NCBI GenBank assembly: GCA_023150615.1
Contig: JAKLKO010000010.1
Span: 1-64,000 of the forward strand
Length of the DNA stretch: 64,000 bases
DNA from: Phycisphaerae bacterium
Lineage (GTDB): Bacteria; Planctomycetota; Phycisphaerae; UBA1845; UTPLA1
Reading direction: 5' to 3'
The notes under the pieces were generated by a model. That model searched no databases. It worked only from the letters and a program-made list of their open reading frames with translations, and was not told the origin of the DNA. Below are positions 1 through 64,000 of the stretch, one piece after another. Position numbers and translations under genes: made by a program. The first letter of the stretch is position 1. Every line of letters starts with the position of its first letter.

Positions 1-196
1 AAGATCTGGACGAATCTAAGGGAGGTATATGGAATTATTAAGCCGGGAAGAAAGCCCCGTGCATAGACTCCGTCGATTACCCTTGCGAGCCCAGTATTTC
101 CTGACCCGCTCGTGCGAGAATCCCGTATCGAAAAGCGTCAAAGGCATCGGAGTGCGTGAGTGCATCTGAGCGGTTCGGCCGCGCTACAGCGCCGTA

Positions 197-637
197 TTAA
201 ATCTCTGAAATGTTGTCAATGATGTTTAGCAGGAACTGCACATGAGCACTTCGCGGACCAAAGAAATCATCGACATAGAACACAAAAGTCGAGTCGCCGA
301 CCACCTTTGACGCTCGGAGCTTTTTTGTCGGCGGTTTGGTAAACTCCACCAGCCAGCCGTTGCGTTCCTCGACGAAGCCGCATGGCGATGGGGGCGGTTG
401 CCTAACATCGCTAATCACAATCAGTCTCAGTTGATACCTTTTCGTCATGAAGCTCAGCGAGTATTGGCGCTCATCATCGAGCCGTTTCCAGCAGCTCCCC
501 CTCTCGACGAAATCGTTCATGTCAAACGGCAGGGACCTCACCTCGACGCGAGCATGCTCCTCGTCCAGTTTTTGGTAACCGAGCCTTTCGAGCCCAGAAT
601 CTTTTGAGCCACCGAATAGCCATTCCCAGAATGACAT
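197..637 (-). CDS. Hypothetical protein, 146 aa, in toxin-immunity island
   Basis: I do not recognise a family. The product is a 146-residue soluble protein with no signal peptide or membrane segment. It opens MSFWEWLFGG and has a basic, Pro-rich middle (around residues 80-105) and a hydrophobic end. The ATG has a ribosome site (AGGAG) about seven bases upstream, which supports the start. It is the last minus-strand gene of the Rhs-tip array. Small unrelated genes at that position are often extra immunity genes or cargo carried along with toxin tips, so an immunity role is possible but is only inferred from context. Its composition is visibly less GC-rich than the core genes further right, in keeping with acquired DNA. 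Confidence 0.55.
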   Translation of the reverse strand: MSFWEWLFGGSKDSGLERLGYQKLDEEHARVEVRSLPFDMNDFVERGSCWKRLDDERQYSLSFMTKRYQLRLIVISDVRQPPPSPCGFVEERNGWLVEFTKPPTKKLRASKVVGDSTFVFYVDDFFGPRSAHVQFLLNIIDNISEI

Positions 638-736
638 CTGCTGTCTCCTGCTGCCGGGAAGCCGAGGGTAGCGGGGAACAACGTGGGGCTGTCATGTGCG
701 ACTGGCCAGACGAAGCACCCCGGCGTTCGCGCCAGC

Positions 737-1015
737 TTACCGAATGCAAAAATACCAGGCTGCGAAGGCGGCGACTATGGCCGTGATTATCAGGGAAAGT
801 ACCTGCGCCGCTCGATCTTCCTGATTCGCGGAGAAGAAACTCTGCATTCCCCTGGTCGAAAGACGGTCTGCAAGCACTATAGTCACTATGGCAAAGAGTA
901 GAATCTGCGGACGCGCAAGGTCGAGTCGCAATAAGAGCAGACTGCCTCCGCCGACGACGAGGAGTATCGCGGCTCGCGTCGCCCATATCGAACGGTTTCG
1001 AGTCATAGGCACCAT
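737..1015 (-). CDS. Small membrane protein, 92 aa, unknown function
   Basis: The predicted product has 92 residues. Two hydrophobic segments can be seen: about residues 11-28 (AAILLVVGGGSLLLL) and a C-terminal one (about residues 70-90, LSLIITAIVAAFAAWYF), joined by a short polar stretch. This suggests a two- or three-pass inner-membrane protein. The ATG at 1015 was chosen because a purine-rich GGTGGGGA lies about ten bases upstream and because the longer reading has a non-natural Pro/Arg-rich start. An in-frame ATG three codons later is an alternative. It lies between the 146-aa unknown gene and the Rhs array on the same strand. Membrane proteins of this size can be immunity factors against membrane-acting toxins, but nothing in the sequence proves it. 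Confidence 0.5.
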   Translation of the reverse strand: MVPMTRNRSIWATRAAILLVVGGGSLLLLRLDLARPQILLFAIVTIVLADRLSTRGMQSFFSANQEDRAAQVLSLIITAIVAAFAAWYFCIR

Positions 1016-1126
1016 GGCGCATTGTCCCCACCCAATTCCCGGTGTCAAGGGTCGCGCCGAGCGGGGCATCGCCTGTCACGCTCCTTGCCGTTGAAATCCA
1101 AGGAGAATCCCCCGGCTCGGAGCCTT

Positions 1127-1181
1127 GCCGGCAGATGGGTGTCCCGGCGCGCCGGGATGGCCAGGCGCCTCGCCTGCCGGC
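1127..1181. repeat. Nested palindromic (REP-like) element
   Basis: Three inverted repeats are nested or adjacent within 55 bases. The outer arms are GCCGGCAG (1127-1134) and CTGCCGGC (1174-1181). Between them is a perfect 14-base palindrome, CCCGGCGCGCCGGG (1143-1156), and then AGGCG-CCT-CGCCT (1163-1175), which overlaps the right outer arm by two bases. This could fold as a branched hairpin and resembles repetitive extragenic palindromes or a small non-autonomous element. I cannot tell from one window whether it is dispersed in the genome. Confidence 0.45.
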
Positions 1182-1437
1182 CGGTCGCGTCGGGTTCCAT
1201 CTTTCGGTTGAGAACCCGACGGCGACGGCCTTATACGGCAGACCAAACCACGTACCGGACTGTTCCAGACCGGAACGAAAGACCTTGAAATCCCCCTGCA
1301 AATACCCCATACCAGAGACCGGAAACCACCAGACACAGAAAGCACGTACACAATTACCAGCAACGCAAATTTGCTGTCAGACATCTCCTCTAAGCAGTGC
1401 TTAGACCAACTTTCACCGTGAAATCGCCTTTACGGCG

Positions 1438-1615
1438 CGTCGTAAAGACGCTCTTGCGGAAAGCCGTATCGTCGTAAACACGATTACACGATTCTGCGCC
1501 TAAACGACCGTCCCTTGACGACGGACTCGGCCTGCGATGCGACGTACGATTCCGATTGACTTGGCCGTCGAATCGTCGTATCGACGAATGGCAGTCGTAA
1601 AATCGTATTCACGAC
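1438..1615. promoter_or_regulatory. Cluster of short inverted and direct repeats, possible ParA operator or iterons
   Basis: Visible elements are CGTC-GTAAA-GACG (1438-1450), ATCGT-CGTAAAC-ACGAT (1468-1484), a perfect tandem ACACGATT ACACGATT (1478-1493), CGTCGA-9-TCGACG (1566-1586) and GTCGT-12-ACGAC (1594-1615). The recurring core is GTCGTAAA. The last repeat ends nine bases before the GTG of the parA fragment. Repeats of this kind upstream of parA commonly serve as partition operators or plasmid iterons; that role here is inference. Confidence 0.4.
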
Positions 1616-1623
1616 GGGGGAGC

Positions 1624-2010
1624 GTGCCGAAGGTCATCGCAATACTCAATCAGAAAGGCGGCGTCGGCAAGACGACGCTGGCCGTACACCTGGCCGCGTG
1701 GCTCCACGAGCAGGGCCACAAGGTGACGCTGGCCGACTGCGACACTCAGCAATCGTCTTCCGAATGGATACGAGAGGCGATACCCGATATCAAAGCGGTC
1801 CGCCTCGACAACCCGGACATCATATTGAATGAACTGCCGATTCTGGCCCAGGACGCCGACTACGTCGTAGCCGACGGGCCGGGCAGCCAGACCGAAACAA
1901 GCCGCGCGTTGTTACTGCGCGGCGATCTTGCCATTGTTCCCTGCAAAGCCAGCATGTTAGAGGTTCGCGCGCTGGCAGCATTGGGTCAGTCTCCTTTCAG
2001 TGGCACGTGA
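1624..2010 (+). pseudogene. ParA-family ATPase, C-terminally truncated
   Basis: The product is a deviant-Walker ATPase of the ParA/MinD group. The signature KGGVGKTT lies near residue 11, the second signature DCDTQQSSSEW near residue 38, and a Walker B-like stretch follows at YVVADGPGSQTE. The GTG at 1624 was chosen because GACGGGGG precedes it and because family members begin right at this strand (VIAILNQKGG). The reading frame ends after about 128 residues, immediately after a conserved segment (ALLLRGDLAIVPCKAS). Relatives are roughly 200-210 residues long, so the last third, including the C-terminal helices, is missing. I therefore call it a remnant. It is isolated, with no ParB, on the strand opposite the toxin array, and is preceded by a repeat cluster. 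This suggests a scar of a plasmid or integrative element. Confidence 0.75.
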
Positions 2011-2056
2011 GGGCCCCAGGCACCTCCATTCGGCCGGCTCACGCGCCGCACAGGGG

Positions 2057-2692
2057 CTATTGACGCCACCCGTGAGGCGCGTACGACACCGGGCAGCCGA
2101 TAGTCCGTGACAGGTTTTCCGCGAGTACGCGGCCGGTCTCGTTGAGCTTACTGCCTGAGTTCCGCAATTCGCGTTCAGCCCAAGTCTCATACGAACCACC
2201 CACCAACCAGCACTGGTACACACTGTCGTACTCGACGTCCCAGGTCCACAGTGCAACGCTCATGTCAACATCGAGTGATGGTCTGAACCGCGCGACGAAA
2301 CGGCCGTCTGCCGTTCGCAGCGGCGAGATGCCGAGGATGCAATCACAAACGAGCTGCAGTTCCGCCCAAGGCGGGTCGGGTGCGTAGTACACTTCCCCGG
2401 TGCCCGGGGCGTGGTCGTAACGAACGCAGTCCACAGCCCCAAAGCCGTTTCGCAGCTGAAGGACGTAGTCCGCGGCGTGCGGACTTGATGCCGCGGCGGA
2501 CAGGCAATCGCGCGCTGCTCCGACGCCTGTTACAGCGAGGATCGTGCCGCGCTCACTTTCCCGCACGTTCCACGCCTTGCGCGCGACGTATCCTCCAGCG
2601 ACCAGTACCCCCGCATAGGACAGAACCAGTTGTCGGGCTGAATCGGTAACTGGGCCTGGAAATCGAAACTCGTGTTCGATGTGCTGGAGCAT
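2057..2692 (-). CDS. Putative immunity protein paired with the Rhs tip, 211 aa
   Basis: I do not recognise a family. The 211-residue product has no signal peptide and no clear membrane segment. It is moderately acidic with several Trp and Cys residues, compatible with a cytoplasmic binding protein. Its ATG overlaps the stop of the upstream Rhs fragment by one base (TAATG), giving tight translational coupling. In Rhs and other polymorphic toxin loci, the gene directly after the toxin tip normally encodes the cognate immunity protein, so that is the most likely role. This is assigned by position only. The gene looks intact, which is expected if resident immunity is kept after the toxin's delivery part has been lost. 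Confidence 0.6.
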   Translation of the reverse strand: MLQHIEHEFRFPGPVTDSARQLVLSYAGVLVAGGYVARKAWNVRESERGTILAVTGVGAARDCLSAAASSPHAADYVLQLRNGFGAVDCVRYDHAPGTGEVYYAPDPPWAELQLVCDCILGISPLRTADGRFVARFRPSLDVDMSVALWTWDVEYDSVYQCWLVGGSYETWAERELRNSGSKLNETGRVLAENLSRTIGCPVSYAPHGWRQ

Positions 2693-3420
2693 TATTTGTC
2701 AAACCTACTGTCGGTTAGGAGTTTCTTCACCGTCTTTGCCCACCGCTTCCCCCGCTTGGCCGCCTCGACGATTTCGTCCCACGTCTTCTGCAGAATCTCC
2801 TTCCAACCCGGGCCGTCTGGCGGCAGCGGAGCACGAAGAATACTCCCCTTCTTGCATGTGGCGATAATTGCCCCGACGGTCTTGCCAGCGAAGTCCCTTT
2901 CGGACGCGAAAATCGCCGCCGCCGTGGCCTCACCCGCGGCCATCAGGACCTCGCCGAGGGCGTGCGACCCAGAGATCATCGCCTCAATGCCATCCAGGAA
3001 CAAATCGAACCCGGCCCCCGTCAGGCCCCCGCCAACCCCCCACTGGCCCGACACGATGACCGATCCGAGCACACCAGCGACCAGCGCGGTCCCGAGGCGG
3101 ATGCGAACCGCGTCCAGTTCGCGAAGCTCGCCTTGAATGGCTGCCACCCCGAGCGAATCGAGGTAACTGAACAGCCCCAGCGGGTCGTTGTTCCCGATCG
3201 GGTTCGAGCCGAAGGCGGCGTAGAGGTTCACGCCATCGCCGTAGAGCGATTGAACGTCGAAGCCCCCCACCAGGATCGACAGCGTCTGGCCGTTGAACGC
3301 CAGCGCCGTCAGCAGCGGCTGGCCCGTCTCGTTCGGATCACGCTGGATGAACCGACCCAGCCGCGGGTGGTAGTGACGGTTGCGGGCGTGGAACAGGCCC
3401 TCCGATGCCGGCGTCAGCAC
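2692..3420 (-). pseudogene. Rhs repeat-associated core end with toxin tip, N-terminally truncated
   Basis: The first 83 residues are the hallmark end of an Rhs protein: RNRHYHPRLGRFIQRDP at about residues 13-29, then YGDGVNLYAAFGSNP and NDPLGL at about 78-83. In full Rhs proteins this core closes the YD-repeat shell and releases the variable tip. Residues 84-242 are that tip. It has a Gly/Ala-rich hydrophobic part (about 107-175) and then a Lys/Arg-rich end (KEILQKTWDEIVEAAKRGK), with no nuclease motif I can name. Nothing of the thousand-plus residues of YD repeats precedes it. Reading upstream in frame gives unrelated Pro/Ala/Arg-rich sequence up to the stop of the preceding immunity gene. 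The start shown is a GTG of convenience. It is best read as a displaced, orphan tip. Confidence 0.75.
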
Positions 3421-3492
3421 CCGGCCATCGGACCCGGCCGAAGGTTGCGCGGCGGACGTGCTGCAACGGGGGGCGGCGCCTTGGGGGGATGC

Positions 3493-3567
3493 GAGGCGAA
3501 CGCGGGCTGGCGCCGGAAGGCCCGGAACGCGTCTGCGAGACCCGCCGAGCGGACGCCGGCGTCAGAC
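3493..3567. repeat. Junction repeat, copy 1
   Basis: This ~75-base block surrounds and follows the stop codon of the immunity gene at 3562-4449. It is closely similar to 4699-4772, which lies at the same position after the paralogous immunity gene. Shared strings include GGCGAACG, GGGCTGGCGCCG, CGCCGAGCGGA and GCCGGCGTCAGACGAAGCG. After this block the two loci diverge completely: here into Rhs core sequence, there into a nuclease tip. That makes it a candidate recombination boundary for cassette exchange. Confidence 0.55.
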
Positions 3568-4449
3568 GAAGCGCACGGGCGTGAATCGCGCGTGCTTGAC
3601 GCGCATCGCACGGAAGATCTCAAAGACCTTCCGGTTCACGAGGATCAGCGGGGGCGCGAACCGGCTGTACCGGAAGTTCTCGGCGTGGATCCCGGACCTG
3701 CCGAAACACTCCCACGTGTGCACCACGTCGGGCAACTCGCCGACCGTCAGCGACGCCGAATCGTAGACGATCTGGAGACGTTCTTCGGGCGTGTGATAAT
3801 GGCCGTCCCGCTGGCAGCGCGGGCACGGCGGAAGGGTCGAACTCCTGATGATCCCCTTCGTCGATGGGGCCATCTTCGGCATCTCGAACGAGCTGACGAT
3901 CTGGAACCACGGCAGGGGCGTGCGATCGGTGCTCGAAAGCACCTGTCGAAGCTCGATGCCGCTCACGTCCTCCGCCCGCAACGCGTCGGCCAGCGGCGTC
4001 GCGACGAACGTCTCCGAGCTCGAGGCGCACAGCAGGCCGGTCTTCGGAAGCGACCGGGGCGGCGCCAGGAACGGCGAGGTCTGCGTCGCACCCGTCCCGC
4101 ACTGCGGGCAGCCGGTCGACAGGTCGTAGGTCGTTCCGCGGGTCGGCCCGTACGGATCGATCTCCTTGCGGTCGACGCTCAGGTCCAGCAGCGGAAACGA
4201 GCGGAGTTCGGAATCCGTGAACCGCTGCTCAACTCGCGTCACGAAAATCAGGCCCTCTGCATGGGCCAGCTTGAGCACGGCATCGACACGCGGATCGGGC
4301 AACTCGAAGCAGAACTCAAAGCGCTCCAACCCCATTGGGAGCAGCCGCGGGCGCCAGCCTTCCTCGCAACCAATCTCCGCGAGGGCAGAGCGAATGCGCC
4401 GCTCCCGGCCACGCGGAATATTAAAGCTAATGTAGTGCAGGCGCTTCAA
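3562..4449 (-). CDS. Putative immunity protein with two CxxC zinc ribbons (paralogue B), 295 aa
   Basis: The product is a soluble 295-residue protein with two CxxC pairs, CPQC at 114-117 (in YDLSTGCPQCGTG) and CPRC at 209-212, probably forming one or two zinc ribbons. It ends KHARFTPVRFV. It aligns over its whole length with the gene at 4766-5674. No ATG fits; I chose a TTG at 4449. It overlaps the stop of the preceding toxin fragment as TTGA, exactly where the paralogue has ATGA, and it gives the same N-terminus (ISFNIPRG against ISFSIPKG). Double-CxxC proteins are known as immunity partners in other polymorphic toxin systems, such as the SitI6 family of Myxococcus. Assignment as immunity rests on that analogy and on the coupling to a toxin remnant. 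Confidence 0.65.
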   Translation of the reverse strand: MKRLHYISFNIPRGRERRIRSALAEIGCEEGWRPRLLPMGLERFEFCFELPDPRVDAVLKLAHAEGLIFVTRVEQRFTDSELRSFPLLDLSVDRKEIDPYGPTRGTTYDLSTGCPQCGTGATQTSPFLAPPRSLPKTGLLCASSSETFVATPLADALRAEDVSGIELRQVLSSTDRTPLPWFQIVSSFEMPKMAPSTKGIIRSSTLPPCPRCQRDGHYHTPEERLQIVYDSASLTVGELPDVVHTWECFGRSGIHAENFRYSRFAPPLILVNRKVFEIFRAMRVKHARFTPVRFV

Positions 4450-4715
4450 TTGAAATAGTGCTCGATATGGGGCAACCAATCTGCGAAGCCTAGCTCTGTG
4501 TAGACCTCTTGATACACGGCCCAGACCTTGGCACGCCCATGCCTCGTTCCGTACGGCTACTTGGCTTGTAACGCCTGCGTAATGGTGTTGTGAAGCTCGC
4601 GCGGCAGTATGACGGCAGGCACTGTCCCGATCAAGTGCTCCTGTCCCCATTTCTTCAGGTGGCGCGATTCCAATATGTGATGCGCCTCGATGCGGTACCA
4701 GGCGAACGGAGGGCT
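4446..4715 (-). pseudogene. Nuclease-type Rhs toxin tip, truncated and with an in-frame amber stop
   Basis: This reading frame differs from the longer open one over the same bases. From 4700 it reads WYRIEAHHILESRHLKKWG, then VPAVILPRELHNTITQAL, then a TAG at 4557-4559. It continues in frame with PYGTRHGRAKVWAVYQEVY and ends DWLPHIEHYFN at 4446. The EAHHILE motif with a later LPRELHN resembles the HNH/endonuclease-VII superfamily tips with conserved His-His seen in Rhs toxins. The end after the stop matches the tail of the fragment at 5671-5769 (REQVRAAYERVYGKLGF, IRHYFP), so the TAG interrupts one domain. There is no start codon and no Rhs core upstream; the fragment begins right after the junction repeat. 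It is almost certainly inactive. Its stop overlaps the TTG of the double-CxxC gene. Confidence 0.6.
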
Positions 4716-4772
4716 GGCGCCGCGGGGCCCGCAACGCGACTGCGAGCGCCGAGCGGATGCCGGCGTCAGACG
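4699..4772. repeat. Junction repeat, copy 2
   Basis: This is the second copy of the ~75-base block described at 3493-3567. It spans the stop codon of the immunity paralogue (4766) and the 60 bases after it. On the toxin side it ends where the nuclease tip begins (about 4700). The similarity covers both the last codons of the immunity gene and the non-coding flank. Confidence 0.55.
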
Positions 4773-5674
4773 AAGCGGACGGGGCGGAAGTCCGCCTCCT
4801 TCACGTTCAACTCGCGAAAGAGTTCGAAAACACGGGGTTTGACGAGTATCTTCGGCTGGGCGAAACCGCGGATCAGCCCGCGCTTCGGATCATCGTGCAG
4901 CAACGAACGCCCGAAGCACTCCCACGTCTGCACGATGTCCGGCAGCGTCTCCGGGGCCACCGCGCTGCGGTCGTACGCGATGTCCAGCGGCCGGCGGTGC
5001 AGCGCTACGTGCATGTCCCGCTCGCAGACCGGGCACCCCCAGCCGGGGGCGGTGTCGCGTCCGAGATTCGTCGAGTGACGGCTCATCCGAGGCATGGTGA
5101 ACTCGGGGAGGATCTGTCGCCACGGAAGCAGAGCCTTCCGGCCGACCGAGCGGACCTGTCGCAACTCGGCGCCGCCGATTCCCGCAGCGATTATGGCCTC
5201 GGCCAGATCGTCGCGGATCAGGCGGTGCCCGCGATGGGTACTACACAACCGACGATGCTTCGGCAGCTTTCCCGCCCACACAAGCAGGGGCGAGGTCTGG
5301 ATCGCGCCCGTTCCGCAGCGCGGGCAACCGGCCGAGAGATCATACTCCACACCGCGTTGCGGCCCGCCCTCGTCGATCGACGCCCGGGCGCAACCGAGGC
5401 CGAGCATTGGATACGTCCGTAGCTCGGCGTCGGTGTATTCCTCATCGAACCGCTCAAACGGGGACAGGCCTTCAGCGTGGGCGAGCTTCAGGACGGCGTG
5501 TACGCGCGGATCAGGCAGTTTGAATCGAAACTGGAACGAGTACAACCCAGACGGGATAAACGGGATCGGAGGCGGATACAGCCCCTGCTCACAACCAATC
5601 AAAGCGAGCGCGGACCCTATTCGCGCTTCCTTTCCTTTCGGAATCGAGAAACTGATAAACTGCCACGTAATCAT
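4766..5674 (-). CDS. Putative immunity protein with two CxxC zinc ribbons (paralogue A), 302 aa
   Basis: The 302-residue cytoplasmic protein is homologous from end to end with paralogue B (3562-4449). CxxC pairs lie at 117-120 (CPRC in AGCPRCGTGAIQTSP) and 214-217 (CPVC). Conserved landmarks are FKLPDPRVHAVLKLAHAEG, LLPW, TWECFGRS and the C-terminal FRPVRFV. The ATG at 5674 overlaps the stop of the preceding toxin tail (ATGA). A longer start at 5704 would run through that tail and was rejected. Because both paralogues sit directly behind tips sharing the same C-terminal helix pattern, each probably neutralises a variant of the same nuclease. That specificity is inference. The gene has no visible lesion. 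Confidence 0.65.
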   Translation of the reverse strand: MITWQFISFSIPKGKEARIGSALALIGCEQGLYPPPIPFIPSGLYSFQFRFKLPDPRVHAVLKLAHAEGLSPFERFDEEYTDAELRTYPMLGLGCARASIDEGGPQRGVEYDLSAGCPRCGTGAIQTSPLLVWAGKLPKHRRLCSTHRGHRLIRDDLAEAIIAAGIGGAELRQVRSVGRKALLPWRQILPEFTMPRMSRHSTNLGRDTAPGWGCPVCERDMHVALHRRPLDIAYDRSAVAPETLPDIVQTWECFGRSLLHDDPKRGLIRGFAQPKILVKPRVFELFRELNVKEADFRPVRFV

Positions 5675-5902
5675 GGGAAATAGTGCCTGATCTGCTCCAT
5701 CCAATCCCCGAAGCCCAATTTACCATAAACCCGCTCGTACGCCGCTCGCACTTGTTCACGAGTGTACTTTTTGGCCGGTATCGTCGCAGGCGTTCGGCGG
5801 GCATTCGTCCGCGCGGAGTGCCGTGCCGCAAAGGCCGGCGAAACCGATAGTGACAACCAGCTTGATACAATTCAACTTCGTGCGGGAAATGTGAGCGCGC
5901 AT
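5671..5902 (-). pseudogene. Small exported protein joined to a toxin tail, frameshifted in a run of A
   Basis: From the ATG at 5902 the frame reads MRAHISRTKL, a hydrophobic stretch (LVVTIGFAGLCGTAL) and ADECPPNACDDTG. This is a convincing Sec signal peptide with cleavage near LRA-DE, and GGAGGAAG lies just upstream. The frame stops after 48 codons at 5756. One base over, from the AAAAA run at about 5768-5772, it continues KKYTREQVRAAYERVYGKLGF to IRHYFP and a TGA at 5671 that overlaps the next gene. Adding one A restores a 77-residue protein. The tail matches the end of the nuclease tip at 4446-4559, but the His-His part is absent. It may be a deletion joining a signal peptide to a toxin tail, a slippage mutation, or a sequencing error in the homopolymer. 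Confidence 0.55.
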
Positions 5903-5905
5903 GAT

Positions 5906-5913
5906 CTTCCTCC
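5906..5913 (-). promoter_or_regulatory. Ribosome binding site of the small exported protein
   Basis: On the minus strand, GGAGGAAG ends three bases before the ATG at 5902; the GGAGG core is six bases away. This strong site decides the start of an otherwise easily missed small gene. A weak TTGACG-15-CAGAAT promoter match lies at 5957-5931, with a short spacer. Confidence 0.5.
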
Positions 5914-6215
5914 ACGGTCCAAGCCGTGCAATTCTGCATTGGAGGAACGCGCGTCAACTCCGCGCCCCGCGGATCAGATCCGAGCACGCCCGGCGGACGA
6001 GCGCGCCCGCAATCAGTCCGCAACGATCAACATACTGGAATCTCAATGTGCGCTGCTGATGCGGCCCTCCCTGAACCCCCGGACCGACAATGCGGAAAAT
6101 AGCGATTTCGGAGGTTCGGTTCAATGAAAAAACTGCGACAAAGCCACACTGATTGGAAGTCGCCGGAGATGAGCGCGCAAATCCGAGGCGCGGGCGAACG
6201 AGTACGATCCGCGCC
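5914..6215. other. Intergenic stretch at the edge of the toxin island
   Basis: About 300 bases lie between the small exported gene and the stop of the RmlC-like gene. I see no convincing gene. A 39-codon plus-strand frame at 6124-6243 has GGAGG nine bases upstream but runs into the end of the RmlC-like gene and matches nothing I know. This stretch separates the less GC-biased toxin island from the glycan genes. Confidence 0.4.
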
Positions 6216-6752
6216 TCAGCCGTCTTTGCGTTGCCAGGAGTAGGGGATGTCGTTTTCGTGCGGCGGGGCGCGGAACTCGTCCGGGTTCGCGTAGTTGTAA
6301 CACTCGGTCGTCACGTTGATGACGCAGCATTCCACGTCGGAGACGCACATCCAGCCGTGATAGACGCCCGGCGGGATGCGGACGAGCGCGGGCAGGTGCT
6401 CGCTGATGTAGATCTCGTTCACCTCGCCGCGCGTCGGCGAGCGATCGCGGGCATCGTACAGGCCGATCTTGATCGTGCCGCGGATGCAGTAGAAGTGATC
6501 GGTCTGGAGCTTGTGAAAGTGCCACGCCTTCACAACGCCGGGGTAGGTCGTCGTGAAATAGGCCTGGCCGAACTTCTCGAACCACGGATCATCGGCGCGG
6601 AGGATTTCGCCCAGCCGGCCGCGCTCGTCGGGCAGCACGCGGGCATGCCGTGCGCGGACGCCGTCGATGACGGCGGACCGGCCGCGGATGATCAGGGCGC
6701 CGTCGGACCAGACGACCTTGAGCGGCGGGAGCGCGGACTTGTCGATCGCCAT
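6216..6752 (-). CDS. RmlC-like dTDP-sugar 3,5-epimerase family cupin
   Basis: The product has 178 residues, the normal size for RmlC-type nucleotide-sugar epimerases. The cupin core is clear: GRLGEILRADDPWFEKFGQ, then TTYPGVVKAWHFHKLQTDHF, a turn at RGTIKIGLYDAR, and LVRIPPGVYHGWMC followed by NVTTECYNYANPDEF. The family acts on dTDP-4-keto-6-deoxyhexoses when making deoxysugars for surface glycans. In classical RmlC the catalytic His lies in a GLHYQ-type motif; here it is WHFHKLQTDH. This branch may therefore be a related epimerase or isomerase rather than strict RmlC. No rmlA, rmlB or rmlD neighbour is present. It is divergent from the large glycosyltransferase gene, with about 200 bases between the two starts. 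Confidence 0.75.
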   Translation of the reverse strand: MAIDKSALPPLKVVWSDGALIIRGRSAVIDGVRARHARVLPDERGRLGEILRADDPWFEKFGQAYFTTTYPGVVKAWHFHKLQTDHFYCIRGTIKIGLYDARDRSPTRGEVNEIYISEHLPALVRIPPGVYHGWMCVSDVECCVINVTTECYNYANPDEFRAPPHENDIPYSWQRKDG

Positions 6753-6958
6753 GCGAACGGGACTCCGTCGGGCGGGTCGCGAGTCTACGATGCGTGCAGG
6801 GGAGCGTCAATGCGCCGGCGGCGCGCGGATGGGATTCGCGAGCGAGCCGCGCGGCGCGTGCTTCGGAGGGAGCATCGCGCGGCGGCGCGTGGCCGGCCGT
6901 TGACACTCGCGCGGACGGCCCGGACGATAAGACGAAGGAGATTCACCTCGCCCCTGGC

Positions 6959-9900
6959 ATGAACACCGACGTCGTCGAGCCCGCGCCCCGGCTGTGTCGC
7001 GCCGAAGTCGTCGCGGAGTTGGCCCTCGCGCTGCGGGCGTCGGGGGTGGTCGACGTCTCGCTGGGCGCGTCTCGGATCGCGGAGGGGCTGCGGGGCGCGG
7101 CCGTATCGACGCGCGCGACGCAGTTTGTGCGGCCGTTGGATGGCACGTCGGCGGAGGTTCGGCTGCGCGGACTAAAGGGGGAGGCGCCCGGGGGACTGCG
7201 GTCGGGCTGGGGCGGATCGTACCTGACGGCGTGCGTGGACGTGCTTCAGCGGCTGCTGCCGGCCGAGCTGCCATCGGCGCTGTGGGGGCTGCGCGAGGGG
7301 GCGAGTGAGTGGCTTCTGGTCGCGGTTCGGACGCGGCCCTCGGCGGAGTACAACCGCTGGCACGGGACGGTGGTTCCGCGTCGGACGTGGCGGGCGCTGG
7401 TCGCGGCGCTGGGGTTCGAGTTGGTGGATGATCCGCGTTGCGCGGTGCTGGCGACGGAGGCCGAGCCTGCGGGGGATTGGGCGATCGAGCACTGGGCGCG
7501 GCTGGATCCGTTTCGCGACATGGGCGAGCCGGCGCTGTTCGTGATGCTCGCGCGTCGGCGCGAGGGCGCGGTTTCGCGCGAGGCGTTCGAGCGGACGGCG
7601 CGGCGGCTGCTCGGGGTGCGCGATCTGTCGCCGTTGCCGGCGCTGATTCACCAGGAGGCGGAGTCCATCTTCCTGCTGGGGCACATGCCCGACCTGTCGC
7701 TGCTCGCGCCTCTGTGGGCCGGCCTGTCGCGCGAGCGGTTTCGGGTGCTGTTCCGATCGGGGGCGGACCGGGTCATCTCGCCGGAGCGCCACGGGACGCT
7801 CGATGCGTGGCTCCGCGCGCGGCGGATCGTGTTCCAGTCCGTCTCGCGCGTCACGGACGCGGAGTGGAGTCACGGGCCATCGCCGCGGGCGTTCATCACG
7901 GCGTCGGAGTCGAGCGTCTCGCTGAGTCATCAGCTCAACGGTGCATTCGTGCTCGAGGCGCGCGCGCACGGCTATCACACGTTCCTGTTGCAGCACGGCA
8001 TCTGGTGCGAGGACACGCCGCTGCCGGTCGTGTTTCACTCGGAGCACGTGCTGGCCTGGTCGCCGGAGCATCGCGAGAGCTTTGCGGCCGTTGCGCCGCG
8101 GCGTCCGACGGGCGAGATTCGCCCGCGGGGTCTGGTCGAGGGCAACCGGTTCCACATCACGGGGTGCGCGAAGTTCGATCGTTACGCGGATCCGACGCCG
8201 GCGCCGGGTCCGGCGGATCTGTTCGGCGACTGGGCAGCGCGCTATGAGCGATCGGTGCTGCTGGCGACGAACCTGCACTGGCCGGCACACGTTGAGGCGG
8301 GTCCGCGGACTCGTGCGGCGCTGATCGACACAGCGCGTCGGATGCAGGAGACGCTGTTCATCATCAAGCTGCATCCGGTGGAGAACGCGGACGCGGAGAT
8401 TCTGGCGGCGATGCCGCTGAACGTCGTGCTGCTCGATGAGCCGGCGATCCTGCACGCGGGGCTGGAGACGACGCGGCTCGTGCGCGCAGTGGACGCGGTG
8501 GCGTGCACGCTGTCGACGGTGGCGCTGGAGGCGGTGCTGGCGGAGAAGCCGGTGTACGTGGTCGACACGAACAATCCGATGCGCTACGAGCACGTCGAGC
8601 CGGTGCCTCCGCCGGGGCTGGCGTCGCGGCTGTCGCGCGCGGCGATGACACCGGAGATGCGGGCGTTCCGGTCGTACTACTACGACACGGCGACGCTGGG
8701 TCTCGGGCGGAAGAACACGTGGGACGCGATCGCGGCGACGCTGGCCGGCGGTCCGCCGGCGGCGATGGACGTGGGGTTCGCGACGGCGCGGAGCTACGGC
8801 GTGCGGATGACGATGCTGCAGGCGGACATCGACGAGGCGCGGGCGTACCAGCTTCGACTGGAGCGAGAGATTGAGGCCGCGCGGCGGTATCAGGCGAATC
8901 TCGAGGCGCAGGCTCTCCGCATCGAGGAGTTGCAGCGGACGATCTCGACGTTGCAGGCACAGGCCGGGCCGGCGCCGCTACCGACGTCGAAACTGAACGA
9001 GGCGCGCGAACACGAACGAGCGCTCGACGCGAAGCTCCTCGGTTCGCGCGAGCGATTGTCGTACCTCGAACAGGAGCTGGAGAACCTGCGTCGGTGTTCG
9101 ACCGGCATGCGCGAACAGTGGACGCGGATTCCGGAGCTGGAGGCGGAACTGTCGCATGCGCGGCAACACACCGAGGCGGTGGGGCGGCATCTGGCCGCGG
9201 CGCGCGAGCAACTAACGGTCATCGAATCGGAGGCCGCGCGCGCGCAGGCGGCGGAGGCCGAGAGCCGCTTGCCGCGAGTCGACATCCTGGTCGTCGCGTA
9301 CAACTCGCAGCGGTGGCTCGATGGGTTCTTCGACGGCCTGCGGGGGTTGAGCTATGCGGGTTCGCGACTGCGGCTGATCTTCGTCGACAACGGATCGAGC
9401 GACGAGACGGTCGCCCGTGCGCGTCGCGCGTTGCGACAGATGCCGTTCGAGACGGAGCTGATCGAGACCGGCGTCAACCGCGGATTCACGGGCGGGTACG
9501 GGGAGGCGTTCGCGCACGCCCGCGGTGATTACTACTTCGTCGTGAACCTGGACACGGTGATCTCTCCGGACGCGCTGTCGCGGCTGGTGGAGATCATGGA
9601 GGCCGATCCATCGATCGGGATCGCCGAGGCGCGTCAGTCGCCGATGGAGCATCCGAAGTACTACGACGCGGTCACGCGGGAGACGAGCTGGTGCAGCGGG
9701 GCGTGCATGCTGGTGCGGTCGGCGGCGGTGCGGCAGGTTGGCGGCTTCGACGATCTGTTCTTCATGTACGCCGAGGACGTGGACCTGTCGTGGCGGATGT
9801 GGCTTCACGGCTGGCGCTGCGTGTACGTGCCGGAGGCGGTGGTTCAGCACTTCACGGAGGCGCTCGATCCGCACCGGACGCCGGCGCTCCAGACGTACTT

Positions 9901-11614
9901 CAGCATGCGCAACGGGGCGCTGATGCGCGTCATGTACGGCACGCCCGGCGAGATCGTACGGCATTACGCGGCGATGCTGCGGATCGTACTGCTCTCGCGC
10001 AATCCGCGCTGGCATCGCTGGCTGACGTTCAAGGCGATCCTGACGTCGCTGCGGAGATTTCGGCGCGCCTGGCACGGCCGGCGCGAGCGACGCGGACGCG
10101 GCCCGCATCCGTGGGTGTTCTTCAACGGCTGGCTCTATGGGCGTCACGCGCGGGACATTGCGGCGGCCTCAAACGGGGGCGAAGTCGTCGTAGACCTCAT
10201 CGAGCGCTTTCGGGCGGCTCGTAAGCACGTGGCCGGCGGTGTTCCGATCGAAGGGCACCTGCTTGCGCATCCCGGGGCGAACGTGGCCGGCGTCGCGAAG
10301 CAGGCGCTGCTGACGTACGCCGGCGGCGAGATCACGTACCACGTGGAGATTCCGGCAAATGCGTCCCTGAGCGGATCGATCGCCCCGCCGCAAGAGACAT
10401 TCTCGGGCGGCGGCACGGGCGAGTTCGAAATCCGGATCAACGGCGAGCGCTTGTGGAGCGACGCGATCGATGTGGAGCGGCCGGAGCACCGCTGCTGGCG
10501 GATGTTCGAGCACCCGGTGGAGCGCCGCTGGTGCGGACGCAAGGTCGACCTGACGTTGCGCTTCCAGAGCGTGCGCGGGCTGGCCTGGGGTCTGTGGGGC
10601 GAGCCGACGATTCGAACACGGAAGCAGCACCGCATCCCGACGACCGCCGAAGACGCTGCGTCTTGTTCCACGCAACCGGCCGTATCGATCGTGATCCCGA
10701 CGCATAATCGCGCCGCCGGCCTGCCGCGGATCATCGCGCGGCTGAAGGCGCAGGACATCGATGCCGAACGGTTCGAGGTCGTGCTGGTCGACAGCCGGTC
10801 ATCGGATCCGACGCCGGCCGTGGCGTCGCGACTGGCGGATGGCCATTCGAATCTGCGGCCGCTGCGGTGCGAGGCGCCGGGCGCGGCGGCGGCGCGAAAC
10901 ATGGGGATCGAGGCCGCGCGGGCGCCGCTCATCGTTCTGCTGGATGACGACATCCTCGTCGCGCCGGACTTCGTGCAGCAGATCCTCGCGGCGCACGAGG
11001 AGCATCCGGACCGGGTCCTGCTCGGCCGGATCCTCGCCCCATGGGAGGACGCGGTCGATCCGTTTCATCGCTTCCTGCTTCAGTCGCAGGACGTCAACGT
11101 GTACGACTTCCCCGATCCGACCGACGTCCCGGCGAACTACTTCTACACCGCGTGCGTTGCGATCCCGCGATCGGTTCTGGGGACCACGCGATTTGATGAG
11201 GGTTTCCGCGTCTACGGCGTCGAGGACATCGAGTTCGGTTTCCGGTTGCTGGTCGGTTCGACGCGGATGGTCTTTCTGCCGCACGTGCGCGTGTGGCACG
11301 AGTACTATCCGCGCTACGCGGACTATCGGCGCAAGAAGCGGAAGGCCGGGTACTCGCTCGGGTACTTCCTCCACACGCATCCGCAACTCGCGGATCGGTT
11401 CGTGTTCGAGCGGCGGATACGACACTTCTATCACGGCGTGCACATCGCCCTGCTGCTGACGCGACCGATCGCGGCGCTGCTGTACTTCTGGGAGCAAATC
11501 CGCTACGCGACCGGCCCGCTTCCGAGGCTGCTCTACCAGTGGATCTCTCACGACGTGCGGTTGTCGATGTACGGCGGGCTGCGGTCGTTCCGGCGCGGCG
11601 AGCCAGCCCCCTGA
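6959..11614 (+). CDS. Triple-domain glycosyltransferase with coiled coil, 1551 aa
   Basis: A very long surface-glycan synthase. Residues about 1-610 look like a GT-B enzyme of the CDP-glycerol/capsule transferase type (FLLQHGIWCED, FIIKLHPVENAD, then CTLSTVALEAVLAEKPVYVV). Residues about 613-760 are heptad-rich coiled coil. Residues about 770-965 are a GT2 domain (VDILVVAYNSQRW, VDNGSSDETV, MYAEDVDLSWRMW). A beta-rich region follows at about 1095-1230. A second GT2 domain occupies about 1239-1450 (VSIVIPTHNRAAGLP, LLDDDILVAP, YGVEDIEFGFRLL). The ATG at 6959 was chosen because upstream codons are Arg/Ala-rich noise; GAAGGAG lies 18 bases before it, rather far. It probably builds successive linkages of one repeating glycan exported by the nearby ABC pair. 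Acceptor and sugars are unknown. Confidence 0.8.
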   Translation: MNTDVVEPAPRLCRAEVVAELALALRASGVVDVSLGASRIAEGLRGAAVSTRATQFVRPLDGTSAEVRLRGLKGEAPGGLRSGWGGSYLTACVDVLQRLLPAELPSALWGLREGASEWLLVAVRTRPSAEYNRWHGTVVPRRTWRALVAALGFELVDDPRCAVLATEAEPAGDWAIEHWARLDPFRDMGEPALFVMLARRREGAVSREAFERTARRLLGVRDLSPLPALIHQEAESIFLLGHMPDLSLLAPLWAGLSRERFRVLFRSGADRVISPERHGTLDAWLRARRIVFQSVSRVTDAEWSHGPSPRAFITASESSVSLSHQLNGAFVLEARAHGYHTFLLQHGIWCEDTPLPVVFHSEHVLAWSPEHRESFAAVAPRRPTGEIRPRGLVEGNRFHITGCAKFDRYADPTPAPGPADLFGDWAARYERSVLLATNLHWPAHVEAGPRTRAALIDTARRMQETLFIIKLHPVENADAEILAAMPLNVVLLDEPAILHAGLETTRLVRAVDAVACTLSTVALEAVLAEKPVYVVDTNNPMRYEHVEPVPPPGLASRLSRAAMTPEMRAFRSYYYDTATLGLGRKNTWDAIAATLAGGPPAAMDVGFATARSYGVRMTMLQADIDEARAYQLRLEREIEAARRYQANLEAQALRIEELQRTISTLQAQAGPAPLPTSKLNEAREHERALDAKLLGSRERLSYLEQELENLRRCSTGMREQWTRIPELEAELSHARQHTEAVGRHLAAAREQLTVIESEAARAQAAEAESRLPRVDILVVAYNSQRWLDGFFDGLRGLSYAGSRLRLIFVDNGSSDETVARARRALRQMPFETELIETGVNRGFTGGYGEAFAHARGDYYFVVNLDTVISPDALSRLVEIMEADPSIGIAEARQSPMEHPKYYDAVTRETSWCSGACMLVRSAAVRQVGGFDDLFFMYAEDVDLSWRMWLHGWRCVYVPEAVVQHFTEALDPHRTPALQTYFSMRNGALMRVMYGTPGEIVRHYAAMLRIVLLSRNPRWHRWLTFKAILTSLRRFRRAWHGRRERRGRGPHPWVFFNGWLYGRHARDIAAASNGGEVVVDLIERFRAARKHVAGGVPIEGHLLAHPGANVAGVAKQALLTYAGGEITYHVEIPANASLSGSIAPPQETFSGGGTGEFEIRINGERLWSDAIDVERPEHRCWRMFEHPVERRWCGRKVDLTLRFQSVRGLAWGLWGEPTIRTRKQHRIPTTAEDAASCSTQPAVSIVIPTHNRAAGLPRIIARLKAQDIDAERFEVVLVDSRSSDPTPAVASRLADGHSNLRPLRCEAPGAAAARNMGIEAARAPLIVLLDDDILVAPDFVQQILAAHEEHPDRVLLGRILAPWEDAVDPFHRFLLQSQDVNVYDFPDPTDVPANYFYTACVAIPRSVLGTTRFDEGFRVYGVEDIEFGFRLLVGSTRMVFLPHVRVWHEYYPRYADYRRKKRKAGYSLGYFLHTHPQLADRFVFERRIRHFYHGVHIALLLTRPIAALLYFWEQIRYATGPLPRLLYQWISHDVRLSMYGGLRSFRRGEPAP

Positions 11615-13455
11615 GCCTCGTCCGGCGAGGCGGCCGCGGCACGCGGGGCGCGAACGAACATGCACCAGCCGGCCGCGATGAGCAGGGCCGCGGCCGCGGT
11701 GATCCATCCCGTCCAGAACGGTATGCGCGGGCGATAATGCATGCGGACTTCGTACTCGCCTGACGGCAGTCGGAATCGTCGTAGCCCCGATGGTGCATCG
11801 GCCGTCTTGATGTTCCGGCCCGCCGCTTCGATCGACCACCATCCATCATCGGCGTCGTTCCAGACGAGATCGCGCGGCGCCTCGGCCGGAACGACGATTC
11901 GGACCTCCGTCGGGGCGTAGCGAACGAGGCGATAGGCGACGGGCCGTGCGGTCTGAGCATCGCGGAGCTTGCCGGGGCCGCAGATCCAATCGAGCCGGCG
12001 GGCGAAGAAGTCATCCTCGTACGCCTTCACGGCCGCCGAGACGAATCCCCATGGCAGGAAGCGGTCGGGCATTGCAGGCGTGTTGCTGATCAGTCGCATC
12101 GTTGTTTCGTTACACAGCCGGCCGGCGTCGAGTGCGGCCTGTTCGTCGGCCGTGAAGATCACCTTGAAGTCTGGCGCGGGCGGCGGGTTCCACGGCGGCC
12201 ATGCTCGTACGGCGACGAGTTCGCGCGAGACGCACGTGGCGACGACGATGACGTCTGCGGCGAGGGCAATCGAGACGACAAGCTGCGCAGCCGGACGACC
12301 CCTGAGCCAGCGCTCGTGCGCCGCGTGCACGAGTCGTCCGAGGCCAAGCGCGGCCGCGGCGGGAATCAGCCAGGCGTGATCGGCGGGCGGATATTGATTC
12401 AATCGCGACCACGCGAAGTTTCCGGCGAGCCACGGCCGGATAATGCCGTATCGGCCGAGCGTGAAGTCGATGCCGAGGAGCAGGAGCGCGAGCAGGAACC
12501 AGTCGGTGGCGCGCCATCGCGGGACGAACACGATCGCGACGGCGAGCAGCCCGATTGCGGCAAACGTCAGGTGAAAGCGATCGAGCGTCGGGTCGGTCGC
12601 GTGCGGCCCGCAGGATTGTTCGACGGTGATCAGTGGGCGAAAGAAGCTGAGCAGCGTCTGCGGGTGCGTCGAGACGCGCATGGCCTGTTCGGGAGTGAGC
12701 GGTCGGGCGCGCGGCGTCACATCGAACCAGGTCTTCGCGGCGACGAGCGTGGGTGCGCCGGCGGCGATTCCGAGGGCCGATGCAAGCACGAACGAGCGAA
12801 GCGCCCGCCACGAGAGTCGGCGGGCGATGAGCAGCCCGATCGCGATCAACCCGGCGATTTGCCCGCCGAAGAGGAGCGTTGTGGGATAGCCGCCGTTGAT
12901 GCCGAAGACCCATGCGGCGGCGGTGCAGAGAGGGGCCCAGCGCCGGTCCTCCGCGAGGCCGAGCAGACCGAGCACAATATAGAGCGAAGCGGTGGCAGCG
13001 ATCAGGATCGGCAGGTGCGAGCCGTTGCCGAGCCAGAAGCCGGAGCCGGCAACCCACAGTCCGATCCACAGTGCGGCGAATGCGGAGAGTCGCAGGCGCC
13101 GCGCGATGGCGAACATGCCGAGGAACGTCGCGGCGTAGATCGCGAGCACGAAGATCGACGTCATGCGCGTCGTGCCGACGAACAGGAGCGCGAGAATCGG
13201 ATGCAGCGGCCCCATGTAGCCGAACTGAAGCTCGCGCGCCGCGGGGAATCCGCCGGCGAGGTAGGGAATCCACGCGGGGCTTTCGCCGGCTCGGATGGCG
13301 GAGGCGAACCACTGCATCACGGGGAGCATGAAGTCGGACGCGTCCCAAGGCACGACGTAGCGCGACGACAGAAGCCGGTGATGAATTGCGACCACGAGGC
13401 CGACGCCCAGGACGGCGCCGCCGAGGACCGTCCGTCGTGAATCGGCCGGGGTCAT
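11548..13455 (-). CDS. YfhO-like polytopic membrane protein, 635 aa
   Basis: An integral membrane protein with about ten hydrophobic segments in the first 400 residues, followed by a mostly soluble region and one more membrane segment near residues 590-610. The N-terminal loop YVVPWDASDFMLPVMQWFA resembles the extracytoplasmic loop of YfhO and other GT-C type proteins, which carry acidic residues there for lipid-linked sugar transfer. A role in decorating surface polymer is likely but not proven. The ATG overlaps the stop of the upstream GT2 gene by four bases (ATGA), which suggests coupled expression. The 3' end overlaps the convergent 1551-aa gene by 67 bases. Confidence 0.65.
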   Translation of the reverse strand: MTPADSRRTVLGGAVLGVGLVVAIHHRLLSSRYVVPWDASDFMLPVMQWFASAIRAGESPAWIPYLAGGFPAARELQFGYMGPLHPILALLFVGTTRMTSIFVLAIYAATFLGMFAIARRLRLSAFAALWIGLWVAGSGFWLGNGSHLPILIAATASLYIVLGLLGLAEDRRWAPLCTAAAWVFGINGGYPTTLLFGGQIAGLIAIGLLIARRLSWRALRSFVLASALGIAAGAPTLVAAKTWFDVTPRARPLTPEQAMRVSTHPQTLLSFFRPLITVEQSCGPHATDPTLDRFHLTFAAIGLLAVAIVFVPRWRATDWFLLALLLLGIDFTLGRYGIIRPWLAGNFAWSRLNQYPPADHAWLIPAAAALGLGRLVHAAHERWLRGRPAAQLVVSIALAADVIVVATCVSRELVAVRAWPPWNPPPAPDFKVIFTADEQAALDAGRLCNETTMRLISNTPAMPDRFLPWGFVSAAVKAYEDDFFARRLDWICGPGKLRDAQTARPVAYRLVRYAPTEVRIVVPAEAPRDLVWNDADDGWWSIEAAGRNIKTADAPSGLRRFRLPSGEYEVRMHYRPRIPFWTGWITAAAALLIAAGWCMFVRAPRAAAASPDEAQGAGSPRRNDRSPPYIDNRTS

Positions 13456-14324
13456 TGCGAGGTGGCGGGATCGCGCCGGATCTCGGCCGTCGCGCGGGCC
13501 GCCTGCGGCGCGGACGGCGGGCCGGCGCGGTAGGCCATCGGCCGCGCATCACCGAGGCGGAAGCGAACCATCGCGCCGAGGTAGCGGAAGAAGTCGGTGG
13601 ATCGGATCTTCTTTCCTTCTTCCCTGCCGCGCGGGCGGTACCGGATCGGATGCTCGTGGATGCGCACGCCCATCCGCGCCAGCTTGGTCGTGATCTCCGG
13701 TTCCATGGCGAAGCCGCGACTCACGAGGTTGACGTTTCGCGCAACGTCGGCGCGCATCATCTTGTAGCACGTGTTCATGTCGGTGAGATGGATGCCGTTG
13801 ATCAGGTTGCAGGTCAGGTTGAGCGCGCGATTGGCCCAGTAGGTCGGCAGCCGATGAAACTCGCGGCGGTCGCGCATGAACCGTGAGCCGTAGCAGACGT
13901 CGGCGCGGCCGGTACGAACGACGGCGAGCAGCGGAAGCAGGTCGGTCGGATCCAGCTCGAGATCGGCATCCTGAACGACGACGTACTCGCCACGGGCGTG
14001 GCGCAACGCGGTCTGGATGGCCGCGCCCTTGCCGGCGTTCATTTCGTGATAGAAGACACGAACGTCATCCCCCGCGGGCAGGTCGCGCAGAATGTCGCGG
14101 CTGCCGTCGCTCGAGCCATCATCCACGACGATGATCTCGACGGTGACGGGGAATGGAACCGCGCGGACCTTCTCGATAACCTGGCGGATCGTGCTGCGCT
14201 CGTTGTAGACCGGGATGAGGATCGAGAGGACGGGCGCGGTCGCCGTGCCGTCGTTCGGCGCGTTCAAGGAATCCTCCCGTCTGAGAACCGGACCCGCGAC
14301 CGCTGTCACGCTCACCCGAGACAT
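13452..14324 (-). CDS. GT2 family glycosyltransferase, dolichol-phosphate mannose synthase-like, 290 aa
   Basis: A GT-A fold GT2 enzyme. VLSILIPVYNERSTIRQVIE opens the domain near residue 32, IIVVDDGSSDGS is the nucleotide site, and QDADLELDPTDL carries the DxD-type metal site. The downstream motif GREEGKKIRSTDFFRYLG is typical of polyprenyl-phosphate sugar synthases of the DPM1/Ppm1 kind. There are no membrane segments. It probably loads a sugar onto a polyprenyl phosphate for the GT-C type protein encoded next, whose start overlaps its stop. That pairing of a lipid-sugar synthase with a lipid-sugar-using transferase is a common arrangement. The first 30 residues are poorly conserved-looking, and a start further in cannot be excluded. 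Confidence 0.8.
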   Translation of the reverse strand: MSRVSVTAVAGPVLRREDSLNAPNDGTATAPVLSILIPVYNERSTIRQVIEKVRAVPFPVTVEIIVVDDGSSDGSRDILRDLPAGDDVRVFYHEMNAGKGAAIQTALRHARGEYVVVQDADLELDPTDLLPLLAVVRTGRADVCYGSRFMRDRREFHRLPTYWANRALNLTCNLINGIHLTDMNTCYKMMRADVARNVNLVSRGFAMEPEITTKLARMGVRIHEHPIRYRPRGREEGKKIRSTDFFRYLGAMVRFRLGDARPMAYRAGPPSAPQAARATAEIRRDPATSQ

Positions 14325-14375
14325 TGTAACGGATGGAGGCGGCCCGCCAATGCGGGAACGCGCGAACTGCGCGGC

Positions 14376-15152
14376 TCAGTCCGTGCGCGCGGCCACCGGC
14401 GCGACTGCCGCGGCGGAATCGCGATAGGCGCGGATCACGTCGCCGGGCGCGCCATCGGCCGCGATCTCCCCGGCGCGCATCCAGATCGCGCGGTTGCAGT
14501 ATTGCTCGATAAGGTCCATCTGGTGCGAGACCAGAACGAGGATGCGGGCGCGGTCCATGAGGCGCCGCATGCGGTCCCTGGCCTTTTCCATCCAGTGGAT
14601 GTCGCCGACGCTGAAGACCTCGTCGAGCAGGAGGATCTCGGGGTCGATTTCGGTCGCGACGCTGAAGGCGAGCCGCTGCTGCATACCGGAGGAGTAGTAC
14701 TTGATGGGCGTGTCCGCGAACTCGCGCAACTCGGCGAAGTCGAGGATGGGGTCGACGCGGCGGCGCATCTCGCGCCGCGAAAAGCCCATGATCGCGCCGG
14801 TGAGGTAGATGTTCTCGAGGCCGCTCAGCTCGCCGTTGAAGCCGATGCCGATCTCGAGCAGGGGCACGAGGAACCCGCTGCGCGTCACACGGCCGCTCGT
14901 CGGCGGGTAGATGCGCGAGATCACCTTGAGCATCGAGGATTTTCCCGCGCCGTTGTCGCCGACGATGCCGAGCCGCTGGCCGTCGTCGATCGCGAGGGTG
15001 ATTCCGCGCAGCGCCGTGATGTCTCGCGTGGGCGCGCCGTATTGCCGCCGCAGAATGAAGTTTACGACGGTCTCCTTGATGGAGCGGTGCTGCGTGGAGT
15101 AGAGCCGGAAGCGCAGCCAGACGTCGTCGAGTCGGATGAAGGATGGGGCCAT
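14376..15152 (-). CDS. Polysaccharide ABC exporter ATP-binding subunit (Wzt-type), 258 aa
   Basis: The ATPase of a polysaccharide or teichoic-acid type ABC exporter. The Walker A is GIVGDNGAGKSSMLK, the signature is YYSSGMQQRLAFSVA and the Walker B is ILLLDEVFSVGD, all in the usual order. The segment between Walker A and the signature (LEIGIGFNGELSGLENIYL) is diagnostic of the Wzt/TagH/RfbE branch. It lacks the C-terminal carbohydrate-binding domain that some Wzt proteins carry, so chain-length selection by that route is not expected. It stands 30 bases downstream of the permease gene and is surely co-expressed with it. It powers export of a glycan, presumably made by the transferases around it. 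Confidence 0.88.
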   Translation of the reverse strand: MAPSFIRLDDVWLRFRLYSTQHRSIKETVVNFILRRQYGAPTRDITALRGITLAIDDGQRLGIVGDNGAGKSSMLKVISRIYPPTSGRVTRSGFLVPLLEIGIGFNGELSGLENIYLTGAIMGFSRREMRRRVDPILDFAELREFADTPIKYYSSGMQQRLAFSVATEIDPEILLLDEVFSVGDIHWMEKARDRMRRLMDRARILVLVSHQMDLIEQYCNRAIWMRAGEIAADGAPGDVIRAYRDSAAAVAPVAARTD

Positions 15153-15182
15153 GGGATTCGAACCCGCGCTGCGCGGCGGGCG

Positions 15183-15980
15183 CTAGAGCGCGAAGATGAG
15201 TCGATCCTCCGATCGCCAGAAGACGAGCAATCCGCCGACGAGGAACACGATGGAGACGGCGCCGGCCGTCAGCAACTCGGCGTTCGTCGGCAGGACGCCG
15301 TGATAGATGGGACGATGAAACAGTTCGATGACGGCGAACATGGGATTGAGCTTGAAGTACCAGCGGTACTCGTGCGGGATCATGCCCTGCCCGTCGGGCG
15401 TCTCGAGCGGATAGATGATCGGCGTCAGATAGAACCAGGCGCTGAGCAGCACGGAGATGAGATGGCGCATGTCGCGGAAGTGGGCGGTGACGAGCGCGGC
15501 AAGCGCGCCGAGTCCGAGCGTGACGGCGACGATGCAGGCGAACGAGACGGGCAGGAAGAGCAGTGCGGGCGTGAGCCGGAGGTTCGCGATCGGGCCGAGT
15601 ATCGTGAGCAAGACGATGAGCGACATGGCGAACGTGACGAGGTTCTGCAGCACGAAGCTGATCGGGAAGACCGCCTTGGGAAAGTACTGCCGCCGGAGCA
15701 TCGCCTCGCTGGAAACCAGGCTCATGCTGCATCCGTCGATCGACGAGGCGAAGAAGCTCCACGGCACGACGCCGCTGAGCACGTAGAGCGAGAAATTCTG
15801 CATGCGGAAGATGAGCGAGAAGACCAGGCTGATGACGACGAGCTGAAGCAGCGGATTAAGCAGGGACCAGAAGAACCCGAGGATCGACCGGCGGTACTTG
15901 ACCTTGAGTTCCTGCGCGACGAGGTTCTTGATGACTTCTCGGAACTGCCACAGTTCCCGGATTCGCTGAATCGGATGCAT
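15183..15980 (-). CDS. Polysaccharide ABC exporter permease (Wzm-type), 265 aa
   Basis: An ABC-2 type permease. The N-terminus holds the family's amphipathic start (LVAQELKVKYRRSILGFFWS), followed by about six membrane segments and the periplasmic loop before WYFKLNPMFAVIELF near the end. This motif order is characteristic of Wzm/TagG/KpsM-like exporters of lipid-linked polysaccharide. The ATG at 15980 (MHPIQRIRELWQFRE) fits the family start; a longer frame adds an Arg-rich leader with no support. It forms a two-gene unit with the ATPase gene 30 bases downstream. It lies about 95 bases after the pseudouridine synthase gene on the same strand, so it could share that transcript. Confidence 0.85.
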   Translation of the reverse strand: MHPIQRIRELWQFREVIKNLVAQELKVKYRRSILGFFWSLLNPLLQLVVISLVFSLIFRMQNFSLYVLSGVVPWSFFASSIDGCSMSLVSSEAMLRRQYFPKAVFPISFVLQNLVTFAMSLIVLLTILGPIANLRLTPALLFLPVSFACIVAVTLGLGALAALVTAHFRDMRHLISVLLSAWFYLTPIIYPLETPDGQGMIPHEYRWYFKLNPMFAVIELFHRPIYHGVLPTNAELLTAGAVSIVFLVGGLLVFWRSEDRLIFAL

Positions 15981-16075
15981 GAAGGGTCGTCGAGGCCGCG
16001 CGGCGGACCGTGGAATCGTTCGCGCCGGCGAGTATCGTCCGCGCACGCGGGACTGTCAATCCGATCGCAACGCGC

Positions 16076-16933
16076 TCATTTCCGACGATCATCGGCCGGA
16101 CCGACCAGCCGTCCGTACTTGTCAAGCTGATAAACCGTCGCCTTGAAGTCTCGGGGCGGCGGGGCGCTGAAGCGAAGGACCTCGCCCCGCGACGGGTGCG
16201 GAAGCTCCGCCGCCGCCAGGTGCAGGCTCAGGCGGCCAATGAGCGGCCGCTCGGGACGCCGCCGGCTGGGCCGGTAGCCGACCTTGAACGAGGAGAGGAA
16301 AAGCTCGCGGCCGCCGCCGTAGACCGGATCGACGGCGATCGGCATTCCGACTGAGGCGAGATGCACGCGAACCTGGTGCTCGACGTGTGTGCACGCCGTG
16401 CACTCCAGCAACGCGAACCCGGCGTAGGCGTCGCGCAAGCGCCATTGCGTCTGCGCCGGCCGACCGTGGCGCTCGTCGATGCGCATGTTCAGGCTCTGCG
16501 AGCCGACCGGCGCGATGGCCCGGTCGATCGATCCGCTTTCGTTCGGGAGCGTGGCGCGAACGATCGCTTCGTACGTCAGCACGATGCGACCCGCGTGCCG
16601 CGCCTCGCGAAGGGCGGCGCGGGACTGCGGCGACGCCGAGTAGGCGATCACGCCGCTGGCGTCGTCGTCGATGCGATAGACGGGCTCCAGTCCGACCGCG
16701 TCGTTGATCTCGTCGAGAACGCTGTGCTCGACGTGGTGATGCGGTGCGGCGGCCAGCCCCGGCGGCTTGTTGACCACGACGATTGACTCATCGGCGAACA
16801 GCACCGCCGGGCGCGCGCGGTGACGCGCGGCCGCGCGCGGCGCCGCGCCGAGTTCTTCCTCGTCCTCAGACTCGACCTCGTCCCAGTCATCCGGTTTTCC
16901 CACGGTCACTCCTCCAGCGTTTGCCGCCATCAT
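16076..16933 (-). CDS. RluA-family pseudouridine synthase, 285 aa
   Basis: It converts uridine to pseudouridine in rRNA or tRNA. The catalytic motif is YRIDDDASGVIAYS, where the family norm is HRLDxxTSGxxxxA; the catalytic Asp is kept, but the usual His-Arg-Leu is replaced by Tyr-Arg-Ile. Upstream is VVNKPPGLAAAPHH, and downstream are LTYEAIVRA, THQVRVHL-like EHQVRVHLASVGMPI and DPVYGG, all typical of RluA. The first 35 residues are an acidic, low-complexity extension (SEDEEELG). The start at 16933 overlaps the mreC stop as ATGA, indicating translational coupling. Which uridine is modified cannot be told. Confidence 0.82.
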   Translation of the reverse strand: MMAANAGGVTVGKPDDWDEVESEDEEELGAAPRAAARHRARPAVLFADESIVVVNKPPGLAAAPHHHVEHSVLDEINDAVGLEPVYRIDDDASGVIAYSASPQSRAALREARHAGRIVLTYEAIVRATLPNESGSIDRAIAPVGSQSLNMRIDERHGRPAQTQWRLRDAYAGFALLECTACTHVEHQVRVHLASVGMPIAVDPVYGGGRELFLSSFKVGYRPSRRRPERPLIGRLSLHLAAAELPHPSRGEVLRFSAPPPRDFKATVYQLDKYGRLVGPADDRRK

Positions 16934-17910
16934 GGCGGCGCGCCGCCGAACCAGCCTTCCTGCGGTTGACCCGTCGCGACGATGAAGATGTCCGACAGCG
17001 AGTCGGGCCGGACCGCCGGTTCCACCTGCACCGTCGCGACCAGCCGCTTGCGCGGGTCCTCGACCCACGCAACGACGCGGCCGATGACCATCGGCGCCGG
17101 CAGTCCAAACTGTCCCGCGGCGCTGGCGACCACGTCGTCGACGCGGATGCGGCGGGCGCGCCGTGCGCCGCGGACCGGCTCAGGTCCGGTCGCGAGAAGA
17201 CTGAGCGGCACGTCCTCGATCTCCATCCGACCGTGACCGCGGCCGTGCAGCGTGCAGGCGTAGTCGACGGCCTCGAAGCGCCCCTCCTCCATGCGACCGA
17301 TCTGCGCCGTCACGCGGCTGTCGACGTCGGTCAGCAGCCGCACGCGGGCCATGTAGGGACTGACCGACTCGATGCGGCCGACGAGGAACTCGCGCGCGAG
17401 GACCGAGCAGCCTTGCTCGACGCCGTCGGCGGCGCCCTGATCGAGAAAGACGCGCGACGTGACCCAGTCCTGCCAGCGCGCGCCGCGGAACCCGCCGCGG
17501 CCGACGAGGACCGAATCGCGCGCTGCGACGATGTCCCGCGCGACGACCCGGGCCGGCACAAGTCGGACCTCGCCGGAAAAGCCCAGCGCGCGCAATCCGC
17601 GTAGCTGCTGATTCTCGCGACGCAGTTCATCGATCAGGCCGGACTGGAAGACAAGCTGATTCTCAATCGCCCTCTTCGCATCGGCGGCGGAGGCTGCGGT
17701 CGCGTCGGCGCCGTCCGGCCGGACGGCGGGCAGCGCGTTCGAGACACGGACGGCGGAGCGGAAGACGAGGTCCTGCGCGGGCACGAGCAGTTGTGTGACG
17801 TGCTTGAGGGCATCGCTCCACGCGCGCGGCAGCAGCAGCGAGATGATCGAGAAGATCATCAACGCGACGAAGACGACGGGCTTGTTGAGTCGATCGCGCA
17901 GCCAGCCCAC
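16930..17910 (-). CDS. mreC: Rod shape-determining protein MreC
   Basis: A bitopic inner-membrane protein that organises the elongasome in the periplasm. A short cytoplasmic start is followed by one membrane helix (about residues 11-28, PVVFVALMIFSIISLLLP), a coiled-coil stretch (about 78-105, LIDELRRENQQLRGLRAL), and then the two beta-barrel domains expected of MreC, with VVARDIVAARDSVLVGRGG and VSPYMARVRLLTDVDSRV. Its 326 residues fit the family. The end (GGAPP) overlaps the start of the pseudouridine synthase gene. The usual partner mreD is not next to it but about 14 kb away with PBP2 and rodA, and no mreB is in the window. Assignment rests on architecture and these motifs. Confidence 0.82.
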   Translation of the reverse strand: MGWLRDRLNKPVVFVALMIFSIISLLLPRAWSDALKHVTQLLVPAQDLVFRSAVRVSNALPAVRPDGADATAASAADAKRAIENQLVFQSGLIDELRRENQQLRGLRALGFSGEVRLVPARVVARDIVAARDSVLVGRGGFRGARWQDWVTSRVFLDQGAADGVEQGCSVLAREFLVGRIESVSPYMARVRLLTDVDSRVTAQIGRMEEGRFEAVDYACTLHGRGHGRMEIEDVPLSLLATGPEPVRGARRARRIRVDDVVASAAGQFGLPAPMVIGRVVAWVEDPRKRLVATVQVEPAVRPDSLSDIFIVATGQPQEGWFGGAPP

Positions 17911-17944
17911 GGATGCCCTTCCGATCGTCTCTCGATGGCGGCGG

Positions 17945-19408
17945 TCAGCCGCTCCGGATCAGGTCGTTGAATTCCGCGATCTGCCGGTCCCAGTCCTCCG
18001 CCCCGGCGAAGGTCTCGCTCCAGAAGTCCGGGTCCCAGAGCCGGCGGAGGTCATTGACGTCGCGCTGTTGCTGCTCGACCCAGGTGAAGTACTTGAAGTT
18101 GTGCAGCGCCTTGCGGGCGGCGTAGGTCAGCTCGCGCAGGTGATCGACGCCGATGCCGTCGAGGTGGCGCGCGATGTGCCGCTCCGCGTCGGCGGTCGAG
18201 TACGCGCCGCGCTCGGCGCGCAGCTCGGCGATCCGCGAGCGATAGAGGTCCATCGAATCGGTCAGCGGCGTGAAGAGCACGTCTCGCGGGCCCAGCTCGA
18301 AATGCCGCGCGACCTTGATCGCGGCGACGACGTTGCAGATGCCCGAGATGCCGAGGTCCGTCAGTCGCTCGACGACACTCCGCGGCACGCCGCGGCGCTG
18401 CAGCGCCTCGCGTCCGGCGTCCTCGTTGAAGACTCGCATGAGCGCCAGGCACTGCTCATCGTCGATCGCGGCGACGACGTCTGTGTTGCGGACGTTGTGA
18501 ATCCACGGGATGTGCTTGTCGCCGATGCCCTCGATGCGATGATCGCCGAAGCCGCATTGCAGCAGCGTCGGGCATTGCAGGGCCTCCGTCGCGACGACGC
18601 GGAGATGCGGGAAGCGCGTGCGAAGATAGTCGCCGGCCGCGATCGTCCCGGCGCTGCCGGTGGCGGAGATGTACGCAGCCAGGCGCAGCGAATGCGAACC
18701 GGCGGAATCGAGGCGGCGAAACACCTCTTCGATGAACGTGCCCGTGACGTGATAGTGCCACAGCGCGTTGCCGAACTCCTCGAACTGATTGAAGATCACG
18801 CAGTCTGGCCGCGTCCGGCGGATCTCCCAGCACTTGTCGTAAATCTCCTTGACGTTGCTCTCGCAGCCTGGCGTGGCGATCACCTCCGCGCCGATGCTCG
18901 CCAGCCACTCGAACCGCTCGCGGCTCATGCCCTCGGGCAGGATCGCGACCGCCCGGCAGCCCAACAGCGCCGAGTCGAAAGCACCGCCGCGACAGTAGTT
19001 GCCCGTCGATGGCCAGACGGCCTTCTGCGTCGTGGGATCGAACTGCCCGGCGACCAGCCTCGGCACGAGACAGCCGAAGGCCGCGCCGACCTTGTGCGCG
19101 CCGGTCGGAAACCACCGGCCAACCAGCCCGACGATCCGCGCATCGACGCCCGTCAGCGACGACGGAAATTCCAGCCAGTTGCCATCACCGAACCTCCCGC
19201 CGTGATCGACCGGTTCGTTCTTCCAAGTGATGCGGAACAGGTTCAGCGGATCAACGTCCGACAGCCCCACCGAGCGCAAGCGCTGCTGAACGTCGGCCGG
19301 AACGGTCCGCGGATCACGCTGCTGCGCCAGCGTCGGGATGATGACGCCGCGCTCGCGGCATCGGGCGGCCGCCCGCTTGCGGACGGCCTCGTTGACGGCG
19401 GGATTCAC
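17945..19408 (-). CDS. PLP-dependent enzyme of the tryptophan synthase beta/threonine synthase fold, 487 aa
   Basis: A fold-type II pyridoxal-phosphate enzyme. The Schiff-base lysine is in PTGAHKVGAAFG, the substrate loop follows (STGNYCRGGAFDSALLG), and the phosphate-binding Gly-rich loop is SATGSAGTIAAGDYL. This architecture serves cysteine synthase, threonine synthase and beta-lyases. At 487 residues it is longer than those, with an extra C-terminal helical region (ELTYAARKALHNFKYFTW). Its substrate cannot be named. The GTG at 19408 (VNPAVNEAVRKR) was chosen because the longer frame upstream is Arg/Ala-rich and overlaps the thrC gene. Its neighbour upstream is threonine synthase on the same strand, which suggests a shared amino-acid pathway. 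Confidence 0.75.
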   Translation of the reverse strand: MNPAVNEAVRKRAAARCRERGVIIPTLAQQRDPRTVPADVQQRLRSVGLSDVDPLNLFRITWKNEPVDHGGRFGDGNWLEFPSSLTGVDARIVGLVGRWFPTGAHKVGAAFGCLVPRLVAGQFDPTTQKAVWPSTGNYCRGGAFDSALLGCRAVAILPEGMSRERFEWLASIGAEVIATPGCESNVKEIYDKCWEIRRTRPDCVIFNQFEEFGNALWHYHVTGTFIEEVFRRLDSAGSHSLRLAAYISATGSAGTIAAGDYLRTRFPHLRVVATEALQCPTLLQCGFGDHRIEGIGDKHIPWIHNVRNTDVVAAIDDEQCLALMRVFNEDAGREALQRRGVPRSVVERLTDLGISGICNVVAAIKVARHFELGPRDVLFTPLTDSMDLYRSRIAELRAERGAYSTADAERHIARHLDGIGVDHLRELTYAARKALHNFKYFTWVEQQQRDVNDLRRLWDPDFWSETFAGAEDWDRQIAEFNDLIRSG

Positions 19409-19608
19409 GTTGCGGTCTCCGAGGGCGCCGGCCGATGGTCCGGCGCGGAATTGGACGAGTATAACCGCGCGCGGCCGGCCGCGGCAGGCGCGTCGCCCGC
19501 GGGCAATGGAATGTCGCGGCAAGCGCGATGTGGGCAACGTCTGCGCCGCAAGCAGTTGCAGGCGCGGCGGCGCGCGAGCTGCATCGCGGTCTACGGCGAA
19601 CCCGATGC

Positions 19609-20841
19609 TCAACGCTGGATCGCCGCTTCGACAGCGGACATCGATGGATCGACGTCGATCGGCGCGCCGGCCGCGGTGAGTGCCGCGCGGATGTCCTTCA
19701 AGCCGCTCCCGGTCGAGACGGCGAGGACGCTCGCGCTCCTCGCGATGATCGACATCGACACGGCCTCGCCAAGCCCCGCGACGGCGGCGGCGGCCGCGGG
19801 TTCTGAGAAGACACCGGCAAGCCGGCCGGAGGACCGCATCGCGTCCAGGATCGCGGCATCGCTCACGCGAACGAAGGCGCCGCCGCTCTGCTTCACGGCC
19901 GCGACGGCCTTTCTCCAGTTGCGCGGCACCGCCACGCCGATCGACTCCGCGAACGTCGTGCCATCGACGCGATCCGGCAGTGTGCCGCGCTCGAAGGCGT
20001 CCGCGACCGGCGCGACGCCCGCGGCCTGCACGCCCAAAAGCCGCGGCAGGCGATCGATACAGCCGATCTCGTGCATCTGCCGCAGGCCTTTCCACACACC
20101 GGCGATCGTACAGCCATCGCCGACGCTGACGACCACCCAGTCGGGCATGTCCGCGTCGCACTGCTCGGCGATCTCCAACCCGCAGGTCTTCTTGCCCTCC
20201 ACGAGATAGGCGTTGATCGCGCAGTTGCGGTTGTACCAGCCGAATCGCTCACACGCGGCCGAGCACAGGTCGTACGCCTGCGCATACGTGCCCCGGATGC
20301 GCAGCACGCGCGCGCCGTAGATCAGCAGCTGCGTGACCTTCGGTTCGGGCGCGGTCTGCGGAACGAAGATCGTCGCCGTCAGGCCGGCCATGGCCGCGAA
20401 GCCGGCCAGGCTGCTGGCGGCGTTGCCGGTCGATGCGCAGGCGATGTTCGTCGCGCCGCACTGCCGCGCGCGAAGCACGCCGATCGACGAGGCGCGGTCC
20501 TTGAACGAGGCGGTCGGATTGCGGCCGTCGTCCTTGATCCGCAGCCGTGCGACGCCGGCCCAAGCTGCCAGTCGCGGCGCGTCGATGACCGGCGTCATGC
20601 CGACGGGCCACGACCACGCATCCGCATCGGGTTCGACGGGCAGCAGTTCCGCGTAGCGCCAGTGATTCGGCGGCCGCGTTGCGAGCGCGGTCGGCGTCAG
20701 CGTGCGGCGGGCCGCGTCGAGATCGTACTGCACGTCGAGGATGGCGAACGGGTCGTTGCACGCCGGACAGGTCATCGCGCCGGGCGGTGGATCGACCCGC
20801 TGTCCGCAGACGACGCACGCCAGTCCGGTCACAAGCGACAT
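19609..20841 (-). CDS. thrC: Threonine synthase
   Basis: It converts O-phosphohomoserine to threonine and phosphate, using PLP. An N-terminal zinc-ribbon-like module (CVVCGQ at about 9-14 and CPACND at about 25-30) precedes the catalytic fold, as in archaeal-type threonine synthases. The PLP lysine is in GRNPTASFKDRASS and the Gly loop is SVGDGCTIAGVWKG. SFKDR and CASTGNAASSLAGFA are typical of threonine synthase rather than cysteine synthase. The length of 410 residues is normal. It heads a long minus-strand run and is divergent from a methyltransferase gene 75 bases away, so a promoter should lie in that gap. Other homoserine pathway genes are not present. Confidence 0.82.
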   Translation of the reverse strand: MSLVTGLACVVCGQRVDPPPGAMTCPACNDPFAILDVQYDLDAARRTLTPTALATRPPNHWRYAELLPVEPDADAWSWPVGMTPVIDAPRLAAWAGVARLRIKDDGRNPTASFKDRASSIGVLRARQCGATNIACASTGNAASSLAGFAAMAGLTATIFVPQTAPEPKVTQLLIYGARVLRIRGTYAQAYDLCSAACERFGWYNRNCAINAYLVEGKKTCGLEIAEQCDADMPDWVVVSVGDGCTIAGVWKGLRQMHEIGCIDRLPRLLGVQAAGVAPVADAFERGTLPDRVDGTTFAESIGVAVPRNWRKAVAAVKQSGGAFVRVSDAAILDAMRSSGRLAGVFSEPAAAAAVAGLGEAVSMSIIARSASVLAVSTGSGLKDIRAALTAAGAPIDVDPSMSAVEAAIQR

Positions 20842-20916
20842 GACTCCGCACTATAGCGACGCCCCGGCGCAGCTTAAAGCGGTGGATCGCGGGCCGCGGC
20901 GCGGCTACGGTGTTCG

Positions 20917-21885
20917 ATGATGCACGAGCCGCACGGTAAATCGCAGACGGTCACGCCGATCGTCTCGGTCGCGCGCGGAATCGCCCCGCCGCGGCCGGTC
21001 CCGCCGATTGAGCTGGAGCACACGGACTGTCCGCTCTGCGATGCCGATGACGTAGAGCCGCTCTTTGACGGGAGCGATTACAACTTCGGCTTCGCGGGAC
21101 AGTTCCCGGTCGTGCGCTGCCGGCGGTGTGACCTGGTCTACAACAACCCGCGCGTGCCGCCGACGCAGATCGAGCACTTCTTCGACAGCGACTACGCGGC
21201 ACACCGGCACGATCGCGGGCGTTCGCGGCCCGCGCGATCGCGCCGCGCCTCCGATGCGTCGGAACGTGTCGCGCCGTTCGGCCGGGCGCGGCTGCTGGAT
21301 GTCGGCTGCGGGGGCGGTAACTACCTGGAGCGGATGCGCGCCGCGGGCTGGGACGTCTTCGGCGTCGATCCGGTCGCGCGGGCGATCGACGTCTGCCATT
21401 CGCGAGGCCTGCCGGCGCAGCGGGGCACGATCCCGGGCGTGGACCTCGCCGACCGCCGCTTCGAGCTGATCACGCTGCTCGGCGTCGTCGGGACGCTGCC
21501 GCGTCCGTGCGACACGCTGGAGACTCTGCGCCGCCATGCCGCGCCGGACGCGCGCCTGATCGCGACGGCGTTCAACGCCAACGGCCTGATGGCGCGCTGG
21601 GCCGGCCCGTACTGGGTCGGGTACGACCTGCCGCGCGAGTGCTGTCACTACACGCCGCGGACGCTGACGCGCCTGCTCGAGCAGACGGGCTGGCGCGTGG
21701 AGCGGTTGACGTTTCGTCGCCGGCCGACGATCGCGCGACGGTCGGCGCGGGTCCGGGCGCTGGCGACCGCGTCGATCTGCTGGCGACTTGCCGCGTCGCA
21801 GCGCTGGCTGACGAGCCTGATCTCGACGGCCGGCGTCCGGCTGCGCTCTGCGGATGAGATCTGCGTCGTGGCACGGCCGGCCTGA
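20917..21885 (+). CDS. Class I SAM-dependent methyltransferase, 322 aa
   Basis: A soluble methyltransferase of the Methyltransf_11/23 kind. An N-terminal zinc-ribbon-like segment comes first (CPLCDADDVEPLFDG then RCRRCDLVYNNPRVPP), which is common in enzymes that act on sugars or on glycan and polyketide precursors. The SAM-binding motif I follows (RLLDVGCGGGNYLERM) with an acidic residue ending strand 2 (VFGVDPVARAID). Length and order are normal. The substrate is unknown; because glycan genes lie in the neighbourhood, methylation of a surface sugar is possible. Two consecutive ATG codons open the frame and neither has an obvious ribosome site. Confidence 0.75.
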   Translation: MMHEPHGKSQTVTPIVSVARGIAPPRPVPPIELEHTDCPLCDADDVEPLFDGSDYNFGFAGQFPVVRCRRCDLVYNNPRVPPTQIEHFFDSDYAAHRHDRGRSRPARSRRASDASERVAPFGRARLLDVGCGGGNYLERMRAAGWDVFGVDPVARAIDVCHSRGLPAQRGTIPGVDLADRRFELITLLGVVGTLPRPCDTLETLRRHAAPDARLIATAFNANGLMARWAGPYWVGYDLPRECCHYTPRTLTRLLEQTGWRVERLTFRRRPTIARRSARVRALATASICWRLAASQRWLTSLISTAGVRLRSADEICVVARPA

Positions 21886-22073
21886 TTCCAGCGCAGGACA
21901 CTGGATCCGAACATGAACCGCGGGCAGCATCGAACGCGTTATCGGGCACGGCACGCCGACTCGTCGGCCCCCGATCGGCCGATTAGAATACCGGGTTCGG
22001 GACGATTCGTCGGAACGCCGTTGCGTACTCACGCCGCGGGGCATACCCGGGCCGATTCGGGACAGAGGAATCC

Positions 22074-25000
22074 GTGGAACCGCTGACGAGCCATCCTTTC
22101 CTGAGCGCGCTGGAACAGCGCGTCCTGGTCATCGACGGGGCGATGGGCACCAACGTCTATGCGCACGGCCTGCCGCTGTCGGACTTCCACGGCCACGAGA
22201 ACTGCCCCGAAGCGCTGCTGATCTCGCGCGGGGACGTCATCGAGGAAGTCCACGCATCGTTTCTCCGCGTTGGCTGCGACGCGGTCGAGACGAACACCTT
22301 CGGCGCGAACAAGATCGTGCTCGCCGAGTTCGGTATGGCCGAGCGGACGTACGAGTTCAACCGCACGGCGGCCGAGATCGCGCGGCGGGCGTGCAACGGG
22401 TTCGCCACGCTGGACCACCCGCGGTTCGTGCTCGGCTCGATCGGTCCGGGGACGAAGCTGCCCTCGCTGGGGCACACGACCTTCGGCGTGCTGGAGGACA
22501 GCTACGCCGAGCAGGTCCGCGGATTGCTGGACGGCGGTTGCGATGTGCTGATCATCGAGACATGTCAGGACATCCTCCAGACGAAGGCGGCGATCTGCGG
22601 CGCGACGCTGGCGATGACCGAGAAGCGCCGTTCGGTCCCGCTCATCGTCCAGGTGACGATCGAGACGACTGGCACGATGCTGCTGGGCACGGACATCGCC
22701 GCGGCGCTCGTCGCGATCGAGGCGTACCCGCAGGTGAACGTCATCGGCCTGAACTGCGCGACGGGTCCGGCCGAGATGAGCGAGCACGTGCGCTACCTGA
22801 GCCAGACATGCACGCGGCGGATCAGCGTCGTGCCCAACGCCGGGCTGCCGCAGCTCGTCGAGGGTCGGCCGCATTACGCACTGACGCCGGCCGAGCTGGC
22901 GCGCTGGCTGCGGGACTTCGTTGAGACGGACGGCGTGAATCTCGTCGGCGGCTGTTGCGGCACGACGCCGGAGCACATGGCGGCGGTGGTGGAGGCGATC
23001 GGCCGCCGGTCGCCGAAGCCGCGCTCGCCGCGGAGCGTTCCGCAGGTGTCAAGCCTGTATCGCGCCGAGGAGCTGCGGCAGGACAACAGCTTCCTGATTG
23101 TCGGCGAGCGGTGCAACACGAACGGCAGCCGGAGATTCAAACGGCTGCTGCTGGAGGGAAACCTCGACGAGATGGTGCACGTCGCCATCGAGCAGGTGAA
23201 CGAAGGCTCGCACGTGCTCGATGTGTGCGTCGATTACGTCGGTCGCGACGGCGTGCCGGACATGCAGACCGTGATCCGGCGCTACGCGACCGAGGTGCAG
23301 GCGCCGCTTATGCTCGACAGCACGCAGCCCGACGTGCTCGAGGCCGGTCTGGCGCTGGCGGGCGGGAAGTGCATCATCAACAGCGTCAACCTCGAGGACG
23401 GCGAGGAGAAGCTGGCGCGGGTGTGCGGGCTGGCGCGGAAATACGGCGCCGCGGTCGTGGCGCTGACGATCGACGAGGACCCGGTCGAGGCGATGGGCAA
23501 GACTGCGGCGCGGAAACTGTCGATTGCGAAACGGATCAACGACCTGGCCGTGAACAAGTACGGACTGAAGTCGAGCGACATCCTGTTCGACTGCCTGACG
23601 TTTCCGATCACGACGGGCAACGAGGCGGACCGGCGGCTGGCGCTGGAGACGCTGGACGGTATCGAGGCGGTATGCCGCGAGCTGCCGGAGTGCCAGACGA
23701 TCCTCGGCGTCTCCAACGTCAGCTTCGGCCTGCAGCCCGATGGCCGGCGCGTGCTCAACAGCGTCTTCCTGCATCACGCGCGGCAGCGCGGCCTGACGGC
23801 GGCGATCGTTCACGCCGCGGGCATCGAGCCGCTGAACCGGATCGACGAGGAAGCGCGGCTTGTCGCCGAGGACCTCATCTACGATCGGCGCGGCCGGTCG
23901 GGCACGAGTCGCGCGGCGATCGAGCAGGGCGACGCTTATGACCCGCTGCTGGCGCTGAGCAGCATGTTCAGCGAGCAGGCGGCGAAGTCGGAGCCCGTCG
24001 CGGAAAACCTGCCGGTCGAGGAGCGGCTCAAGAAGCGGATCATCGACGGGAACCGCGTCGGGCTGGAAATGGACATCGAGGAGGCACGCGTCGAGCGCGG
24101 CCTGCGCCCGCTGGAGATCATCAACGACGTCCTGCTCGACGGAATGAAGGTGGTCGGGGACCTCTTCGCCTCGGGCCGGATGCAGTTGCCGTTCGTGCTC
24201 AAGAGCGCCGAGACGATGAAGGCGGCCGTCGCGCACCTTGAGCCGTTCATGGAAAAGGTGCAGGGCGCGAGCAAGGGGCGGATCGTCCTCGCGACGGTCA
24301 AGGGCGACGTGCACGACATCGGCAAGAACCTGGTTGACATCATCCTGACGAACAACGGCTACACGGTGTTCAATCTCGGCATCAAGCAGCCGATCAACTC
24401 GATCATCGAGGCGTACGAGGCAAACGGCGCCGATGCGATCGGCATGTCCGGCCTGCTCGTCAAGAGTACGCTCGTGATGCGCGAGAATCTCGAGGTATTG
24501 AACGAGCGCGGGCTGAAGCCGCCGATCATCCTCGGCGGCGCAGCGCTGACGCGGACCTATGTCGAGCACGATCTGCGCGGCATTTACCAAGGCCCGGTCG
24601 CGTACGCGAAGGACGCGTTTGAGGGTCTGTCGCTCATGGATCGCCTCATGGCCGGCGAGGACATCGGCTCCGAGACGCGGCAGCGCGTCGCGAGCGCGGC
24701 GGCGCTGCGCACGCCGGCAGCGAGCCGCGCTGCCGGCGGCGTGGCGACGTTGCCGCGGCGCTCGGCAATCCGCACGGACGTGGCGATTCCGCGCCCGCCG
24801 TTCTGGGGCTCGCGCGTGATCGAGCACATCCCGTTGCAATCGATCCTCGCCTACGTCAACGAGGTCATGCTGTTCCAGGTGCAATGGCAGTACAAGAAGG
24901 CCGGGCGCTCGCAGGAGGAGTACGACCACTACGTCGATGCGCAGGTACGCCCGGTCTTCCATGCGCTCGCGGCCCGCTGCGCGAAGGAGAGGATCCTCGC

Positions 25001-25583
25001 GCCGCAGGCGGTCTATGGCTACTGGCCGTGCAATGCCGATGGTGATGACCTGATCGTGTTCGATCCGCAGTCGCCATCGCGGGAGATTCAGCGCTTCACG
25101 TTCCCGCGGCAGATGAAGGAGCCGTACTGGTGCCTGTCGGACTTCTTCCGGCCGATCGAGAGCGGCGAGCGCGACGTGGTCTCGTTCACGATCGTGACCG
25201 TCGGGCGGAAGGCGAGCGAGATCGCGCGGGAGTGGTTCGAGCAGAACCGCTACCAGGATTACCTGCACCTGCACGGCTTGGGGGTCGAATCGGCCGAGGC
25301 GCTGGCGGAGTATCTGCACAAGCAGGTCCGCATGGAGCTGGGGATCAGCGGGCAGGATGCGCGCGAGGTGCGGAAGCTGTTCCAGCAGGGCTACCAGGGC
25401 AGCCGGTACAGCTTCGGCTATCCGGCGTGCCCAAACCTCGAGGATCAGGCCAAGCTCTGGCCGCTGCTCGAACCGGAGCGGATCCAGGTTTCGTTGAGCG
25501 AGGAGTTCCAGTTGGAGCCGGAACAGAGCACCAGCGCGATGATCTGCCACCATCCCGAGGCCCGGTATTTCAACGTGCGGTAG
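22074..25583 (+). CDS. metH: Cobalamin-dependent methionine synthase
   Basis: It transfers the methyl group of methyltetrahydrofolate to homocysteine through bound cobalamin. All modules are present in order: a homocysteine domain (VIDGAMGTNVYAHGLPLSDF, GLNCATGP, with Zn ligands in GGCCGTTPEH); a pterin domain (about residues 340-620, GERCNTNGSRRFK, MLDSTQPDVLEAGL); a B12 cap and binding domain with the lower-ligand motif DVHDIGKNLVDII; and the C-terminal activation domain (YGYWPCNADGDDL, DFFRPIESGE). The 1169 residues are close to the family norm. The start is a GTG at 22074 with AGAGGA five bases upstream. I saw no cobalamin or SAM riboswitch in the 188-base leader. Confidence 0.95.
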   Translation: MEPLTSHPFLSALEQRVLVIDGAMGTNVYAHGLPLSDFHGHENCPEALLISRGDVIEEVHASFLRVGCDAVETNTFGANKIVLAEFGMAERTYEFNRTAAEIARRACNGFATLDHPRFVLGSIGPGTKLPSLGHTTFGVLEDSYAEQVRGLLDGGCDVLIIETCQDILQTKAAICGATLAMTEKRRSVPLIVQVTIETTGTMLLGTDIAAALVAIEAYPQVNVIGLNCATGPAEMSEHVRYLSQTCTRRISVVPNAGLPQLVEGRPHYALTPAELARWLRDFVETDGVNLVGGCCGTTPEHMAAVVEAIGRRSPKPRSPRSVPQVSSLYRAEELRQDNSFLIVGERCNTNGSRRFKRLLLEGNLDEMVHVAIEQVNEGSHVLDVCVDYVGRDGVPDMQTVIRRYATEVQAPLMLDSTQPDVLEAGLALAGGKCIINSVNLEDGEEKLARVCGLARKYGAAVVALTIDEDPVEAMGKTAARKLSIAKRINDLAVNKYGLKSSDILFDCLTFPITTGNEADRRLALETLDGIEAVCRELPECQTILGVSNVSFGLQPDGRRVLNSVFLHHARQRGLTAAIVHAAGIEPLNRIDEEARLVAEDLIYDRRGRSGTSRAAIEQGDAYDPLLALSSMFSEQAAKSEPVAENLPVEERLKKRIIDGNRVGLEMDIEEARVERGLRPLEIINDVLLDGMKVVGDLFASGRMQLPFVLKSAETMKAAVAHLEPFMEKVQGASKGRIVLATVKGDVHDIGKNLVDIILTNNGYTVFNLGIKQPINSIIEAYEANGADAIGMSGLLVKSTLVMRENLEVLNERGLKPPIILGGAALTRTYVEHDLRGIYQGPVAYAKDAFEGLSLMDRLMAGEDIGSETRQRVASAAALRTPAASRAAGGVATLPRRSAIRTDVAIPRPPFWGSRVIEHIPLQSILAYVNEVMLFQVQWQYKKAGRSQEEYDHYVDAQVRPVFHALAARCAKERILAPQAVYGYWPCNADGDDLIVFDPQSPSREIQRFTFPRQMKEPYWCLSDFFRPIESGERDVVSFTIVTVGRKASEIAREWFEQNRYQDYLHLHGLGVESAEALAEYLHKQVRMELGISGQDAREVRKLFQQGYQGSRYSFGYPACPNLEDQAKLWPLLEPERIQVSLSEEFQLEPEQSTSAMICHHPEARYFNVR

Positions 25584-25595
25584 GTGCGGGGGCGA

Positions 25596-26888
25596 TCAAC
25601 CGACGCCCCGCACGATGAGCGTGTCGTTCTGGCCGCCGAAGCCGAACGAGTTGCTGAGGCAGGTTCGGACCTTTCCGGGCCGGGCCTTGTTGGGGATGTA
25701 ATCCAGGTCGCAGTTGGGGTCGCTGTTGGCGTAGTTGATGGTCGGCGGCAGGACACCGTCGCGGATGGCGAGCACACAGGTGATCAGCTCGACCGCGCCG
25801 GCGGCGGCGATCAGGTGTCCCATCATGCTCTTGATGCTGCTGATCGGGACCTTGCGGGCGAACTCGCCGAAGACGGCGCGGATGGCGAGCGTTTCGATCT
25901 TGTCGTTTTCTTCCGTTCCCGTGCCGTGAGCCGAGATGTAGTCGATCTCGTTCGGCGAGACGCGGGCGTCCCGCAGCGCGCCGCGCATGGCGGCGATCGC
26001 GCCGCGACCTTCTTCGTGAATATCCGTGATGCGAAACGCATCCGCCGTCGAGCCGTAACCGAGGATCTCGACGAACATGTGCGCCCCGCGCTTTTTCGCG
26101 TGCTCGTACTCCTCGAGGATGAGCATGCCGGCGCCTTCGCCGAGCACAAAGCCATCGCGCGTGCGATCGAACGGACGAGACGCGGTGACGCACGTGTCGT
26201 TGCGCGTGGACAGCGCCGTGAGACGATTGAAGCCCGTCACGCCGAGCGGATGGATCATGCTGTGGCAGCCGCCCGAGATCATGACGTCGGCGTCGCCGCG
26301 GCGAATGATCTGCGTCGCCTCGCCGATGGCCTGCGTGCTGGCGGCGCAGGCCGTCAGCGTGTTGAACGTCGGCCCCTCGACGCCGAAAAGCTGCGCGATG
26401 TGCGCGGCGGCCATGTTCGGGTCCTGCTCAAGCTCCCGCACGCGGTCGAGGCGCTCATAGGCGACCTCGGCCCAGCGCTGCGCATCGAGCGTGTCCTGCT
26501 CATAGACCCAGCCATTGACGGCAGCGGCCGCGAAATTCTCGAAGTCGAGCGGACCTTCGCCGCCGCCGAGGTAGATGCCGACGCGCGTTCGATCGAGGCC
26601 GTTGGTCTTGCCCAGCGCCGCGCTGTCCCACGCGAGTCGTGCGGCGGCGAGCGCGAAGCCGCTCTGGCGGCTGGCGGTGCGATGGGCGTCGTGGTCCGGG
26701 CCGAGGAACTTCCGCAGGTCGAATCCCTTGACCTCGGCGGAGAATTTCGTGGGGAACTCGTCGGCCTGGAAGATGCTCGTCATCGCCACGCCGCTTTCGC
26801 CGGCCAGCAGCCGCTTCCAGACGGAGTCGATCTCGAACCCCAGGGGCGTAATCCAGCCCATTCCGGTGATGACGACGCGACGATCCAT
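25596..26888 (-). CDS. fabF: Beta-ketoacyl-ACP synthase II
   Basis: A condensing enzyme of fatty-acid elongation. The thiolase-fold triad is visible: active-site Cys in TLTACAASTQAIGEA, His in YISAHGTGTEENDK, and the second His in KSMMGHLIAAAGAVE. The C-terminal glycine motif is SNSFGFGGQNDTLIVRG. Length (430 residues) and start (MDRRVVITGMGWITPLG) are typical of FabF/KAS II. No acyl carrier protein or other fab gene is adjacent, so it could also be a specialised KAS. It converges with metH, 12 bases from its stop, and is divergent from moeA. Confidence 0.9.
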   Translation of the reverse strand: MDRRVVITGMGWITPLGFEIDSVWKRLLAGESGVAMTSIFQADEFPTKFSAEVKGFDLRKFLGPDHDAHRTASRQSGFALAAARLAWDSAALGKTNGLDRTRVGIYLGGGEGPLDFENFAAAAVNGWVYEQDTLDAQRWAEVAYERLDRVRELEQDPNMAAAHIAQLFGVEGPTFNTLTACAASTQAIGEATQIIRRGDADVMISGGCHSMIHPLGVTGFNRLTALSTRNDTCVTASRPFDRTRDGFVLGEGAGMLILEEYEHAKKRGAHMFVEILGYGSTADAFRITDIHEEGRGAIAAMRGALRDARVSPNEIDYISAHGTGTEENDKIETLAIRAVFGEFARKVPISSIKSMMGHLIAAAGAVELITCVLAIRDGVLPPTINYANSDPNCDLDYIPNKARPGKVRTCLSNSFGFGGQNDTLIVRGVG

Positions 26889-27003
26889 GGTTCATCCTCA
26901 GGCCGAGATCGCGTAGTTTAGGCCGAAGCTGCGGCGCCGACAAGCGTATCCGCCCGAGGTGCGTGCTTGACGCGTCAAGGCTCGAATCCCGAGAATCGAC
27001 GGC

Positions 27004-28299
27004 GTGCCGCACGATGACCGCTCGCTGCGAACGATCGAGGAAGCGTGGCGCCTGATCGCGGCCGAGGTCCGCCCGCTTGCCACGGAATCCGTGCCGCTGC
27101 TCCGCGCACACGGCGACGTACTGGCCGAGTCGATCGTCGCCGCGATGGATCTGCCGCCGTTCGATCGCGCGATGATGGATGGCTACGCGGTCCATGCGGC
27201 GGACGTGGCGGCGGCGCCGTGCGAGCTGCACATCGCCGGAGATGCGCCGGCCGGGGCGGTCGTCGAACAGGCCGTGCAGCCCGGGGCCTGCCTGCGGATC
27301 AACACCGGGGCGCCGATGCCGCCGGGGACGGATGCCGTCGTGCCGGTGGAATGGACCGCGCCGGGATCCGCGGCCGATCACGTGCGGGTAGAACGCAGCA
27401 TTACGGTCGGCAGGCATGTTGCGCGGCGCGGCGAAAACCGGCGCTGCGGACAGGTCGTTCTGGCCGCGGGGACACGGCTGCACGCAGCCCAGATCGCGGC
27501 CGCCGCGACCACCAACGTTGAGACCGTCACCGTCCATCGCCGCCCGCGCGTCGCCATCGTCTCGACGGGCGACGAGGTGGTGGAACTCGGCTCGGCGCTG
27601 CGACCCGGTCAGATCATCGACAGCAACGGACCCATGCTCGTCGCCCTGACGCGCGAAGCGGGCGGGCGCATTTTCACGGACGATGATTCGCAGCCGCGCG
27701 GCTGGACGCACGTCCGCGATGAGGCGGAGTTGCTCCGCGAAGCGCTCATCCGTGCGTTGCGCGCCGACGTTGTCATCGCCGTCGGCGGCATGTCGAAGGG
27801 AACGCTCGATCTGGTGCCCGACGCGTTCGAACGGCTGGGCGCGCGATGGGTCTTTCACGGTGTTGCGATGCGGCCGGGAAAGCCGGTGGCGTACGGCGTC
27901 GGTCCCGACGGGCAGCATATCTTCGGCCTGCCGGGCAATCCGGTCAGCAGCCTCGTGTGCTTCGTGCTGTTCGTGCAAATGGTCATCGACGGGCTGCAGG
28001 GCCTGCCGGCCACGCCGCCGGAGCGAATCTTGGCCACGGCCGCCGAACCGTTCCTGCCGGTGCGCGATCCGCGGCCCGCGTACGTTCCCGCGCGGCTGGA
28101 TTTCAGGTCGCCCGGACGGCAGACGATCCGGCCCGTTCCGTGGCGCGGATCGGGCGATCCGATCGGTGCGGGCCGTGCGAACGCGCTGGCGCATCAACCG
28201 AAAGGCGACGTCGAGATTCCGGTCGGCACGCTCCTCGAGGCAATCCCGCTCGCCGGCGCGTTCGATCCGGTGGGCGACGATCGCACTCCGACCGGATAA
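27004..28299 (+). CDS. moeA: Molybdopterin molybdotransferase MoeA
   Basis: It inserts molybdate into molybdopterin, the last step of molybdenum cofactor synthesis. Four-domain MoeA features are clear: LPPFDRAMMDGYAVHAADV near residue 50, RINTGAPMPPGTDAVVPVEW, the MPT-binding domain with IVSTGDEVVELG, IDSNGPMLVALTREAG and AVGGMSKGTLDLV, then HIFGLPGNPVSSLVCF. The 431 residues match the family. The start is a GTG at 27004 in the 115-base gap opposite fabF. No other moa/moe or molybdoenzyme gene is in the window. It ends 46 bases before lnt on the same strand. Confidence 0.92.
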   Translation: MPHDDRSLRTIEEAWRLIAAEVRPLATESVPLLRAHGDVLAESIVAAMDLPPFDRAMMDGYAVHAADVAAAPCELHIAGDAPAGAVVEQAVQPGACLRINTGAPMPPGTDAVVPVEWTAPGSAADHVRVERSITVGRHVARRGENRRCGQVVLAAGTRLHAAQIAAAATTNVETVTVHRRPRVAIVSTGDEVVELGSALRPGQIIDSNGPMLVALTREAGGRIFTDDDSQPRGWTHVRDEAELLREALIRALRADVVIAVGGMSKGTLDLVPDAFERLGARWVFHGVAMRPGKPVAYGVGPDGQHIFGLPGNPVSSLVCFVLFVQMVIDGLQGLPATPPERILATAAEPFLPVRDPRPAYVPARLDFRSPGRQTIRPVPWRGSGDPIGAGRANALAHQPKGDVEIPVGTLLEAIPLAGAFDPVGDDRTPTG

Positions 28300-28345
28300 A
28301 CTCCCTCGCATCGCCGTTCGCGCCGCGGCGAGTGGAAGGATCCGA

Positions 28346-31300
28346 ATGCCAGCGTCGAGTCGGCCGCCCCCAGCCCGGAGTGCTCCTGCCCCGTCGATGC
28401 CGGAGGCCGCGCCGCCTCCGGCCGGCCTGCGCTATCGCGCGCCGGCCCGGCTCATCGGCGGGCAGTTCCAGATCGAGTCGAACGCGCCGGTGGCGATCCT
28501 GGCGTCGGTTTCGCTCGTTCTGTGCATCCTGATCTTCCCGCCGGTGAACTGGTGGCTGCTCGCCTACGTGTGCCTGACGCCGTGGCTGGTATTCGTCTGC
28601 ACCAGCGACCGGCCGAAGCGGGTGTACGTTGCGAGCTACGCGCTGGGCGTGGGCTTTTTCCTCATCAACGTGCACTGGATGGCGCCGGTCACGCTCCCGG
28701 GCTATGTCGCCCTGGCCGTGTTCTTCGGCCTGAGTTTCCCGATTGCGGCGTGGCCGCTGCGCCATATGTTCCGGCGTCACGGGGCGTCGATGGCGATCGC
28801 GCTGCCGATCGTGTGGACGGCGGTCGAGTTCATTCGCTCACAGACCCTGATCGGCTTCCCGTGGTTCCTGCTGGCGCACAGCCAGTATCGCGTCATTCCG
28901 ATCATCCAGATCTCCGACCTGATCGGCGCCTACGGCGTCAGCTTCGTCATCGCGATGGTCAACGGCTGGATCACGGACCTGCTCATTCAGCCGATCCTGA
29001 TCTGGCGGCGCGAACAGCCGGAGCGTACGACGCGGCTGCCGATTGGCTCGTTCGCGGTCGTGGCGGTCGTGACGGGCACGCTTGTGTACGGCGGCATGAC
29101 GCGGCTGCCGACGACGGACGAGTCGGCAACGACGGGACCGGCGTCGGGCGAAGTCGGCGGTACGAACGGTCCGCGGATCGTGGTGCTCCAGCACGATTTC
29201 CCGATGTTCGTCGATCTGGCGCGGCTCAATCAGACGCCGCCGACGGACATCTATCACGCGTACATGGAACTGGTGAAGCAGGTCGTGCCGCTGCGCCCCG
29301 ACCTGATCGTGCTGCCCGAGACCGCCTGGCCGGGCTACATGAACAAGGAGTTTCTCGAAGCGGACGCGAGTTATCTCGAGGCGCTGCGGGCGAAGGAGTT
29401 TCCGCGGTCGACGATCGCCGACGTCACCGGCTATCGCGACTGGTGCCGGCAGACGCTGGAGACGCTCCGCGCGGCAGGTCGCGAGGCGGGTGCGACGATC
29501 GTCACCGGCGCGGCCAGCATCGAGTGGAAGCCGACGGAGATCCCGCCGCGGGTGGAGCGCTACAACTCGGCCTTCCGCATCCCGCCCGATCCGGCCGATC
29601 CGATCCTGCGCTACGACAAGGTCCACGTCGTGCTGTTCGGCGAGTTCGTGCCGTTCCGCTACGGGCGTTTTCACGCGCTGTACGAGTGGCTGAACTCGAT
29701 CACGCCGTGGGGCGCGGGCGGACTCGAATACTCGCTGACGGCCGGCGACGAGTTCGTCCCGTTCGAGTTCGCCGCCCAGTCGCTGGGCGGGAAGCGCTTC
29801 CGCGCCGGCGCGCCGATCTGCTACGAGGATACCGTGCCGTACGTCGCCCGGAGCTTCGCCGAACCGCACGGCCGGTCGGCCGATCGCGGAGAGGAAAAGA
29901 AGCGGGTCGACGTGCTGCTGAACATCAGCAACGACGGCTGGTTCATGCACTCCTCGCAACTGGAGCAGCACCTGGCATCGTCGGTCTTTCGCGCGGTCGA
30001 GCACCGCGTCAGCGTCGCCCGCGCGGTGAACACCGGCGCGAGCGCGATCATCGATCCGGACGGCACGATCCGGCGGCGCGTGACGCTCCGCCCGCAGCAG
30101 CGGGAAGCGCTGAAACAGGTCGAAGAGTCGGTGCGTCGACTGCTCGCGATCGCGGAGGCGCCGCGCAAACACACGACGCGCCAGTTGCTGCACGACGAGC
30201 TGATGATGCTGCGGAAGGCGGTGGAAAGCGCTGGTCCGGAATTTTCCGTACTCACCCGGCGCATCTCGCGCCAGATCGATCGACTCGACATGGCGCGGCC
30301 CGCAGTCGTGGGCGCTGCCGACCCGGCGGAGGATCTCCCGGAATCGCTCCGTGCCGAGATGGAAACCGTGCAGCGCTGGCGCGAGCGGCCGGATACCGCG
30401 CCGGGATTCGCGATCGATTCGGTCCATATCGATCCGCGCAGCACGATCTACACGCGCTGGGGCGACTGGTTTGCGACCGGGTGCGCGCTCGTCATGGTCG
30501 CGATGTGGCTCGATTGGTTCATGCATCGACTCCGCGACCGGGCGCGGCGTCCGGCCGGCCGGGCAACAGTCGCGGCGGCGATGCTCGGGCCGCCGTTGCT
30601 GCTGCTTTCGGGCGGCTGCTCGCAGTGGACCTATCGCGAGCCGACGCTGGCCGAAACACAGCAGCTCGAACGGCGGGCCTTCTTCGCCCTCGTGAGTGCC
30701 GCGGGCGACGAGCAGCCCCTGCACCGGATGCACGCGATCGAAGCGCTGCAACACGTTGCGCCCAGCGAAGGAATATTGCAGATCCGCGCCGGCCTGCGCG
30801 ACCCGCAGCCGGCCGTGCGGTTCGCGGCGCTGATGGCGCTCGGCACGCTTCGCGACATGGAGTCGGTCGAACCGATCCGGATGCTGGCTGAAGACCCCGA
30901 TGCCAACGTGCGCGTGGCGGCCATCTACGCGATGCACCGTCTCGGTGATTTCAGCCGGACGTCGGAGCTCGCATCGCTGCTGCTGAACAATCCGCAGGCG
31001 GGCGTACGCGCGAACGCGGCACTCGCGATCGGCATGCTGAGCGAGAAGAAGTCGATGAAGTTGCTGACCCGCGCCAAGCGCGACAAGGACGAATCGGTTC
31101 GGTTGCAGGTGCTCGAGGCGATGGTGATGCTGGGGGACGAAAAGTCCACCCGCGACCTGCTCTTCTACGGCCACAGCGGCGTCGGGCAGAAGATGGTCGA
31201 GGCGCTCATGACGCTCGGGACCGTCCGCGCCGCCATGGCGCGTGAGCTGTTCGGCTACCGATTCAACGAAGGTCCGTACGAGGAGGTCCGCCTCGCCGCG

Positions 31301-31612
31301 GCGCGCGGACTTGGGCGACTCGGCGACCCGCGCGGTTTCGAGTTCGCCGTCGAGCAACTGGCGTTTCGGTCCAGCCATCGTGACGACGACATCGACCCGC
31401 CCGAACAGCACGAGGCCCGCGTGCGCACGCTCGCGGCCGCCGCGCTGGAAGCAATCGGCGACCGACGCGCGCTGCGGCCGCTCCAGCACCTCCTGGACGA
31501 CGCGCGCCAGCCGCTGGCCGTGCGCCTCGCGGCGGCCCGCGCGATCTGCGCCATCGCGCGCGGGGACCGGGAGTCGCCCGACTTTGAACCGGCCGCCGCG
31601 GCGCGGAGTTGA
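28346..31612 (+). CDS. lnt: Apolipoprotein N-acyltransferase fused to HEAT repeats, 1088 aa
   Basis: The N-terminal ~730 residues are Lnt, which N-acylates lipoproteins in the inner membrane. They contain about six membrane helices (about 35-250) and then a nitrilase-fold domain with the Glu-Lys-Cys triad in IVLPETAWPGYM (about 323), RYDKVHVVLFGEFVPF (about 423) and GAPICYEDTVP (about 491). A last helix ends near 728. The frame continues without a stop through MLGPPLLLLSGGCSQW (746-761), which looks like a lipoprotein signal, into HEAT repeats (about 770-1085; LRDPQPAVRFAALMALGTL, LAEDPDANVRVAAIYAMHRLG). The ATG at 28346 has GGAAGGA six bases upstream. I see no internal ribosome site, so I call one fused protein. 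An alternative is that a stop between two genes was lost. Confidence 0.8.
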   Translation: MPASSRPPPARSAPAPSMPEAAPPPAGLRYRAPARLIGGQFQIESNAPVAILASVSLVLCILIFPPVNWWLLAYVCLTPWLVFVCTSDRPKRVYVASYALGVGFFLINVHWMAPVTLPGYVALAVFFGLSFPIAAWPLRHMFRRHGASMAIALPIVWTAVEFIRSQTLIGFPWFLLAHSQYRVIPIIQISDLIGAYGVSFVIAMVNGWITDLLIQPILIWRREQPERTTRLPIGSFAVVAVVTGTLVYGGMTRLPTTDESATTGPASGEVGGTNGPRIVVLQHDFPMFVDLARLNQTPPTDIYHAYMELVKQVVPLRPDLIVLPETAWPGYMNKEFLEADASYLEALRAKEFPRSTIADVTGYRDWCRQTLETLRAAGREAGATIVTGAASIEWKPTEIPPRVERYNSAFRIPPDPADPILRYDKVHVVLFGEFVPFRYGRFHALYEWLNSITPWGAGGLEYSLTAGDEFVPFEFAAQSLGGKRFRAGAPICYEDTVPYVARSFAEPHGRSADRGEEKKRVDVLLNISNDGWFMHSSQLEQHLASSVFRAVEHRVSVARAVNTGASAIIDPDGTIRRRVTLRPQQREALKQVEESVRRLLAIAEAPRKHTTRQLLHDELMMLRKAVESAGPEFSVLTRRISRQIDRLDMARPAVVGAADPAEDLPESLRAEMETVQRWRERPDTAPGFAIDSVHIDPRSTIYTRWGDWFATGCALVMVAMWLDWFMHRLRDRARRPAGRATVAAAMLGPPLLLLSGGCSQWTYREPTLAETQQLERRAFFALVSAAGDEQPLHRMHAIEALQHVAPSEGILQIRAGLRDPQPAVRFAALMALGTLRDMESVEPIRMLAEDPDANVRVAAIYAMHRLGDFSRTSELASLLLNNPQAGVRANAALAIGMLSEKKSMKLLTRAKRDKDESVRLQVLEAMVMLGDEKSTRDLLFYGHSGVGQKMVEALMTLGTVRAAMARELFGYRFNEGPYEEVRLAAARGLGRLGDPRGFEFAVEQLAFRSSHRDDDIDPPEQHEARVRTLAAAALEAIGDRRALRPLQHLLDDARQPLAVRLAAARAICAIARGDRESPDFEPAAAARS

Positions 31613-31640
31613 TCGCCGCGACTCAGCGCGAACTGCCCGC

Positions 31641-32171
31641 ATGAACTGGATCGCGTTCTGCATCACGGCCGCCGTCACGATCGTTCTCCAGACGACGCTC
31701 ATGGGGTTTCTGGAGCTGCGCTACATCCGGCCGGACCTGGTCGCGCTGGTGGCCGTGTTCTATGTACTGCACGCGCGGCGAGGCGATGCGCTGCTGGTGG
31801 GGTGGATGCTCGGATTCCTGGTCGATCTGTGCGGGCTGAGTTTCTCGGTCCGCGCGAACGTGGGCGTCGGGGCGCTGACCTACGGCGTCGCGACGCTGAT
31901 CACGCTCGGCCTGCGCGAGCTGACGTTCCGGGATCACCTGCTGAGCTTCATCGTCTTCTCGCTGCTCTGGACGTTTCTGACGCACGTTCTCATCGGCGGC
32001 GCAGTCGCGTGGTTCGCCGAGAACGGACCGCGGCTGCGCGAGGTCGTCGCCGTGGCGCTCTATACCGCGGCGTACACGGCGGCGGTCGGACCGTACGCGC
32101 TGTGGGTCCTGCGGCGCGTGCGCAACGCGCTGGGCCTCGGGCTGGTGCGGACGTATCGCGTTCGAGGCTAG
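31641..32171 (+). CDS. mreD: Rod shape-determining protein MreD
   Basis: A 176-residue polytopic inner-membrane protein of the elongasome, with about five hydrophobic segments. The start MNWIAFCITAAVTIVLQTTL, the loop RYIRPDLVALVAVFYVLHARR and GFLVDLCGLSFSVRANVGVGA are the usual MreD landmarks; the Asp after LV and the small-residue run are conserved features. The ATG at 31641 was chosen because the longer frame upstream is a shadow of the HEAT-repeat coding sequence. It lies 28 bases after lnt and 94 bases before the PBP2 gene, followed by rodA. This matches the classical mreD-mrdA-mrdB order, with mreC missing from the front. Confidence 0.82.
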   Translation: MNWIAFCITAAVTIVLQTTLMGFLELRYIRPDLVALVAVFYVLHARRGDALLVGWMLGFLVDLCGLSFSVRANVGVGALTYGVATLITLGLRELTFRDHLLSFIVFSLLWTFLTHVLIGGAVAWFAENGPRLREVVAVALYTAAYTAAVGPYALWVLRRVRNALGLGLVRTYRVRG

Positions 32172-32265
32172 GACGCCGGCGCAATCTGCTTGCTACGATG
32201 AATGGCACCGCGCCCCGTGATCGGGCTTTGACGCGATCGCGCGGCGATAGTCCAATGAGATTCGC

Positions 32266-34458
32266 ATGTTTGAACGGCGGCTGCGCCTACTTCTGTCTTT
32301 TTCCGTCGTCGTCGCGGCCGTGCTCGGAGCGCGCCTGTTTCAGCTCCAGGTGCTGTACGGCGCGTACTACGACCGGCTTTCCGAGGCGGCGCTCGAGCGC
32401 CCGCCCGAAACGCTGCGGCCCGTCCGTGGCCGTATCCTCGACCGCGCCGGCCGCGTCCTGGCGGGAGACGATCCGGCGCATGACGTCAGCGTTCACTACG
32501 GCGTCCTGAGCATGGACCGCGCGTATCTCGCCCGACTCGAACAGCACGCACGGCGCGAGCCGGCGCTGCGCGGGCTGTCGCGCGATGAGGCGATTCGCGT
32601 GTCGCGCGAGATCGTGCGCGACCGGATCGCGGACCTGTGGCGGCGTCTGTCGATCGCCTCCGGGTTGACGATGGGCGAGCTTCGCGAGCGCCGCGACTCG
32701 ATCTGCCGCCGGATCGAGATGCTGCGCCGCTATCTCTACAACGCGCGCGGCGACCGGGGCGCCGAGGAGTCGCCCGACGCGCTCCGTCTTGCGGAAGACG
32801 AGATGTTCCATCCCGTGCTGCGCGACGTCTCGCCCGACGTGCGGACGCGGATCGAAGTCGAGCTGGGCAGTATGCCGTTCGTCCGCGTCGAGTCCGCGGT
32901 TCGTCGCGTCGTGCAGGCCCCGCCCGAGCTGAGCCACTTCATCGGCCGCATCGGTGAATTGTACGGCGACAAGATCGAAAACGATCCGTTCCGCGATGAT
33001 CCGCGGCGGCGCTACCTGCCGGGGGAGAAGGTCGGCATCAGCGGCGTCGAGCGGCTGGGCGAGGCCAGCCTGCGCGGCGCACGCGGCACGCGTCAGCGCG
33101 ATCGCGACGGCCGCGTCCTGCTGTTCGAGGCGCCGGAGGATGGCCGGGACGTTCGCCTGACGATCGACTGCGAGCTGCAGGCCCGCATCGCGCGCGTGCT
33201 GGAAGAAGCCGTCGCCGCGAATCCGCCGTCGACCGGCGCGGCGTGTGCGATCATCGACGTGCCGACGCGCGAGGTCCTCGCGCTGGTTAGCGTGCCCTCC
33301 TACGATTGTGCCGCGACGGTCGAGCAGTTCCGGCAGTGGCGCGACGATACCCGGAATGCCCCGCTGCTCTTCCGCGCCGCGGGCGTGCCCTATCCGCCCG
33401 GATCGATCATGAAACCCGCGGCGATGCTCGCCGCGCTGTCGGGGGGCGTCGCGACCGCATCGACCGTCATCGACTGCCAGGGCCAGCTCCTGCCCGGCGT
33501 CGATGCATGGCACTGCTGGACGCACTGGCGCCAACTCCCGCCGCACGGCCCGCTGGATGCGGAGCAGGCGCTACAGCACAGTTGCAACATCTACCTTTAC
33601 ACGATCGGGCAGAAGCTTGGCGCCGCGCGGCTCACCGACTTCTACCGGCGCATCCTCTATGGCCCGGCGACCGCGCGACACGGCGCTGGCCTGCCGGAGG
33701 AGTCCTCGGGGCGCATTCCGACCGATCGCTGGATGGCGAGTCGTCGCGGATTCGGCTTTCAGGTCGGCGACGGCCGCAACTACGCGCTCGGGCAGGGCGA
33801 GATCCTCGTGACGCCGCTGCTGGCGGCCAACCTGTTCGCCACGATCGCCGACGGCGCGTACCGCGACCCGACGCTGCTTGTGAACGACCCGCGACCGCGC
33901 CCGGCGACGGCGATCGCGGGCGTTCGTTCCGCGGACTGGGCGACGGTCCGAAACGGGCTCTATCGTTGCGCGAACGAGCCCGGCGGAACGGCATTCGCCG
34001 GCGCGCACATGGACGAACTGGTGATCTGCGGCAAGACGGGCAGCGCGCAGAGCGTCGCGCGGATCGCCGCGGCGCGCTATCGCTTCCGGCTCGACGAGGG
34101 GGGCGAGAAGTCCGTCGTCGCGCCGACGGTCGAGGCAGCGCGCGAACGACTCGGACTTCCCGAGCGCGCCGTGCCGATCGAGCGCGCGATTGTGTCGCGT
34201 TGGCCGCCGCCCCTTGAAGGCAAGACCGAGCCACAGACGCACGCCTGGTTCGCCTGCTTTGCGCCGCGCGAAGACCCGCGAATCGCGCTCGCCCTGGTGA
34301 TCGAATACGGCGGCAGCGGCGGAAAGGTCGCCGCCCCCGTCGGCCGGCAGGTGCTCGAAACCCTGCTGGAGCACGCGGGAGGGATCCTGACGCGCGACGC
34401 GGCCTATGCGCCCGGACCGCAAACACCACCGCGACCGCGACTTGAGGACACCGAGTGA
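32266..34458 (+). CDS. mrdA: Penicillin-binding protein 2, elongasome transpeptidase
   Basis: It cross-links peptidoglycan during side-wall elongation and works with RodA. One membrane helix near the N-terminus (about residues 7-27) is followed by the class B dimerisation domain, opening with the family's GRILDRAGRVLAGDD. The transpeptidase domain holds SxxK in PPGSIMKPAAMLAAL (Ser active site), SxN in QHSCNIYLYTIGQKLG, and KTG in VICGKTGSAQSV. The length of 730 residues is slightly above the 630-650 of proteobacterial PBP2. The extra length includes an insert at about 120-200 and a stretch between KTG and the end. The stop overlaps the rodA GTG as GTGA. Confidence 0.9.
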   Translation: MFERRLRLLLSFSVVVAAVLGARLFQLQVLYGAYYDRLSEAALERPPETLRPVRGRILDRAGRVLAGDDPAHDVSVHYGVLSMDRAYLARLEQHARREPALRGLSRDEAIRVSREIVRDRIADLWRRLSIASGLTMGELRERRDSICRRIEMLRRYLYNARGDRGAEESPDALRLAEDEMFHPVLRDVSPDVRTRIEVELGSMPFVRVESAVRRVVQAPPELSHFIGRIGELYGDKIENDPFRDDPRRRYLPGEKVGISGVERLGEASLRGARGTRQRDRDGRVLLFEAPEDGRDVRLTIDCELQARIARVLEEAVAANPPSTGAACAIIDVPTREVLALVSVPSYDCAATVEQFRQWRDDTRNAPLLFRAAGVPYPPGSIMKPAAMLAALSGGVATASTVIDCQGQLLPGVDAWHCWTHWRQLPPHGPLDAEQALQHSCNIYLYTIGQKLGAARLTDFYRRILYGPATARHGAGLPEESSGRIPTDRWMASRRGFGFQVGDGRNYALGQGEILVTPLLAANLFATIADGAYRDPTLLVNDPRPRPATAIAGVRSADWATVRNGLYRCANEPGGTAFAGAHMDELVICGKTGSAQSVARIAAARYRFRLDEGGEKSVVAPTVEAARERLGLPERAVPIERAIVSRWPPPLEGKTEPQTHAWFACFAPREDPRIALALVIEYGGSGGKVAAPVGRQVLETLLEHAGGILTRDAAYAPGPQTPPRPRLEDTE

Positions 34459-35627
34459 ACCCCGCCATGCGCAGTCCGTTGCTGCCGTGGACCGGATGGG
34501 CCCTGCTGTTTCCGGCGCTGCTGCTGAGCCTCCTCGGCATTCTCGGCATCTACGCCGGCGAGACTGGATCGGAGACCGGTCCGGTGACGACGTTACGCCA
34601 GATCGCCTATCTCGCGGCCGCGTTGCTTGCGTTCCTGTTCGTTTACCTCGCGGACTATCAGCGGCTCGGTCGCTCGGCCTACGTGATCTACGGGATCGTG
34701 ATCGCGCTGCTCGTGCTGCTGCTCGCGGCCAAGCGTATTCCGATGTCGCCGATCATCCAGCCGCGGCGAAACGCCTACCGCTGGATTGACTTCGGCCCCG
34801 TCAGCCTGCAAGTCTCCGAGCTTGCGAAAGTCGCCTTCGTCCTCGCGCTGGCCGCCTATCTGCGGTTTCGCGAGCTGCAATCGTCGATCGTCCGGCTGGT
34901 CGGTCCGCTCGTGCTGACGGCGATCCCGACGGTGCTCGTGCTGGCCGAACCCGATCTTGGCACAGCGCTGCTCTTTCTGCCGACGGCGTTCGTGATGCTG
35001 TTCGCGGCCGGGGCGCGATGGCTGCATCTCGCGGTCATGGCGATCGCGCTGTGCGTCGCCGCGCCGGCCTTCTACTTCTCGCCGTTCATGTCCGAGTATC
35101 AGCGGTCGCGCGTACGGGTCGTCCTGCGGCAGAACCAGGACGATCCGCGCTGGCACATGTCCGCGGGATTCCAGCTTCGCCAGTCGAAGATCGCCCTCGG
35201 AAGCGGCCGTCTGCTGGGCCGCGGCCTGGACGAGTCGGACTTCTTCCGCCACAAGATGCTGCCCGAAGATCACAACGACTTCATCTTCGCCGTGCTCGCC
35301 CATCAATGGGGCTTCGCCGGCAGCCTCGCCGTCATCGCCGCGTACATCATGATGTTCGCGGCCGGGCTGACGGCCGCCAGCGTCTCGCAGGATCCGCTCG
35401 GCCGACTCGCCGCGGTCGGAGCGGTGGCGATAATCATCGTGCAGGCGGTCGTGAACATGGGCATGACGATGGGCCTCCTGCCGATCACGGGGCTGACCCT
35501 TCCGTTCGCGAGCTTCGGCGGCAGCGCGCTGATCGGGAATTACGCGTGCATCGCCTTGGCCGCGAGTGTCGCCCGGCGCCGGCCGATCTCCGTCGCGCCA
35601 CGCGCGTTCGACTCGGCGGATGAATGA
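34455..35627 (+). CDS. rodA: Peptidoglycan glycosyltransferase RodA
   Basis: A SEDS-family glycan polymerase of the elongasome. The 390-residue polytopic protein has about ten membrane helices. Landmarks are QPRRNAYRWIDFGPVSLQVSE, LAEPDLGTALLFLPTAFV, EDHNDFIFAVLAHQWGF (with the catalytic Asp region) and the C-terminal GLTLPFASFGGSALIGNY, all typical of RodA/FtsW. Its GTG overlaps the PBP2 stop (GTGA), as expected for partners made in equal amounts. GAGGA precedes it within the end of the PBP2 gene. The pairing with PBP2, rather than with FtsI, favours RodA over FtsW. Confidence 0.9.
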   Translation: MNPAMRSPLLPWTGWALLFPALLLSLLGILGIYAGETGSETGPVTTLRQIAYLAAALLAFLFVYLADYQRLGRSAYVIYGIVIALLVLLLAAKRIPMSPIIQPRRNAYRWIDFGPVSLQVSELAKVAFVLALAAYLRFRELQSSIVRLVGPLVLTAIPTVLVLAEPDLGTALLFLPTAFVMLFAAGARWLHLAVMAIALCVAAPAFYFSPFMSEYQRSRVRVVLRQNQDDPRWHMSAGFQLRQSKIALGSGRLLGRGLDESDFFRHKMLPEDHNDFIFAVLAHQWGFAGSLAVIAAYIMMFAAGLTAASVSQDPLGRLAAVGAVAIIIVQAVVNMGMTMGLLPITGLTLPFASFGGSALIGNYACIALAASVARRRPISVAPRAFDSADE

Positions 35628-35830
35628 GGCCTCTCCGCGGGCGGGACGTGTCGCAGAATCGGGACAGTGGACGCACCAACGTGGGGCCGAAACCAGAGTC
35701 GCAGGCCGCCGGACGATGGACCGCACCCCGGTGGAGGTCTTATCATGATCTCAGGAGCCGCGCGGCACGATCGGTGCCGTGTCGACGCCGCCCGTCCTCG
35801 CTCGACACATCCAGCGATTCGGAGGTTCGT

Positions 35831-36193
35831 ATGTTGCACGAGACGTTGCGTCAGTCGTTTCGAGTCGCCTGCGCGGCGGCGGCCTTTTGCACGCTGATCG
35901 GGACCGGCTGCGCCCTGTTCGACATCGACGCGGACGGTGTGCCGACGTCGATCGACAACTGCCCGTTGATGGCGAACGCGAGCCAGGAGGACTCGGACGG
36001 CGACGGCGTCGGAAACGTCTGCGACAACTGTCCGGATGATCCGAACGAGGACCAGGCCGACCCGGACGCGGATTTCATCGGCAGCGCGTGCGACAACTGT
36101 CCGGACGACTTCAATCCATCGCAGGAAGACGGCGATCTCGACGGGTTTGGGGCCGCGTGTGACGCAAACGATTCGAATCCGATCGTGCATTGA
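35831..36193 (+). CDS. Small thrombospondin type 3 repeat lipoprotein, 120 aa
   Basis: An exported protein. An N-terminal signal (about residues 10-27, VACAAAAFCTLIGTGC) ends in a Cys preceded by GTG, a poor but possible lipobox. The rest is three thrombospondin type 3 calcium-binding repeats: DIDADGVPTSIDNCP, DSDGDGVGNVCDNCPDD and DGDLDGFGAACD. Such modules normally sit as stalks or spacers in much larger surface proteins of these bacteria; here they are nearly the whole mature protein. The ATG at 35831 has GGAGG six bases upstream, and upstream codons are not protein-like. Calcium binding is expected from the family. Its partner is unknown. Confidence 0.75.
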   Translation: MLHETLRQSFRVACAAAAFCTLIGTGCALFDIDADGVPTSIDNCPLMANASQEDSDGDGVGNVCDNCPDDPNEDQADPDADFIGSACDNCPDDFNPSQEDGDLDGFGAACDANDSNPIVH

Positions 36194-36230
36194 TCGGCGC
36201 GCGGCACGACACCCGTTGCGATGCGCCGGG

Positions 36231-37787
36231 TCACTCTGGATCGCGCGGCGGCGGATCGTCGAACGGCGGATGATGCTGCACATCGTCGATCGCGCCGCCG
36301 TCGATCGGCGGCTCGGCATCGGTCGCGCCGATTGATCCGGTCGAGTCCGCGTCGGGCGCGGGTCCCGGCGGTGCGGGCTTCACGCCGGACCGTCGGCGTG
36401 GTCGCGGCGGCCGGCGTCCGGCGGCGACGTCTTCATCGAACAGCTTCCGGCGGCGCAGGATGTGGTGGTAGTGCTGCGCAAAGCGGTGCGCTTCGTCACG
36501 GACGTGCTGTAGCAGCCGCAGCGCCGGATCGTTGCGCGGCAGGCGGATCGGCCGCTCACGCGCCTGCGTGTACAACTCCTCCTCGCGCTTGGCGAGCGAG
36601 ACGACCATCGGCGGACGGATAAACATCTCGCCGAACGCCGCCATGGCCGCGTGCAACTGTCCCAATCCGCCATCGACGAGGACCACGTCGGGGTACAACT
36701 CCTCGCCTTCGCCGGCGTGTCGATAACGCCGCGTCACGACCTCGCGGATCATCGCGTAGTCGTCCTGGCCCTCGACGCCGCGGATGCGGAAGCGGCGATA
36801 GCCTCTCTTGAGCGGAACACCGTCGATGAAGCAGACGAGCGACCCGACCGACTCTCCGCCCTGCAAGTTGGCGATATCGATGCCCTCGATGATCCGCGGC
36901 GCCTGCTCGACCTCCAGCACGCGGGCCAGACGCTCCAGGCCGGTCCGCGGATCGATGAAGAACACCTCCGGCTGCACGTGCTCGTCGACGTCGCCCGAAA
37001 GGCTCAGGCTGTCGATCGCCTTGATCCGGTCGCGCAGCGCCGCGGCCTCCTCGAAGCGCAGTTCGGCGGCGGCCTGTTCCATCTCTTTCTGCATCTGACG
37101 CAGCACGATGCTGCGCTTGCTGCCGAGGAAGCGCTTCAGCCGGTCGATGTCCCGCAGGTAGTCGGCCCGCGAGACCTTGTCCGCGCACGGCGCGGTGCAC
37201 TGGTTGATCGAATACAGCAGGCACGGCCGAAAGAATCGCCGCTTCGGATCGTCCTCGCGGATGTCCAGCTCGCACGTGCGGAAGCGGAAGACCTTCTGCA
37301 GCGCGTTCACCGCGTCGCGCAGCCCGCCGGCCGACGTGAACGGACCGTAGAGCCGGCTGCCGGACGGTCGCGGCTTGCGCGTGACGAAGACGCCCGGGAA
37401 GTCGTCGCCGGTCGTGATTTCGAGATACGGAAACGACTTGTCATCGCGCAACCGCTCGTTGTACTGCGGCTGGATGTCCTTGATGAGCCGGTTTTCCTGG
37501 AGCAGCGCATCGACCTCGGTCTCGCATTCGAGGAAGTCGATGTCGACGACTTTCGCCGCCATGTGCGCGATCTCGGGTCCGCGCGTTGAGAGCAGATCGG
37601 CCGAGTCCTGAAAGTAGCTGGCGACGCGCGTACGCAGGTCCTTCGCCTTGCCGACGTAGAGCACGACGCCGGCCGCGTCCTTCATCAGGTAGACGCCGGG
37701 GCTTTTCGGGAAGCGCGTGATTCTGTCGCGCAGCGCGGCCACGCGCGGCTCGATCGGCACCGCGTTTTCGCTCCCGGGTTCCTTCAC
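36231..37787 (-). CDS. uvrC: Excinuclease ABC subunit C, lacking the C-terminal helix-hairpin-helix domain
   Basis: It makes the two incisions of nucleotide excision repair. The N-terminal GIY-YIG nuclease is present (SPGVYLMKDAAGVVLYVGKA, then KAKDLRTRVASYF). The UVR helical motif follows at about 190-215 (AAAELRFEEAAALRDRIKAI). The RNase H-like second nuclease is represented by EGIDIANLQGGESVGS, DVVLVDGGLGQLHAA and DEAHRFAQHYHHILRRR. Family members then carry two helix-hairpin-helix motifs (total about 600 residues). Here residues 455-518 are instead a Pro/Asp/Arg-rich low-complexity tail ending PPPRDPE, and only 37 bases separate its stop from the convergent lipoprotein gene. The loss therefore looks genuine rather than a frameshift. 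Confidence 0.88.
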   Translation of the reverse strand: MKEPGSENAVPIEPRVAALRDRITRFPKSPGVYLMKDAAGVVLYVGKAKDLRTRVASYFQDSADLLSTRGPEIAHMAAKVVDIDFLECETEVDALLQENRLIKDIQPQYNERLRDDKSFPYLEITTGDDFPGVFVTRKPRPSGSRLYGPFTSAGGLRDAVNALQKVFRFRTCELDIREDDPKRRFFRPCLLYSINQCTAPCADKVSRADYLRDIDRLKRFLGSKRSIVLRQMQKEMEQAAAELRFEEAAALRDRIKAIDSLSLSGDVDEHVQPEVFFIDPRTGLERLARVLEVEQAPRIIEGIDIANLQGGESVGSLVCFIDGVPLKRGYRRFRIRGVEGQDDYAMIREVVTRRYRHAGEGEELYPDVVLVDGGLGQLHAAMAAFGEMFIRPPMVVSLAKREEELYTQARERPIRLPRNDPALRLLQHVRDEAHRFAQHYHHILRRRKLFDEDVAAGRRPPRPRRRSGVKPAPPGPAPDADSTGSIGATDAEPPIDGGAIDDVQHHPPFDDPPPRDPE

Positions 37788-37842
37788 GCCCGTATTCTAC
37801 GCCGCGTGAAGCGCTCGGGCCGGTGTCGGGCGGCGCGGAGGC

Positions 37843-39531
37843 TTATTCGAGGTAGCCCAGATCGGTCAGGCGGCTGGCGAGCACCGCCTCGTCTTCGGCC
37901 GTCAGCATCGGCTTTTCGGCCGCTGCGACATCGCGCGACTGCGGCGGCTCGTACTCGACAGCGATGGGACGATCGAAGATTTCGCGGAGCACGCGCCCTT
38001 CCATGTCGGCGGGCACGGGCAGTCCGAGTCCGGCGAGCAGAGTCGGCGTAACGTCGGCGATCCCGGCGCGGATCGTCTCTCCGCGGACGATGCCCGTGCC
38101 GTTTGCGGCGAAGACGCCGTCGACGCGATGCGTGCCTTCCATCCGCCGCAGCGGCATCCAGCGCACGGCGGAGAACCCGCGGATCTTCTTGACGACCGCC
38201 AGCCCAGGCGCGGGCACGAGCAGCAGATCGGGCAGCCACGGTTGCTCGTCGCGCCGGCAGCCGTAGAGCTCCTCGGTGCGGTGGACTTCGGGAAAGATCG
38301 GGACTTGCTCGCCGGTCGGCGTGCGGCATCGCGACGCCAGCAGCGCCTCGCGCAGCTCGTCGCGGACGCGCTCGTAGTCGGCCGGATCGACGATGCCGCG
38401 CGGCTGTCGCCCGCGGAGGTTGACGTACAGGAACCCATAGATGCCGGCGTGCATGACGCATGCCTGGGTCCGCGACCAGTCAACGGCCAGTTCGTGTTCG
38501 AGGTGGTGATTACCGGCGGCGGGCGAGCCGTTCTTCTTCTTGAACAGGCGATTCACGATGAGCGAAGTCCTCGTTCGCGCCTGCTCGAGGCGGTCGCGGA
38601 GCTTGAGATAGCCCCAGTCTCGCAGCAGCAGGTTCGGCTGCGCCTTGCCTTCGAGGCTGCCGTGGCCGTGGTCCGACATCACGAACACGACCGCACCATG
38701 CGCGCGCGCCAACTGGACGAGCTTTCCAATGTTCTCATCGAGGCGCGCGAAGCACCCGATCGTCCACTCGCTGCGGCGCGGATTCAGGTGCGCGGTCCGC
38801 GGATCGAGATAGCGCCACGTCTTGTGCTGGAGGTTGTCGACCAGTTTGAACAGGACCATCAGCACGTCCCAGCCGTAGCGATCGCCGCAGAACCGCGCCA
38901 ACTCGTAGCCGCGATCGAAACTCTGGCAGATGTACTCGAGGTTCTGGCGGAAGAGCTTGTCTCCACCGAGCGGATGCCGCTGCCACTTCTTCTCGTGCGT
39001 GTAGTCCGGATAGCGCCGGAGGATCTCGTCCTTCAGTTCGCGCGGATAGGTGAAGTCCAGTTCGACGCTCGGCGTGTCGAAGCCGCTGATCATGAAACCG
39101 TTCACGCGCCGCGGCGGATAGGTCATCGGCACGTTCAGCGAGCCGACCCGGACCCCCTTCTCGCTGAGGATCTCCCAGATCGTCTTCTCGCGAATCTCGA
39201 TGTGGTTATTAAACTGGAGCCGATCGGCGTCCGGATCGTAGCGCAGAAAGTCGATGATCCCGTGCCGGCCCGGGCCCTTGCCGGTCATGAACGTCGTCCA
39301 CGCCGCCGGCGTGATCGGTGGCTTGGTGGATTCGAGCGCTCCGCTGACGCCGCCGGTCACCAACTCCTTGAGGTGCGGCATCAGACCGCGGTCCATGAGC
39401 GGACCGAGCACATCGAACGTCGCCCCGTCCAGCCCGATGACGAGCACCCGCCGGAATGGGGAGTTCCCACCCGACCGGGTCGCGCTGGCTTCGCGCGACA
39501 GGGTCGATGCGCCAAACGACGCTTTTGGCAT
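37843..39531 (-). CDS. Alkaline phosphatase superfamily phosphohydrolase/phosphodiesterase, 562 aa
   Basis: A metal-dependent hydrolase of the type I phosphodiesterase/nucleotide pyrophosphatase group. The first metal site with its Thr nucleophile is VIGLDGATFDVLGPLMD, the core continues with KPPITPAAWTTFMTGKGPG, and the second metal site is FVMSDHGHGS. These are the family's expected motifs and order, but the substrate is not deducible. No signal peptide or membrane helix is obvious. The ATG at 39531 was chosen for the CTGGAG four bases upstream; a GTG at 39588 is an alternative. A TTGCAT-17-TATCAT promoter lies about 100 bases upstream, so it is probably transcribed alone. Confidence 0.75.
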   Translation of the reverse strand: MPKASFGASTLSREASATRSGGNSPFRRVLVIGLDGATFDVLGPLMDRGLMPHLKELVTGGVSGALESTKPPITPAAWTTFMTGKGPGRHGIIDFLRYDPDADRLQFNNHIEIREKTIWEILSEKGVRVGSLNVPMTYPPRRVNGFMISGFDTPSVELDFTYPRELKDEILRRYPDYTHEKKWQRHPLGGDKLFRQNLEYICQSFDRGYELARFCGDRYGWDVLMVLFKLVDNLQHKTWRYLDPRTAHLNPRRSEWTIGCFARLDENIGKLVQLARAHGAVVFVMSDHGHGSLEGKAQPNLLLRDWGYLKLRDRLEQARTRTSLIVNRLFKKKNGSPAAGNHHLEHELAVDWSRTQACVMHAGIYGFLYVNLRGRQPRGIVDPADYERVRDELREALLASRCRTPTGEQVPIFPEVHRTEELYGCRRDEQPWLPDLLLVPAPGLAVVKKIRGFSAVRWMPLRRMEGTHRVDGVFAANGTGIVRGETIRAGIADVTPTLLAGLGLPVPADMEGRVLREIFDRPIAVEYEPPQSRDVAAAEKPMLTAEDEAVLASRLTDLGYLE

Positions 39532-39633
39532 TCGGCTCCAGCTCTCGACGGGTCTTGCGGCGGTCGGGACGCCCGCGCGGTGCGTCACCCAGTTTTGCCA
39601 ACTACGACCGGCGCCACCAGCTAGAACCTAGGC

Positions 39634-39662
39634 ATGATACGACGGCCGTGTCCGCCATGCAA
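39634..39662 (-). promoter_or_regulatory. Sigma-70-type promoter for the phosphohydrolase gene
   Basis: On the minus strand, TTGCAT (39662-39657) and TATCAT (39639-39634) are separated by 17 bases. The -10 box matches consensus at five of six positions. It lies in a conspicuously A/T-richer gap between the phosphohydrolase start and the beta-helix gene stop. Confidence 0.4.
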
Positions 39663-39751
39663 CGTCAGCGCTGCGCACGCGTTTCGAACACAACACAAGC
39701 AAAATAAAGTACTTACAAACCAATGGACGTGGTGGCCACAGGCCGCGAGGA

Positions 39752-41329
39752 TCACTTCCGCCGCCGGTAGGCTGACGAAATCTGCTGACGGATCGCCTCT
39801 ACGGTCAGCCGCCCGGCCAAAACCTCGCTGTCCCAGTTGCCGGGCGGGCTGGAGGGCAGCGCTGGCAGATCGGCGTCGGCGACGGCGTTGAAGACGCGAT
39901 CCCCGTCGTCGGTCAGCGGCTGACCCGCGGCCGTCAGGACGCCGTCATAGACCCTGGCCGGCCGTGGGGCGATGACGTTCGAACCCGCCTCGCGGACCAC
40001 GCCCGGCTGTCGGGATTCATCGAGGACGACGGCGTCAACGCGGAGGAAGAGGTTCTCCGTGATCCGGGCCTCCACCGGCTCCTTGGCGAGGACGTTCAGC
40101 CGGATCGCCTGCCCGGTTCCGCCGAAACCGTCGAACACGTTTCGGGCGATGTACAGGTCGCGGATCGGATCGGCCATCGTCCCGGGCGTACCGGGGCGTC
40201 GCGCCGACTGCGTGGCCATCAGCGCATAGGCCGGTCCGAGCAGCACGTTCTCCTCGAACCGCGCCCGCCCGGGCAGCGCGGCGACGAGGTAGTGCGTGCG
40301 CGCGTTGCGCACGACCTGGCTGCGGAGATTCGGGTTCGCGACGAAGACGTTGCCGGTCATTGTGCGCGAGCCTTCGAGCACGACGTAGGTCGCGCCGCGC
40401 ATCACGTTGTCGCGGATCTCCGCGTCGGCGTCGCGACACTTGAGGCAGTACCGGCCATCGTCCTGCTCGGTCGTGTTGTGGATGTAGTTCCCGACGATGC
40501 GCGAGGGCGGCTGCGATTCCGACTCGATCGACAGCGCCGTGTTCGGCCCGATCATCAGGTTGTCGCGAACGTCAACCGATGTGCCGGTGACCTCGACGAG
40601 CTGCTGCATCCGATTCGCGACAATCTCGCATCGCCCGCCGGTCAGCGACGACACCTGCACGTCGTGGCGTTCGATCCCGTCGCGGAACTGGCCGTAGCGG
40701 ACCACCGCGACGGCCTGGCCGCCAAGCCTGATCGCGAGCCGGGCGCAGCCGCGAAACTCGCAGCGGTCGAGTCGAACGTGGTCCCCGGCGCGGTCCGCCA
40801 GCAGATAGACGCTTGGCGCAAACAGCGGCGTGCCGCCCGGCCGCGCCGCGCCGCGAGGTTCCGGCATCGGTACGGCGGCCGCTTCATCGGTCACCCGATG
40901 GCCGAGGCCGTCGAAACGAACATGGGTCCACTCCAGCGGTTTTTCTCCGGCGACGCGCACGACGACGTGGCCGGCGCGCGAATTCGCGCGCGTGCGGATC
41001 GTGATCGGCTCGGTCGACGTGCCGGGCAGAAGCAGGCGCCCGCCGTCTCCGTCGGTCCCGACGAGCAGCGCCGGCGCGGGATCGCGCGGTCCGGCCGCGA
41101 ACTCGATCGTTGTGCTCGGATCGACCGTGACCGTCGCGCCGCGAATCTGCGTCCGTTCGGTGATGAGCACGTGTCCGTGCCACGTCACGTCCTTGTCGAT
41201 GACGCCGCCAACACGCATCGGCCCGCCGGCGGGTCGCGGGGCCGCGGCATCCTGGGCCGCGGCTGCGAGGGCGACCCAGAGCACGAAAGCGCTGGCTGCT
41301 GCGGAAGCGCGTGTGAATCGGCACGACAT
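39752..41329 (-). CDS. Secreted right-handed beta-helix protein, 525 aa
   Basis: An exported protein. The signal peptide is about residues 1-25 (FVLWVALAAAAQDAAA). The body is a run of short beta-strand turns with the repeating pattern of parallel beta-helix proteins (CxxC-free; for example RLDRCEFRGCARLAIRL, VEVTGTSVDVRDNLMIG, AEIRDNVMRGATYVVLEG, ARFEENVLLGPAYALM), roughly residues 130-470. Proteins of this fold bind or cleave polysaccharides or act as surface structures; no catalytic motif can be assigned. The ATG lies two bases after the pheT stop, an unusually tight link between a tRNA synthetase gene and a secreted protein. It may simply reflect compaction. Confidence 0.7.
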   Translation of the reverse strand: MSCRFTRASAAASAFVLWVALAAAAQDAAAPRPAGGPMRVGGVIDKDVTWHGHVLITERTQIRGATVTVDPSTTIEFAAGPRDPAPALLVGTDGDGGRLLLPGTSTEPITIRTRANSRAGHVVVRVAGEKPLEWTHVRFDGLGHRVTDEAAAVPMPEPRGAARPGGTPLFAPSVYLLADRAGDHVRLDRCEFRGCARLAIRLGGQAVAVVRYGQFRDGIERHDVQVSSLTGGRCEIVANRMQQLVEVTGTSVDVRDNLMIGPNTALSIESESQPPSRIVGNYIHNTTEQDDGRYCLKCRDADAEIRDNVMRGATYVVLEGSRTMTGNVFVANPNLRSQVVRNARTHYLVAALPGRARFEENVLLGPAYALMATQSARRPGTPGTMADPIRDLYIARNVFDGFGGTGQAIRLNVLAKEPVEARITENLFLRVDAVVLDESRQPGVVREAGSNVIAPRPARVYDGVLTAAGQPLTDDGDRVFNAVADADLPALPSSPPGNWDSEVLAGRLTVEAIRQQISSAYRRRK

Positions 41330-41331
41330 GG

Positions 41332-43452
41332 CTACGATCTCAACTCCAGCCCGAGCCTCTGGAGGAACGCCGTGAACTGAGTACGAAACTCCTGCGATTC
41401 CTGTTCGGCCAGCGTGTGATCGTCCGCGCCGATCTCGGCGCGGATCGTGAAGCTACGCTTGCCCGCCGGGACCGCCCCGCCCTCGAAGCTGCCGACGTAG
41501 GTCATGCGGCGCAGCAGCGGATGCGAGAACGCGGCGATGTCTGATTCAATCTGCGCATAGCGCCGACGCGCATCGGCGAGGAAGCTGAAATCGAGTCGCA
41601 CGCACGGATGTTCCGACACACGCGGCAATCGATCGGAGCGACCCAGCAGCCCGCTCAGCGGCGTCAGCGACAACTCCGCGATCGCGATCGCCCATGATCG
41701 AAGCCGCTCGTCGATCCGCTGCCGGCACGCCAGCGCGACCGGCGACAATCTCCCCACCGCGCTTCCGGCCACGTGGATCGCCGAGGTCCGCACCTCGTCC
41801 TCCCACGGATATTGCGGCCCAGCCTCGCCGTAGCGAACCGCGGTGTCGAAGAGTTGCAGTGCCCAACCTTCGATCGCCTGCTTGGCCGAGCGCAGCACGT
41901 CGTCGCTCGACTTCGCCCCGCTCTGGGCCACGACCAGCCCGAGGTGCCGCTCCTGTGACGTCTCGACCTCCGGCCGGCCGGCGTAAAAGACGCTGCCAAG
42001 CTCGACCAGTTGGAACGCGGCGAAGTGATGTCGATTCCGCTCGACGATCCGCAGCAGGCCGGGCACCAGCGTCCGCCGCATGCGACTGCACGCCGCGGCG
42101 GCCGGATTGTGGAGCGTGAGGCACTCGCCCGGCTCCCAGCCGAGCGTCGCGAGCCACTCGTCGTCGTACCAGATGTAGCCGTGGCACTCGACGAACGGCC
42201 CGCCGATGCAGAGGAAGTCGAGCGTCCGCCGCTCGAGCCGCAGGTCGGCGGCCTGCCCGAAATAGCGCGTCGTCACGGTCGGCAGCGCCGGCTCGATATT
42301 CTGGTAGCCGACGACGCGCGAAATCTCCTCGATGACGTCGGCCTCGATGGCGATGTCCTTCGTTGCGCGAAAGCTCGGCGGCGTCACGAGCAGCTTGCGG
42401 CCGCGCGGCTCGACGCGGAACTCGAGCGATTCGAGGATGCCGCTCATGCGCTGCGGCGGCACGTCCGCTCCGATGAAGCGCGCCGCGAAGTCGGTATCCA
42501 CTTCGATCGGGCGAATCTCTAGCGGGCGCGGATAGCAATCGCTCAACCGGCTCGCGAAGCGCAGCCCCGGCAGCTCCCGCCGCGCGAGATGCACGAACCT
42601 CGCGACGCCGATGACCGTATTCGCGGGATCGAGCGACTTCTCGAAGCGGGCGCTCGCCTCGGTCCGCAGCGATAGCGCGGCGGCGGTGCGGCGGATTCCC
42701 GCCGCCTCGAAATTGGCCGATTCCAACAGGACGGCCGTCGTACCCGGCGAGACTTCGGTCTCGGCGCCGCCCATGATGCCCGCGATGGCGACGGACTTTC
42801 GTCCGCTCTGGATCATCAGTGCCCCCGCCGGCATCACGCGCTCCACGGCGTCGAGCGTGCGGAAGCGCTCGCCGGGCGCGGCGACGGCCACCTCGATCCC
42901 CGAGACATGGCCACCGTCGAATGCGTGCATCGGCTGGCCCAACTCGAGCATGACGTAGTTCGTCAGGTCGACCAGCAGGTCGATCGGTCGCATGCCGCAC
43001 CGCGCCAGACGGACCTGCATCCACGGCGGCGATGGCTGCGCCTTCAGGCCGGTCATCAGCACGGCCGTATAGCGCGGGCAGCGCTGCGGGTCGTCAATGA
43101 CGATCGGGATCGCCGGCGAGGCCGGGTCGCCGAGCTGATCGGCCGGCGTGATCGGATACGGCCGCAGGGGCGTACCGAGCATGGCGGCGATCTCGCGGGC
43201 GATGCCGTAGTGGCCCCACAGGTCCGGGCGGTGGGTGATGGACTTGTTGTCGATTTCGATGATCCAGTCGTCGCGTTCGGCCGGGTCGAGCGGCGCGCCG
43301 GGGGGAAATCGCACACCGTCGGGCAGGCGCGTGACGTGCTCAATGCCCTCGATCTCAGCGGTGGTGATGGTGAAGCGCTCGGCCAGTTCGCGGGGGTCCA
43401 GCCCGGCCGGCAGGTCGACGAATTCCCTCAGCCAGTTGCGCGAGATGAGCAT
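41332..43452 (-). CDS. pheT: Phenylalanyl-tRNA synthetase beta subunit lacking the tRNA-binding (B2) domain
   Basis: The beta chain of the alpha2-beta2 enzyme that charges tRNA-Phe. The N-terminal B1 part ([18 protein letters not shown], residues 1-40) is followed after only about 20 residues by [20 protein letters not shown]. In the usual ~800-residue PheT, an EMAPII-like OB domain of about 100 residues stands between them. The B3/B4 editing domain (about 90-300, [46 protein letters not shown]), B5, the catalytic-like B6/B7 fold, and the ferredoxin-like anticodon-binding end ([29 protein letters not shown]) are all present. The total is 706 residues. pheS is not adjacent. The start at 43452 matches the family start. 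Confidence 0.9.
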
Positions 43453-43600
43453 GGCGCAAGGAATAATCGCCGGCGGTCGGATGAGCAAGCGGGCCGACAA
43501 GCGGCCGTTCGGGCGCGCTTATCGCACCTTGTGTCGTAGGCGTTACGTCGCCGCGATGAACGACGATTGCGGCCCACGCCCTCGCACGCGATCGACGTTC

Positions 43601-44875
43601 CTACCTCCGCGATCCGCGACCGGTGTGCTTCGCGCGCGGCTGTGCGCAGAACAACTTCGGATACGCCGCGTAAAACGCTGCGCAGTCGATCAAGTGCCGG
43701 ATCGGGACCGAGTCGTTCACCGTGTGCGCCGTCTCCTCCGCCGCCGGACCGAACCCGACGCACGGAATGCCGAACATGCCCGCGATCGACACCGCGTTCG
43801 TGCTGAACGTCCAGCGGCCGACCTGCGGTCGGCGACGCAGTACGTCGCGATGCGTTTCGACCGCGGCCCGCACCTGCGGCGCCGTCTCCGGATAGACCCA
43901 CGTGGGGAAGTACTTCTCCGTCGGATAGACCAGCCCGGTGTAGGCCTTCTCGGCGTAGCGCAGCAGCTCGACCTCCGCTTTGATGCCCGCCTTCCGGCAC
44001 GCCGCCTTCACCTGCGCAATCGCGCCCGCCTTCGTCTCGCCCGTCGTCAGGCGCCGATCGAGATGGATGTACGCCGCGTCGGGGATCGCGCACAGCGACG
44101 GCGTCTTGCAGTCGATGTACGTGACGGCAATCGTGCCGTTCCCGAGGAAACGGTCCTTCTTCAGGCGCTTGTTCAGCCCCTCGATTTCGCGGACGACGCG
44201 CGTCATCTTGTAGATCGCGTTGTCACCCTTCTCCGGCATCGAGCCGTGACAGCTCCGGCCCGACACGCGCACGCCGATCTCCATCCGGCCGCGCTGGCCG
44301 CGCAGGATGCGGCAGTTCGTCGAGTCGGTGACGACGACCGCCTCGGGTCGCCGTTTGCCGACACCGGGGATCGTGCCCTTGTCGAGGCCCTCGCGGACGA
44401 TGTACTGCCAGCACAAGCCGTCGCAGTCTTCCTCCATCACGGTGAAGGTCATCATGCAGGTGAATTCGGAATCGACGAGGCCGTGATCGCGCATCAGCTT
44501 TGCGGCATAGACCATCGGCGGAATCGCGCCCTCCTGATCGCCCGCGCCGCGACCCCAGACCTTTTTGTCATCCACCTTTCCCTGGAACGGATCGAACGAC
44601 CAGCTCCGTGGATCGCCCACGCCCACCGTATCGACGTGCGCATCGATCGCGATCAGGCGCGGGCCGTTGCCGATGACGGCAATCAGGTTCCCGAGTCCGT
44701 CGACGTGCACATGGTCGAACACGCCGAGCCGCTGAATCTCGGCCCGGATGCGGTCGATGACGCCCTTCTCCTGGCCGCTCGTGCTGGGGATGCGGACGAG
44801 GTCGCGGAGAAACTCGATCATCGCGTCGCGGTGCTTCGCGGCGGCATTCGAGAGGTGTTCCATCGATGTCTTCAC
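43601..44875 (-). CDS. M20-family metallohydrolase, YgeY-like, 424 aa
   Basis: A dizinc peptidase or deacylase of the ArgE/DapE/carboxypeptidase G2 group. Metal and catalytic residues are placed as expected: AIDAHVDTVGVGD (His, Asp), GRGAGDQEGAI (bridging Asp), TVMEEDCDG (catalytic and metal Glu), and EETAHTVNDSV (late His). The dimerisation domain lies between, with GRSCHGSMPEKGDNAIYKM. The overall sequence, for example LVRIPSTSGQEKGV and SWSFDPFQGKVDD, resembles the YgeY family described as linked to selenium-dependent purine metabolism. None of the usual ygeW/ygeX/hydA/ssnA partners is adjacent, so its substrate remains open. Length and start are normal. Confidence 0.75.
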   Translation of the reverse strand: MKTSMEHLSNAAAKHRDAMIEFLRDLVRIPSTSGQEKGVIDRIRAEIQRLGVFDHVHVDGLGNLIAVIGNGPRLIAIDAHVDTVGVGDPRSWSFDPFQGKVDDKKVWGRGAGDQEGAIPPMVYAAKLMRDHGLVDSEFTCMMTFTVMEEDCDGLCWQYIVREGLDKGTIPGVGKRRPEAVVVTDSTNCRILRGQRGRMEIGVRVSGRSCHGSMPEKGDNAIYKMTRVVREIEGLNKRLKKDRFLGNGTIAVTYIDCKTPSLCAIPDAAYIHLDRRLTTGETKAGAIAQVKAACRKAGIKAEVELLRYAEKAYTGLVYPTEKYFPTWVYPETAPQVRAAVETHRDVLRRRPQVGRWTFSTNAVSIAGMFGIPCVGFGPAAEETAHTVNDSVPIRHLIDCAAFYAAYPKLFCAQPRAKHTGRGSRR

Positions 44876-45002
44876 GGCGCAGACTCCTGCCTTCCCGGCG
44901 TTGTCGAGCCGCGCAACCTAACGGCCGCGCGCAGCGCGGTCAACGCGATCGACGCGCAAGGATCGCGTCGGTTGAGAATCGCGGAAACTTCACGGGGAAT
45001 GA

Positions 45003-45656
45003 TCAGGCGCGTCGCGCGCGGCGGCGAACCACCCATCCGCCGGCCAGCAGCGCCAGCAGGCCCGTCGCGGGCTCCGGGATCGCGCGCACGCGATCAATGG
45101 CGAAATCGCCGGCAAGCGCGTCCGGTGGCCAGACGTACGGCGCGAGGTCGTGTCGGATCAGCAGTCGGTTCGACGCCGCGATCGCGTCGGCGAACGTGCC
45201 GGCGCCCTGAATCTGGACCCAGTCCGAGAGATCAGTCAGGTCGACCTCAAAGTACCCCCAGTCGTTGTTCGGTGGCGAGAACGACTGGACCGACTGCCAG
45301 AAATTGGCGGCTGCGGAGCCGACGCCGATGTGAATCTCCAGCGGGTCATCGGCGCCGATGTCGTTCATCCAGAACGAGAACCCGGTGATGCCGTCGGCCG
45401 GCAGGTCGCCGAGGAAATTGGAGTCGAACGAGGCCACGCCGAGAAAGCCCGCAAACTCGCGCGTGATGCTGAGGTAACCATCGGCCGCGCCGCCCACGCC
45501 GCCGTTCGGCACCCAGTTGATGTCCGCCTGCGAACCCCAATTGAACAAGCTGCCGCTACTCGTGAAGTCTTCCACGTAATCCGGCGTGGCGGCGAGAACG
45601 GTCGCCGAGAAAGATAATGCCGTAGCGAGAGCGACCGCGATGCGAAGGCGGGCCAT
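45003..45656 (-). CDS. PEP-CTERM sorted exported protein, 217 aa
   Basis: An exported protein with an N-terminal signal peptide (about 1-22, IAVALATALSFSATVLAA). It ends in a complete PEP-CTERM module: IPEPATGLLALLAGGWVV and the basic tail RRRARRA. Such tails are recognised by exosortase (EpsH/XrtA type), which is usually encoded elsewhere along with exopolysaccharide genes. The middle is a predicted beta-sandwich rich in Asp, Trp and Asn (YVEDFTSSGSLFNWGSQ, WGYFEVDLTDLSDWVQIQG), resembling carbohydrate- or ligand-binding jelly rolls. The start at 45656 is supported by AGGAGGAGGT just upstream and a promoter match behind it. Confidence 0.82.
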   Translation of the reverse strand: MARLRIAVALATALSFSATVLAATPDYVEDFTSSGSLFNWGSQADINWVPNGGVGGAADGYLSITREFAGFLGVASFDSNFLGDLPADGITGFSFWMNDIGADDPLEIHIGVGSAAANFWQSVQSFSPPNNDWGYFEVDLTDLSDWVQIQGAGTFADAIAASNRLLIRHDLAPYVWPPDALAGDFAIDRVRAIPEPATGLLALLAGGWVVRRRARRA

Positions 45657-45660
45657 TCTT

Positions 45661-45670
45661 ACCTCCTCCT
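45661..45670 (-). promoter_or_regulatory. Strong ribosome binding site of the PEP-CTERM gene
   Basis: On the minus strand, AGGAGGAGGT lies four bases before the ATG at 45656. It is one of the best Shine-Dalgarno matches in the window and decides the start. Confidence 0.6.
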
Positions 45671-45681
45671 GACTGGTGCCG

Positions 45682-45711
45682 ATTCTATCACAGCGCGGGG
45701 GGCCGGGACAA
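45682..45711 (-). promoter_or_regulatory. Sigma-70-type promoter for the PEP-CTERM gene
   Basis: On the minus strand, TTGTCC (45711-45706) and TAGAAT (45687-45682) are separated by 18 bases. The -10 box matches consensus at five of six positions. The predicted leader is about 20-25 bases and contains the strong ribosome site. Confidence 0.4.
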
Positions 45712-45749
45712 GTCATCGGACCCCGCTGTCCACAAGGAATCTGCCCCGG

Positions 45750-47981
45750 TTATTGGCCATCGGCTGCCGGCCGACTGGATGACCCCGCGTCAGGATCGAC
45801 GGCCTTGGTCGTCGCCCCACCAAGAAGTGGATCGCGATACGGGCGACCCGCGCGATACAGCGCGAGCCGCGCCTCGACCGCGTCGATGAGTTCCTTCTTT
45901 CCGAGCTTCTTCGCCGCCTCGCAGACGCGCTCGCCGACCTCGACGGCCTGCGTGAAATCGCCGGTCTCGGCCGCAGCGGCCGCCAACACGTCGAGCGCGG
46001 CCGGGTTGTCGGGGCCGGACAGCTCGATCAACCGCTTCGCCGCGGTCATGGCCGCAGCGCCGTTTCGGAGTTGGGCATCGGGGCTTGTCGCCCAGAGCCA
46101 CGCGAGCATGCGGATCGCCTCAGCATCATCGCGGCGGAGCCGGACGCGATCTCGAAACTCGTCGATCGCCTCCGCGTGGCGCCCGAGCGCGACGAGGCAA
46201 TCGGCCAGCACACGGTGGATCTCGTGGTCATCGGGGCGCAGTTTCGCCGCCGCGCGGTAGGCATCAATCGCCTCGTCGCGCCGACCGGCCTGCCAAAGGG
46301 CCGAGCCCAGCTGCTGGTGCAGCTCGTACACCTGCGAACGGGCGCGGATCGCCGGTGCGAGAACGTCGATCGCCTCGGCCGCACGGTTGTATCGCAGCAG
46401 GAGCGTCGCGAGGTTGTTACGGGCCTCGACAAAGGCGTCGTCGAGCGCGATGGCCTCGCGGTACGCGGCAATCGCGGCCTCGTCTTCATTCACCCAGGCG
46501 AGCATGAAGCCGAGGTAGAAGCGAAGCCGCGCATCCTTCGGGTAGGCGGCGACGCCGTCGCGCAGGATCCCGATCGCGTCGTCCGTCCGCCCCAGTCGCA
46601 CGTACGCCGTCGACAGCGTCTGGCGGATCGACGCGTCTTGCGGCCGGCGGCGCACGGCCGTCTCAAGGTATTCGATCGCTTCGGCGGCCCGGTCCCGCTG
46701 CAGCAGTTCGTAGCCCAGGTGCGAGTTCGGCAGCCAGCCGTCCGGATTGAGCCGCACCGTGTGCGTCCAGAGCGAGAGGCGATCGTGATAGACCTGCGAT
46801 TGCCGCGACGTCATCGCGCCGCAAACGCAGAGAACGGCGGCGGCGGCGATAGCGGCGGCCCGGCGTCCGACGATTCCCCGTCGCGAGGCGATGTGATGCG
46901 ACGCCGCGACAAGTGCGGCGATCAGGCCCATGCTGGGGAGGTACTGGAAGTGGTCCGCCGCAGGCGCGTAGCGCATGTAGTAGATGTTGAAGAACCCGAG
47001 CACGGGAAAGAGCGTGCCGACGAAATAGAGCGCCGCAACCAGCGGTCCGCGTCCCCAGCGCCGTCGCCCGAACCACAGCGCCGCGATCACCGCAACCACC
47101 GAGATCGGATACGCCCAGGCGAACCAGTCGTCGGCGCGGACCGGCCACTCGCGATAGACGAAGCTGAGGTTCCTCGGCCAGACGAGCGTCGCGGCATAGA
47201 ACCAGACGATCCGCCCCGCGAGCAGCGCGCGTTCCAGCGGCGGCCGTGACCACTCCTCGCCCTCGGCCCCGACGTGCGAACGCTCCATCACGATCGTGCC
47301 CAGCCCGGCCAGCACGCCGACGACGAAGAACGGAATCAGCAGGGCAATGGTGCGGACCCAGTCGCGCCGGGACATCGAGTCCGCGCGCTTCCAGTAGACG
47401 AGCAGCACCAGCGCGCCCGGCAGCGTGCACGACGCCGTCTTGCTGAGCAGCGCCGCGACGTACGCGGCCAGCGATGCCACATACCCACGCGCGCGCCGGC
47501 CGGGCTCCGCTGCGCCATCGAGCCCGACGAAGCGCACGAACGCAAGCGCCGACAGCAGGTAGAACGCGCCCGCGAGGAGGTTCTTGCGCTCCGTAATCCA
47601 CGCGACGGACTCGACGTGAACCGGGTGCAGCGCGAACAGCGCCGCCGCGATCCACGCGCCGGGCATTCCGATCCGCCGCAGCACCCGCCAGAACAATAGC
47701 GCGTTGACGCCGTGGAGCAGGATGTTGACGACGTGGTACCCGGCCGGATTCAGCCCCCAGAGCTGGTACTCGATCCAGAACGACGTGTAGGTCAGCGGGT
47801 AGTACTGCGCGACCGCGCCCGGTTCGAACCAGATGCGCCGCAACCCCTCGAGCGTCCGCAGTGCCGCGTTGTTCTCGACGTAGTCGTCATCGTCCCAGAC
47901 AAATCCCGCCCGAAGCGCCGGCGAATACGCCGCGAACGTCGCGAGCAGCAGGATCAATCCGCCGGCCAGGCGCGCCTTCAC
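45750..47981 (-). CDS. GT-C type membrane glycosyltransferase with TPR repeats (paralogue 1), 743 aa
   Basis: An integral membrane protein resembling the TMTC/O-mannosyltransferase-like TPR proteins. Residues 1-400 hold about ten membrane helices with the first loop acidic motif FVWDDDDYVENNAALRT and the conserved HPVHVESVAWITERKNLL. Residues about 410-740 are TPR repeats (LNPDGWLPNSHLGYELLQ, AIEYLETAVRRRPQDASI, AIAAYREAIALDDAFVEA). By analogy the first part would transfer sugars from a polyprenyl carrier to exported proteins, while the TPRs bind partners; this is inference. Two relatives lie at 53390-57230. It starts 73 bases from the DUF1570 gene stop on the same strand. Confidence 0.75.
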   Translation of the reverse strand: MKARLAGGLILLLATFAAYSPALRAGFVWDDDDYVENNAALRTLEGLRRIWFEPGAVAQYYPLTYTSFWIEYQLWGLNPAGYHVVNILLHGVNALLFWRVLRRIGMPGAWIAAALFALHPVHVESVAWITERKNLLAGAFYLLSALAFVRFVGLDGAAEPGRRARGYVASLAAYVAALLSKTASCTLPGALVLLVYWKRADSMSRRDWVRTIALLIPFFVVGVLAGLGTIVMERSHVGAEGEEWSRPPLERALLAGRIVWFYAATLVWPRNLSFVYREWPVRADDWFAWAYPISVVAVIAALWFGRRRWGRGPLVAALYFVGTLFPVLGFFNIYYMRYAPAADHFQYLPSMGLIAALVAASHHIASRRGIVGRRAAAIAAAAVLCVCGAMTSRQSQVYHDRLSLWTHTVRLNPDGWLPNSHLGYELLQRDRAAEAIEYLETAVRRRPQDASIRQTLSTAYVRLGRTDDAIGILRDGVAAYPKDARLRFYLGFMLAWVNEDEAAIAAYREAIALDDAFVEARNNLATLLLRYNRAAEAIDVLAPAIRARSQVYELHQQLGSALWQAGRRDEAIDAYRAAAKLRPDDHEIHRVLADCLVALGRHAEAIDEFRDRVRLRRDDAEAIRMLAWLWATSPDAQLRNGAAAMTAAKRLIELSGPDNPAALDVLAAAAAETGDFTQAVEVGERVCEAAKKLGKKELIDAVEARLALYRAGRPYRDPLLGGATTKAVDPDAGSSSRPAADGQ

Positions 47982-48054
47982 GCGTCGTCAACCGCCTTTC
48001 GAAGACCGAGCGGGATGATACAGAGAATCGCGGAAGCGCACCCGCCGATACGCG

Positions 48055-49038
48055 TCACTGGCCGCGGGCGCGGCTCTGCACGTGCCGGGCCCAGAACGGC
48101 GCGAGACGCTCGCACGCGGCTTCGTCGAAATACGCGCGGCTGAGCCGACGCGAACTCGATCCGTCATCGTTCGCCAGCGCGCGGACCAGTTCCTGCAATC
48201 GCTGGCGACCCTGCGGATCGGCCAGCAGCAGATCCACGAGCGTGTACGCCTCGGCGTAGAACGCCTCGCGGCGGCGGATCTTCCGACCCTGGAACGAGAC
48301 ATCCATCGGCGCGGCGTCGTAAAACGTCTCGTAGTCAGCCCCCACCACCTCGCTGAGCGGGATTGCCTTCCGCGCCCGCAACAACTTGGCGGCGACTCCC
48401 CAGAACGGCTCGTTGACGCGATCGAACACCAGCCCGCCGTGTGTCACCCGCGCCGTGCCGTAGTAGGTCGCAAGACCCTCGTTCAGCCAGATCGGCGGCG
48501 ATGGAACGTAGCGACTCAGGAACTGGTGAAACGCCTCATGGAACAGGACGCTATAGGTCTCGTCGCGATCCTCTTGATCGAGAATCAGCAGCATCTGCAA
48601 TCGTGGATGAAAGACGCCGGACGTGTGCTCCGTACCGCCCTCGATGAACTCCCGGCCGAACTCGTGATACTCCGCGGGTTTCGCAAAGATTACGACGCGG
48701 AAACGCTCGTTGTCGCGCGTGCGCCGCGCCGCGCCGCCCTCCGCACCGCGTGGCTCGCGACCTCCTGCCCCGCGCAGCAAGACCTCGAACCCCCGCGCGT
48801 ACTCGGCATGCACGTACTCGAGCACCCGGCCGTATTCCTCCAGCAGTCCGTGGGCGACCGTACCGGCCAACTCGTAGTGCGCCGTGCGGATTCGGACGTT
48901 CAGTTGGTTGAGCCGTGCCGTGCGATCGTCTGCCGACGAGCGGATTGATGATCCGGTGAACAGCAGCGCGATCAGCGCGACGGACGACACGAGGATCGTC
49001 CGGACCCGAGTCGAATTCGCACCTGTGCGCGTGGCCAT
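48055..49038 (-). CDS. Exported HExxH protein of the DUF1570 type, 327 aa
   Basis: A putative secreted zinc metalloprotein. An N-terminal hydrophobic segment (about 14-30, ILVSSVALIALLFTGSS) is probably a signal peptide or anchor. The body carries VLFHEAFHQFL, a gluzincin-type HExxH, followed by IWLNEGLATYYGTAR. There the Glu in NEG(L)A is the likely third zinc ligand, as in M1/DUF1570 proteins, a family abundant in planctomycetes. An Arg/Gly-rich insert lies at about 90-105. Peptidase activity is plausible from these motifs but has not been shown for the family as far as I know. The ATG at 49038 was chosen because the longer frame is Arg-rich noise from the neighbouring gene. Confidence 0.75.
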   Translation of the reverse strand: MATRTGANSTRVRTILVSSVALIALLFTGSSIRSSADDRTARLNQLNVRIRTAHYELAGTVAHGLLEEYGRVLEYVHAEYARGFEVLLRGAGGREPRGAEGGAARRTRDNERFRVVIFAKPAEYHEFGREFIEGGTEHTSGVFHPRLQMLLILDQEDRDETYSVLFHEAFHQFLSRYVPSPPIWLNEGLATYYGTARVTHGGLVFDRVNEPFWGVAAKLLRARKAIPLSEVVGADYETFYDAAPMDVSFQGRKIRRREAFYAEAYTLVDLLLADPQGRQRLQELVRALANDDGSSSRRLSRAYFDEAACERLAPFWARHVQSRARGQ

Positions 49039-49118
49039 CACGTCCCTGATACCATCGGCCTTGCGCGCGTCCCGAATTGACCCGCCGAGCCGAGCGGGCT
49101 TGGGAGTCCGAGGATCGC

Positions 49119-51179
49119 CTAGCGGGGGACCGCGGCCGCGGCATTCGCGACGGTCGCACCATCCCTGCGCCGAGCGGCCGGCGGCCCCTGCCCGAGCACG
49201 TCCTCCACGAGCGCTCGAAGAGGCTCGGCGACCGACCAAGCCTGCCACGGGCACCCGCCCGGCACATGCGGCGGATCGCCGTCCGCGACTTCTGAGACGC
49301 TCTCCAAACCCGCCTCGAAGAACTGCTGTTCCAGTCCCGCGAGCAACTCCCGCGCCTCTCGCCGCGCATCGTCCGAGTCCCCGTGCGCGCGGACGTACGC
49401 CGTCACGAACGGCCCGAGCAGCCACGGCCAGACGGTCCCCTGGTGATAGGCCGCGTCGCGCCGACGACGATCGCCGCGATAACAGGACTTGTAATCGGGG
49501 TGCGCGGGGTCGAGCGTGCGCAGGCCGACGGGCGTCCAGAGCTTGTCCTGCACGATCCGCACGACGGCCGGCCAGCGCGATCGCTCGAGAATCGGATGCG
49601 TCAGACTGATGGAGAAAAGCTGATTGGGCCGGATGGCCGCGTCGATGCGACCGGCGACGTGGTCTTCGTCGATGACATCGTGGCAGCAGCCGAGGGCCTC
49701 GTTCCAGAAGCGGCGGTTGAACGTCTCGCGGGCGCGCGACGCCAGGCCGCGCCAGTGCGCAGCGCGATCGCGCTGCTCCAGCCGATCGGCGAAGTCGGCC
49801 GCGATCAGCAATGCGTTGTACCACAGCGCGCTGATCTCGACGGGTTTTCCGATCCGCGGCGTGACGACCCAGTCGTCGACCTTTGCATCCATCCACGTCA
49901 GTTGCACGCCCGGCTCGCCCGCGGCCAGCAGGCCGTCGCGGTCCACGCCGATGTGGTAACGCGTGCCGCGCTCGTGCGCATCGAGGATGCCCGCGATCAC
50001 GCCGAACAGGTCCTGCCCCACGAACGACCAGTCGCCGCTGTAGGCGAGATAGCGGTCGATGGCGTGGATGAACCAAAGCGAGGCATCAACCGTGTTGTAC
50101 TCCGGGTCCTCGCCGACGTCCGGAAAGCGATTCGGAATCAGCCCGTCCCGGGTGTAATGCGCAAACGTCCAGATCACCTGCCGCGCGACGCCCCATCGAC
50201 CCGTCACAAGGCACAGCCCCGGCAGCGAGATGAACGTGTCGCGGCCCCAGTCCGTGAACCACGGGTAGCCGGCAATCACCGATTGCTGCTCGTGGCCGCG
50301 ACGCACGATGAACTCGCCGCTGGCTCGCGCGAGCGCCCGTGCGAGCGGGTCCTCCACCTCCTCCGGCAGCGGCACCGTGCTGCGACGCTCGACTGCCGCG
50401 GCGCGATGCCGCGACCACTCGGACCAGCTCACCGGCCCGGCCGACGCCGCCACGATCAACCCGACGCCGTCGCCGCGCCGCAACGTCGCGCGGATCGGCC
50501 CGGGCATGTACAGGTCCTGCCGGTCATCCAGGCCGCGCGCCGTCTCGGCCGACAGTACGAAGCGGTAGTACCAGTCGGGCAGGACCTCGAACGCGCCGTT
50601 CGTGCTGAGCGACATGCCCGGGCGACCGCCGCTCCAGCTCAAGCGGAATCCGCCGGCGTACGCGTCGATCCGCGGTTCGCCGAGGTCATAACGTTCCGCC
50701 AGCACATGCATGTCGCGGCTGGTGCATAGCGGTCGCACCTCGAAAAGCAGGTCGCTTGGTCCCGACAAAAGCCGCCATTGCACGAACGTCGTGTCCGCGT
50801 CGGGCGCCATGAAGATCGACTGCTCGATCCGAGCGCCGTCGGGCAAGCGATATCGCCACGTCGGAATCGGCGACGGGACGAAGGACTCGACGAAACGGTA
50901 GCCCGTCGGATGCACGGCCGACGGGTAGTCGTTGGTCGACAGCTCGAATGCGTCGGTGCCGGTGATGACGCGGGCTTCGAGCTTCGCGAGCAGCAGCCAG
51001 CGCTCGCTGGGCGGTCGCGGGGCCGAGATGAGCAGGCCGTGATAGCGCCGCGTCAGAACTTGCGCGACGCTCGCCATCGCGAAGCCGCCGCGCGCGTTGG
51101 TGACCATCCACTCGGTGCGACGCACCTCGTCAAGGTCGGCGAGCGATCGTTCGTCCCGCGCGACGGTGAGTTCCGGCAT
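49119..51179 (-). CDS. Glycogen debranching enzyme (amylo-alpha-1,6-glucosidase type), 686 aa
   Basis: It hydrolyses alpha-1,6 branch linkages in glycogen or related glucans. Residues about 15-300 are the N-terminal beta-sandwich (EWMVTNARGGFAMASVAQV, TRRYHGLLISA). Residues about 320-670 are the (alpha/alpha)6 barrel of the GDE C-terminal family, with YPWFTDWGRDTFISLPGL, WFIHAIDRYL, VQLTWMDAKVDDWVVTPR, and YHQGTVWPWLLGPFVTAYV carrying the acid residues. Its length matches bacterial and archaeal GDEs that lack the 4-alpha-glucanotransferase half. The start at 51179 (MPELTVARDERS) fits the domain; only a weak GGA precedes it, and an in-frame ATG 27 codons earlier is possible. It is cytoplasmic, with no other glycogen gene nearby. 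Confidence 0.85.
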   Translation of the reverse strand: MPELTVARDERSLADLDEVRRTEWMVTNARGGFAMASVAQVLTRRYHGLLISAPRPPSERWLLLAKLEARVITGTDAFELSTNDYPSAVHPTGYRFVESFVPSPIPTWRYRLPDGARIEQSIFMAPDADTTFVQWRLLSGPSDLLFEVRPLCTSRDMHVLAERYDLGEPRIDAYAGGFRLSWSGGRPGMSLSTNGAFEVLPDWYYRFVLSAETARGLDDRQDLYMPGPIRATLRRGDGVGLIVAASAGPVSWSEWSRHRAAAVERRSTVPLPEEVEDPLARALARASGEFIVRRGHEQQSVIAGYPWFTDWGRDTFISLPGLCLVTGRWGVARQVIWTFAHYTRDGLIPNRFPDVGEDPEYNTVDASLWFIHAIDRYLAYSGDWSFVGQDLFGVIAGILDAHERGTRYHIGVDRDGLLAAGEPGVQLTWMDAKVDDWVVTPRIGKPVEISALWYNALLIAADFADRLEQRDRAAHWRGLASRARETFNRRFWNEALGCCHDVIDEDHVAGRIDAAIRPNQLFSISLTHPILERSRWPAVVRIVQDKLWTPVGLRTLDPAHPDYKSCYRGDRRRRDAAYHQGTVWPWLLGPFVTAYVRAHGDSDDARREARELLAGLEQQFFEAGLESVSEVADGDPPHVPGGCPWQAWSVAEPLRALVEDVLGQGPPAARRRDGATVANAAAAVPR

Positions 51180-51396
51180 TCCGTTGGACTCGCGGATTGG
51201 ACCCCGACCGACCCCGACGTCGATCGCACCGGCACGATTCTGACGCAGCCGGCGGCGCATGTAAAGTCCGCCGTCGCGAGCCGTGGCCTCTTGGCGCCAC
51301 CGCGCGCGTTGGCGAGAATGCACCGCTCGACCCGAAGCGCCGTGACGCATCGAGTTCGGGGACTCCGTTGGACGAATCGTCGGACCGTTGACCTCC

Positions 51397-52548
51397 ATGA
51401 TCAGCGATCGCATCCGAGTCTTGTTGGCCAAGGTAGGGCTTGACGGCCACGACCGCGGCGTGAAGGTCCTCGCGCGCGCGTTCCGCGACGCCGGCATGGA
51501 AGTCATCTACACCGGCCTCTGGCAGACTCCCGCGGCGGCGGTCAAGGCAGCCATCGAGGAAGACGTCGATCTGTTCGGCGTCAGTTTCCATAGCGCCGCG
51601 CACCGCACGCTCGTCCCGATCATCCGCACCGAGCTGGAAAAATCAAAGCGGACCGATCTGCCCGTCGTCCTCGGCGGAATCATCCCGGCCGACGATGTCG
51701 ACGAGATGAAGGCCGCGGGCGTCGCGGCGGTCTTCGGCCCCGAGTCGTCGCTCGCCGAGATCGTCGAAACCTGCGGACAACTGGGGCAGAACACGAAGGC
51801 GGCCCGCCGCGCGGAACTGTCCAACGGCGCCGTCGATGGCTGGCTTCGCGCGTGCGGCGCGGGCGATCGCGCCGCGCTTGGCCGGCTGCTCACCTGGATT
51901 GAGTCTGAAAGCGACGCGGCCGACGCGGTCCGCCGCGTGGGCGAACGGCCCGCGCCCGCCGCGCGTTGCATCGGCATCACCGGCGCGCCCGGCGTCGGAA
52001 AGAGCACGCTCATCGGTCAGCTGCTGAAGGAGCTGCGCAAGCGCATCGACACCGTCGGCGTCATCGCCGTCGATCCCGCCAGCCCCATCACCAGCGGCGC
52101 GCTGCTCGGCGATCGCGCGCGGATGACCGCCTCGGCCGAAGACGCGGGCGTCTTCATCCGCTCCGCCGCCAGCCGAGGCCAGCTCGGCGGACTCGCACCG
52201 AGCACTGGGCCAATGGCCGCCGCCATGACCCGCGCGGGCATCGGCACGCTGATCGTCGAAACCGTCGGTGCGGGCCAGAACGACGTCGCCGTGCGGACCT
52301 ACGCGAAGCCGACGGTGCTCGTGATGATGCCCGGCGCGGGCGACGAGTTGCAGCTCGACAAGGCCGGCATCACCGAGATCGCGGATATCTTCGTCATCAA
52401 CAAGGCCGACCTCGCGGGCGCCGATCGCCTGGCGGCCGCCATACGCGACACGTTCGGGCCGGAGAAGCGCGTGGTGAAGACGGTCGCGTCGCACGGACAG
52501 GGCATTGGAGAACTGGCGGACGTCTTGTTGAGCTTTCCGCGCGGCTGA
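51397..52548 (+). CDS. Cobalamin-binding domain fused to MeaB-type G-protein chaperone, 383 aa
   Basis: Residues about 1-125 are a methylmalonyl-CoA mutase-type B12 domain. The lower-ligand motif is KVGLDGHDRGVKVLARAF, with the following VSFHSAAHRTL and VLGGIIPADD. Residues about 135-383 are a MeaB/ArgK GTPase, with Walker A in GITGAPGVGKSTLIGQ, IAVDPASPITSGALLGDRAR, IVETVGAGQND and VINKADL. MeaB loads and protects adenosylcobalamin on acyl-CoA mutases. IcmF proteins carry B12 and G domains followed by the mutase barrel; here the barrel is absent, so a separate large mutase subunit should exist elsewhere. The ATG at 51397 is preferred over a TTG three codons earlier. EtfB follows after 20 bases. 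Confidence 0.85.
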   Translation: MISDRIRVLLAKVGLDGHDRGVKVLARAFRDAGMEVIYTGLWQTPAAAVKAAIEEDVDLFGVSFHSAAHRTLVPIIRTELEKSKRTDLPVVLGGIIPADDVDEMKAAGVAAVFGPESSLAEIVETCGQLGQNTKAARRAELSNGAVDGWLRACGAGDRAALGRLLTWIESESDAADAVRRVGERPAPAARCIGITGAPGVGKSTLIGQLLKELRKRIDTVGVIAVDPASPITSGALLGDRARMTASAEDAGVFIRSAASRGQLGGLAPSTGPMAAAMTRAGIGTLIVETVGAGQNDVAVRTYAKPTVLVMMPGAGDELQLDKAGITEIADIFVINKADLAGADRLAAAIRDTFGPEKRVVKTVASHGQGIGELADVLLSFPRG

Positions 52549-52568
52549 CCGCGCACAGGAACGCTGAG

Positions 52569-53375
52569 ATGGGCATGAAAATCCTCGCGCTGGCGAAGCA
52601 CGTACCGGAATCGACGGCGGCCATCAAGATCAAGGCCGATCGTTCCGGGATCGAGACGGCCGGCATCAAGTTCGTGATGAACCCGTTTTGCGAGTTCGCG
52701 GTCGAGGAAGCGCTGCGGATCAGAGAGCGGCACACCGCCGCGGCGGCCGAGATCTCCGTGCTGACGCTCGGCGGGGCCGCGGCCGCAGACGTGATCCGAA
52801 CGGCCTACGCCATGGGCGTCGACAACGGCATTCACCTGTGCGACGACGCCTTCAGCGGCGTCGACGAGCTGATGACCGCCCGGATCATCGCCGCGGCCGT
52901 ACGATCGCGCAACTTTGACCTGATCCTCGCCGGTAAGCACGCGATCGACTACGACAGCGGACAGCTCGGACCGGCGCTCGCCGAATGCCTCGGCTGGCCG
53001 CACGTCGGCGCGGTCACCTCCATCGAGTGGGCCGGCGACTTCAAGTCGCTGACCGCGCGGCGGCGGATCGAGGGCGCCGAGGAGGTGGTCGAGGTCCGGC
53101 TCCCGTGCCTGCTCACGTGCGAGAAGGGGCTGAACGAGGCCCGTTATCCCTCGCTGCCGGGCCTGATGAAGGCCAAGAAGAAGCCGATCGAGACGCTCGA
53201 CGCCTTGGCGCTCGGACTGAACAAGTCCGAAATCTCCGCCGACGCCTGCGCGACGCGAACCGGCGAGTTCTCGCCTCCGCCGCCGCGACCGCCCGGGCGC
53301 ATGCTGACCGGCGAACCGGCCGACGTCGCCCGCGAACTGGTCCGCATCCTGCGTGAAGAGGAACGCCTGATCTGA
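52569..53375 (+). CDS. etfB: Electron transfer flavoprotein beta subunit
   Basis: It carries electrons from acyl-CoA dehydrogenases toward the quinone pool, as a dimer with EtfA. The nucleotide-binding fold begins MKILALAKHVPES, with FVMNPFCEFAVEEALRI and ILAGKHAIDYDSGQLGPAL. The ETF-beta signature lies in RLPCLLTCEKGLNEARYPS followed by LMKAKKKPI. The last 45 residues are Pro/Arg-rich and then helical (GEPADVARELVRILREEE), as in many bacterial EtfB. etfA, which normally follows immediately, is absent; the next gene is a membrane glycosyltransferase. The 20-base gap after the B12/MeaB gene suggests joint expression, tying it to propionate- or isobutyryl-type acyl-CoA metabolism. Confidence 0.88.
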   Translation: MGMKILALAKHVPESTAAIKIKADRSGIETAGIKFVMNPFCEFAVEEALRIRERHTAAAAEISVLTLGGAAAADVIRTAYAMGVDNGIHLCDDAFSGVDELMTARIIAAAVRSRNFDLILAGKHAIDYDSGQLGPALAECLGWPHVGAVTSIEWAGDFKSLTARRRIEGAEEVVEVRLPCLLTCEKGLNEARYPSLPGLMKAKKKPIETLDALALGLNKSEISADACATRTGEFSPPPPRPPGRMLTGEPADVARELVRILREEERLI

Positions 53376-53389
53376 CGGCGCGATTCGAC

Positions 53390-55078
53390 GTGCCCCGATC
53401 CGACACAGCGCCGACACAAGCGGCCGGGCGGCTCGGGGACCCATCGATACGCCGCGCGGCGATCGGCGTCGCGTGTCTCACCTTCATCTGCCATGCGCCG
53501 TCGCTCTGGGGCGAGTTCCTCAGCTATGACGATGCACAACTCATCGTCGACAACGCCGCCTATCGCGGACCGATGCTCGAGTTCCTGCGCTGGGCGTTCA
53601 CCACGGTCCACTGGGGGCCGTACCAGCCGCTGAGTTGGATCACCTACGCGATCGACTTCGCGTTCTGGGGCCTGCGGCCGTTCGGCTTCCATCTGACGAA
53701 CGTCGTGCTGCATTCGATCGCGGCCGGACTGTGCTACCTCGTCGCGGTCGACTTGCTCGCGGCGGCCGGAGGCTCGGCGGCGACGGACCGGCGCGTTCGC
53801 ATCGCGGCCGGCTTCGCGGCGTTGCTGTTCGCGCTGCACCCGCTGCGCGTGGAATCCGTCGCGTGGATCACGGAGCGGCGCGACGTGCTCTCGGGCGTCT
53901 GGTTTTTTGCGACAGTCTGGTTCTACGTCGGCGCGGCGCAATCGCAATCGACGCCGCAACGACGACGCCGGTTCGCCGCATCACTCGTCTGCTACACGCT
54001 CTGTGTACTCGCAAAGGCGACGGCGATGACCCTTCCGATTGCGCTGCTCGTGCTCGACGTCTACCCGCTGCGGCGGTTTTCACGCGACAACAAGCCGGGG
54101 CCGACGCGGCTCGATGTGCTGATCGAAAAACTCCCCTTCCTCGCCGTCGCGGCCCCCATCGCATTCATGGCCCTCGCCGGGCAACGCGCCGCCGGCGCAA
54201 TCGGTTCGCTCGCCGCCGTCACGCTCCCGCAGCGCATCGCCATCGCGGCCTACGCGACCTGCTTCTACGTCGAAAAAACGTTGCTGCCCATCGGCCTCGC
54301 GCCGCTCTACGAACTGCCGGACCCACTCGTGCCAGGCGAGCCGCGCTTCATCATCGCCGCCGCGCTCGCGACGGTGGCCACCCTCGCCGCCCTCGTCGGA
54401 TTCCGCCGACGACCGGGACTGGCCGCGGCGTGGCTGTGCTATCTCATCCTGCTCGCCCCGGTCTCCGGGCTTGCCCAGGCCGGACGACAGATCGCCGCCG
54501 ATCGCTACAGCTACCTGCCGTGCATCGGTTTCGCGATCATCCTCGGCGCAGCGCTCGTCCGACTCGGCGATCGGCTCGCGACGCGACCGATCGGCCGCAT
54601 CGCACCGGGCGCGATCGCAATCGCAATCCTCGCGGCGCTGTCGGTCCGACAGATCGGTTTCTGGCGTGGATCGCTGTCGGTCTGGCAACGCGCCGTGGAC
54701 ATCGACCCGCGCTGTGCGCAGGGCCACTACAACCTCGCCATCCTGCACGACAAGGCCCGCCGCTCCGACCTCGCGGCGCCGCACGCCGTCGAGGCGGCGC
54801 GACTCTGGCCCAACTCGTCGGACGCGCTGTGGAGCGCGGGCGTAATCCTCGGCAAGCTCGGCCGCACGGAGGAGGGGCTCGACTACCTCCGACGCGCATC
54901 GGAACTGCAGTCGCCTCGCGTCGACGCCCTTGTTGAGTATGCGGCCGCGCTCATCCGCGCCGGGCGACCGGACGATGCGCGGACAATCCTCCGCCGCGCC
55001 CTCGACATTCAACCCGACCACGAGCGCGCGCGCGGATTGCTCGCGTACCTGACCGGAGCGGGCCATGGCGCGAAATAG
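53390..55078 (+). CDS. GT-C type membrane glycosyltransferase with short TPR end (paralogue 2), 562 aa
   Basis: A polytopic membrane protein related to 45750-47981 and to the next gene. The first loop has FLSYDDAQLIVDNAAYRG, then WGPYQPLSWITYAIDFAFWG and HPLRVESVAWITERRDVLSG, the same landmarks as its paralogues. About ten helices span residues 25-430. Residues about 440-560 hold two or three TPR units (AVDIDPRCAQGHYNLAIL, VDALVEYAAALIRAGRPDDA). The acidic pair in the first loop is where GT-C enzymes place their catalytic base. The start is a GTG 12 bases after etfB. Its end overlaps the next gene by 14 bases, so the two paralogues are translated as a pair. Donor and acceptor are unknown. Confidence 0.72.
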   Translation: MPRSDTAPTQAAGRLGDPSIRRAAIGVACLTFICHAPSLWGEFLSYDDAQLIVDNAAYRGPMLEFLRWAFTTVHWGPYQPLSWITYAIDFAFWGLRPFGFHLTNVVLHSIAAGLCYLVAVDLLAAAGGSAATDRRVRIAAGFAALLFALHPLRVESVAWITERRDVLSGVWFFATVWFYVGAAQSQSTPQRRRRFAASLVCYTLCVLAKATAMTLPIALLVLDVYPLRRFSRDNKPGPTRLDVLIEKLPFLAVAAPIAFMALAGQRAAGAIGSLAAVTLPQRIAIAAYATCFYVEKTLLPIGLAPLYELPDPLVPGEPRFIIAAALATVATLAALVGFRRRPGLAAAWLCYLILLAPVSGLAQAGRQIAADRYSYLPCIGFAIILGAALVRLGDRLATRPIGRIAPGAIAIAILAALSVRQIGFWRGSLSVWQRAVDIDPRCAQGHYNLAILHDKARRSDLAAPHAVEAARLWPNSSDALWSAGVILGKLGRTEEGLDYLRRASELQSPRVDALVEYAAALIRAGRPDDARTILRRALDIQPDHERARGLLAYLTGAGHGAK

Positions 55079-57230
55079 GCTCCGCTCCCGCACGACGTCG
55101 ATGGTGAGCGCCCCGGCCGCCCGGGCCGATGGATCGCCGCCCGCGTGGTTACGCATTCTGCCGCCGCTCGTGGCCATCGCGACGTTTCTGGCCTTTCTCC
55201 GCGCGGTGAACAACGAGTTCGTCAACTGGGACGACAAGGTCCTGCTGTTGCGGAACGACGCCTACCGCGGCCTGGGCCTCGACCACCTGAAGTGGATGTT
55301 CACGACGTTTCACACCGGTCCGTATCAGCCGCTGACATGGATCACCTACGCCGTGGATTACCTGACCTGGGGCACGAGCCCGTTCGGCTTTCATCTGACG
55401 AGCATCGTGCTGCACGCGCTCGCCGCGGCGGCATTCTGTTTCGTGGCGCGACGGCTGCTCGCGTGGGCCGTGCCGGACGCGAACCCGATCGGGCTGTGCC
55501 TCGGCTCGGCCGTCGCGGCGGTTTTCTTCGCCATTCATCCCCTTCGCACCGAATCGGTCGCGTGGGTGACCGAGCGACGCGACATCGTCTCGGGGCTGTT
55601 CCTGCTGCTGACGCTGAGTGCCTACTTCGCCTTCGTCGACGCGACCACCGTTCGCGCTCGCCGGCGATGGTATGCGGCAGCGCTCGCGCTCTACCTGCTC
55701 TCGCTGCTCGGCAAGGCGACGGGCATCACCTTGCCAATCATCCTCCTGATCCTCGACGGCTATCCACTGCGCCGCCTCGCGCAAAACGGCGGCGCGATCT
55801 CGCGACTCGTTCTCGAAAAAGTTCCGTTCGCGCTTCTCGCGGCCGCCTTCGCCGCGCTCGCCATCCACGGCCAGGCGACCGAATCCGACCTAAGCACGCT
55901 GAGCGACGTCGGCCTGCTCGAACGCGTTCTCATCGCCGGGCACGCCGCCGCGTTCTACGTCTGGAAGACCCTGCTCCCGATCGGTCTGCACGCCCGTTAC
56001 GAGAGCGCGTCGCCGATCAACGCCTACGAGCCCCGATTCATTGTCGGCACGGCGCTCGCGTTCGTCGCGACGCTCGTCGCGGTCACGCTCCGGCACCGCT
56101 GGCCGGCGCTGCTCGCCGCGTGGATGTGCTATCTCGTCGCCCTCGCGCCGGTCTCCGGGCTCGCGCAAGCCGGCTCACAGATCGCCGCCGACCGATACAC
56201 GTACGTCCCGTGCATGCCGTTCGCCGTGCTGACGGGCAGCGCGTGGGTGCTTCTCGGCCGAAGGCGGACAATCGGTGCTGACAAGCCGCCTGCGGCGCTC
56301 TCTGCCGTCACGATCGCCATCCTGTTCATCTTCGCCGGACTGACGTTTCGCCAGATCGCGTTCTGGAAGGACTCGTTTCAGCTTTGGTTCCGCTGCATCG
56401 CCATCGACCCGAACTGCTCCTACGCCCACTGCAACCTCGCGACCATGTACGCCGCGCAGGGCGACATCCCGCGGGCCCTCCATCACGGCGAGATCGGCAC
56501 GCGCCTCCGACCCAACGACGCCGAAGCGCACAGCAACTACGCCGTCTTCCTCGAACAGGCCGGCCGGACCGACGAGGCCCTCGCAATCCACCGGCGCGCC
56601 GCGAACATGTCCAACACGACGCCCCTCGCGGTCACGGAGCTCGGATCAGCGCTCTTCCGCGCCGGCCGACTCGCGGACGCCGAGCCGGTGCTGGAACGCG
56701 CCCTCGCGCTCAAGCCCAACGATGCGAAGGCGCTGATCGCGCTCGGGCTGATCAGGATTCACCAGTCCCGCCCGGACGATGCGCGCGTGCTGCTCCGCGA
56801 CGCGCTTCGCGACCCGGCCGTTCCATCCGAGGCCTACCTCAACGTCGCGACCGCGTGGTTCGAGGCGGGACGCGCCGCCGATGCGATCGCATCGCTCCGC
56901 GCGGGCCTCGCACGCTTCCCGGACGACGCCGGCCTGCTCAATCGACTGTCATGGATCCTGGCGACGATCCCCGATGATTCGCTGCGCCGTCCGGCCGAGG
57001 CCGCCGACCTGGCGCGACGCGCGGTCGCCATCACGAATCAGCGCGACCCGTACGCATGGCTCTCGCTCGCCGCCGCACTGGCCGAGTCCGGTTATCGCCA
57101 GGATTCGGAAGCCGCGCTCGCCGCGGCGCGATCGCTGGTCGAGCAGCTTCGCCGCGCTGACATCCTCGCCGCCATCGACCGAATCGCCGACGACGTCCGC
57201 GCCGGCCGGCCGATTCGCCACACGCCGTGA
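55065..57230 (+). CDS. GT-C type membrane glycosyltransferase with TPR repeats (paralogue 3), 721 aa
   Basis: The closest relative of the preceding gene. The first-loop motif is FVNWDDKVLLLRNDAYRG, then TGPYQPLTWITYAVDYLTWG and HPLRTESVAWVTERRDIVSG. After about ten membrane helices (about 30-430) comes a longer TPR array than in paralogue 2 (about 440-710; SYAHCNLATMYAAQGDIPRA, DAEAHSNYAVFLEQAGRTD, LNVATAWFEAGRAADAIA). The ATG lies inside the end of the previous gene. The two look like an ancient tandem duplication: the membrane parts align throughout, including SGLAQAGSQIAADRYTYVPC against SGLAQAGRQIAADRYSYLPC. It converges with the next gene, leaving four bases between the stops. Confidence 0.75.
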   Translation: MARNRLRSRTTSMVSAPAARADGSPPAWLRILPPLVAIATFLAFLRAVNNEFVNWDDKVLLLRNDAYRGLGLDHLKWMFTTFHTGPYQPLTWITYAVDYLTWGTSPFGFHLTSIVLHALAAAAFCFVARRLLAWAVPDANPIGLCLGSAVAAVFFAIHPLRTESVAWVTERRDIVSGLFLLLTLSAYFAFVDATTVRARRRWYAAALALYLLSLLGKATGITLPIILLILDGYPLRRLAQNGGAISRLVLEKVPFALLAAAFAALAIHGQATESDLSTLSDVGLLERVLIAGHAAAFYVWKTLLPIGLHARYESASPINAYEPRFIVGTALAFVATLVAVTLRHRWPALLAAWMCYLVALAPVSGLAQAGSQIAADRYTYVPCMPFAVLTGSAWVLLGRRRTIGADKPPAALSAVTIAILFIFAGLTFRQIAFWKDSFQLWFRCIAIDPNCSYAHCNLATMYAAQGDIPRALHHGEIGTRLRPNDAEAHSNYAVFLEQAGRTDEALAIHRRAANMSNTTPLAVTELGSALFRAGRLADAEPVLERALALKPNDAKALIALGLIRIHQSRPDDARVLLRDALRDPAVPSEAYLNVATAWFEAGRAADAIASLRAGLARFPDDAGLLNRLSWILATIPDDSLRRPAEAADLARRAVAITNQRDPYAWLSLAAALAESGYRQDSEAALAAARSLVEQLRRADILAAIDRIADDVRAGRPIRHTP

Positions 57231-57234
57231 CGGG

Positions 57235-59595
57235 TCACGGCTCCCGGGCGAGGGAGTCGACAATGAACCCGATCATCTGCCGCCAGTGTGCATCGTAGGA
57301 AAAGTGCTCGATGGCCGCTGCGCGCATCCGCGCCGAGATCTCGCGCCGCCGCCCATCGTCGCACAGGAACGCGCTGGCCAGACGCGCCAGCGACGCCGGG
57401 CCGGAGAACGCGACTGACGACAAGTCGGGGAAGATCTCCTCCGCATTGGGCGCAAGAGGGAAGGAGCGGATCCAGAACTCGATCGCCTCGTCGCTGCACG
57501 CCAGCTCGCGGCGGACGAATTCCGCCGCGGCACGGATGGTCCGGTCTTCGTCCTCCGCCAGATCGCGAAACGCAGCGTCCGGGCGCGCGATGAGGCGATC
57601 TTGCAAACGACGGAGCGTCGGCCGCAGCGCGTCGTATCGCGTGGCGCGGGTCAGGAAGAACCCGCCCGCCGCAAGCCCGTCCAGCGCCCGCGAGTGCACG
57701 AAGCCGCCTTCGATCAGTTGAAGGTTGATCCTCGCGCCACGCGTCGCCGCAATGAACTCGTCCCCGAACTCGGTCCGGCCCGCGGAAAACCCGCGAAACC
57801 GCGGATGCCGATCCCAGCCGTTGCCGTACAGTCGAAACGTCCGGCCGGTCCGTCGCGCGTGGCTTGCCACCCAATCCAGCGCGCAGTGACGGAACGCCCG
57901 GTCGCTCAGCGCGATGCACTGCATGCACATCTCGCGCACGATCTCCGGCGCGAGTGCGACCCCTGCGTCGCGCGCCGCCGTGATGATCCGCTCGTGCAGC
58001 TCGCTCGGAACCCAACGATGACCCTCGGCGGAACGGGCGACGACCTCCGCGCCGATGGTCCGAAACATCGACGCCAACGATGCGTTCGCCGTCCAGCCCG
58101 CCGCAAGCCGATCGCGCATCGCCACCGGAGTCTCGGAGCAGTGGCTGATGTACGCGATGTCGCATCGGAATCTCGCATCGATCTCGCGGTCATCGCCGGG
58201 TGCAGCGCTCGCGTAACGATGCGCCGCCGCGGCCGGAGCGGTGGCCAGTGCCTGCGTCGCTGGCCAGCCGAGCTGCGCCAACCCGAAGTGCGCGCCGTAG
58301 CCGACGACGAACGTCAGCCGATCGAGGCTGGCGCCTGCCTCGGGCCGCCGCATGCACGGAAGCGAGTCCTGGTCCCACGTGACGAAGGGGATGTGGCGCG
58401 GCAGTTCCGGCCACTCGTAGCGCATCCGCGACAGCAGGACAAGCAGATCGGGCCGGAACGCCGCGATCCGTGCCAGCGCGTCACAGTCGTTGGCGTGGTC
58501 CGTCGGCTCGATCACCAGGTCGGACCGGCAGCCGGCACGTCCGGCGGCGTCCAGCAGTTCCCGCATGGAATACTGAAGGACCGTTGTGAATCGCGATGTG
58601 ATCCCGAGCACGCGCAGCGGCTCGGCCCGGCCCTGAAGCGCGTCGCGGAAGCGCCGCGCCCAAGCGCGATGATCGCCGTGCCCCGTGGAGACCTCGATGG
58701 ATTCGCGCAGCCGCTCCCGTCGATTCAGGCGGCGCTGCCAGATGCCGCCGAGCAGTCCCGGCGCATCGATCGGCGGACGCGGAATCAGCGGGATGCGGTG
58801 CACGATGCGCGGCGCGGGCTCGCACGGATCGCGCTCGAGATCGGCAAACCATCGCCGCGAAGCATCCGGCCCGACGTACACGTGGAACCGCGGCTGCGCC
58901 AGCCACTCCGTCCAGTCCGCCAGGTGCAGCCAGATCGCGGCCGCCAGTGGATTCGGCTCGATGACCGTGACCGCGGCGCTGTACGAAAGGAAAACTCGAT
59001 GAGAGCGCCGCAGAAACTCCGTCAGCACCGCGCCGGAACCGGTACCGTCGAACGCGATCGGCGCGCCCGGATTGAGCGCAGACGCCCCGCCGAACGCCGA
59101 CTCGGCCTCATGCTGCGGATCGACCAGGCCGCCGAGCCAGCGGTGCGCCGGCGCGTCGAACACGTGAAGCGATCCGCGCGACGTTCGGAACAGGACGAAG
59201 TGCTCAGGGATGGTGGAAGGCAGACAAGCCGCGCCAGCCGGATCGCGCTCGTGCAATGCCGCGCGGTTCAGCTCATACTGTCGCCGCAGCGAACCCCACG
59301 TCCGCTCGCCCGACGGAGCGGATCGGATCGCATCCATCAAGCGCCCAACGTACGCGGTTCGCTCCGGGTCGCGCTGCGATGCACGGGCGGTTTCGGAGAG
59401 TATCCGGCGTGCTGCACCGCCCAGACCAAGCGCCACCAGTGCGCGAACGTATTGCGTCGCCGCCGCGACGTCCGCCGGATCACGCGACCACGCCGCGCCC
59501 GCCGCGGCGGATTGTTCGTACGCCCGCTCGCGCACGTCACGTTCGGGCACGCGGCTCGGCGGGATTTTCGACGGTGTTTCGAGGATCGAGCGCAT
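57235..59595 (-). CDS. CgeB-like GT-B glycosyltransferase, 786 aa
   Basis: A large soluble protein. The last ~440 residues have a GT-B layout: a sugar-nucleotide Rossmann half with DLVIEPTDHANDCDALARI and PDLLVLLSRMRYEWPELP, then the C-terminal half with RLYGNGWDRHPRFRGFSAG and GARINLQLIEGGFVHSRALDGLAAGGFFLT. The latter motif (N...SR.LDG.A.G.F.L) is the donor-site pattern of CgeB/spore-maturation and GT1_2 type transferases. Residues 1-350 are of unknown type; around 120-260 they resemble a second degenerate Rossmann-like unit (VLTEFLRRSHRVFLSYSA). No signal or membrane helix is seen. It stands alone on its strand after two convergent membrane glycosyltransferases, so glycan or glycoprotein assembly is the likely setting. 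Confidence 0.65.
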   Translation of the reverse strand: MRSILETPSKIPPSRVPERDVRERAYEQSAAAGAAWSRDPADVAAATQYVRALVALGLGGAARRILSETARASQRDPERTAYVGRLMDAIRSAPSGERTWGSLRRQYELNRAALHERDPAGAACLPSTIPEHFVLFRTSRGSLHVFDAPAHRWLGGLVDPQHEAESAFGGASALNPGAPIAFDGTGSGAVLTEFLRRSHRVFLSYSAAVTVIEPNPLAAAIWLHLADWTEWLAQPRFHVYVGPDASRRWFADLERDPCEPAPRIVHRIPLIPRPPIDAPGLLGGIWQRRLNRRERLRESIEVSTGHGDHRAWARRFRDALQGRAEPLRVLGITSRFTTVLQYSMRELLDAAGRAGCRSDLVIEPTDHANDCDALARIAAFRPDLLVLLSRMRYEWPELPRHIPFVTWDQDSLPCMRRPEAGASLDRLTFVVGYGAHFGLAQLGWPATQALATAPAAAAHRYASAAPGDDREIDARFRCDIAYISHCSETPVAMRDRLAAGWTANASLASMFRTIGAEVVARSAEGHRWVPSELHERIITAARDAGVALAPEIVREMCMQCIALSDRAFRHCALDWVASHARRTGRTFRLYGNGWDRHPRFRGFSAGRTEFGDEFIAATRGARINLQLIEGGFVHSRALDGLAAGGFFLTRATRYDALRPTLRRLQDRLIARPDAAFRDLAEDEDRTIRAAAEFVRRELACSDEAIEFWIRSFPLAPNAEEIFPDLSSVAFSGPASLARLASAFLCDDGRRREISARMRAAAIEHFSYDAHWRQMIGFIVDSLAREP

Positions 59596-59663
59596 ACGCC
59601 GTAGGACTCATCGGCGTGGCCCGAAAGCGGAAATCAGGGGAACCGGCAGGCGATGCGGCAGTT

Positions 59664-60722
59664 TCAGCGCGGCCGCTCCACGAGCGTGTAGAGCGCGAAC
59701 AGGTCGTTCTCCAGGTCCATCGGACGCTCCCCCGTGTCCCAGCCCAATGCGTGGGCCTGCTTGCGAACCGCCGCGTCGTCGTTCCGGTTGAATTCGACGA
59801 CCTTGAAGCCCGCCGCCTCCCATTGCTCCTTCGAGAACGGTGATCGGCCGTCGGCCCAGGGGATGTGCGGCTTTCCGGGTGGCGCGGGCGCGGGGCAGAT
59901 GTTGTAGATCAGCACGCGACCGCCCGGCTTCAGCGCTGAAAACAGCGCCCGCACGAACTCGTCCTCCGCGCAGCCCAGTTGCAACCGCATCCGCTCCTCC
60001 ACCGGTTCCGCCGGGTGCAGGTGCCCGTTCTTCAGCGTGTTCTTCGAGAGGATCACGTCGTAGTCGCGCCCGACGCCCAGCCGCATCGCCGCTTCCGCCG
60101 GCCAGCGGCCGGAAAGCACCGTCAGCCGGCCGTGCCGTCCGTTCGTGCCGAGCACGATCCCCATGTCCTCCGGTTCTGCGTACAGTTTCTTCAGCAGCGG
60201 ATCGGTATCCACGCCGACGACGTCCGCGCCCAGCGTCGCGAGCAGTCGAAGCTGCCCGATCGACCCGTACCCGAAGTCGAGGATCCGGCGTCCGCGCACA
60301 TCGTCGACGCCGTACCGCGCGAGGACGTCGAGCGCACGCGCATACGCCAGCGGCGACCCGTACTTCGTGTAGTAGTAGAACTGCTCATCGGCGGTGGCGT
60401 CATCGAGGCGCTGGCGCTGATCGGGCGGGAGCGTCTCGGCTTCGGTTGACGTGTACCAATCGCGCGTCTTCGGATCACGATAAAGCGTTCGCGTCTCGAC
60501 CTTCGGCAGATGCGCCGCGCCCCGAACGAACTCCTTGACCCACGGCGACTCCACCAGCGGCTCGACCGCCGCGGCCTCCAGCGCCAGCGCTTGCGTGCCG
60601 CGCGGTCGGTCCGGCTTCGCGGACGAGCCGCCGCCGATCGCGGGCCGCGTCGATTGCGCAAGCCCCGTAGCGCATGCGAATCCGATGAGTCCGAGTACGA
60701 GCGTCACGGCGCGTCGTTGCAT
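59664..60722 (-). CDS. Putative exported class I methyltransferase-fold protein, 352 aa
   Basis: The first 22 residues form a clear signal peptide (VTLVLGLIGFACATGLAQS, cleavage after LAQ), yet the rest is a Rossmann methyltransferase. The segment ILDFGYGSIGQLRLLATLG is motif I, VVGVDTDPLL ends strand 2 with the acidic residue, and FSALKPGGRVLIYNICPAP is motif III/post-III. Classical enzymes of this fold use cytoplasmic SAM, so export would be odd. It may instead bind another ligand, or the N-terminus may be a membrane anchor. The central acidic residues look intact, so it is not an obvious dead domain. The ATG lies within ATGCATGCA and has no strong ribosome site; a later start without the signal cannot be fully excluded. 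Confidence 0.6.
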   Translation of the reverse strand: MQRRAVTLVLGLIGFACATGLAQSTRPAIGGGSSAKPDRPRGTQALALEAAAVEPLVESPWVKEFVRGAAHLPKVETRTLYRDPKTRDWYTSTEAETLPPDQRQRLDDATADEQFYYYTKYGSPLAYARALDVLARYGVDDVRGRRILDFGYGSIGQLRLLATLGADVVGVDTDPLLKKLYAEPEDMGIVLGTNGRHGRLTVLSGRWPAEAAMRLGVGRDYDVILSKNTLKNGHLHPAEPVEERMRLQLGCAEDEFVRALFSALKPGGRVLIYNICPAPAPPGKPHIPWADGRSPFSKEQWEAAGFKVVEFNRNDDAAVRKQAHALGWDTGERPMDLENDLFALYTLVERPR

Positions 60723-61221
60723 GCATTGCTCTCCATCGGCGCGGCCATCGGGGCAAGATTATTCCGGCGACGGCCACGCTAACAGCGGCTCGCATCCGCG
60801 TCGAATCGGGGCGTCGATCATGATCCAGCATACCAGCGGCTCCGCTGAGGAGGGGGCGCGCCGCCCGACTGAGAGCGGACCGCGCGAATCTGCCCAGATG
60901 GGGAGCAATCACAAATGGTTAGGCGCTGGGCCGGCCGCGCAATCCCCGGGTGTTGGCCGCCCGGGCGACCCCGAATCGCGGTGCCACCGGGTCCGGTAAC
61001 CAGCCCGAACTACACCGTGGGCGCTACAGAAACCGCACACGCCAGCGTCCGTTAAACTTCGGTGACTCAAGCCTCTAGAGAGATTTGAAGCTTGACTGGT
61101 TCGTCGCGGTTGGGGTATAAACGATACCGAGCTGAGGGTAACGGGCCGCGAGGGGAGTACGGTACCATTGCGGCGCCGAGGCGTTGTCTGTCGGAAACCC
61201 GTAATCTGGGGAGGTTGAAGC
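60723..61221. other. Intergenic stretch carrying the lipoprotein promoter
   Basis: About 500 bases lie between two divergent genes. I found no convincing gene. Short frames here overlap the start of the methyltransferase-fold gene in antisense or lack ribosome sites. Its right end holds the promoter at 61092-61121 and a roughly 100-base untranslated leader ending in GGGGAGGTTGAAGC before the lipoprotein ATG. Confidence 0.5.
61092..61121 (+). promoter_or_regulatory. Sigma-70-type promoter of the lipoprotein gene
   Basis: TTGACT (61092-61097) and TATAAA (61116-61121) are separated by 18 bases; each box matches consensus at five of six positions. This is the best promoter match I saw in the window. 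Transcription would start near 61128, leaving a leader of about 95 bases. Confidence 0.6.
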
Positions 61222-62448
61222 ATGTTTCGAAATAAAGCGTTGGTGTTTACTCTCGCGACCGTCTCGCTCGTCGCGCTGGCCGGAGCCATCCTCACGGCCT
61301 GCAACGGACTCGGCGCCCTGCCGGGTTTGAATCTCCCGGGTCTTGGCCAGAATCCCGGCAATCAGCAGCCGCAGGTTTCGCCGGGGCGACTCAACGCGGC
61401 CCGCGCGATCGCGGCCGGCTCGACGCTGTGGTTTGATCTGCTTCAGCGGGATACCACCAACGCGTTCCAGCACCCGTGCGATCCGATCGGCGTCGATCCG
61501 AACGGTCTGGGAAATATCCCCTGGACGACCAAGTTCGGGCCGATCATTCTGACGCCGACGTTCCTGACGAGCGAGTACGACTGGCTCGCCAGCCTCGGCG
61601 AGACCGACTACTGCGTCGCGCTCCGTGTTCCGGTCGAACCGAATTACCCGCTGTTCTTCACGCAACTGGAGATCAGCCTCCGCGCGGTGAACCCGTTCGT
61701 CACGGGCCACCTGCCCGGACAGCACTTCGATGCGTTCGAGGCGATTTATCCGTCGAACGACGACGTGCTGGCCAATCGCTCGCTGTTTGACGTCGGTCCG
61801 TTTGCCGGCGACGTCGCGCTCGTGGTCCGCGGTGTCAACTTCGCCGGTCCGGCGCTGCTCCAGAGCACGGCCTACATGAACGGGCTCGGCCCGACGGCCT
61901 GGCTGGTCTTCCTGCGGGACAACGCGTTCCAGAGCGGCCGCTTCTACAACATCGTCGGCGCGCTGAAGGGCGCTCCGCGGGCGCTCAGCGACACGCCGAC
62001 CCCGCTGGATGACGGCTTCTTCATGTCGGTTCAGGTCAACGGCGACAACTTCGACCTGAACAGCGAACCGTTCGGCAATTACGACTTCGACGACTACCAG
62101 GTCTGCATCGGCGGACCGACCCGACCGTACGCGTTCCTCGATTTCTCGAACGTCGATGACTTCGGAGCCCCGAGCCCCGGGGAGGGCGGCTTCATCTTCG
62201 TGATGCGGGCCGGCGCCTTCCGGCCGGGTGGCGCGCTCGCCGGCGTCGTGGTCGATCCCAACGCGCCGTTCCCCATGCCGGTCAACGCGGGCAACCAGAT
62301 CATCGCCCCGGTCTCCGGCTACAACGAGCCGCTCGTCCCGCCCATCGCCGGTCCGGACGAGGACAACTTCGCGACGCCGCCCGCGGCCGGTCAGCCGCAG
62401 GGCGTCCACGAGTTCGGCATCTCGGTCTTCTTCGTGCACCAGAGCTAG
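61222..62448 (+). CDS. Lipoprotein of unknown function, 408 aa
   Basis: An exported lipoprotein. The signal peptide ends in a good lipobox (AGAILTAC, Cys at residue 27), followed by a Gly/Pro/Leu-rich linker (LGALPGLNLPGLGQNPG). The remaining ~350 residues look like an all-beta extracellular domain rich in Phe, Asn and Asp, with segments such as NDDVLANRSLFDVGPFAG and VQVNGDNFDLNSEP. I recognise no catalytic motif. GGGGAGG lies eight bases before the ATG, a promoter stands about 100 bases upstream, and a strong terminator follows 32 bases after the stop. It is therefore a single-gene transcript, probably well expressed. The mature protein should be acylated by an enzyme such as the Lnt encoded at 28346. 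Confidence 0.75.
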   Translation: MFRNKALVFTLATVSLVALAGAILTACNGLGALPGLNLPGLGQNPGNQQPQVSPGRLNAARAIAAGSTLWFDLLQRDTTNAFQHPCDPIGVDPNGLGNIPWTTKFGPIILTPTFLTSEYDWLASLGETDYCVALRVPVEPNYPLFFTQLEISLRAVNPFVTGHLPGQHFDAFEAIYPSNDDVLANRSLFDVGPFAGDVALVVRGVNFAGPALLQSTAYMNGLGPTAWLVFLRDNAFQSGRFYNIVGALKGAPRALSDTPTPLDDGFFMSVQVNGDNFDLNSEPFGNYDFDDYQVCIGGPTRPYAFLDFSNVDDFGAPSPGEGGFIFVMRAGAFRPGGALAGVVVDPNAPFPMPVNAGNQIIAPVSGYNEPLVPPIAGPDEDNFATPPAAGQPQGVHEFGISVFFVHQS

Positions 62449-62480
62449 CCGAGGCTCGCATTCAATTGTGGTTCATCCCG

Positions 62481-62517
62481 GCGGGTGCGTCCCCTGTGAC
62501 GCACCCGCTTCTTTTTT
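62481..62517 (+). terminator. Rho-independent terminator after the lipoprotein gene
   Basis: A perfect ten-base stem (GCGGGTGCGT at 62481-62490 with ACGCACCCGC at 62499-62508) has an eight-base loop and is followed directly by TTCTTTTTT (62509-62517). Confidence 0.85.
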
Positions 62518-62580
62518 GCCGCGCCGAACCCTGCCGGCGAATCGCGCGGGCCTTCCGCCTCGCGGATACGATACGCGCGC

Positions 62581-64000
62581 ATGACCGGCCACGACCGGCC
62601 CGTGATGATCTACGACGGCGATTGCGACTTCTGCCGGAGCTGGATCGCGCGATGGCAGGCGCTGTCCGGTGATCGGATCGACTACGCGGCGTTCCAGCAC
62701 GTCGCCGAACGATTTCCGCAGATCTCCGCCGATGAATTCCGCCGCGAGGTCAAGCTCGTCGAGCCGGATGGAACGGTCTACGGCGGCGCGGCCGCAGTCT
62801 ACCGCGCCTTGCGCGATGTCCCCGGCCGCGGCTGGCTCGAACGCGCGTACCAGCGCGTCCCCGGCTTCGCACTCCTCAGCGATCTCGCCTATCGTTGGAT
62901 CGCCGATCACCGCCCGCTCCTTTCTCGCGTCACGCTGCGGTTGTGGGGCGGCGCGCCGAACGACTCGACCTATCACCTCGCCCGCAGCTACTTCCTCCGC
63001 GGACTCGGCGTAGTCTACCTGTTCGCGTTTGTGTCGCTGCTCGTCCAGATGCCCGGACTGATCGGCCGACAGGGTATCCTCCCCGCGGCGGAGTTCATCG
63101 AAGCGGTCCGCGATCACCTCGGGCCGTCCGGTTTCTGGCGGCTGCCGACGCTCTGCTGGTGGGCATCGGGCGATGGGTTCCTTTCGGCCCTCGCATGGAT
63201 CGGCGTGGTCGCGGCCGCACTCCTGATCGCCGGCGTGCTGCCGCGGATGGTGCTCGCCGTCCTCTGGATCGCGTACCTGTCGCTCGTCAACGTCTCGCAG
63301 GACTTTCTCGGTTTTCAATGGGATGCACTGCTCCTGGAGGCGGGATTCCTCGCGATCCTCGTCGCGCCGCGCAGCGGGTTCATGCGCGCCGGCCTCGACC
63401 CCGCGCCGTCACGCATCACGTTCTGGCTGCTGCACTGGCTGCTCTTCCGATTGATGTTCCTGTCCGGCATCACGAAACTGACCTACAACGATCCGACCTG
63501 GCTCAACCTCTCCGCCCTGGAGTACCACTATCAGACCCAGCCGCTGCCAACCTGGATCGGCTGGTACGCCCATCAGCTTCCGGGCTGGTTTCAGCGCCTC
63601 TCCGTCGCCGTCATGTTCATCATCGAGCTGCTGCTCCCGTTCCACGTCTTCGGCCCGCGCCGCATGAAGCAGATCGCGTTCACCGGCTTCGTGCTGCTCC
63701 AGGCCCTCATCGCCGCCACAGGAAACTACGCCTTCTTCAACCTGCTCACCGTCGTCCTGTGCATCCCGCTTCTCGACGACCGCGCGCTTGGCCGACTGAC
63801 CGCCACATCAACGCAACAGCGGCTTGCCACCGCGCCCCCGATGGTGAGTTTCGCCGCGCGGTGGCGACGCATCACGCTTGGCCCCGTCTTTGCCGTCATC
63901 TTCATCGCAAGCACACTCGAGGGGATCGAGGAGATCTTCGGCCGCGGAAGCCTGCCCCGCGTCGCCGAGGCTGCGCTCGCGCCGTTGCGGCCGTTCCGCT
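62581..64000 (+). CDS. DCC thiol-oxidoreductase domain fused to lipase maturation factor-like membrane protein (partial)
   Basis: The frame runs off the window after 473 residues. Residues about 1-115 are a DCC family domain: MIYDGDCDFCRSWIARW carries the D-G-D-C-x-x-C motif typical of these thioredoxin-like proteins, with YGGAAAVYRALRDVPG following. From about 140 on it is a polytopic membrane protein with about eight helices resembling lipase maturation factor (LMF1) and vitamin K-dependent carboxylase-like (HTTM) proteins. Landmarks are VSQDFLGFQWDALLLEAGFL, FMSG-like LFRLMFLSGITKLTYNDPTW, ALEYHYQTQPLPTW and NYAFFNLLTVVLCI. A role in redox folding of exported enzymes is a reasonable inference from the two parts. 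The ATG at 62581 starts right at the DCC domain; the terminator upstream separates it from the lipoprotein gene. Confidence 0.8.
   Translation, partial: MTGHDRPVMIYDGDCDFCRSWIARWQALSGDRIDYAAFQHVAERFPQISADEFRREVKLVEPDGTVYGGAAAVYRALRDVPGRGWLERAYQRVPGFALLSDLAYRWIADHRPLLSRVTLRLWGGAPNDSTYHLARSYFLRGLGVVYLFAFVSLLVQMPGLIGRQGILPAAEFIEAVRDHLGPSGFWRLPTLCWWASGDGFLSALAWIGVVAAALLIAGVLPRMVLAVLWIAYLSLVNVSQDFLGFQWDALLLEAGFLAILVAPRSGFMRAGLDPAPSRITFWLLHWLLFRLMFLSGITKLTYNDPTWLNLSALEYHYQTQPLPTWIGWYAHQLPGWFQRLSVAVMFIIELLLPFHVFGPRRMKQIAFTGFVLLQALIAATGNYAFFNLLTVVLCIPLLDDRALGRLTATSTQQRLATAPPMVSFAARWRRITLGPVFAVIFIASTLEGIEEIFGRGSLPRVAEAALAPLRPFR

Follow-up and report, generated by a model that had tools for sequence, protein, structure and literature searches.

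This locus raises the question of whether Lnt, the enzyme that acylates lipoproteins, and a HEAT-repeat protein encoded in the same reading frame are made and kept as one protein, and how they came to share a gene. In the window, by which we mean the whole 64,000-nucleotide stretch of DNA from a Phycisphaerae bacterium that was analysed, positions 28346-31612 (+) form a single stop-free frame of 1088 codons that joins Lnt and the HEAT part in one gene, confirming the uninterrupted fusion proposed in the original prediction. Beyond Lnt the frame continues with a basic loop, a hydrophobic stretch running into a cysteine (LLLLSGG-Cys758) and about nine pairs of HEAT helices (Table 1). The gene's own start shows Shine-Dalgarno-like pairing of -6.1 kcal/mol, and the calculated mass of the product is 120.8 kDa rather than the ~115 kDa expected earlier.

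Table 1. Features of the fusion gene and of the genes downstream of it (positions in the window; Shine-Dalgarno pairing in kcal/mol)
Feature	Position	Strand	Basis
lnt-HEAT fusion gene	28346..31612	+	1088 aa, 120.8 kDa calculated; open frame
LNT_N membrane domain, residues 58-207	28517..28966	+	Pfam PF20154, E 9.8e-33
Nitrilase-like catalytic domain (CN_hydrolase), residues 305-575	29258..30070	+	Pfam PF00795; E325, K425, E433, C492
Last Lnt transmembrane segment, residues 709-727	30470..30526	+	Hydropathy; AlphaFold2 helix 708-734
Candidate internal ATG, 32 codons before Cys758	30521..30523	+	Shine-Dalgarno weak, -3.8
Basic loop, residues 728-741, predicted cytoplasmic, would-be n-region	30527..30568	+	Sequence
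Hydrophobic h-region, residues 740-757	30563..30616	+	Hydropathy; low model confidence 746-762, flexible or undetermined seam
Candidate internal ATG, residue 746, 12 codons before Cys758	30581..30583	+	Shine-Dalgarno weak, -2.1; without basic n-region
Lipobox-like Cys758, predicted lipidation/cut site	30617..30619	+	Gly-Cys invariant in 5/5 fusions
HEAT-repeat domain, helices at residues 768-1072	30647..31561	+	Pfam PF13646/PF02985/PF03130 (HEAT_2/HEAT/HEAT_PBS); AlphaFold2; PDB matches
Small downstream ORF, where mreD would be expected	31641..32171	+	No Pfam match at E 1e-5
Penicillin-binding protein 2-like gene	32266..34458	+	Pfam PF00905, PF03717
RodA/FtsW-like gene	34455..35627	+	Pfam PF01098

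Domains and predicted structure of the fused protein

The NCBI equivalog model for Lnt, TIGR00546 (cut-off 132.9 bits), scores 216 bits over residues 102-574, and E325, K425, E433 and C492 are invariant in all ten rows of an Lnt alignment. By motif these residues correspond to E267, K335, E343 and C387 of E. coli Lnt, which are reported as catalytic or essential (PMC8048626); the alignment to PDB structures covers K425 and E433 only, in a stretch that is not significant by itself. By curated model and catalytic residues the window protein is Lnt, and N-acylating activity is predicted for it.

An AlphaFold2 model spanning residues 29-1088 (mean pLDDT 89) shows an Lnt fold and a HEAT rod connected via the low-confidence residues 746-762. 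With 18 helices, or about nine pairs, beyond the seam, the HEAT array described earlier stands, and the number of units falls slightly short of the ten or so proposed. Against the PDB the model matches Lnt entries best, with the fold of E. coli and P. aeruginosa Lnt (a TM-score of up to 0.79 by target length); next come alphaRep proteins, designed and of the HEAT type, and nitrilases. The structure alignment comprised 41 of the 45 listed stretches plus the window. E. coli Lnt ends after its eighth membrane helix, whereas the window protein adds about 100 residues before the eighth helix as well as the seam and the HEAT part. The last hydrophobic segment of Lnt (residues 709-727) agrees with the end of Lnt that had been placed near residue 728, and residue 746, named as a possible start of the HEAT protein, was also right, as the next hydrophobic segment (residues 740-757) lies directly before Cys758.

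Gene arrangement in relatives and number of origins

We compared the locus with those of relatives, using "family", "order" and "class" for groupings of the search tool and calling a locus resolved if lnt and HEAT were both found close together. The 129 resolved loci were not drawn at random; in 124 of them a HEAT gene of its own comes after lnt, and the remaining five are fused: the window (G000), G010, G062, G207 and G406. Fusion counts from these genome searches are lower bounds. Since a separate HEAT gene after lnt is found in 124 of the 129 resolved loci, two neighbouring genes are likely the ancestral state, judging from sequence comparison. This bears out the suggestion that the HEAT part began as a lipoprotein gene of its own and later lost its boundary, as the fusions also lie inside two-gene groups. 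At the level of the order a HEAT lipoprotein gene is found beside lnt in 102 of the 109 loci examined, three of these 102 resolved loci being fused, and in the other seven loci either lnt or the HEAT match is missing. One of these seven, G029, has its HEAT gene on a different contig, away from lnt. Within the window genome's family 2 of 17 genomes carry the fusion.

In the 124 separate pairs the HEAT gene is in frame +2 relative to lnt in 77 cases, in frame +1 in 28 and in the same frame in 19, and 54 of the 77 frame +2 pairs overlap by ATGA or GTGA. A lipobox-like Cys, by a criterion that is, like the lipobox score used below, our own, was found in 118 of the 124 separate HEAT genes; four of the six others show Gly-Cys near the start and two (G348 and G175) are without it. 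The neighbourhood is partly shared as well, with an ORF like 31641-32171 after the HEAT gene in 64 of 128 loci, a PBP2-like gene after it in 56 of 128 and a MoeA-like gene before lnt in 32 of 128, some of the loci being too short to show their neighbours.

A draw of 397 genomes of the class was searched with a junction profile made from the five fused rows themselves, and 273 genomes matched (E <= 1e-22). At least five spans running uninterrupted from the Lnt tail to the HEAT repeats are present among the class matches listed, namely those of the five fusions given above, and in the family of G207 (39 genomes, 37 matching) no further uninterrupted span was found. Six suspected fusions with long open-frame values that span stops (G018, G050, G068, G072, G768 and G770) were rejected, having a stop between the genes or the genes in different frames in the DNA; G070 has a similarly long value and is not among the fusions. 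At the level of the phylum 29 of 392 genomes matched at E 1e-10, seven outside the class matching in the HEAT part only, and there was no fusion outside the class among the phylum matches listed. A whole-protein scan of genome contigs for close relatives gave no match; an alignment scan then yielded 26 named loci, which are not counted in the 129. Most of them are labelled Planctomycetota or planctomycete, with 8 of 26 labelled Phycisphaerae or Phycisphaerales and one each Sedimentisphaerales, Planctomycetia and Omnitrophota, the last without a HEAT match; three of the 26 have no HEAT match.

That a sequencing or assembly error removed a stop would fit the two-gene arrangement of most resolved relatives and the origin of the window from a draft assembly of 70 contigs. 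However, the same fusion, about 55% identical, is present in G010, whose contig matches the public record JAATGM010000004.1, and three more fused loci occur in two other families, making an error highly improbable; within what sequence can tell, the fusion in G010 rules out both chance and sequencing error. Thus, of the two observations that had been named as speaking against a true fusion, the two-gene relatives exist while the loss of a stop by sequencing error is not borne out, and the same fusion, sought in relatives as had been suggested, is found in G010, G062, G207 and G406.

Three changes of state are required in a tree of 105 Lnt proteins and again in one of 67 rows that includes all five fusions; in the latter, no fewer than three are forced by well-supported branches. 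Each tree comes from a quick search, has SH-aLRT as its only measure of support and omits rows below 400 aa; the 67-row tree is built from selected families, with L256 omitted and L280 (G175) flagged as a long branch. The fusions sit within groups of two-gene genomes, and the three state changes would most simply be three separate fusions, though changes may also be losses. The window groups with G010 as its sister (support 99) at a distance of about 0.62 changes per site, as G207 does with G406 (support 99, about 0.72 changes per site); judged by these distances, two of the three fusions have persisted beyond the level of the genus.

Such a fusion would arise through loss of the stop between adjacent genes. 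We compared G062 with G068, a two-gene genome of the same family. When the two are set on the KGG motif, which requires a length difference of one codon before the Cys, a TAG stop lies opposite CGG, a GTG start opposite GTC and AAAGGAGG opposite AAGGGCGG; without gaps, the stop lies opposite GGG and the start opposite CGC. By this comparison both stop and start are gone in G062 under either alignment. The boundary has been lost to a different degree elsewhere: no stop is left in G207 and G406 and an ATG with Shine-Dalgarno pairing remains, in the window the internal starts outside TM8 are weak, and G010 has none in the needed range.

The seam and internal start codons

The basic loop of the window protein (HRLRDRARRPAGR) lies between the last Lnt membrane segment and the hydrophobic stretch, and positions -45 to -12 before the Cys contain 6 K/R vs 2 D/E. 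All five fusions retain a basic loop, a hydrophobic segment and Gly-Cys, with 5-8 K/R vs 1-2 D/E in the stretch before the h-region. In a five-way alignment from the Gly of the Lnt tail (WGDW region) to the HEAT repeats, in which the first row is 25-46% identical to the others, only Gly-Cys and one Pro are invariant. The lipobox scores of the four fusions scored are within the range of the separate genes, at percentiles of 6% (G010), 10% (G207), 31% (G062) and 41% (window) relative to 102 of them. At -3 and -2 the lipoboxes of the window (SGGC) and G010 (NVGC) depart from the textbook residues, and the h-region of the window contains two prolines and has the lowest hydrophobicity among the fusions.

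The seam thus has the layout of a lipoprotein signal peptide, situated inside a protein: a basic n-region, an h-region and a Cys after a small residue are all present. In the separate HEAT proteins of the relatives the signal is near the N-terminus, and in the fusion it is internal (residues 728-758), so that the whole chain is not called a lipoprotein; its HEAT half is, by sequence, homologous to a separate lipoprotein. Lnt is reported to have eight membrane helices with both termini in the cytoplasm (PMC8048626). With the cytoplasmic C-terminus that Lnt has in proteobacteria, the next helix should lead out of the cell's interior and carry the HEAT part across the membrane. The original prediction had left open whether the HEAT part is cytoplasmic or periplasmic, and the topology points to the periplasmic side.

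If the ninth helix were a plain one, the chain might stay uncut, with the HEAT rod held on Lnt in the periplasm and serving for docking or recruitment. This would agree with G010 and G062, in which there is one frame without a good internal start, and with the persistence of the fusion over the distances within both sister pairs. A plain tether would need no Cys, however, and Gly-Cys is kept in all five fusions while nearly all other seam residues vary, which renders an uncut tether rather unlikely. As the whole chain gives no evident reason for the Cys, its retention favours cutting at the seam, and a scaffold attached to the enzyme, as proposed earlier, is one option only.

The HEAT lipoprotein would be made on its own if ribosomes also, or mainly, started internally, the fusion then being an incidental C-terminal extension of Lnt. 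We evaluated the Shine-Dalgarno pairing of internal start codons against 101 separate HEAT genes, for which the best start before the lipobox has a median pairing of -7.6, and against a control of 2269 start-like codons inside Lnt with a pairing of -2.9. Internal initiation is plausible in G207 and G406, which have kept an internal ATG followed by a short signal peptide, with pairings of -5.9 and -8.3. In the window, initiation at ATG 30521 would give a normal signal peptide of 32 residues that begins with basic residues. Downstream in the operon, the two genes that come next start with pairings of only 0.1 and -2.7. Against these points, both candidate ATGs of the window (-3.8 and -2.1) and the start of G062 at a usable distance outside TM8 (-1.9) pair weakly, to be read against -7.6 in the separate genes and -2.9 in the control, and a separate start is not kept in G062. 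In G010 the position equivalent to ATG 30521 is CTG, and no ATG, GTG or TTG was found 12-37 codons before the Cys, making a separately started HEAT product hard there. As a reading of the locus, a nested gene of this kind is unlikely.

Weak pairing was rejected as decisive proof that only the fused form is translated: neighbouring genes also lack strong pairing, and together with the ATG within TM8 of the window, which pairs with -6.1, they show that weak pairing alone does not exclude an internal start. The earlier statement that there is no internal ribosome site is thus weakly supported, by the low pairing of the ATGs at 30521 and 30581.

The proposed precursor and known systems

Based on the retained signal, the gene probably encodes a single precursor of Lnt and a HEAT lipoprotein that is cut at the seam. 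In such a precursor the eight helices of Lnt would end in the cytoplasm and the following hydrophobic segment would insert with its N-terminal side in, so that Sec would export the HEAT part to the periplasmic side. Lgt would add diacylglycerol to Cys758 and LspA would cut between Gly757 and Cys758, freeing the HEAT lipoprotein, which Lnt, possibly the very copy made along with it, would then N-acylate. Instead of being discarded, the signal peptide would stay attached to Lnt and form its ninth membrane helix. Lnt would then have 757 residues (84.3 kDa) and the HEAT lipoprotein 331 (36.5 kDa plus lipids), the two being produced in a one-to-one ratio. The window genome has one match each for lspA and lgt and one lnt above the cut-off, which is the fusion gene; the enzymes needed for processing are thus present. 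The fusion is rare, with at least five spans in 273 matching genomes of the class, and is therefore not generally favoured; it could be a tolerated accident.

The precursor resembles FbcH, the cytochrome b/c1 precursor of Bradyrhizobium japonicum, in which a polytopic membrane protein is reportedly joined to an exported protein via an internal signal peptide and cut in two. As expected for a polyprotein of this kind, two genes in the relatives correspond to one fused frame here. FbcH is cut by type I signal peptidase, whereas for the window protein LspA is the predicted cutter and would release a lipidated product; by analogy, the fusion would work like FbcH with LspA replacing signal peptidase I. 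The open-access literature searched yielded no documented case of LspA cutting a signal within a polytopic protein, and no description of a polytopic enzyme with an internal lipobox or of Lnt joined to HEAT repeats.

Among fusions that involve Lnt, the nearest one known to us is Ppm1, whose partner is a cytoplasm-facing Ppm synthase domain without signal peptide. The two cases are alike in that Lnt is fused to another protein that is separately encoded elsewhere, and they differ in that the partner in the window is a lipoprotein, that is, a member of the substrate class of Lnt, with a cutting signal at the seam, of which Ppm1 has none. Ppm1 (Rv2051c / BCG_2070c) is described as a natural fusion in slow-growing mycobacteria, whereas M. 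smegmatis and C. glutamicum encode the two parts separately (PMC3850990). In phage u-spanins, too, one chain contains both a lipoprotein and a membrane helix, with the lipobox at the N-terminus and the helix after it; in the window fusion this order is reversed and the signal is internal. For u-spanins a stop-codon mutation has been proposed as one possible origin (PMC6139136).

We regard the complete picture as evenly balanced between holding and failing: an enzyme and its own substrate made as one chain, cut by LspA at an internal lipobox, with the signal kept as a ninth helix, the co-made lipoprotein acylated by Lnt, and three origins in one class of Planctomycetota. The fusions also draw attention to an unnamed HEAT lipoprotein adjoining lnt, which, at a guess from its neighbours, might be a scaffold in the periplasm, close to the machinery for lipoproteins or for cell shape. 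With the old boundary lost to different degrees, they provide natural cases for asking if LspA can cut a signal inside a polytopic protein, if a retained signal peptide can serve permanently as a membrane helix, and if one-to-one coupling of Lnt with a substrate is possible.

Additional helical segment in the window Lnt

Between its nitrilase-like domain and its last membrane helix, the Lnt part of the fusion contains some 100 residues that form a helical segment (approximately residues 580-700), and many matches from other families end near residue 580. The segment should be located on the periplasmic side, where it could contact the HEAT part.

Other reading frames in the window

A long frame is also open antisense to the fusion, probably as a side effect of codon usage at high GC. 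Downstream of the fusion, the small ORF that precedes the PBP2-like gene was not matched by any Pfam model at E 1e-5. Features located in and around the fusion and further long ORFs are listed below.

Coordinates of features in the window
Feature	Position	Strand	Remark
1606-residue ORF	6794-11614		matches to glycosyltransferase family 2 in two stretches, approximately residues 827-1022 and 1298-1414
Opposite-strand frame	28838-31702	-	954 open codons
Helical segment of Lnt	30074-30466		
Small ORF	31641-32171		between fusion and PBP2-like gene; position expected of mreD
Long TPR-repeat protein	45750-47981		
Long TPR-repeat protein	55065-57230		
ORF with glycosyltransferase-like domain	57235-59595		adjoins the preceding TPR-repeat gene

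Arrangement of lnt and HEAT genes in relatives

The HEAT proteins adjoining lnt at two loci of relatives, L256 (genome G348) and L280 (G175), lack the lipobox Cys and look like ordinary exported proteins instead. At L039 (G029) lnt has no HEAT match next to it; this genome carries its HEAT gene on a different contig, indicating that the pair is separable.

Five loci (L033, L034, L035, L094 and L098, in genomes G025, G032, G053, G068 and G072) have lnt and the HEAT gene in the same frame with a single stop codon between them; this stop is followed at once or nearly at once by the start codon (TAG-GTG, TGA-GTG, TAG-ATG, TAA-ATG). Thus, one substitution would yield the fusion, and some lnt-HEAT fusion product could already be made at these loci by occasional stop readthrough.
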